In this document: piece after piece, positions 1-20,845 of the stretch
Layout: each line of letters begins with the position of its first letter
Position numbering within the stretch: position 1 is the stretch's first letter
Virus record (IMG/VR): IMGVR_UViG_3300026078_000450
Coordinates: 1 to 20,845 of that record
Origin: a virus
Direction: 5' to 3' (one strand)
Length of the DNA: 20,845 nucleotides
Program-made: the position numbers and the translations under genes
Notes under the pieces: model-generated
Database searches by the model: none
What the model saw: only the letters and a program-made list of their open reading frames with translations
What the model was told of the DNA's origin: nothing

Positions 1-180
1 GTGCAGAAACCGTCACGCGCCGCGCTGCTGCAATCAGCCAAGCAGTGGACGACGGCAGCCCGTGAGCGCGCGCATGACGCGATTGCCGCGGGCACGAAGG
101 ACGGCGCCGACATGACCTACATCATTGGTGCGCTCAGCCATGTGCTGAGCATTCTCGAGGAGGCGCAAGCCAATGGCTGA
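1..180 (+). CDS. Small helical protein, possibly 5'-truncated
   Basis: An open frame runs from the first base (GTG) to a TGA at 178-180, giving 59 residues. It is Ala-rich and predicted mostly helical, with no motif I recognise. GTG at position 1 could be the true start, but the frame is open to the window edge, so the gene may begin upstream. Its last bases hold a strong GAGGAGG ribosome site (157-163) for the next gene, and its stop lies inside that gene's first codons (ATGGCTGA), so the two are translationally coupled. Function is unknown; the position suggests an early or accessory phage gene. Confidence 0.55.
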   Translation: MQKPSRAALLQSAKQWTTAARERAHDAIAAGTKDGADMTYIIGALSHVLSILEEAQANG

Positions 181-382
181 CCATCTCGAGTTACGAAGGC
201 TCGGTGATGACGAGTTCCCAGCCACCGGTGAAGGTGAGCTGCTCTGCAAGGTCGCCAGCAAGGAAGAGGCTCATCTTCTCGTGGCCGCATTCCCTGGCTC
301 CGGCCGGTGCTGCGTATGGGACCCGGAGCAGGGGCGCTCAATAAGCATCATATCTTGGCAAAACGGAAGGAGCGCGAACTGA
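173..382 (+). CDS. Hypothetical phage protein, 69 aa
   Basis: The ATG at 173 is preceded at 9 bases by GAGGAGG (157-163), a near-perfect Shine-Dalgarno that fixes the start. The 69-residue product has an acidic N-terminal half (residues 1-35) and a hydrophobic stretch with two adjacent cysteines around residues 46-47. I recognise no family. It overlaps the previous gene by 8 bases, and its TGA shares one base with the ATG of the next (TGATG), placing it in the same operon. Its role cannot be inferred beyond being a small early or accessory protein. Confidence 0.7.
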   Translation: MADHLELRRLGDDEFPATGEGELLCKVASKEEAHLLVAAFPGSGRCCVWDPEQGRSISIISWQNGRSAN

Positions 383-465
383 TGACCCGATTCATCTGCT
401 GGCTAATCACGCTCACGTACCTGATGGGCGCGTTGGGTTTCGCCGCAGGCTCGGTGGGACAATGA
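382..465 (+). CDS. 27-residue single-pass membrane peptide
   Basis: This short frame runs from ATG 382 to TGA 463-465. It is supported by an AAGGAG ribosome site (367-372) 9 bases upstream, a one-base overlap with the preceding stop, and an ATGA overlap with the next gene. The peptide starts MTRFICW and is then almost entirely hydrophobic, with small residues (Leu, Ile, Thr, Gly, Ala), consistent with one membrane helix. No family is recognisable at this length. The coupling on both sides argues it is translated; it could also act mainly to couple translation of its neighbours. Confidence 0.6.
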   Translation: MTRFICWLITLTYLMGALGFAAGSVGQ

Positions 466-836
466 GCCGCTTCACTCGTCCCGAGCTGCTCAATCAGCTC
501 ACGTCCGCCAATGAAGAGATCGCCCGCGGCCTCGCGAGGACATCGGTCGACGACCGCCCCGCATTCTCGCAGATGGCGGAAGCCCTGCGCGAGATGGCGT
601 ACGCCGCCGAGGTGCTTGCCTGTGATGACTACACGGGTCCGGTGACGGAGCCGCATGTCGTCGACCTGAAGCACGGGCTCGACGACGCGGACCGGTCGCC
701 GTTTTTCTTGCCCGAGGCGATGCTGGGCTACTCACGCGACCGTGAGTGCCAGGCGCGCAGTCTGGGCGAGTTCGAACAGGCGGTGCTGTGGCAGCAGTTG
801 GCCGACCACTGCGAGGAGATTGTCGATGTCTGTTAA
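462..836 (+). CDS. Hypothetical phage protein, 124 aa
   Basis: The start overlaps the preceding stop as ATGA, with a purine-rich GGTGGGA about 5 bases upstream. The 124-residue protein is predicted mostly helical and acidic. The N-terminal 55 residues form amphipathic helices rich in Glu, Ala and Arg, followed by a loop with Asp/Pro and a C-terminal helix ending in an acidic Cys-containing tail. I do not recognise a domain. The next gene starts inside its last codons, so it belongs to the same rightward operon. A nucleic-acid or host-protein binding role is possible but unsupported. Confidence 0.7.
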   Translation: MSRFTRPELLNQLTSANEEIARGLARTSVDDRPAFSQMAEALREMAYAAEVLACDDYTGPVTEPHVVDLKHGLDDADRSPFFLPEAMLGYSRDRECQARSLGEFEQAVLWQQLADHCEEIVDVC

Positions 837-1065
837 TAAGCCCAGAAATGCGCCGCATAGTCCGCCGACTGACCCGGTGCTCACGCAAAGGTACCCACTA
901 ATCACGCCGCTTCAGGCATTCGAGCTGTTGCGCAAGCTGGACGAGCAGCACGGGAAGCGCGTGCAGGCATCCGCCGGTTGGACAAATGCTGATCTCGATG
1001 TGCGTGAGGCGCTAGCGAAACACGTGGCGTTCTTCCTGGTTGGCAAGAAAGTGACATCGCCATGA
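826..1065 (+). CDS. Hypothetical phage protein, 79 aa
   Basis: The frame is open further upstream, but the ATG at 826 is chosen. It has GAGGAG (812-817) 8 bases before it and overlaps the end of the preceding gene, whereas an upstream start would overlap that gene by about 95 bases. The product has a Pro/Asn-rich basic N-terminus (residues 1-25), then an Ala/Leu-rich helical region containing FELLRKLDEQHGKR, and ends with a basic KKVTSP. No family is recognised. It overlaps the next ATG by 4 bases. Confidence 0.65.
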   Translation: MSVNKPRNAPHSPPTDPVLTQRYPLITPLQAFELLRKLDEQHGKRVQASAGWTNADLDVREALAKHVAFFLVGKKVTSP

Positions 1066-1286
1066 CCGCCGCGAAGTCCGGCCCAGCCTGGCCCGATCGT
1101 CCGAAGTCTTTGGCCGAGCAGCTTGCCGCGAGCCTGCTGATTCGCCCGCCGCGCGAGCTGCCGACCGAGTCCGACTTGGACCGAGTTCACGGGGCTCTCG
1201 AAAGCCTCTTGTTGTTGGGAGCGGAGGTGGCGCTTTTACTGGGAGCTGCGCCGGATGTCTGGCGCGAAGGAGATGATGAGCCATGA
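1062..1286 (+). CDS. Hypothetical phage protein, 74 aa
   Basis: It begins with an ATGA overlap on the previous stop and ends with the same overlap on the next start. The product has a Pro/Ala-rich N-terminus and a Leu-rich helix around residues 43-63 (LESLLLLGAEVALLLGA). The helix is amphipathic enough to be a packing helix rather than a certain membrane span. The C-terminus is acidic. No recognised domain. The upstream ribosome site is weak, so translation probably depends on coupling. Confidence 0.65.
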   Translation: MTAAKSGPAWPDRPKSLAEQLAASLLIRPPRELPTESDLDRVHGALESLLLLGAEVALLLGAAPDVWREGDDEP

Positions 1287-1579
1287 CGACTGGATACAAA
1301 GAAAAACGCATAGGCCTAATCAGCTGCCTGCGCATCGGTGTTGACGATCGCTCCGGCGATAAACTCGCAATCACCTTCAGCGTCGTGCTCGGAGAATCCT
1401 CCGTCTGCTCGCTTGGCGTTTACGGGCAAGAGGCTGCGGATGCGATCGTGGCCGCCGGATATGAGGATATCTCCAGGTGCCGAGCTTGCTACTGCGTATC
1501 GCTGGAAAAGGATGGCGCGTGGGGCACGAGCTGCTTGGTTGGGTTCGCTGGCTTCGTTAAGGCTGGGACGGTAAAATGA
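1283..1579 (+). CDS. Cysteine-rich hypothetical protein, 98 aa
   Basis: The start at 1283 has AAGGAG (1267-1272) 10 bases upstream. Closer ATG codons at 1274 and 1277 lead into a frame that soon stops, so 1283 is preferred. The product has six cysteines, three of them clustered around residues 66-71 (CRACYC), and alternating hydrophobic/polar stretches suggesting beta strands. This does not match a zinc ribbon I can name. It is coupled to the RecT-like gene by an ATGA overlap at 1576-1579, so it may act with it, but that is only inference from position. Confidence 0.7.
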   Translation: MTTGYKEKRIGLISCLRIGVDDRSGDKLAITFSVVLGESSVCSLGVYGQEAADAIVAAGYEDISRCRACYCVSLEKDGAWGTSCLVGFAGFVKAGTVK

Positions 1580-2544
1580 ACGACCGCGCCATAGCCAAAG
1601 TCGACGCCGCGCACATCGAGTGCGACCCCATGCGCGACTGGGAGGTGATGCGCCAGCAAGCCGAGGCGCTGGTCAAATCTCGCCTGCTGCCGCGCGCCGT
1701 CGACACGCCCGAGAAGGCCATCGCCATTATCCAAACGGGCCGCGAGCTCGGCATCGGGCCCATGCAGGCTCTCCGCTCGATTCACGTCATCGAGGGCAAG
1801 CCGACCATGTCCGCCGAGCTCATGGCCGGCCTCGTGCTCGCTCGCCTTCCTGGCTCGCTGCTCCGAGTCGCGTCAACATCGAACGAGGAGTGTACCGTTG
1901 AAGCCGGGCGGCAGGGCCAACAGGCGACGCTCTTCCGGTTCTCGATGGCGGACGCGCGCGCTGCGGGACTCGTCGGCAAGGACAATTGGAAGAAGTACCC
2001 GGCGGCGATGCTGCGCGCTCGCTGTCTCGCCATGGCGTCGCGCGCCGTGTTCCCGGACGCAACAATGGGCATGCTCGACCCGGACGAGGTCGGCGCGATC
2101 ACGACGGAGGGCGGCGAGGTGGTGAGCTTCGAGCCGCAGGTCCGCGCCATATCGCCGCATTCGCACCCGGATGAAGACGAGATGCCGAGCGCTGCCGACC
2201 CCGACGTAGCCGCCGACCTGCTCCGCCGCATGGAATCCGCGAAGGCATTTCTGCAAGTCGTCGACAGCTACGACAAGGCGCTACAGCTGCGCGAAATCCT
2301 CGGCAGCGCCGGCAAGCAAAGCCAGCTGACGCGCGACGTGCAGGCTGCGAAGGAAGCGCGCGCAATCACGCCGGAGCAGCACAAGGAGCTGAGCAAGCTC
2401 TGGCAGCATTGCCATCGCCAGTGCGCGAAGCTCGAGAAGGAGCTGGCGCCGAGTGCGGAGGATGTGTCGCACGCCAGCGGCGACTTTGCCGGCGCCAATC
2501 GCGAGGAGCATGACTATGACCCAGCGGATGATTTCGACCGATGA
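1576..2544 (+). CDS. RecT-like single-strand DNA annealing protein
   Basis: This 322-residue protein resembles phage RecT-family recombinases, which coat single-stranded DNA and anneal it to complementary strands during phage recombination or replication. The recognisable core spans about residues 30-175. It holds a helix with IIQTGRELGIGPMQALRSIH (51-70), a GKPTMSAELMA segment (74-84), and the NWKKYPAAMLRARCLA block (137-152) followed by an FPD...DPDEVG region; blocks of this kind are typical of RecT-like proteins. The C-terminal 140 residues are helical (210-290) and end in an acidic tail, DYDPADDFDR (313-322), recalling the protein-docking tails of single-strand binding proteins. It overlaps its neighbours by ATGA on both sides. 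No partner exonuclease gene is visible in the window. Family call from memory of motifs, not a search. Confidence 0.75.
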   Translation: MNDRAIAKVDAAHIECDPMRDWEVMRQQAEALVKSRLLPRAVDTPEKAIAIIQTGRELGIGPMQALRSIHVIEGKPTMSAELMAGLVLARLPGSLLRVASTSNEECTVEAGRQGQQATLFRFSMADARAAGLVGKDNWKKYPAAMLRARCLAMASRAVFPDATMGMLDPDEVGAITTEGGEVVSFEPQVRAISPHSHPDEDEMPSAADPDVAADLLRRMESAKAFLQVVDSYDKALQLREILGSAGKQSQLTRDVQAAKEARAITPEQHKELSKLWQHCHRQCAKLEKELAPSAEDVSHASGDFAGANREEHDYDPADDFDR

Positions 2545-2873
2545 CTGAAGCTAACCGCTGCGTTCACGGCGTGAACCCGCCGACCATGTGCGGGCACTGT
2601 GCGCGCTACTACGATAGCTCCGCCCGCGCAGCTGAGCAGGCCAAGCCCGAGACCCGCCAGACACACGACATATTCGCACCAGGGTTCAGCGCCGCGGATT
2701 GGCTCCGTGAGCATGCCGCGGAGAGAGCAGGAGAGCCCCAGCAGCCGAGCACGCGGGAGCTGATTGCGACGGTGCGGGCAGGCATCGGAGGGCAGCGGCT
2801 ACCTAGCCACCAAGAGGGTATCGAGGCTGACGAGGCTCTCACCGAACTCGAGAAGCGAATTGGAGGCGAGTGA
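2541..2873 (+). CDS. Small protein with N-terminal Cys/His cluster
   Basis: This 110-residue gene directly follows the RecT-like gene with an ATGA overlap. Its N-terminus holds C7, H9, C17 and C20 (CVHG...CGHC), a spacing that could bind zinc as a short knuckle. The rest is low in hydrophobics, with a helical C-terminus containing repeated Glu-Ala-Leu. Many phage genes of this sort are small zinc-finger proteins of unknown role. The ribosome site is weak, so coupling to the RecT-like gene is likely. Metal binding is inferred only from cysteine spacing. Confidence 0.7.
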   Translation: MTEANRCVHGVNPPTMCGHCARYYDSSARAAEQAKPETRQTHDIFAPGFSAADWLREHAAERAGEPQQPSTRELIATVRAGIGGQRLPSHQEGIEADEALTELEKRIGGE

Positions 2874-3208
2874 TGGCTAAGCTGGCGCATACGTGTAGGT
2901 TTCCGTCGGCAAGTTCAGCGCCTCACCCGTGCCTGGCGTGTGACATGCTGCTCGTGCGCCGCGGTCCATTATCGGATAACTGGGACCCAATTTACTCCGC
3001 ACTGGACGGAATCACCGAAGCCATCGCCGCAGCCCCTCAGCCAGTGAAGGCCGAGCAAAAGGAGTCGGATCCGCGGCAGATTTGCAAACGATGCGGCGCG
3101 CCCGCTGGTCTCCGAGGAACCGGCCGTGACTTATGTGACGCTTGCTGGGAGCCCTATGCGCATGGGGTATTCAAAATGAACAAGAGCGGCGGTGATGGTA
3201 ATGGCTGA
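2873..3208 (+). CDS. Small protein with two zinc-knuckle-like motifs
   Basis: The ATG at 2873 shares a base with the previous stop (TGATG) and lies 6 bases after GGAGG (2862-2866). A GTG three bases earlier is in frame but leaves the spacing too short, so ATG is preferred, giving 111 residues. Two cysteine clusters are visible: C8 with CLAC at 20-23, and CKRC at 71-74 with CDAC at 88-91. The second pair is a classical CxxC-x13-CxxC zinc-ribbon spacing. The linker (50-66) is Ala/Pro/Lys-rich. Possibly a DNA- or protein-binding zinc protein; the role is unknown. Confidence 0.7.
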   Translation: MAKLAHTCRFPSASSAPHPCLACDMLLVRRGPLSDNWDPIYSALDGITEAIAAAPQPVKAEQKESDPRQICKRCGAPAGLRGTGRDLCDACWEPYAHGVFKMNKSGGDGNG

Positions 3209-3479
3209 GGTAACAAGGAAACATCGCGAGATCACCTGGGGCTTTGACCTGTCGCCGGCTCAGCAACGTCAACTGGCGCAGAAGATTGCCGATATCGAAG
3301 CCGCGGCTGCGGTCCCGCGAGTGGAGCAAGACGAGCGGGAGCGGGCGCATCTGCTCGAGGGGGCGAGACTGCTGATTGGCCTAGTACGCGGCGAATATTC
3401 GGGAGCGAGTTTGGATCACTGGATCGAGACCGAGCGCGCCCGTCTTTCCGCTGCCGTCGAGCCAAAGGAAACCCCATGA
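3195..3479 (+). CDS. Hypothetical helical protein, about 94 aa
   Basis: The frame has three possible starts within 9 bases: GTG 3192, ATG 3195 and ATG 3201. I chose 3195 because AAGAG (3182-3186) lies 8 bases before it; 3201 would give the same ATGGCTGA overlap seen at 173-180. The product is charged and helical, with a likely coiled-coil stretch around residues 20-60 rich in Gln, Glu, Arg and Ala. It ends with an AAAGGAAA ribosome site for the next gene, overlapping it by 4 bases. No family is recognised. Confidence 0.65.
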   Translation: MVMAEVTRKHREITWGFDLSPAQQRQLAQKIADIEAAAAVPRVEQDERERAHLLEGARLLIGLVRGEYSGASLDHWIETERARLSAAVEPKETP

Positions 3480-3733
3480 CCTACCACGCCGGAATAGGAC
3501 CAGGGTTCGAACGAGTCGGCTTGCCCATCGCTCCGCGCGAACCGCACGTAACGTGCAACAATTGCGGCATCGTCGAGTCAGCAGTGAAGCGTGACGGTAG
3601 CCCGAAGGCGTGGATTCTTGCGAGGAAGGCGCCGCCAGGCTGGAAGCTCATTCGCACGGAGGAGCCGTTCTCGCGTGTCGACCTGTGTCCGAGGTGCAAA
3701 ACATCCGCTACTGATGACGATTCTCGATCGTAG
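3476..3733 (+). CDS. Zinc-ribbon-like small protein, 85 aa
   Basis: ATG 3476 overlaps the previous stop (ATGA) and has AAAGGAAA 5 bases upstream. The product has CNNC at residues 27-30 and CPRC at 71-74, separated by about 40 residues that include KAPPGWKLI. This CxxC...PPGW...CxxC layout is typical of short phage zinc-ribbon proteins. It is the last gene of the rightward operon. Its final 26 bases overlap the 3' end of the leftward operon's last gene. Its role is unknown; DNA or RNA contact is plausible for a zinc ribbon. Confidence 0.75.
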   Translation: MTYHAGIGPGFERVGLPIAPREPHVTCNNCGIVESAVKRDGSPKAWILARKAPPGWKLIRTEEPFSRVDLCPRCKTSATDDDSRS

Positions 3734-4112
3734 AAACTCGCTCACGCACGCGGTCCTGCGAATCCTGCAATCGGTCGACCTTCGTCTCGATGCCGTCTAT
3801 TCGATGCGTCAGCGCCTCCTCGAGCTTGCGAATCTCCTCGGTCTGGCGCGCAAGCTGCTCGCGAACGTCATGCGCGATGCCGGTCGGATCTTCCGGTTGC
3901 CGCCGGCTAGCAAAGTAGATGTTGCCGCCGATCAACGCCGCGACGAGCACGGCAACGAACGCCCACGCCGGCCCCGAGAACCTGGCCTTGCCGTAGCTAG
4001 CATGTACGCCATCGCCCAGCGAATCTGCGAGCTCGCGCGGCGGCGGGTTCGACACCGGCGGCCTGTGCTCGCGCGGCGGCAGTCGCATGCCGGGGATGCC
4101 GGGGACAGCCAT
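3708..4112 (-). CDS. Single-pass membrane protein with coiled coil (i-spanin-like candidate)
   Basis: This 134-residue product starts at ATG 4112, sharing one base with the upstream stop (TGATG). A GTG three bases earlier is also possible. Residues 1-47 are Pro-rich and basic, residues 48-67 (WAFVAVLVAALIGGNIYF) form one membrane helix, and residues 80-132 form a strong charged coiled coil. A membrane anchor followed by a coiled coil next to an endolysin fits an inner-membrane spanin or a holin accessory protein, but the long cytoplasmic Pro-rich head is atypical of spanins. It is the last gene of the leftward operon and overlaps the convergent zinc-ribbon gene. Confidence 0.75.
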   Translation of the reverse strand: MAVPGIPGMRLPPREHRPPVSNPPPRELADSLGDGVHASYGKARFSGPAWAFVAVLVAALIGGNIYFASRRQPEDPTGIAHDVREQLARQTEEIRKLEEALTHRIDGIETKVDRLQDSQDRVRERVSTIENRHQ

Positions 4113-4372
4113 CACCCGAGCCGGAACGCGACCCAGAGCGCGGTAACGAAAGAGATGCCGAGCGCGGCGCCCGCAATCGCGAGCGGCAGCAGCTGCCGGC
4201 TCCTCTCGAGCGCGGTGACGCGGGTCGCGAGGCTGCGCACCTCGGTCAGCACGGAGAGCTGATTGGTCGCAACGTCGCGTACGGCGTCCAGCACCTGGTC
4301 GAGCTTGCGGTCGACCGCGTGAAGGCTCAGCGGGCTATCGAGCGGCGTGCGCTCCTTGTCGACGCTGTTCAT
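4112..4372 (-). CDS. XhlA/holin-like small membrane protein, 86 aa
   Basis: The product has a charged N-terminal half with a coiled-coil-like helix (residues 18-58: DRKLDQVLDAVRDV, TRVTALER) and one C-terminal membrane helix (61-82: LLPLAIAGAALGISFVTALW). A soluble helix followed by a C-terminal anchor at 80-90 residues is the layout of XhlA-type haemolysin/holin accessory proteins. It overlaps the endolysin gene by ATGA, the usual neighbour of such proteins. It probably helps release the endolysin or controls lysis timing. The assignment rests on layout and context, not clear sequence identity. Confidence 0.7.
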   Translation of the reverse strand: MNSVDKERTPLDSPLSLHAVDRKLDQVLDAVRDVATNQLSVLTEVRSLATRVTALERSRQLLPLAIAGAALGISFVTALWVAFRLG

Positions 4373-5043
4373 GACAGTCCCAGCGCGCGGCAGGTCGCGT
4401 CATCAGGGTTCCCCGTCACCGGCACCCCGAGCTCGCGCTGGGCCCATTCGAGCGCAGCCGTCGACTTCGGGCCAATGATGCCGTCGACCGTGAGCAGCGG
4501 CGGCGGGCTCGCGTCGGGCCGCGCCATGATTAGGTTGTTCAGCGCGTGCTGGACCTCCGTTGGCGTCGCTCGGTGGATGATTCCCATGCCGGGGCTGGTA
4601 TCCGCGTCGGAGTCACCAGCGCCCGCCAGGAGAGGCGCAATCGAGAAGAAGGTAAGCGCCGACGAGATGACGCGGGTCTTTCGGCGCACATCGGGTTGGT
4701 TTCCGTCGATGCTGTGAACCAGGTTTCCGCTCACCGACTCGACCACGAAATGGTGCTGGAAGGGCGAGGCCTGGTAGCCGATGTCGCCGGGGAGCGGCGC
4801 CCTGGTGACGTGCAGCGGATGGGGGTTCTGCAGCAGAAACCCGGCGCCCCATTTCCAGTGCTCGTCGGTGTCGAGCCCTGCGCGATGCAGGCAGTAGAGC
4901 GCGAAAGCGCCGCACCACGCCTTTTTGATGCCGGGCTGATATTGCCCCGGCGGCAGCACGTCTTTCCAATAGCGGTCGACCTTGCTCTGGTCGAAGGGTC
5001 CGATTTCGGCTGAAGCTGCGTCGATGATTGCTTGGCGAGACAT
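4369..5043 (-). CDS. Endolysin: CHAP-like peptidase with peptidoglycan-binding domain
   Basis: This 224-residue protein most likely cuts the host cell wall at the end of infection. The N-terminal 140 residues look like a CHAP/NlpC-type cysteine hydrolase: AWCGAFALYCLHRAG supplies the probable nucleophile C44, PLPGDIGY (84-90) is the typical GD turn, and HHFVVES (97-103) and IDGNQ (112-116) supply the likely His98 and Asn115. Residues 185-222 (TVDGIIGPKST...AQRELGVPVTG) match a peptidoglycan-binding repeat. No signal peptide is visible, so release probably needs a holin. It starts 145 bases after the previous stop with a weak ribosome site, and overlaps the next membrane gene by ATGA. Confidence 0.85.
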   Translation of the reverse strand: MSRQAIIDAASAEIGPFDQSKVDRYWKDVLPPGQYQPGIKKAWCGAFALYCLHRAGLDTDEHWKWGAGFLLQNPHPLHVTRAPLPGDIGYQASPFQHHFVVESVSGNLVHSIDGNQPDVRRKTRVISSALTFFSIAPLLAGAGDSDADTSPGMGIIHRATPTEVQHALNNLIMARPDASPPPLLTVDGIIGPKSTAALEWAQRELGVPVTGNPDDATCRALGLS

Positions 5044-5158
5044 GGTGGGTTACTTTCGGTGTGCGGTCCGGAGGACAGGAGTAGCGTCCGTAAAGGTCTT
5101 TGAGCCTCATGGTGTAAAGCGCATTCCGGATCGCGTTTCGCTGAACAATAGCGGCTAG

Positions 5159-5183
5159 AGGCGTCTGGATGGTCCGGGCGCCT
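5159..5183. terminator. Hairpin downstream of the DUF6527-like gene
   Basis: An inverted repeat with 11-base arms (AGGCGTCTGGA and TCCGGGCGCCT) flanks a 3-base loop. As plus-strand RNA it folds with two G-U wobbles and is followed by UUUGGCUUAUUU. As minus-strand RNA the same sites become C-A mismatches and no U-run follows. It lies 5 bases beyond the stop of the leftward gene at 5189, where a terminator would be expected, but its chemistry favours folding of rightward transcripts. It may be a weak terminator, an antisense terminator or an RNA-processing site. Confidence 0.4.
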
Positions 5184-5188
5184 TTGGC

Positions 5189-5485
5189 TTATTTGCTCTC
5201 CGGCAATTCGACTGTCTTGCCCGCGAGCGAGTGCGTGCAGTCGTCCAGAAAGCGAATCTTTCCATCCGTGATGAAGCTGTGGCACACGTGACCATCGTGC
5301 CTAGTCAGCAGGATTGACGGGCTCACCGTTGGGTTTTCACCATCACCGTTGTATGTCCATGTGTCGTTGAAGGTGTGCCACCCATGCAGATGCGAGCCAT
5401 CGTTGTCGCGCTCGTGGCACCCGGGGCACAGGAAACGGTACGCCTGTACGCCTTTGTAGGGCTCACCCAGCGGCTCGACCTTCAT
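5189..5485 (-). CDS. DUF6527-like small protein
   Basis: This 98-residue protein matches my recollection of a phage family annotated DUF6527. The motifs are an FLCPGCHE segment (C20, C23), HGWHTFN, a TYNGDGENPTVSPSIL block (44-59), CHSFI (68-72) and a DDCTHSLAGKTVELP ending (81-95). The conserved Cys and His residues (C20, C23, C68, C83 and nearby His) suggest a metal site. The molecular function is unknown. The gene overlaps the 65-residue gene by ATGA, and its TAA is followed by the only sizeable gap in the leftward operon. Its place among lysis genes is by position only. Confidence 0.75.
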   Translation of the reverse strand: MKVEPLGEPYKGVQAYRFLCPGCHERDNDGSHLHGWHTFNDTWTYNGDGENPTVSPSILLTRHDGHVCHSFITDGKIRFLDDCTHSLAGKTVELPESK

Positions 5486-5679
5486 GGCTCCGCTCCAGCC
5501 TTCAGGGCTTCTTCCAGCGCAGCGTCGGCGGCCGCGTCAGCCGCATCCGAGGCGATTGCGACTTTCGCCCGCTCGACTGCGGCGCCCGAGTCTGGCGCCG
5601 AGATGATCATCCGCAGCAGCTCCGTCACGTCATCGACGAGCGCAACCGGGATGTGACTGAGGACTTCGGCTATCGACAT
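5482..5679 (-). CDS. Ala-rich helical small protein, 65 aa
   Basis: The product has an N-terminal hydrophobic helix (SIAEVLSHIPVALVDDVTELL) and an acidic Ala-rich helical C-terminus (residues 34-63) containing AVERAKVAIASDAADAAADA. AGGATGC just upstream could serve as the ribosome site. It overlaps the lipoprotein gene by 10 bases and the DUF6527-like gene by ATGA. I do not recognise a named family. The composition resembles small helical proteins often found between tail-fibre and lysis genes in phages. Function is unknown. Confidence 0.65.
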   Translation of the reverse strand: MSIAEVLSHIPVALVDDVTELLRMIISAPDSGAAVERAKVAIASDAADAAADAALEEALKAGAEP

Positions 5680-5903
5680 GACGCATCCTTTTCGGCCCGT
5701 GCGCGGTCAGCCTGGAGAGCTGGCAATGAAGGGCAATTGTCGAACGTGAAGCCCTGGCAGCTCGCGATCACCCGGGCGGAGTATTCGGCCTCGATGCCCG
5801 CGATTACCTGCGCCGTGCAGGGCGATTTTTGCGAGCCGCCGCAATGAGCCAGACCGCCAAGGCAGCCCGCCAGTACCAAGGCGCGGAGTGCATTGCGCCT
5901 CAC
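5670..5903 (-). CDS. Putative lipoprotein, o-spanin-like candidate
   Basis: This 77-residue protein starts at GTG 5903, overlapping the previous stop as GTGA; no in-frame ATG follows. The N-terminus is MRRNALRALVLAGC, a short signal peptide with an L-A-G-C lipobox at Cys14; the hydrophobic run continues to a second cysteine at 21. Four more cysteines (29, 49, 57, 76) could form disulphides in the periplasm. A lysis-region lipoprotein might be an outer-membrane spanin, although it lacks the usual Pro-rich region. It may instead be an unrelated small phage lipoprotein. Confidence 0.65.
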   Translation of the reverse strand: MRRNALRALVLAGCLGGLAHCGGSQKSPCTAQVIAGIEAEYSARVIASCQGFTFDNCPSLPALQADRARAEKDASCR

Positions 5904-6073
5904 GGCGTTTCCCGCTTGTTGACGCTGAACTTCGCCGTGGCGAGACCGACGCGCGCGAAGAACTCGGAGACGCGAGCGGGCAGCGGCAAGTGCGAAAGCG
6001 CCGTGCTGAGCAGCGACACCGCGCCGAGTAACGCCGCGCCGTCTTGTGCGATTTGCTTGATGGTTTCGATCAC
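5900..6073 (-). CDS. 57-residue hydrophobic protein with GTG start
   Basis: This gene is easy to miss because of its length and GTG start, but it is well supported. AAAGGAAA lies 5 bases before GTG 6073, and the TGA (5902-5900) overlaps the next GTG as GTGA. The product begins MIETIKQIAQDG, has a hydrophobic helix at residues 13-31 (AALLGAVSLLSTALSHLPL), then an amphipathic EFFARVGLATAKF segment and a basic tail. It could be a small membrane protein, for example a holin-type candidate, but the single helix and small size give no certainty. No family is confirmed. Confidence 0.65.
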   Translation of the reverse strand: MIETIKQIAQDGAALLGAVSLLSTALSHLPLPARVSEFFARVGLATAKFSVNKRETP

Positions 6074-6085
6074 TGTGGTTTCCTT

Positions 6086-6259
6086 TCAGGACGAAATAAT
6101 GACTGCCGTTGCTAGCTTCGTCTGAAGCGCTGCAGCCTCGGTCTGTAGCGTCGGGCTGAGCGCGTTGACATTCGCGGGCACGGCAATCTTCGCGTTCACG
6201 GTCGCGTCAATGATCAGCGAACCGTCCGGTTTGAATTTGGTGAGTGATGCTTTGGCCAT
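6086..6259 (-). CDS. 57-residue hypothetical protein
   Basis: ATG 6259 lies 3 bases after the previous stop, and the frame ends at TGA 6088-6086. That stop merges into the AAAGGAAA ribosome site of the next gene. The product begins MAKASLTKFKPDGSLIIDA, then has a beta-like stretch (NAKIAVPANVNAL) and an Ala/Thr-rich helix ending in VIISS. It has no clear membrane helix or known domain. The tight fit between flanking genes is the main evidence. It may be a small virion or fibre-associated protein, since it lies just after the tail-fibre genes. Confidence 0.6.
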   Translation of the reverse strand: MAKASLTKFKPDGSLIIDATVNAKIAVPANVNALSPTLQTEAAALQTKLATAVIISS

Positions 6260-6262
6260 AGT

Positions 6263-6670
6263 TCAGTTGCCGACTGGGTCCTGCAGGGATTGGGTGAGAA
6301 AAACGACGGTCGCGCCCGCGCCGATCGTCAGCGTGCTAACGATGAGTTCCGCGCCGGAACCGGCTATCCCCACGCTCACGTCGGCCACAACAGTGGTTCC
6401 GTCTGACTCGAACAGGCGCGCGAAAGTAGCTGTTCCCGCGTTCGGCGCATTCGTCTCGGAACTGATTGCGTTCGAAGTGCAGGTGCCCGTGCTGTCCGCC
6501 GCGCCGAATGCGGGGTTGCTATACCCACCGGTAGCCAGAAGCGTGTTTCCGGAGAGGGCCGTATCGGCGTCAGTTGGGCGCGTTCCGTTGTAGAGCCGGA
6601 TGAATCCGCCGTCGCAGCGAGCCGCCTTCGTCTGCGCGTTGGCTTGTCTGAGTGATAGTCGGAATCTCAT
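6263..6670 (-). CDS. Beta-rich virion-associated protein, 135 aa
   Basis: The start is taken at ATG 6670, which overlaps the preceding stop (ATGA) and has GGAG about 9 bases upstream; an upstream TTG is less likely. The product is rich in Thr, Ser, Gly and Ala with alternating hydrophobics, implying beta structure. It contains FIRLYNGTRP and GTATFARLFESDGTTVV, segments that recur in small phage structural proteins I have seen near tail-fibre genes. Its exact function is unknown. Its position directly after the SGNH fibre suggests a virion or fibre accessory part. Confidence 0.7.
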   Translation of the reverse strand: MRFRLSLRQANAQTKAARCDGGFIRLYNGTRPTDADTALSGNTLLATGGYSNPAFGAADSTGTCTSNAISSETNAPNAGTATFARLFESDGTTVVADVSVGIAGSGAELIVSTLTIGAGATVVFLTQSLQDPVGN

Positions 6671-8523
6671 AGTGAAGCGCTCCAAATTCTCATGTTTGCT
6701 AGGTCGGTCCCGGTAAGTTCGCGGTTGAAGTAAGCAGCTCCGGCTAAATCAAAGTTGGCGCAGAATGCTGTGGCCCCATCGCCGCGGCAGCCCCATGTGA
6801 AGCCGTTGGCCGCAGCCGCGCCAGCGTCACCCGTCGCTTGGACTACTCCACCCATGGTGATGGTCGAAGATGCGCCCTTCCACAAAACTTCGATCAGCTG
6901 GAACTGTGTGTTGAAGTTCGGCTGTGAACCGCTATTTGCGTTGAGGTTAACCCCTGCACTGACGCGCAATGCCGGCGGCGTAGCAGTGCTCAGGGTGATC
7001 AGCGCGGCCGTGTTGCTCGCGGATACGCCATCGTGGATCTGGGCGCCAACAACCTTAGTCAGAATCTTGGCGAAGAAGAAAAGGTGCCACGTTTGCGCAA
7101 GCGTCACCGATCCTGCGGGGCGCATGAGATCGTCGATGCCATCGAACCGCAGAACGCGCTTTCCGTTCGGGCTTTGTCCGGTTTTGATCAGAGGTCGCTG
7201 TCCGGCTGTCGCCTGCGTTGCGTCCCACAGGGCATGACCAGTTGCTGTGTCGAGGTTCGCGACCGTCGCAGCTGCGGTACCGTCCGCCACCGCATTGGAC
7301 GTGTCCGGGACGAATAGCGCTTGAATCCCGGCGATTGTTCTCGGATCCGGGACCGGATTCGTCACCGTTGCGCCGCCGGTGAACACCTCGGGCGCAGTCT
7401 TCTCGATGTAGGGGCGCAAGTACGGCACGACGTTCACCGCATATTGTGCGTGACCCGCGGTCGTTGGGTGCGGGTCACTGACGTTACCGGGAGTGACGAG
7501 TGTACGCCCGTCAACTAGCGCGCAGAATGTGGAGCGCGCTGCAACCACTGCCGCAATCGAAGAACGCCAGAGACTCGGTAGCTCCCCTTGGGCATTGACG
7601 CCCTCGCTGCCCTCAGCGACGTTCTGGAAGAGAATCAGCGTCTGGACCAGGCAGCGGACCGTCGGATCTGCGGCGTGGATAGCATCCAGAAGCTGACCCA
7701 TCTCAGTGGCATGGCTAGCGGCAGTTCCGGAAGTCCCAAATGCGTTGAAGTCATTCACGCCTAGAGCGATATAAACTTCCCGGAACTTCGATCCCGTGCA
7801 CCCGGCCATAATGTGCGCAACTGTCGCGGTAAACGTGCCGGCAGGAGTGACAATCCCGTGCAGCAACTGCCCCGACTGCCCGAAGATCGGAACGCTGTCG
7901 TATAGCGTCTGTGATTGACGCCAAAGCAGATCCCAACCGAGCAGCACCGGGGAGGCGGTTTCCCCTACGGAGATTGAATCACCGACCACGATCAAGCTCG
8001 CGACGGGCGTGCCCTGAATCACCGGCGTGTACTTGCTCGTGATACCCGTGACGTAGGCGCCCATCTCGACAATCTCGACGAGCTTTTGCCCGGCCGGGAG
8101 CGTGACGGCCTGCGTTTGCTTCACGTCGGTGGCCGTGAAGATGACGGTCTGGTTGTATACTTTGTTAACCCAGATCCCGACCTCATGCGGCGCGCTGCCG
8201 CCGAGCGCATGCGATACGGCCTCAATCGAGAGCGCCGTCTCGTCGGTGTTCAGCTGAATGGTTGCGCCAGGGTCGTGGCGCGTGAACACGTTTGGCGCAG
8301 AGCCCGTCACCAAGAACTGGGTGTTATGATGAAACCAGCTGTCCTGTGATGCCTGGAAAACAGCGACACCTCCGCCGCTGAACGATGCCCCGCCAGGAAT
8401 GCGCACACCGCCGCCACCAATGTACATCGCGCGCCGATGCTCCGGTCGGCGCGAACGGATGGAGCGCTGAGCATTATACGGACGGATCTGCCGCGCCTCT
8501 TCGGGAGTAGGCAGATGAATCAC
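6667..8523 (-). CDS. Tail fibre/spike with SGNH-hydrolase and lectin-like domains
   Basis: GTG 8523 overlaps the previous stop (GTGA) and is preferred to a TTG one codon upstream, giving 618 residues. The N-terminal 165 residues are beta-rich and Gly-rich (GGGGVRIPGGASFSGGG). From about 175 to 375 lies an SGNH/GDSL esterase: LIVVGDSISVG (catalytic Ser183), ALGVNDFN (block III, Asn257) and SDPHPTTAGH (Asp350, His352). The Asp-His spacing is one residue shorter than the usual DxxH. From about 400 to 618 a concanavalin-like fold is suggested by LFVPDTSN, VLRFDGIDD and FNRELTGTDLANMR. The enzyme probably removes acetyl or acyl groups from a surface polysaccharide during adsorption. The organisation fits a phage depolymerase or receptor-binding protein. 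Confidence 0.8.
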   Translation of the reverse strand: MIHLPTPEEARQIRPYNAQRSIRSRRPEHRRAMYIGGGGVRIPGGASFSGGGVAVFQASQDSWFHHNTQFLVTGSAPNVFTRHDPGATIQLNTDETALSIEAVSHALGGSAPHEVGIWVNKVYNQTVIFTATDVKQTQAVTLPAGQKLVEIVEMGAYVTGITSKYTPVIQGTPVASLIVVGDSISVGETASPVLLGWDLLWRQSQTLYDSVPIFGQSGQLLHGIVTPAGTFTATVAHIMAGCTGSKFREVYIALGVNDFNAFGTSGTAASHATEMGQLLDAIHAADPTVRCLVQTLILFQNVAEGSEGVNAQGELPSLWRSSIAAVVAARSTFCALVDGRTLVTPGNVSDPHPTTAGHAQYAVNVVPYLRPYIEKTAPEVFTGGATVTNPVPDPRTIAGIQALFVPDTSNAVADGTAAATVANLDTATGHALWDATQATAGQRPLIKTGQSPNGKRVLRFDGIDDLMRPAGSVTLAQTWHLFFFAKILTKVVGAQIHDGVSASNTAALITLSTATPPALRVSAGVNLNANSGSQPNFNTQFQLIEVLWKGASSTITMGGVVQATGDAGAAAANGFTWGCRGDGATAFCANFDLAGAAYFNRELTGTDLANMRIWSASL

Positions 8524-8825
8524 CAAAACACCATCACGTTTGTTGCGGTGCTACCCGAAGCCAAGAGCTTGATGGCTTGGATGTCCAGCACCGTGCCGGC
8601 TGGTAACGAAGGCGTCGTAACCTGCACGCCATCCAGGCCGTTATAGGCGAGCGCGCCCGCGCCGAATACCATAATGCGTCTACATGGGCGCCCCTCGCTC
8701 GGCATGGCGAGACCAGGCTGCGCGCCTTTGATTGGGTCGTTCGCTCCGATATCGTAGTCAGCTGGCGTCGTTGTCCATGCGACCCGCTGCGAGTCAGACG
8801 ATTCAGTGTTGGTAACCTTGAGCAT
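8520..8825 (-). CDS. Small beta-rich phage structural protein, 101 aa
   Basis: ATG 8825 follows a perfect AGGAGG ribosome site, so this is one of the better-translated small genes of the operon. The product has CRRIMVFGAGALAYNG, then a run of short hydrophobic strands ending in VMVFW. This pattern (a residue-poor N-terminus, a Gly-Ala-Gly turn, PAGTVLDIQAIKLLASGSTATNVM) recurs in small phage proteins encoded next to capsid or tail genes. Its role is not established. It overlaps the SGNH fibre gene by GTGA and may help attach or oligomerise it. Confidence 0.7.
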   Translation of the reverse strand: MLKVTNTESSDSQRVAWTTTPADYDIGANDPIKGAQPGLAMPSEGRPCRRIMVFGAGALAYNGLDGVQVTTPSLPAGTVLDIQAIKLLASGSTATNVMVFW

Positions 8826-8828
8826 CTT

Positions 8829-11447
8829 TCATCCTCCTAGAACTGTCGCCGAACCCGCTTGGCGGGATGCCGAAATCTTGCCGAGCGCCGCGCCGGATCC
8901 GTGCGGCTTTTGCTGCGCGTCTTGTTGCTGTTTCGCTACCTGGACAGCGGTAACGCGATCTACGAAATCGCCCGCTAGGGTCGGCTCTCCCGCGCCGTTC
9001 AGGTCAAGGAACAGGTCGAGTTGCAGCCGGTCGTTGAACGGCATGCGCTTACCCTTGGCGTCGAGGTCGCGGATCTTTTCGAGCGCCTTGGTCTGAATCT
9101 CCGCGTACATCTGCGGGTAGACGTTTTTGATTGCATCGATCTGCGCGTGCGTGACCGTCCCGCGGCGCAGGTCATCAACCACGCTCAGTGGGTTCGCGAC
9201 CGCTGCCCACTTCTGCGCGAACTCGCGGATCTGCAGGTCGCTCGGGGAAATCTTGCGCGTCGGCTGGAACATGGTCGGCGCGTTCGTCCCGCTCGGTAGC
9301 TGCGTCTGCAAGTACTGCGCGCCGCGCGTCGCCGTGACGGTCGCTGCCTGTGTCAGGCGCGGCATCGACTCGTAGGCGCTCCCCATCGCCGTTTGCATAT
9401 GCGCGCGCACGCCGGCGCCCATGTCCCGGTTAGCATTCGATATCTCCGCCACGCGCTTGTCGTAGGCGGCGGCGAGGTCCTTCGACCGACCCATGAACGC
9501 CTCGACGGCGGCTGGGGTCGCGATGCGCCGAATAGGTACCGCGCCGGAAAGTTTCCCCGCCTGGCCCAGGCCGACCGAAGCGCGCGCCGTCGATTCGCGA
9601 AAGAATGCGCCGAGTCCGGATTCGAGCTTGCCGTCGAGGTTGTTGGCGAGCTTGTCAGCGAGGACCGCGAGCACCGCGCTCGAGTGCTCGCGGACGCCCT
9701 TGTGCACCATGCCAGCCGCCAGGGCCCCGATCGGGCCGCCACCAAGCACGCCTGCAATTGCGCTCGCCCCATAATCGCTCGGCTGCGCTACGCGCATGCC
9801 AAGGTTTTGCAGCTCAGCCGCGCCGGCAATGTCGGAAGCGAGCGAGAGGTGGCGGTATTGGGTTTTCAGCTCTTTGTAGGAAAGTGCCGCCTTCTTGTCG
9901 AAAAACGTCGCGGCCTTGTCCTGCGCGGCCTCGATCGATTCCTCGAGGATGCCGCGCGCCTGCTCCAAGTCCTTCAGGTTCGGCGGCGCCCCCTGCTGCG
10001 AGAGGTTCACTCCGCGCTTGGCTTGGTAGATCTGCTCGTCTAGAGATTGCCTCAGCTTCGTCAGGTCAGATACGGAGACAGCCGTCGGCTCGGCCTTCGG
10101 CTGCACTAGTTTGCGACCGCTGCCGGTTGGTACCGCTTCGAATTTTGGCGCACTCAGCGCCTGCAGATCATCCACGACTTGCCGAATCGGCCCGGCCTGC
10201 GCGCGCGCAACCGAGCTCGGGTGCGTCTCGAGCGGCTCCACCACTTGCTTCTGGATGCGCTCGGCGATCGCTTGAGCGTCCGGCGCAATCTCCGGATGAG
10301 CCTCGAAAATCTTGTCAGCCTCTTCGCGGAACGCGCCGAGCTTTGCGCCGGTTTCCTGCTTGGCCTGCGCCACGCGCTCAGCAAGGTCGGACTGGGAATC
10401 GAGAGCGCGAAAAACAGGGGTACCGTCGCCGAGCGTCACGCCGCGAACCGTTTGCGCCATGTCGCGCATGGTCGACTCGGCGGCATCCGCCGTGCGGCCG
10501 AGTTTCTTGAGCGTCGAGCCGCGCGCCCCCAGCGCTTTGGCTGTGCGCTCGTCGGCGAAGTTGCGGACCGCGCTCGAGAGCGCGCCGGGCTCCGTCTCTG
10601 CCGCAACGGCTGGCCCATCGGCGGCGTCGAGCGGGGCACCGATGCCAGCCTCCTCGGTAGCGCCTAGCCCGTTATCCGGCAGTCGCGGCGAATCGAGCGG
10701 AGTCGCCCCGCGTGACCCGCTCCGGAGCAGCGCGCCAGCGCCGTGCGTGGCCAGCGATACGCCTCCGCCGAGGAGCGCGCCCCATCCCATGGCGGCGATG
10801 AGCTTTTCGCCAGAGAGCGGGATGTTGTGGAGATACGCCTCCTCGCCGGCCTGCGCCTGCCCGTACGCTGCCCCTTCGAGCGCGCCGCCTGCGAATGCCC
10901 CCGCCGCGCGCGCCGCAAGTCCGCCCCCAAGCGCTTTGGCCGCGGTCCCGCCGATTGCCCCGGCTCCTCCGGAAAGCGCGCCGCCGCCGATTATGGAGCC
11001 CGCAACGTTGCCGGCCGTGGCGGTGCCCGGGTTCGCCTCGGCGCGCGCCCGCGCGTTCTCGCTGTACTCGCGCCCGTAGGCCTCGCCCGTCTTGCCGGTC
11101 GCGCTCTCGCGCGCGTCCCCGAAAATGGTCGCTAGATTCTCGACGGTCTGCCGGCCGCCGATGTTTTTGAGCGGGTCTTCGTCGCCCCAAAGCGCCGCGT
11201 TCGCGCGCAGCGGGAGCGCGAGCGGGGCCTGAGCGGCATCGATGGCTCCGGCCGCCGCGGACTCGCCAAAGGTTTTCGCCTTGGCTTTGAGGGTAGAATT
11301 GGCAGCGAGCTTGTCGGCTGCTGCCTTGTCGGCCGCGGTGGCGGGCAGGTAATCGCCGCTCTCGAGCTTCGCGCGGACCTCGTCCTTTGGGACCTCGATG
11401 ACATCGCCGTCCCGCGTCTGGACGTAGGCTTTCGCGGCGCCACTCAT
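8829..11447 (-). CDS. Large putative DNA-ejection protein, 872 aa
   Basis: ATG 11447 overlaps the previous stop (ATGA). The protein starts with a small domain containing YVQTRDGDVIEVPKDEV. It then has long Ala-rich helices and two Gly/Ala-rich hydrophobic stretches, about residues 143-200 (GNVAGSIIGGGALSGGAGAIGG and on) and 214-242 (MGWGALLGGGVSLATHGAGALL), that look able to insert into membranes. Residues 280-620 are mostly helical or coiled coil. This resembles internal virion proteins that leave the capsid to form a trans-envelope DNA conduit. I see no lytic transglycosylase motif. No close family is recognised; the call rests on size, composition and its place after the tail genes. Confidence 0.6.
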   Translation of the reverse strand: MSGAAKAYVQTRDGDVIEVPKDEVRAKLESGDYLPATAADKAAADKLAANSTLKAKAKTFGESAAAGAIDAAQAPLALPLRANAALWGDEDPLKNIGGRQTVENLATIFGDARESATGKTGEAYGREYSENARARAEANPGTATAGNVAGSIIGGGALSGGAGAIGGTAAKALGGGLAARAAGAFAGGALEGAAYGQAQAGEEAYLHNIPLSGEKLIAAMGWGALLGGGVSLATHGAGALLRSGSRGATPLDSPRLPDNGLGATEEAGIGAPLDAADGPAVAAETEPGALSSAVRNFADERTAKALGARGSTLKKLGRTADAAESTMRDMAQTVRGVTLGDGTPVFRALDSQSDLAERVAQAKQETGAKLGAFREEADKIFEAHPEIAPDAQAIAERIQKQVVEPLETHPSSVARAQAGPIRQVVDDLQALSAPKFEAVPTGSGRKLVQPKAEPTAVSVSDLTKLRQSLDEQIYQAKRGVNLSQQGAPPNLKDLEQARGILEESIEAAQDKAATFFDKKAALSYKELKTQYRHLSLASDIAGAAELQNLGMRVAQPSDYGASAIAGVLGGGPIGALAAGMVHKGVREHSSAVLAVLADKLANNLDGKLESGLGAFFRESTARASVGLGQAGKLSGAVPIRRIATPAAVEAFMGRSKDLAAAYDKRVAEISNANRDMGAGVRAHMQTAMGSAYESMPRLTQAATVTATRGAQYLQTQLPSGTNAPTMFQPTRKISPSDLQIREFAQKWAAVANPLSVVDDLRRGTVTHAQIDAIKNVYPQMYAEIQTKALEKIRDLDAKGKRMPFNDRLQLDLFLDLNGAGEPTLAGDFVDRVTAVQVAKQQQDAQQKPHGSGAALGKISASRQAGSATVLGG
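8833..8838 (-). promoter_or_regulatory. Strong Shine-Dalgarno AGGAGG
   Basis: Minus-strand AGGAGG lies 7 bases before ATG 8825. It sits within the last codons of the 872-residue ejection-protein gene, just ahead of that gene's stop. It is the strongest ribosome site seen in the leftward operon, where most genes rely on stop-start overlap. This suggests the 101-residue protein is made in larger amounts than its neighbours. Confidence 0.7.
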
Positions 11448-13405
11448 GGTCCGTCGCCGGTGTCAGTGTCGGGCTCGGGTGCTCCGACGATGTTCTCCGA
11501 TGGCGTCGGGCGCGGCCCTTCCAGTGGCTCCCCGGTAGCGCGCGAAACGTTCACGTCTTTCTGTGCGCGCGTACGCTCGTTCACCATGCGCGGGTCGATG
11601 GTCGCCGCCGTCGAGTCGAGCTGGTAGTCGTATTGCGAGAGCTCGTGCAGGCGCTGTTTAAGGCTACGTAGCGCGTCGCCGGGCGTCTTGCCCATGACGG
11701 TCGGGATCTCGTGCTCGGCCTCCTCGGCGGTGATCGATTTGTCGTAAATCGTCTGCGCATGCAGGCGCGCGCTGTTCGCTCGAGCGCGCCGCAGCGCGCG
11801 CCCCTCTTCGCCAGCGAGAGAGTCGGGCAGGTGCCCCGCGACGTAACCGATGCCCGGCGACTTCGGCAGCTCGGTAGCTGGGCGGCCCGTCTTCGGGTCG
11901 ATGACGGTCCCGGTCGCCTTGTCGATGGCGACACCCTGCAGCTTCGCTTCCTCTTCGAGAGCTGAATAGAGGCGAGCAATCTGCTCTTTCTTGGTGCCGT
12001 AGGTCGCCTTCTGGCGAGCAAGCGCTTGCGGGGTGAGGCCAAGAGCGCCCTGGTCCTTCCCCGGCTTGCCGAGCAGCTTGAGTCTCGCCTCTTGCTCGGC
12101 CGGCGTGAGCGGGCGCGGGCCGCCGCCTTCCGCCTGGTGGAACTTGTCTTCCGTCGCGGTCGTCGTCTTGCCGAGCGCGAGCTCCGCCTTTTGCTGCTCG
12201 CGCATGAGCGAGTCCTTCTGGAATTGCGCGGCCAGCGCGGCGGCGTTCGACGAAATCGTCCGGCTCTGCGCCTGCGCGGCGAATTGGCTCACCTCGGTTT
12301 CAGCGACCTTGTTCATGGCCTGCTGAAGACCGGCTTTCGCCATATCGATGTCGCCGTGATAGTAGTTGGCGAATCGCGCGAGCGCGTTGTTGCGGTCCGC
12401 GCGCCCGGCCTCATACGCCTGCTGCTGCGCCGCGATATCGTTTCGGATCTGCTGCTGGACGTACTCGAAGGCGAAGTTCTGCGAGTGCCCGAGGCTCGCG
12501 CCGGCCGCGCCGAGCGCCTGGCCGATCACGCTCATGATGTTCGCGATCGGCTCGCGCCGCGAAAAGAACCGATTCGGGTCGGGCTGCGCGGACTGTGAAT
12601 AGTCGGCGAGTTCGCGCTCCATGTGCTGATTCTGCTGCTGATACGCCTGCTGCTTGCGCTGGATCTCCGCCTGTTGCGCGGCGAGGTGTTGCCGCGCGGC
12701 GAGGTTGTCAGCGGCGGCTTTCGCTGCCTGAGCGTCAGCGATCTGCTTCGCCGTGGCCTGCTGCCCAAGCTGCGCATCGAGCACGGATTGGTCCGCGGCA
12801 AGGCGGTCGCGCGCGGCTTGCGGGTCGTACGCCGGTCCCGCTTCGACCGTCGTCCGCTGCGACACCGGCGCGTAGCCAGCCGGGCGAGCTGGACCGCCGC
12901 CCGTGGTGCCGCGGATGAGCTCGGCCGCTGCACGCTGCGCAACCACGTCGCGCGCTTGCTGGACGGCGTCTTGCGGAGCCGGCTCCGGCTGCGCAGGCGG
13001 CGGAGGGGGGCCGTATGGAGTTCCCCCGGGCGCGGGGGGCGCAGGCTGGGAGGGCGCTGCGGCGGGCGCCGCGGGGGTCGGAGGGGGCGCGTCGGGCCTC
13101 AGCAGGCCGGTCGCAATCCCGAGCGCGGGCCCGGAGGCGAGGTGAGTGATAACCGGGTGCTCGGCTGCGAAGTTCGCTGCGGCGCTGATTACGGGGTGGC
13201 GCTCTGCCCAGCTTCCCGCGTCCGTGCGTGTCTCGCCCGGCGGCTTGTCGTTCGCCGCAAGCCGCTCATCCGGTTGCCCCAGCTGCTCGCGGTAGTGGCC
13301 GGCGATCTCCGGCAGCGCCATCAATGGCGGTCGCCCGTCGTCGAAATGGAGCATGCCGGCGCCGGGTAGCTCCGGGACATCGGTCACGTCGATGACTTTC
13401 GCCAT
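11444..13405 (-). CDS. Large putative DNA-ejection/internal virion protein, 653 aa
   Basis: ATG 13405 shares a base with the preceding stop (TGATG). Residues 1-100 include two related EHPVI/RHPVISA segments (around 69-90). A Pro/Ala linker follows (103-147), then long Gln/Ala-rich coiled coils (about 185-275), a short hydrophobic Gly-Ala segment (MSVIGQALGAAGASLG, about 288-303) and more helical sequence rich in Gln. The C-terminus is Pro/Glu-rich and acidic. No enzymatic motif is evident. Coiled-coil, low-complexity proteins of this size beside two similar genes fit the multi-protein ejection sets of podoviruses. It overlaps the 872-residue gene by ATGA. Confidence 0.6.
   Translation of the reverse strand: MAKVIDVTDVPELPGAGMLHFDDGRPPLMALPEIAGHYREQLGQPDERLAANDKPPGETRTDAGSWAERHPVISAAANFAAEHPVITHLASGPALGIATGLLRPDAPPPTPAAPAAAPSQPAPPAPGGTPYGPPPPPAQPEPAPQDAVQQARDVVAQRAAAELIRGTTGGGPARPAGYAPVSQRTTVEAGPAYDPQAARDRLAADQSVLDAQLGQQATAKQIADAQAAKAAADNLAARQHLAAQQAEIQRKQQAYQQQNQHMERELADYSQSAQPDPNRFFSRREPIANIMSVIGQALGAAGASLGHSQNFAFEYVQQQIRNDIAAQQQAYEAGRADRNNALARFANYYHGDIDMAKAGLQQAMNKVAETEVSQFAAQAQSRTISSNAAALAAQFQKDSLMREQQKAELALGKTTTATEDKFHQAEGGGPRPLTPAEQEARLKLLGKPGKDQGALGLTPQALARQKATYGTKKEQIARLYSALEEEAKLQGVAIDKATGTVIDPKTGRPATELPKSPGIGYVAGHLPDSLAGEEGRALRRARANSARLHAQTIYDKSITAEEAEHEIPTVMGKTPGDALRSLKQRLHELSQYDYQLDSTAATIDPRMVNERTRAQKDVNVSRATGEPLEGPRPTPSENIVGAPEPDTDTGDGP
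13064..13096 (+). other. G-quadruplex motif in the Pro-linker codons
   Basis: The plus strand reads four G-tracts separated by loops of 6, 5 and 6 bases: GGG at 13064, GGGGG at 13073, GGGGG at 13083 and GGG at 13094. This meets the usual quadruplex rule. The leftward mRNA is C-rich here, so the G strand is the template strand. The motif follows from the Pro/Ala codons of the linker and may have no function of its own. Confidence 0.35.
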
Positions 13406-15846
13406 CAGCGCGCGGCCCTCTGGTACGGCTGGTTGCTCGGATAGGGGTCAGAACCGGTCGGGCGAAAGGTGACGCGCCCGGCGTATCGACTCGCGTCAGC
13501 GATCGGCTGATAGGGCGACTGCTTGGCGGGTGCGTAATCCGGGTACGGCGCACCGCGCGGGGTGGCGCTGAGCTTGACGGTGTCGCGCTTGTAACGCTCG
13601 TCCGACGTAGCGTCCGTACCTGGCTCCTGTGGCTCTGGGTACTTGCTTGAGCCTTTGAGCAGGCCTTCCAGCTCAGCGAGCTTCGCGTCGAGCGCGTCGA
13701 GCTGGTTTTGCTGCGCGTGGTTTTGCGCCGTGTTCACGGTAGCGAGGCGCGCGCCGTTGACCTGCAACTTCCCGGTACCCGGCTCCGCCGTGACCGCGCC
13801 GCGCGTAACCGGGTGCGCAGCAAGGTCCTGCGCCATCGGCCCGACGTAGGTGCCTGCGCCATCGCGCGGATCTTTGTATTGGTAGATGCTGCCCGGGGCA
13901 TTGCGCGCCGAGTCGGCCAGCAGCGCATCCCCTTGGCTCAAAATCGGGTGTGAATCGTCGCGAGCGAAGCGCTGGTATGCGCGCGCACTCGGCGGCCCCG
14001 ACGTGAGCGATTGCCCGGCCGCCGACAGGCCGGCTCCGAGCGCCTTGCTGGCATCGGGCCCGGTGTCCGTCATCGAATTGGTGCCGTCGTCCGCCTTCGG
14101 GAGCTTGTCCGCTGGAATTTTGGCGTACTTCGCTACGTCTTTTTGGTCGGCCGCGGTCGAAAGCCCATGCTGGTCGGCGATCGAGAGCAGCGCATGGTAG
14201 GCGCTCTTCGAGCCGCCCGCGCCGCGCGAGGCGTCCGAGATCGGCTGATATGAGGAGATGAGTCGGCTCGGGTTGTGCGGGTCCCGTTGCGTCGCCGCCG
14301 GATGCTGAGGCTCGTCAGCGTCGTCATAATTCACCGGGATCCCGCGCAGCCGCGCGTAGTGCATCAACGGATCCTCGCCGTCACTATCGACAAGCGGCGC
14401 GCCGCGCGTGTAGCTCAGAGGCTGAATGTTGTCCTTCGCGCGAATGTCGGACGCAAGCTTGCCGAGCGCCTTGCCGGCCATGTTACCGGCGACGCTACCG
14501 AGCACGCCGCCAACGGGCCCGCCAACGGCCGAGCCGATCACGCCTCCCGCGACGCTGCCCGCCGTGCCACCGATCGCGCTGCCTTCCGCCGCGTGCGCCG
14601 CCGAATCCTGGCTTGCTTTCGACGGCCCGAGCGATTCGGTCGACTGAGCTGGGGCTTGGCTAGGAAGCGGGGCCGGGCCCTGATTGCTCAGCGGCTGGAT
14701 GTTCGTTTTGTAGCGCTCGTCGGATGTGGCGGCGATGACGCCGCCCGCCGCGGAGAGTCCCCCACCTACGTACGCCTGCTGACGGTTCGCATCGGCGATG
14801 CCGGCTTGCGTCGCGTTGCCGGTGTCTATGCCGTGCGTCTGGTTCGCCGACGCCCACTCAGACTCGCGCCCCGCGAGCGCCGTCGCGTTGATGTTCATCT
14901 GCTGCGTTTGGGCACCCATCTCCGAGCCCATGCCCGCTTGTTGCGCGGCCATCTGCTGCTGTGCCCACGCCTGTGAAGTGGCGTCGTTGAGCTGCGTCCC
15001 CTGCAGAGCGGTGTTCGTCGCGTACTGCGCGCCAGCGAGCCCAAGCTGCCCCGTGCCCTGGTCGCCCGTGACGACCTGACCGGCGAGATTTCCCGCTTGG
15101 CCCATGGCGCTGAGGCGCTGCCCTTGGAAAGCCGTGTTCTCGTTCGCGCGAAGCTCTGCCGCCTGCGCGTTCGCGCCCTGTTGCGTAAGAGCATTCTGCG
15201 CCGCAGCCTGCCGCAGCGCCGCCGCGCTTCCGCCCATGCCGCGACCGGAGCGCGCCATCGCCAGCGCGTTCGCCGTGTTGGCGTTCGTCGCTTGCTGCAA
15301 CTGCGCTTGCGCGGCGCTCGGCCCCGGTCCCTGGTTGGAGAAATCCATCAGCGCGTTGTAGGCTCCGGTCTGCAGCCCGCGATCGTTCGCGGCGTTCGCC
15401 GTTGCCGCGTTGTAGGCGCCGGTGTCGCCCTGATACATACTGGTGCCGCGCGCGCCCGCGCCTGCCGACAAGTCGCCTGCTCGCCCGGCGTCTGCGCCAA
15501 ACTGGCTACTGTACTTGTCACCCGTCGCCTGCGCGTTGCCGAGCATGGCGGCGGTCGGTGCGTTGTTATTGGTGCCGAGCCCGAAGTCACCTTGTCGCTT
15601 CGCGAGCGCTTCGGCGTCGCTGAGATTGCCGAAGAGCGAGCTCTGTACCCCGAGCCCGTAATCGTACTGGTGGCTTCCGCCGAGCTCCGAGCCGCGCGCG
15701 ACCGCCTGGTCAACCCCGAGTTTCGTTTCGTGTCGGCCGCCATTCTCGCCTAGGTGAGTTAACCCTGGCCCTACCGGTGTCTGCTGACTGCTCAGCAGCG
15801 CGCGCTGTCGCTCCTCGGGCGTCATCGTTCCATCAGGATTCGGCAT
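13405..15846 (-). CDS. Putative ejection protein with S74-like chaperone motifs, 813 aa
   Basis: ATG 15846 shares a base with the preceding stop and follows GAGGAAAG. Residues 1-360 are Ala/Gln/Asn/Gly-rich with helical repeats. A Gly-zipper hydrophobic run (423-463) could cross or perforate a membrane. Around it are three copies of the SDxRxK motif typical of the peptidase-S74 intramolecular chaperone: SDERYKTNI (375), SDIRAKDNI (466) and SDERYKRD (748). An S74-like core lies at 653-730 (SIYQYKDP, VGPMAQDLAAHP, GTGKLQVNGARLATVNTA) with a terminal coiled coil (706-730). Ejection proteins carrying SDRRLK-type segments are known to me, so this is the likely class. Tail-fibre chaperone function is the alternative. 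Confidence 0.65.
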   Translation of the reverse strand: MPNPDGTMTPEERQRALLSSQQTPVGPGLTHLGENGGRHETKLGVDQAVARGSELGGSHQYDYGLGVQSSLFGNLSDAEALAKRQGDFGLGTNNNAPTAAMLGNAQATGDKYSSQFGADAGRAGDLSAGAGARGTSMYQGDTGAYNAATANAANDRGLQTGAYNALMDFSNQGPGPSAAQAQLQQATNANTANALAMARSGRGMGGSAAALRQAAAQNALTQQGANAQAAELRANENTAFQGQRLSAMGQAGNLAGQVVTGDQGTGQLGLAGAQYATNTALQGTQLNDATSQAWAQQQMAAQQAGMGSEMGAQTQQMNINATALAGRESEWASANQTHGIDTGNATQAGIADANRQQAYVGGGLSAAGGVIAATSDERYKTNIQPLSNQGPAPLPSQAPAQSTESLGPSKASQDSAAHAAEGSAIGGTAGSVAGGVIGSAVGGPVGGVLGSVAGNMAGKALGKLASDIRAKDNIQPLSYTRGAPLVDSDGEDPLMHYARLRGIPVNYDDADEPQHPAATQRDPHNPSRLISSYQPISDASRGAGGSKSAYHALLSIADQHGLSTAADQKDVAKYAKIPADKLPKADDGTNSMTDTGPDASKALGAGLSAAGQSLTSGPPSARAYQRFARDDSHPILSQGDALLADSARNAPGSIYQYKDPRDGAGTYVGPMAQDLAAHPVTRGAVTAEPGTGKLQVNGARLATVNTAQNHAQQNQLDALDAKLAELEGLLKGSSKYPEPQEPGTDATSDERYKRDTVKLSATPRGAPYPDYAPAKQSPYQPIADASRYAGRVTFRPTGSDPYPSNQPYQRAAR
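13486..13605 (-). repeat. Internal coding repeat, copy B
   Basis: Residues 748-787 of the 813-residue protein run SDERYK...RGAP...SPYQPIADASR. They are a shortened copy of residues 466-541 (SDIRAK...RGAP...SSYQPISDASR). The order of three short blocks is kept while the spacing between them differs. Confidence 0.6.
14224..14451 (-). repeat. Internal coding repeat, copy A
   Basis: Residues 466-541 hold the blocks SDIRAKDNIQPLS, RGAP and SSYQPISDASR. An extra lone copy of the first block, SDERYKTNIQPLSN, lies upstream at 14698-14724 on the minus strand. Copy A has about 36 more residues than copy B between RGAP and YQPI. Confidence 0.6.
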
Positions 15847-18800
15847 CAGGCTTTCCTCGCTGCGGCAAGCCGCTTCGTCTTTCCGATCGTCTCGCTCTCG
15901 ATGAACAACGCCTGCGCAATGAACCCCTCAGACGGCGTTCCTGCCGTATCCAGCACGGTCACGCGAATCGAGGACCCGAGGCGCGTCTTCGGCGTCACGT
16001 CTAGGTAGACGGAGCCGTCAGCCACGCCAGCGTCTACGCCGGTCACGTTGAACGAGAAGAAGTCGGGGGCCGCGCCATCCACCGAAACGGTCACGTTGAC
16101 GAACGCCGCCCCGCGGTACTCGCCGAGCACCACCACGCGCCCGAAGCCGCCGTAGCCAGCAACGCCAAACGGCCGGATATCTCCGGTACCGAGCTCCGTC
16201 GTGATAAATGAACCCGCGTCGTCGAAGGTCGCGTTGGACTCTTGCCAAATCGAATCGAAGTGCCCCGATAGGCTCTTCGTCTGCACGAAAGCATCATTCC
16301 AGGTACCAGCCGGGCCGAGCTGCGGGCTGTTGTTGGGCGAAATGTCCACCGACCAGCCACCGACGCGCAGATCGTAGACGAGGCACACCGCGAAAGTTGA
16401 ATTCTCCGCGTTGCCCATCATGAAACGCACGGTGATTTCTCCGAGCTTTCCCGACGAAGCAGGCACGGATACGAGCGTCGCGGACATGCAAACCGGAAAG
16501 CTAACCATCGTGTCCATGACATCGAAGCCGACGAAAACAGGCGCGTTAAACCCGCGAGGAAGCAGATATATGCCGCGCTTCGATTGGAATAGAACTCCCA
16601 ATGATGTCGCAACTACCGATCGCCAGTCGATACACCCGACATCGGTGGGTAGTTTTTGCGGCGGGCTAAATGAGCCTGTGCCCTGGTCATCTGGCCCGTC
16701 ACCGTTCACGAGGTAGATGGCCTCGCGCGCGAACGCAACAACCGTTCCGTCGATGCTCGCGATGCCCGTGCAATCCTCGGGCAGGAAAACGCTGAACTCG
16801 GCTTCGTCGCTGAATTGAGTTGGCTCGCCATCGACTAGGATTTTGCTCGCGGTGAGCACGTTGCGATCGAGCTGCCCACCGAGCCAAATGCGACCGTTGC
16901 ACTCGGTCAGGAACGTGCAGGGCGGCGGGTAGGCGTTCGGCACGACACCACCGTCGGTGTAAAGAAACTCGGTTGACGCGATCGTCGTGTCCGCTACGGC
17001 ATCCGCGTAGGTGACGATGCGTGCCGCGCCGTACCCCGTAGGGGCTCCAGTGTTCGGCGTAACGCGGTGATAGCTCGTGCCACCGACCAGTGTGCGGTAA
17101 ACATGCAGCGTCGGCTGGGCGCGGCGCGAATAACCGGCAAGCGTCGCGATCGTGAGCGTCGCCGTTAGATTGCCAGCAGCAACGGTGACCGATGCCGGGT
17201 CGCTCGGCGCGGAGCGGTGACGGCGACCTTGCGGGTCCAGCCACTCGTACACAGCTCGATAGAGGTACGTTCCGGCCGTGAGCGCGCCACCCGCGGTCGC
17301 TGACGCTGACTGAATCACCGGCGCGTGCATGAACCCGCTCTCTTCGAGCGAGCCGTTGAATTCGTAGAGAATACCGCCCGAGATTTGCGCCGCGCGCCCC
17401 GCCTGCTGGACGCCTCGCGCCGCTTCTCTCTGTCTTGCGAAGATGCTGGTGAACGAAACGGAATCTACGCCGATCGCGTCAGAGGTGCCGCCGCCCTCAC
17501 GAACGACCTGATTCAACGCGGTCCAAAACGTGGTGTTGCTCGACCCGCTACCGTCGCTGACCACGTCGCACATGTGAGCCGACGAAGCGACCGATCCGAC
17601 CATGTTTGGGGTCCACAGCTGAGCCACCGGCGCGGAGTTCAGCGTGTTGAACCACATTAGGTAGAATGTGCGCTGATCGTCCCATCCCGGGTTTCCCGTG
17701 TCATGCGTGTGGCACCAAATGAACCGGCCATCGAGCGCGGCAGCGTCTGCGTTTCCGTAGAACGGGCGCGAGCAGGGGCGCAGATGCCAAACCGTGTGGA
17801 CGATGCCGGCGCTGCCCGTGTTGGCAATGTCGGCGTAGCGCAGGTAAGCGTTCCCGTTGTAGCCGCCCCAAAACAGGCCACCGGTGTTGATGGAGTCGAA
17901 CGTTACCCCAGGCTGATCGATGTTGTTTACGTCGGTTTCGACGGTAGTCACCCCTGCGAGTGACGCCGTGAATCCGTTGTTGAACGGTTGGAATTTGACG
18001 TTTCCAGGAGTCGGCTCGAGCCACGCGACGAACACCACGCTCGAGCTCGTGCCGACGATCGCCATTAGGCAATTGCCGGGCGCGGCTGCCGTCGCAAGCG
18101 CCTGCGTCTGCACGACACCAGGCGTAGAGGCTCCTGACATGAGCTTAGCGGTAATCGCTGTGGCGCCCGATTGGTAAACCAGCAGCCAATCGGACCCTCT
18201 AGTGGTAGCGTCGAACCTCATGTTCGCTCCGCCGAGCGTGCCCACTGTCGACGATGACACGAACGATAGGCTGGTTGTGTCAAACGCCTGGCAGGTAATG
18301 TGGAGAGCTCCGCCGGTATCAACGTAGAGCAGATAGATCATGCTCCCGACGGCAACCGCTCGCGGGTAGATCCCTAAGTTCGTCACCAGCTTTGCCGCAA
18401 ACAGCACGGCCCCCGCTGAACTGACAACCTGGCAATAGACCGATGTGCCATCGTCCCAAGCGTAAAGCAGGTATCCGTTCGCGTAGGCGACGGTCGAATT
18501 GGCGAGCGTGGCTTGGTCGGAGCGCGCGATCGGGTCATGCCGACCCGGCGCGAAGTGAGGCAGCTGATGCTGATTCGACTCGGTCACGTCGGACCATGTC
18601 GAGCCGAGCAGGCGACGCACGCCGGCGCCCAGCCCAAGCAGCGGGGCCCCTCGCCAGCTGCTCACAAAGTTTACGTTGTGTTGCGTGTAGACGCTTCCGC
18701 CAGAGTCGAGCCCGGTGGCCGAGATTTGAGCGAGCCCGTAGCGCTTCGCTGGTCTCCCATCTTTGCGCCAGCGTACGTTTTGCGCGACGACGTGCACATT

Positions 18801-18872
18801 CGGCGGCGCGATACGCGGGTCGATGCCCTCGCTCTGACCACGCGAGAACAGCACTGGTAGCAGGTCGCTCAT
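15846..18872 (-). CDS. Large beta-propeller-like tail/virion protein, 1008 aa
   Basis: ATG 18872 overlaps the previous stop (ATGA). The protein is almost entirely beta-strand-like. The N-terminus (GIDPRIAPPNVHVV...RWRKDGRPAKRYG) matches the opening of large podovirus tail-tube or hub proteins, which set the first strands around an N...G...KRYG motif. Repeated strand pairs to about residue 480 suggest a propeller. A fibronectin-like region lies near 540-640 (TYLYRAVYEWLDPQGRRHRSAPSDP, LHVYRT). A conserved block near 655-775 contains NGRIWLGGQ, QFSDEAEF and GVLFQSKRGIYLLPRG. It probably forms the tail nozzle or hub through which DNA leaves. No enzyme motif is seen. Confidence 0.65.
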   Translation of the reverse strand: MSDLLPVLFSRGQSEGIDPRIAPPNVHVVAQNVRWRKDGRPAKRYGLAQISATGLDSGGSVYTQHNVNFVSSWRGAPLLGLGAGVRRLLGSTWSDVTESNQHQLPHFAPGRHDPIARSDQATLANSTVAYANGYLLYAWDDGTSVYCQVVSSAGAVLFAAKLVTNLGIYPRAVAVGSMIYLLYVDTGGALHITCQAFDTTSLSFVSSSTVGTLGGANMRFDATTRGSDWLLVYQSGATAITAKLMSGASTPGVVQTQALATAAAPGNCLMAIVGTSSSVVFVAWLEPTPGNVKFQPFNNGFTASLAGVTTVETDVNNIDQPGVTFDSINTGGLFWGGYNGNAYLRYADIANTGSAGIVHTVWHLRPCSRPFYGNADAAALDGRFIWCHTHDTGNPGWDDQRTFYLMWFNTLNSAPVAQLWTPNMVGSVASSAHMCDVVSDGSGSSNTTFWTALNQVVREGGGTSDAIGVDSVSFTSIFARQREAARGVQQAGRAAQISGGILYEFNGSLEESGFMHAPVIQSASATAGGALTAGTYLYRAVYEWLDPQGRRHRSAPSDPASVTVAAGNLTATLTIATLAGYSRRAQPTLHVYRTLVGGTSYHRVTPNTGAPTGYGAARIVTYADAVADTTIASTEFLYTDGGVVPNAYPPPCTFLTECNGRIWLGGQLDRNVLTASKILVDGEPTQFSDEAEFSVFLPEDCTGIASIDGTVVAFAREAIYLVNGDGPDDQGTGSFSPPQKLPTDVGCIDWRSVVATSLGVLFQSKRGIYLLPRGFNAPVFVGFDVMDTMVSFPVCMSATLVSVPASSGKLGEITVRFMMGNAENSTFAVCLVYDLRVGGWSVDISPNNSPQLGPAGTWNDAFVQTKSLSGHFDSIWQESNATFDDAGSFITTELGTGDIRPFGVAGYGGFGRVVVLGEYRGAAFVNVTVSVDGAAPDFFSFNVTGVDAGVADGSVYLDVTPKTRLGSSIRVTVLDTAGTPSEGFIAQALFIESETIGKTKRLAAARKA

Positions 18873-19285
18873 TTTAGCCAGTACCCCGAGTCGTCACACA
18901 GTATTTCGGTGACACCAGCCGCAATAGCTTGAGGAAGTGTGGACAGATCGATCGTGTCGCCAGCCTGTTGACACGACGCCTTCAGCGTGTTTGACGCCGA
19001 CGTACGGAGCACCGTGATGCGCTTGCCGAAGTTCTTCGGCGAGAGCGGAGGCAGCAAAACAACGCCGCTGGCGAGCGACGTGTCGACGGTGATTTGCTGT
19101 CCGAAAATGCCAGGAATCGTCCCGCGTGCCGCGGACGCTGTCAGCTTCGCACGCGCTGGGATTTCAACGAAATCGTTGCGGATTGCGTCGCACTCGGCGC
19201 GCACGTTATCCTCGAGCGCGGACAGCTGGCGCCCGAGCTTTTCGGTGTCGCTAGTGGCGAACTGATTGATCTGCTTCAGCGTCAC
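18869..19285 (-). CDS. Tail-associated protein, coiled coil plus beta domain, 138 aa
   Basis: GTG 19285 overlaps the previous stop (GTGA) and has AAGGA about 8 bases before it. Residues 1-45 form a charged helix (SDTEKLGRQLSALEDNVRAE), probably oligomerising. Residues 60-138 are beta-rich: GVVLLPPLSPKNFGKRITVLR and ILCDDSGYWLK resemble the C-terminal domains of small phage tail proteins that end in a W-containing strand. It sits between the adaptor and the large tail protein and may be a trimeric tail component. The role is inferred from layout. Confidence 0.65.
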   Translation of the reverse strand: MTLKQINQFATSDTEKLGRQLSALEDNVRAECDAIRNDFVEIPARAKLTASAARGTIPGIFGQQITVDTSLASGVVLLPPLSPKNFGKRITVLRTSASNTLKASCQQAGDTIDLSTLPQAIAAGVTEILCDDSGYWLK

Positions 19286-20001
19286 AGCATCGTCCTTCGG
19301 TTGCGCATGTTGCGCATGTCGATGCGCCGCGTGACGCTCGGCCGATCCTGCCGGAGACGCTGTTCGAACTCGGTCTTGAGGCGGTCGCGCTCAGCGGTGG
19401 CCATCGCATAGATGCTGCCGTCCCGGTCGCGCACGAGGATCTTCACGAGCACGTCCCAGTTCAGCCACTCCTCCCAGCCGGCAATGCCATCGAAGGTATC
19501 GGTGCCCGCGACGAGGTCCGGGAAAAGACCCATGAACCAGCCCGTGTATGGATATGCGGACTGCGGCGGCGGCACGATACCGAGCTTGTTACCGAATCGA
19601 AAGAAGCCGACCGGGATGCTCTGCGTCGCGCCCGTCGGCACGGGGCCGAAAATGCCCTGGTATTGATTGCGCTGCTCGAAGGGGATCTGTGGAATGTCGA
19701 GCACCTGGCCGTTTACCGTGCACTCGAGCTGGTACACGTGCAGCACCGGTCCGCCCGTCCAGCTGGACATGTCGAGCGTGCCGAAAGCGTAGGGCGCCGT
19801 GGGGCCGACCGTGAGAGTGCTTGAAAATGGGGTGAGGTACAGGGGCCAGCCCTGCTCACTCACCCACTCGCGCCAACGCTGAATCGATTGGTTGATCGCA
19901 CGCGTGAGGTCTGGATCCGTGTGACGCAACGTGGCCCCGATCTGATCTGCCTGCCAGCGCACGTCCGCCAGCATTTGGGTCAGGGTTCTGGTTCTTGCCA
20001 C
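19282..20001 (-). CDS. Head-tail adaptor candidate, 239 aa
   Basis: GTG 20001 is the start, with GGAG 9 bases upstream; no nearby in-frame ATG is as well placed. The N-terminal 60 residues (LTQMLADVRWQAD, TDPDLTRAINQSIQRWREWV) are the helical type seen in podovirus adaptor or gatekeeper proteins that sit under the portal. The middle is beta-rich. The C-terminal 75 residues return to helices ending in a very basic tail (RRIDMRNMRNRRTML). Its place between the capsid genes and the large tail gene agrees with an adaptor. Family assignment is by pattern, not identity. Confidence 0.6.
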   Translation of the reverse strand: MARTRTLTQMLADVRWQADQIGATLRHTDPDLTRAINQSIQRWREWVSEQGWPLYLTPFSSTLTVGPTAPYAFGTLDMSSWTGGPVLHVYQLECTVNGQVLDIPQIPFEQRNQYQGIFGPVPTGATQSIPVGFFRFGNKLGIVPPPQSAYPYTGWFMGLFPDLVAGTDTFDGIAGWEEWLNWDVLVKILVRDRDGSIYAMATAERDRLKTEFEQRLRQDRPSVTRRIDMRNMRNRRTML

Positions 20002-20020
20002 GTTGCATCACTCCGGCGGG

Positions 20021-20272
20021 TTAGTACTCGTCGCAGGCCTTGATTGCGCGCCAGAGCGCGGTAACGCGCTCGGTGTCGCCGGCCATCTCCGGAAAGGCTT
20101 CCGTCGCGGCCGTTTCGAAGCCGGGCGGCAAGTCACCGCCCTTGTCCTCGTCGTCAGCTCCGCCGGGTTTGGGTTTGCCGCCGCCCATGATGACGGCGAT
20201 GTCCAAGCCCTTGCCTTTGCTCTTGCCCTTCGGCTCGTCGCCGTCGGGCTCCATGCCTGGCATGCCGGCCAT
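20021..20272 (-). CDS. Charged Gly/Lys/Asp-rich small protein, 83 aa
   Basis: The open frame extends further upstream, but the real start is ATG 20272, which shares one base with the preceding stop (TGATG). The upstream part of the frame is the antisense-like Arg/His-rich shadow of the neighbour. The product has a low-complexity charged segment (residues 9-46: DGDEPKGKSKGKG, KPKPGGADDEDKGG) and a helical C-terminus (54-80). Such proteins between capsid and adaptor genes may be minor head components. No domain is recognised. Confidence 0.6.
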   Translation of the reverse strand: MAGMPGMEPDGDEPKGKSKGKGLDIAVIMGGGKPKPGGADDEDKGGDLPPGFETAATEAFPEMAGDTERVTALWRAIKACDEY

Positions 20273-20661
20273 CAGAATTGCTTCGTCCGGTTCAGCACGA
20301 AGGCGAACGTGACGGTGTCGCCGTTGGCCGGATCGGTGGCCGTTCCGCCACCGTTGCCGAACGTGACGGACGCGGTACCCGCCGTTGGCGAGAACGCCGT
20401 GACCCACACCGTCTTGATTGTTCCTGCAGCGGAAACGAACGTCACATCCAACTCGGCGTCCGTGTCTGCAGCAGGCGGGAACGTGAGCGCGTACACGCCG
20501 GCCGTGCCGTGTGTGACGCTCATGTTCTGGTCGTCCTGCGAAGTGAGTGGCGAGGGTACGGCGCCGGCCGCGCCGATCGTCGCTCGCATCCTCATGTGTA
20601 CGCGATCGAACCTGGCCGACCGGAGGTCGTAGGCAGGAACATCGCCAGCGCTTGCACTCAT
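20272..20661 (-). CDS. Beta-rich virion protein, possible capsid decoration, 129 aa
   Basis: ATG 20661 has GAGGTG 5 bases upstream. The product is a Thr/Ala/Val-rich beta protein with DDQNMSVTHGTAGVYALTF, a DVTFVSAAGTIKTVWVT segment and a VTFAFVLNRTKQF ending. It directly follows the probable capsid gene, the common position for a head-decoration or minor structural protein. I cannot assign a named family. A tail-associated role is possible. Confidence 0.65.
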   Translation of the reverse strand: MSASAGDVPAYDLRSARFDRVHMRMRATIGAAGAVPSPLTSQDDQNMSVTHGTAGVYALTFPPAADTDAELDVTFVSAAGTIKTVWVTAFSPTAGTASVTFGNGGGTATDPANGDTVTFAFVLNRTKQF

Positions 20662-20670
20662 GATTGCACC

Positions 20671-20845
20671 TCAGGTCGTTGCGACGCGGCCGCAGAAGCC
20701 CGGGGCAGCAACCACGAAAGCCGGGTAAGCCACCAGGCGGTATTCGTAGTCGTTGCTCGCGACCTTGCGGAGCATTTCGAGCCCGTCACCATTGACGACC
20801 TCGGGGATTTTGCTGAGGCCACCGAGCTTGACGGTGTCCATCTTC
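20671..20845 (-). CDS. Major capsid protein, C-terminal part (probable)
   Basis: The gene enters from the right edge and ends at TGA 20673-20671, leaving 57 readable residues. They include MDTVKLGGLSKIPEVVNGDG, EMLRKVASNDYEYRLVAYPA and a PGFCGRVATT end. This style of C-terminus, with a conserved tyrosine-rich strand and a short tail, resembles phage capsid proteins from memory. The genes that follow (a decoration-like protein and an adaptor) agree. The start and most of the fold are outside the window, so the family cannot be confirmed. Confidence 0.5.
   Translation of the reverse strand, partial: KMDTVKLGGLSKIPEVVNGDGLEMLRKVASNDYEYRLVAYPAFVVAAPGFCGRVATT

Follow-up and report, generated by a model that had tools for sequence, protein, structure and literature searches.

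A spike base gene of the RcGTA Rcc01079 family paired with a fibre gene carrying a predicted SGNH esterase domain in a virus record

Introduction

In the available portions of the reports on the RcGTA head spike, an Rcc01079 pentamer is seated on the capsid pentamers; one fibre (Rcc01080) is attached to it through residues 2-10 at the fibre N-terminus, and the body of this fibre binds capsule (PMC7296036, PMC10218006). According to the accessible text of two further reports, the phage SGNH fibre Possum gp66 removes O-acetyl groups from the O-polysaccharide (O-antigen) of its host (PMC9569702), and two Klebsiella prophage SGNH fibres hydrolyse pNP-acetate (PMC13123978). Phage SGNH deacetylases on tails and GTA head spikes as capsule binders are therefore both already known. 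A literature search confined largely to papers outside subscription returned no pairing of a phage head spike, or head fiber, with SGNH.

Here we describe a gene pair from a virus record of 20,845 bases, assigned to a soil phage, the whole of which is referred to as the window. The pair combines a base protein of the RcGTA type with a fibre that contains a predicted SGNH domain.

Gene organisation of the fibre locus

The base gene, the fibre gene and the gene that follows them are arranged as listed.

8520..8825, minus strand: spike base protein of the RcGTA Rcc01079 family, 101 aa, above the NF048002 cut-off
6667..8523, minus strand: putative spike fibre with a predicted SGNH esterase domain, 618 aa, GTG start at 8523 and stop at 6667
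6263..6670, minus strand: gene following the fibre, assigned to the virion structural proteins of PHROG 3758 (match to phrog_3758 from 6661 down, E=3.2e-23)

The fibre gene's GTG start and the upstream gene's stop share the sequence GTGA, and the fibre stop overlaps the next gene as ATGA. The fibre gene thus lies directly after the base gene, in the gene order of a head spike. A preliminary description of this DNA had placed the fibre at 6667-8523, and its residue numbering (Ser183, Asp350, His352) proves exact when counted from the GTG, with GDS at 181-183, GVND at 255-258 and D350-P351-H352; the glycine-rich N-terminal stretch that it mentioned is likewise present (MYIGGGGVRIPGGASFSGGG). GC content at third codon positions (0.69) exceeds that at first (0.62) and second (0.51) positions, which fits a coding frame in a GC-rich record. 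An identical copy of the fibre gene, DPH included, occurs on a second contig (IMG/VR record IMGVR_UViG_3300005614_000085), which speaks against a sequencing error as the origin of DPH, with the reservation that the two metagenomes may be related.

The product of 8520-8825 scores 35.9 bits against NF048002 ('spike base protein, RCAP_Rcc01079 family'; cut-off 28), and its top PDB match by phmmer is 6tb9, the Rcc01079 base of the RcGTA head spike (E=0.033). The window base was found again (L157, L158) in a viral-contig scan led by the base protein of a Hyphomicrobiales metagenome-assembled genome (MAG). Because a spike base gene adjoins it upstream, we assign the fibre to the RcGTA head-spike system. 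The fibre role given in the preliminary description is well supported by domain, gene order and fold match, but its assumption of a tail-type fibre was made with the base gene directly upstream overlooked. Within the window, the base gene has putative ejection-protein genes on one side and lysis genes on the other, outside the head module.

Rfam and tRNA scans of the window were both empty, and a search of phage isolates with a 1008-aa structural protein gave no match. An 813-aa structural protein (13405-15846, minus strand) matches Peptidase_S74 (endosialidase chaperone) at residues 648-676 only; SDERYK-like motifs occur more than once along this protein, an arrangement that differs from the usual C-terminal chaperone domain.

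A conserved N-terminus and a variable fibre body

Comparison with sister phages sets the beginning of the fibre apart from the rest.

8392..8523, minus strand: N-terminal anchor, residues 1-44, common to two sister phages (alignments A1, A2)

The sister phage contigs L004 and L005 carry a base that is 100% and 95% identical to the window base, and their fibres begin with the same 44 residues, with few changes, and continue into different bodies. A protein search matched the window fibre to two sister records, over residues 1-54 in one and over residues 1-52 and 390-482 in the other. Pfam gave no match, SGNH included, on the L004 and L005 fibres. Since these phages keep the base and the N-terminus while carrying non-SGNH bodies, the N-terminus appears to be an anchor and the body exchangeable. 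On the simplest reading of these alignments, bodies have been exchanged behind a conserved anchor, and the SGNH domain would have been gained by the window phage or lost by the others. The anchor would dock to the base protein. The PHROG 3758 gene (6263-6670) is replaced in the sisters by a different gene of 106-108 aa (7400-7720 in L004; also in L005), and therefore the fibre body and the follower gene change together.

No alternating hydrophobic-glycine docking peptide is found in the first 25 residues of the window fibre, where YIGGGGVRI at residues 34-42 is at best a loose counterpart. An alternating hydrophobic-small pattern (a loose one of our own choosing, and a few of its instances look spurious) is present in the first 25 residues of 31 of the 75 distinct genes next to a base gene (for example MLSLGLGLGL and MSGIGLGLGLGP) and in 65 of 956 other open reading frames of at least 150 aa. 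A short N-terminus of alternating hydrophobic residues and glycine, such as the RcGTA fibre has, is in this way seen again in many fibre-like proteins with no other relation to one another.

Another difference between the sister phages concerns the products of window 1576-2544 (plus strand) and L005 9539-10501 (minus strand), which we take to be recombinase-like proteins. The two agree over about a dozen residues at the beginning and about a hundred at the end but differ in the middle, which suggests that the middle domain has been exchanged between the sister phages.

The SGNH domain

The fibre body contains the following predicted domain and sequence blocks.

7399..7989, minus strand: SGNH hydrolase domain, residues 179-375 (PF13472; relatives above cut-off; Foldseek and VIA matches)
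7975..7983, minus strand: Block I Gly-Asp-Ser with the putative nucleophile Ser183, invariant in SGNH alignment A12
7750..7755, minus strand: Block III Asn257-Asp258, read from the translation and the SGNH alignment
7468..7476, minus strand: Block V Asp350-Pro351-His352 (DxH), read from the translation and the SGNH alignments

PF13472 matches residues 180-359 of the fibre over profile positions 2-177 of 178 (E=1.9e-6), with 29 bits against a curated cut-off of 32.9. Profile and pattern searches of viral contigs identified four relatives (L021 by motif), all of which exceed this cut-off: L160 with 45.2 bits, L161 with 58.1, L165 with 40.7 and L021 with 42.1. The SGNH assignment is therefore solid despite the shortfall of the window fibre itself. 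By tblastn, the SGNH part is 31% identical to L160 (E=1e-13), 28% to L161 (3e-11) and 27% to L165 (1e-6); in a multiple alignment of the core, the window sequence is 35% identical to L160. Taken together, the identities of the four relatives span 27-35%. L161 (1287 aa) and L165 (972 aa) are long proteins in which the SGNH domain is internal. The preliminary description had proposed an SGNH domain with a shortened Asp-His spacing, and both points hold: the Ser, Asn and His blocks (S183, N257, H352) follow in order over a full-length domain, and the window has DPH where four of four relatives have DxxH.

Beyond these relatives, NCBIfam gave a weak match of residues 343-371 to the CE2 acetylxylan esterase family NF042969 (E=0.002, 17.1 bits, cut-off 500). 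Residues 52-398 gave no sequence match among 50,697 phage records at E up to 10, and the SGNH part gave none in a plasmid search or, in a search run without a positive control, in 299 genomes from the phylum of G007. A 24-residue match in L018 runs antisense to a 441-aa phage protease/scaffold-like gene and was discarded as chance. Pfam, PHROG and NCBIfam searches gave no beta-helix depolymerase domain, nor any lyase or glycosidase domain. Known phage SGNH fibres leave the polysaccharide backbone intact, and the term depolymerase, previously applied to this protein, is accordingly dropped.

The DPH of Block V amounts to a one-residue deletion relative to DxxH. The accessible text on CE2 enzymes gives D-x-H as their catalytic pair: Asp333/His335 of CjCE2A form a working triad, in Asp789-Trp-His791 of CtCE2 the His is oriented by a main-chain carbonyl, the Asp lying out of place, and CE2 enzymes are active with DxH, some without any acid (PMC2661963). 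DXH is also described for AlgX and AlgJ in the available part of another report (PMC9487903). DxxH is thus a usual feature of SGNH enzymes and no strict one, with CE2 and AlgX/AlgJ as exceptions, and because these proteins use DxH the spacing of the window fibre is no argument against activity. A profile built from five SGNH sequences (A10) has the CE2 enzyme 4xvh as its best PDB match (E=1.7e-7), with D-Y-H-P-N aligned at Block V; with a second profile (A12), 4xvh ranks sixth in the PDB (E=3.8e-4).

Predicted structure and flanking domains of the fibre

An AlphaFold2 model of the whole fibre from the single sequence had a pLDDT of 32 and was discarded. A model of residues 50-385, made with three relatives, reached a pTM of 0.52 and a mean pLDDT of 47.5, with 62 of 336 residues at 70 or above and values of about 43 near Ser183, and is usable for the SGNH core only. 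From about residue 128 of its 336 residues, this model shows an alpha/beta fold, for which the matches in the PDB are SGNH esterases. Foldseek returned 60 matches at E<=0.001 (best E=4e-6), the CE2 entries 2wab, 2wao, 2waa and 4xvh lying between 4e-5 and 5e-4. Among the best 50 matches listed by VIA, Z ranges from 13.0 (over 166 residues, rmsd 3.4) to 11.1. Carbohydrate esterase families 2 and 3 and sialate O-acetylesterases are among the structural matches listed by the two programs.

The SGNH core is flanked by two further predicted domains.

7990..8346, minus strand: beta-rich domain before the SGNH domain, residues 60-178, with strands in low-confidence models
6670..7338, minus strand: C-terminal domain, residues 396-618, with partial matches to the L005 fibre and a Rollin protein

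Residues 60-178 have a weak PDB profile match to the CE2 enzyme 2waa (profile positions 34-125, E=0.0028), and the modelled domain may correspond to the jelly roll at the N-terminus of CE2 enzymes. On the C-terminal side, the stretch 390-482 shares 36% identity with the L005 sister-phage fibre (E=7.6e-5), and a Pseudomonas phage Rollin protein is 53.5% identical over residues 434-476 (E=8e-3). Pfam gave no match on residues 390-618 and so does not confirm the concanavalin-like C-terminus suggested in the preliminary description. The C-terminal domain is probably a lectin-like sandwich.

The base family in other viruses and in bacterial genomes

Among 385 genomes drawn from the class of a Hyphomicrobiales MAG, 10 have a match above the NF048002 cut-off; for genomes drawn from the phylum of this MAG the figure is 25 of 398. 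The viral-contig scan led by the base of the Hyphomicrobiales MAG yielded 60 loci, three of them without a called next gene, and 45 distinct next genes, one of which (<100 aa) was left out of the Pfam scan; among 35 genome regions, five lacked a next gene of 80 aa or more at a distance of up to 60 bases and were left out of the scan. In the 60 viral loci, 41 distinct genes are upstream neighbours of the base. Terminase, portal, head-morphogenesis and capsid proteins are among their products, which makes the base family mainly a component of head modules.

An SGNH domain beside a base gene is not the usual arrangement. Pfam support for SGNH (E<=0.01) was found in three of the 34 other members of alignment A4 (L081, L082 and L098, all from bacterial genomes) and in one of the 44 members of A6; on the grounds of an identical E-value, this last is taken to be L157, the copy that belongs to the window phage, which leaves 0 of 43. 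The L098/L026 fibre is the only one of the three bacterial fibres above the curated cut-off (PF13472, 35.3 bits), those of L081 (PF13472, 28.1 bits) and L082 (PF00657, 18.9 bits) lying under the cut-offs of their respective families. All three carry D-x-x-H. L086 and L123 have GDS-type motifs without a Pfam match.

Polysaccharide-synthesis markers are near two of the three Pfam-supported bacterial base-SGNH pairs. A bacterial sugar transferase and a Wzz/tyrosine kinase adjoin the pair in L026 (the same MAG contig as L098), and the region around L081 (L167) encodes an SLBB protein, a glycosyltransferase and a hexapeptide transferase. The region around L086 (L169), which has SGNH by motif only, encodes a Wzz protein. 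In the region around L082 (L168; G663:C3:547500-558000), a phage portal gene lies at a distance of 2.8 kb and a head-tail connector is also present; this cluster, with base and SGNH-like fibre between portal and connector, could be a gene transfer agent or prophage.

In a count of 37 base places in 33 genomes that are not independent (G741 and G743 look closely related, and four were reached via the base search), 10 lie within 15 kb, a limit of our choosing, of Wzz (PF02706) or Bac_transf (PF02397), where 1.3 would be expected for random positions (P=3e-7). Six lie within 15 kb of PF04860 portals, and none is near both a portal and Wzz/Bac_transf. The count leaves out G310 and G548, whose base matches are under the cut-off, and G604 and G482, which are adjacent second pieces. 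Because base genes lie near polysaccharide-synthesis genes far above chance, this distribution suggests that the arrangement in R. capsulatus, with spike genes beside capsule genes, is general.

The hexapeptide transferase of L167 (9216-9740), possibly an O-acetyltransferase, shares its locus with a base gene and an SGNH fibre gene. The maker and the remover of one acyl group may be neighbours there.

Proposed function and alternative explanations

That the fibre contains an SGNH esterase domain and acts as a virion receptor-binding protein is well supported by domain evidence, gene order and the match of the predicted fold. By analogy with the tested phage SGNH fibres, deacylation of a surface glycan is the best-supported function and the most likely one. 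The account that we favour, and consider fairly probable, is a two-part virion spike of an RcGTA-family base and an anchored SGNH fibre that O-deacylates host surface polysaccharide. The overlapping genes 8825-8520 and 8523-6667 would yield a small base protein and a long fibre hanging on the base by its conserved 44-residue N-terminus, the docking being deduced. The fibre body would comprise the beta-rich domain, the SGNH hydrolase and the probably lectin-like C-terminal domain, the lectin part holding an acylated host surface polysaccharide. Ser183 and His352, together with Asp350 or, as in CE2, a main-chain carbonyl, would remove O-acyl, most likely O-acetyl, groups. Deacylation would let the particle bind and pass through the polysaccharide layer with the chain uncut. 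The esterase activity and the substrate of the window fibre are both putative, and its position on the head, at the capsid vertices, would follow from the base family only.

Where the spike sits is the point on which the main alternative differs. The same esterase fibre might be mounted on the tail or neck of a podovirus-like phage, its base being a jelly-roll adaptor reused at the tail. The window phage is itself probably a podovirus, since SU10/P22-like portal genes and SU10-like adaptor genes occur in the sister record G003; these lie far from the base-fibre pair, and in the window the pair comes after the tail genes and the putative ejection genes, away from the capsid genes. The known phage SGNH fibres are, in the accessible accounts, tail fibres, and the window anchor departs from the RcGTA star peptide. 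The missing docking peptide and the location behind tail and putative ejection genes keep a tail position in play, yet at other viral loci terminase, portal and head genes are the usual surroundings of the base family, whose structurally solved member is described as binding capsid pentamers; we regard tail mounting as rather unlikely.

The head-spike esterase also has to be weighed against readings that change the chemistry. A catalytically dead or nearly dead SGNH domain serving as a binding module would agree with the altered Block V spacing relative to the four closest relatives and with a PF13472 score just below the cut-off. All of Ser, Asn, Asp and His are present, however, and in the available CE2 and AlgX/AlgJ reports (PMC2661963, PMC9487903) enzymes work with DxH, some CE2 members even lacking the acid, so that loss of activity seems distinctly improbable. 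An esterase whose target is not an acyl group of a surface glycan but, for instance, a lipid or the O-acetyl groups of peptidoglycan would fit the breadth of SGNH enzymes and the thioesterase/lysophospholipase TesA among the VIA matches listed. Against it stand the exposed position of the fibre, its probably lectin-like partner domain, capsule binding as the tested function of the base family, and the CE2/CE3 and sialate O-acetylesterase structures among the matches listed; we give it the least credence of all.

A broader proposal is tentative, and we hold it to be possible rather than probable: particles with RcGTA-type spikes, phages and GTAs alike, would carry O-deacylases on their capsid vertices, so that the head remodels the capsule first, and some base and SGNH pairs would be kept in the cell's own capsule or exopolysaccharide locus, enzyme and polysaccharide co-evolving and being exchanged together. 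If true, this would put a familiar enzyme in a new place, on the head, and explain how a spike releases the capsule that it binds. It would also yield a general and testable rule in which spike specificity follows capsule type, base and anchor staying while the body is swapped, and the residence of some base-fibre pairs in the capsule locus itself would be part of that rule.

Comparison with known systems

The locus shares with the RcGTA head spike a base of the Rcc01079 family encoded directly upstream of the fibre gene, and a fibre in which a distinct N-terminus is followed by a body presumably directed at polysaccharide. The accessible text describes the RcGTA fibre, which is 325 aa long, as lectin-like and without an enzyme domain, whereas the window fibre has SGNH; the RcGTA fibre also has the star peptide IALGLGLGL at residues 2-10, from which the window anchor differs. 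With the SGNH deacetylase fibres of G7C (gp63.1), Possum (gp66) and Klebsiella prophages, the window fibre shares an SGNH domain within a receptor-binding protein that has receptor-binding domains. Those are tail fibres, whereas the fibre gene of the window has the gene for a head-spike base as its partner. CE2 enzymes (CjCE2A, CtCE2) resemble it in the order of an SGNH domain after a beta-rich domain, here a predicted one, and in the D-x-H of Block V; they differ in that the overall similarity is weak (NF042969, 17.1 against 500 bits) and that the window fibre lacks the Trp between Asp and His.

Follow-up and report, generated by a model that had tools for sequence, protein, structure and literature searches.

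A split S74 domain with repeated catalytic strands in a probable ejection-type protein of a soil phage

Peptidase S74 (ICA) domains are usually portrayed as single compact chaperones at the C-terminus of fibres and spikes. The window – the whole 20,845-nucleotide stretch of viral DNA analysed here – encodes an 813-residue soil-phage protein, E1, in which the S74-type motif SDxRxK occurs three times, raising the questions of whether a genuine S74 domain is present, how it is arranged, and what repeated motifs would do in a protein with no fibre ahead of them. We favour, with a probability of about 0.62, the reading that E1 is a podovirus ejection-type virion protein carrying a complete S74 chaperone/autoprotease domain that is split and has had its catalytic strand duplicated.

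The motif reads SDERYK at residue 375, SDIRAK at 466 and SDERYK again at 748; the octamer ATSDERYK is common to copies 1 and 3, and the core signature GPMAQD begins at residue 669. As the earlier note on this DNA had claimed, all three motifs are present and the third lies beyond the core. The features of E1, all on the minus strand, are as follows.

13405-15846, minus strand: E1, the ORF with the split, strand-duplicated S74/ICA domain (ATG start, 813 aa)
15112-15336, minus strand: Gln/Ala-rich N-terminal module, residues 171-245 (GPSAAQAQL...ARSGRGMGG...LRANE), shared by many relatives
14725-14775, minus strand: Gly/Ala-rich stretch, residues 358-374, abutting copy 1, likewise found in most compact relatives
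14689-14724, minus strand: copy 1 of the catalytic strand, SDERYKTNIQPL, residues 375-386, dyad S375/K380, kept in relatives
14461-14583, minus strand: glycine zipper, residues 422-462, Gly every fourth residue, with a central GGP turn
14416-14451, minus strand: copy 2 of the catalytic strand, SDIRAKDNIQPL, residues 466-477, dyad S466/K471, kept in relatives
13921-14415, minus strand: variable insertion between strand and core, residues 478-642
14215-14256, minus strand: second repeat, first copy, SSYQPISDASRGAG, residues 531-544, downstream of copy 2
13672-13920, minus strand: S74 core, residues 643-725, with Y655-x-Y657 and GPMAQD at 669-674 (profile positions 28-112, 58.1 bits)
13651-13755, minus strand: predicted C-terminal helix of the core, residues 698-732
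13570-13605, minus strand: copy 3, SDERYKRDTVKL, residues 748-759, past the core, restricted to the closest relatives of the window
13477-13518, minus strand: second repeat, second copy, SPYQPIADASRYAG, residues 777-790, downstream of copy 3

Shuffles of the 813-residue protein contain SDxRxK 0.006 times on average, and three copies arose in none of 20,000. The motif occurs 59 times in the 36,122 residues of the E1 family, versus twice in 188,167 residues of other long frames in the fetched loci.

The Pfam model Peptidase_S74 (PF13884, curated cutoff 22 bits) scores 36.8 bits on the whole protein, summed over two separate stretches. Taken alone, copy 1 scores 17.4 bits (profile positions 1-15), copy 2 13.2 bits (1-13) and the core 17.5 bits (21-50), and copy 3 alone has no Pfam match; an artificial sequence joining copy 1 to the core gives one match of 32.2 bits spanning positions 1-50. 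Because the fragments score over different parts of the profile, the two halves complement each other as parts of a single domain. Judged by its sequence, the 813-residue protein is a true Peptidase_S74 (ICA) member; the S74 similarity proposed earlier is thus borne out, both by PF13884 above its cutoff and by a profile of compact relatives that also aligns.

For compact relatives, structural comparison leads to the same family. All 33 aligned domains of compact relatives match PF13884, and their profile finds solved structures including 3gud (1.8e-8) and MyRF 7dc3 (1.7e-3), as well as 8jov and 6f45. An AlphaFold model of the compact relative L024 (mean pLDDT 88.9) has four structural matches above background – 3gw6, 7dc3, 3gud and 4uw8, with Z of 6.4-7.1 and the next at 2.5 – every one a solved S74/ICA domain. 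The model of window residues 355-813, from an alignment of six rows, was uninformative (pLDDT 35.7) and so offers no structural backing for a strand docking from 200-290 residues away, and phmmer with the whole protein against the PDB returned a chance match only. The predicted C-terminal helix of the core is of low confidence in the window model and confident in L024; in known ICA domains this helix is a coiled-coil trimerisation helix.

The split was mapped with a profile built solely from compact relatives, on which window residues 365-387 align to positions 3-25, 458-478 to 5-25, and 643-725 to 28-112. The domain is therefore complete and split at one junction. In this alignment the catalytic strand alone is duplicated and the rest of the S74 domain is single, so that the duplication proposed earlier holds for the strand and fails for the domain as a whole. 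A core was likewise correctly noticed, although its intact extent by profile is 643-725 rather than 653-730; its separation from the motif also stands, with the proposed spacing of about 180 residues corrected to 203 from copy 2 to GPMAQD (294 from copy 1). In compact members the Ser lies some 37-58 residues from GxMAQ, the usual S74 spacing, and the window departs from this contiguity of strand and core, which is an architectural norm outside Pfam's definition of the family. Displaced relatives have 70-250 residues between motif and GPMAQD, and two-copy relatives 94-250 between motif and PMAQD. Most other displaced members (e.g. L016, L018, L019, L020, L072, L081 and L101) are broken at the same profile positions, about 25-32, and the insertions therefore use a single junction directly past the catalytic strand. 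The inserted stretch differs in length and content between relatives, and several displaced relatives (L020, L081, L101 and L106) have a single motif.

Whole-protein, core and N-terminal-module queries against IMG/VR, plus one genome scan, supplied these relatives: 85 distinct proteins in all, 77 of them with a recognisable core. Most of the 77 have a normal compact domain, and in many others the motif is displaced. Scanning genomes gave no match with the full alignment and three MAG loci with the core, and we therefore assign no host. Tblastn searches of isolate phages with the whole protein, the core, the adaptor, the 1008-aa neighbour and two compact domains gave no usable relative; compact isolate-phage relatives were reached solely via an intermediate sequence.

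Additional motif copies recur in these proteins. The closest relatives of the window (L001-L004) have the same three copies, except that L003 is truncated ahead of copy 3. Two copies, one on each side of a glycine zipper, occur in L016, L017, L018 and L005/L019, and in L041/L082 the order strand, zipper, strand recurs with motifs of the SDxxxK form and with additional copies. Elsewhere the surroundings differ: three SDxRTKxxDPERYYREHPNA units in L072, three SDExxK units each followed by a helix-like stretch in L059, SDxxxK leading into a short coiled coil in L097, L098, L099, L111 and L163, and a copy past the core in L038. The 77 core-bearing relatives contain 19 extra SDxRxK motifs against 0.28 expected from shuffles, with related proteins counted separately, and by our count the extra copies fall in about ten lineages. 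Split and multi-copy forms appear at several places in a tree of the core, in which many forks are unresolved. Extra SDxxxK motifs in L022, L066, L090 and L156 were rejected as likely chance occurrences.

Several further observations concern the same proteins. In L097, L098, L099, L111, L163 and L149 an extra SDxxxK runs straight into coiled-coil-like heptads (e.g. SDAHSKTRIRELESQLAAL), which constitute a second recurrent context of the motif. A module of the form LDxPDSHYDYRGAYLAGEGRG...GHFTDRFKQHGHPTFSTQSQYS lies in the motif-core interval of L016, L018 and L099 and past the core in L038, a varied placement, as if the module were mobile. The L038 protein (L038:4266-7847) has a long C-terminal extension (residues ~900-1194) with a weak ADP-ribosyltransferase Pfam match (16.3 bits, cutoff 23.4). 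L146 and L147 are 165-aa proteins with an S74-like core and no SDxxxK, possibly stand-alone cores, and L085 and L156 are frames of more than 2000 aa whose S74-like domain lies in roughly the first third rather than at the C-terminus.

The copies show signs of being maintained. SDxxxK stands upstream of the core in 75 of the 77 relatives (the exceptions being L146/L147), and in 50/50 of the first 50 cores, versus 2.3 expected. When the Ser and Lys columns are left out of the motif score, copies 1 and 2 still come out on top in all five two-copy proteins of the window clade, and Ser and Lys are present in all ten of those copies; most relatives encode the copy-2 Ser by TCC, L016 by AGC. Between L001, of the window's type, and L002 the copy-3 region (736-813) has 22 synonymous and 2 non-synonymous codon differences, and the core 21 and 1. 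The retained Ser and Lys together with the synonymous excess indicate that the copies are maintained and not decaying; by these residue and codon patterns they are under purifying selection. The earlier suggestion that the domain might be degenerating is not supported: no two-copy relative in the window clade has lost the dyad Ser or Lys from copy 1 or copy 2, and the copy-3 region shows the 22 to 2 ratio.

The Gly-zipper reported earlier between copies is real, and is placed between the first two, at about 422-462 (Gly at 422, 426, 430 and onward to 462). The region has a weak match to phrog_15869, and PF13488 scores below threshold in the relative L016; it is possible that the zipper forms a membrane hairpin. 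In most relatives a hydrophobic Gly/Ala-rich stretch runs up to the motif, and the 18 residues before the motif have a median of 78% small or hydrophobic residues, versus 44% at random positions. An origin of copies 2 and 3 in one long recent duplication was considered and rejected: protein similarity is limited to the motif and a YQPI.DASR stretch, 7 of 2000 shuffles scored equally high, and DNA identity is low when the copies are compared in register.

The role of E1 is suggested by its neighbours.

15846-18872, minus strand: upstream neighbour, 1008 aa, matching PHROG 511 'internal virion protein' and in tail-nozzle position by gene order
11444-13405, minus strand: downstream neighbour E2, 653 aa, order conserved
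8829-11447, minus strand: next neighbour E3, 872 aa, order conserved

The order runs 1008-aa gene, E1, E2 and E3, then a small gene and a GDSL-lipase-like fibre, and the 1008-E1-E2-E3 arrangement is kept in close relatives and in part in several distant ones. E1 thus lies between a tail or internal-virion gene and further large proteins, the position expected of an ejection protein, although no PHROG or Pfam ejection model (T7 gp14/15/16 or P22 gp7/16/20 type) matched it. E1 is probably a podovirus ejection-type protein, as gene position indicates and as the earlier note had proposed. Elsewhere in the window, the fibre-like protein (6667-8526, minus strand) has a GDSL lipase/esterase match just below the Pfam cutoff (28.9 vs 32.9), a RecT-like single-strand annealing protein is encoded at 1576-2544 on the plus strand (phrog_561, 1.2e-27), and an SU10-type head-tail adaptor at 19282-20001 on the minus strand (PF24175, 32.8 bits, cutoff 27).

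E1 does not have the build of an S74 fibre or spike, with an upstream beta-helix and a C-terminal domain. The sequence upstream of the domain is Gln/Ala/Gly-rich, with no beta-helix fibre and no fibre family match in Pfam or PHROG, and the third motif follows the core. In phage fibres the preceding fibre or beta-helix is linked to the known cleavage trigger; with neither ahead of the domain, that trigger is missing here, which counts against the favoured reading.

A mechanism can be proposed by analogy with MyRF, in which the cut falls directly ahead of the motif Ser; neither this Ser nor the Lys, which share the strand, can be dispensed with (PMC8326128). MyRF must also trimerise, and its strand threads a ring formed by the core and lined by Tyr615/Tyr617 (PMC8326128). 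The MyRF dyad maps to the Ser and Lys of each window strand, and its cutter hole to core residues Y655/Y657 and M671/Q673. Since the window keeps all of these, we infer that the core trimerises and that a strand enters the ring. The sequence establishes that the domain is split and its strand duplicated, that the dyad is retained and the core conserved, and that the gene order is kept. The predicted ring and trimeriser part (YxY, GPMAQ and C-terminal helix) occupies residues 643-732, and the SDxRxKxxIxPL strand with both dyad residues occurs twice upstream, on either side of the putative glycine-zipper hairpin. During assembly three cores would trimerise E1, and copy 1 and/or copy 2 would dock into the core across the long loop, restraining the hydrophobic Gly-rich segments. 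One or more copies might plausibly be self-cleaved, and a later cut directly before S375 and/or S466 would free those segments; if both sites were cut, a 91-residue glycine-zipper peptide would be released. Copy 3 is an addition confined to the lineage of the window and maintained by selection.

The fate of the strands can be read in other ways. E1 could be a multi-site self-cleaving precursor, whose core cuts at 375 and 466, perhaps also at 748, with the excised S375-A465 segment (91 residues) acting in the host envelope at DNA entry. In L041/L082, as in the window clade, strands bracket the zipper, each copy retains the dyad, and because nucleophile and base both lie on the motif in MyRF, each copy is cleavable in principle; however, each chain has a single core, which would need to act on two or three strands, and the displaced relatives with a single motif also argue against it, so that we regard this reading as unlikely. 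The copies could instead be docking or assembly peptides that have lost cleavage and retain the Ser-Lys pair for packing. The altered contexts, such as SDxHSKTRIRELESQLAAL-type coiled coils (L097/L099/L111) and the SDxRTKxxDPERYYREHPNA units of L072, are in keeping with docking, but what the window clade strictly retains is precisely the catalytic pair, its Ser encoded by either codon family, and this explanation is improbable as well. We give little weight to the boldest form of the proposal, a one-core, many-strand S74 system in which SDxRxK motifs are portable self-cleavage cassettes and a trimeric core excises a 91-residue membrane-active zipper peptide at DNA injection. That the copies are a neutral by-product, functionless motifs left where recombination at a short conserved site inserted cassettes, would fit the differing length and content of the insertions, the recurrence of the mobile-looking DYRGAY-type module in L016, L018, L038 and L099, and the resemblance of copy 3 and its YQPI.DASR repeat to a segmental duplication, but is very unlikely given the 19 extra motifs against 0.28 expected in about ten lineages and the signs of purifying selection.

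The preferred reading, a complete but split and strand-duplicated domain, places E1 beside several known systems. With endosialidase NF (3gw6), the T5 L-shaped tail fibre (4uw8) and the GA-1 neck appendage (3gud) it shares the SDxRxK dyad strand, the YxY and GxxAQ core and the C-terminal helix; unlike them it has the strand about 200-290 residues from the core and in three copies, Gly-rich segments before strands 1 and 2, no beta-helix fibre, and an ejection-type gene. The MyRF domain (7dc3) is alike in its Ser-Lys dyad on the motif and its Tyr-x-Tyr cutter hole, but forms a single uninterrupted domain that remains at the membrane once cleaved, and E1 differs from it in the Gly-rich segments before or between motifs. 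Bdellovibrio MAT fibre proteins have a C-terminal S74 domain with SDxxxK, and Ser-to-Ala substitution blocks their self-cleavage (PMC10769870); they are fibre adhesins with one terminal domain, unlike E1. Nearer in setting are four isolate podoviruses, Serratia phage Parlo, Klebsiella phage LASTA, Sulfitobacter phage pCB2047-C and Erwinia phage PEp14, which like E1 have a protein with an S74-like C-terminus; it adjoins internal virion or peptidoglycan-hydrolase genes and is annotated as 'virion structural protein', 'structural protein' or 'ICA domain-containing protein'. Unlike that of E1, the domain is compact and single in the three examined. Parlo (L166:7803-9059) and LASTA (L167:7806-9065) have SSKDYK at the SDxxxK site, with Ser and Lys kept and Asp replaced.

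The S74 domain itself is already known, and annotations of isolates already place it in virion proteins other than fibres. We found no publication describing S74 strands that are split or repeated, or an S74 domain in an ejection protein, in a literature search covering few subscription journals, and the phiM1 ejectosome paper makes no mention of S74 or cleavage; the split, strand-duplicated form appears new, in that no description of it was found.

The splitting and copying are not peculiar to the window protein, as they occur likewise in many related uncultured phages. Catalytic strand and core behave as separable modules, the strand having been copied repeatedly in about ten lineages, which suggests natural examples of a movable self-cleavage strand. 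The arrangement also gives meaning to phage proteins automatically annotated as 'tail fiber domain-containing' despite ejection-type gene positions. Its setting, in an ejection-type protein with Gly-rich, membrane-like segments, predicts that trimerisation or processing of ejection proteins may be regulated.
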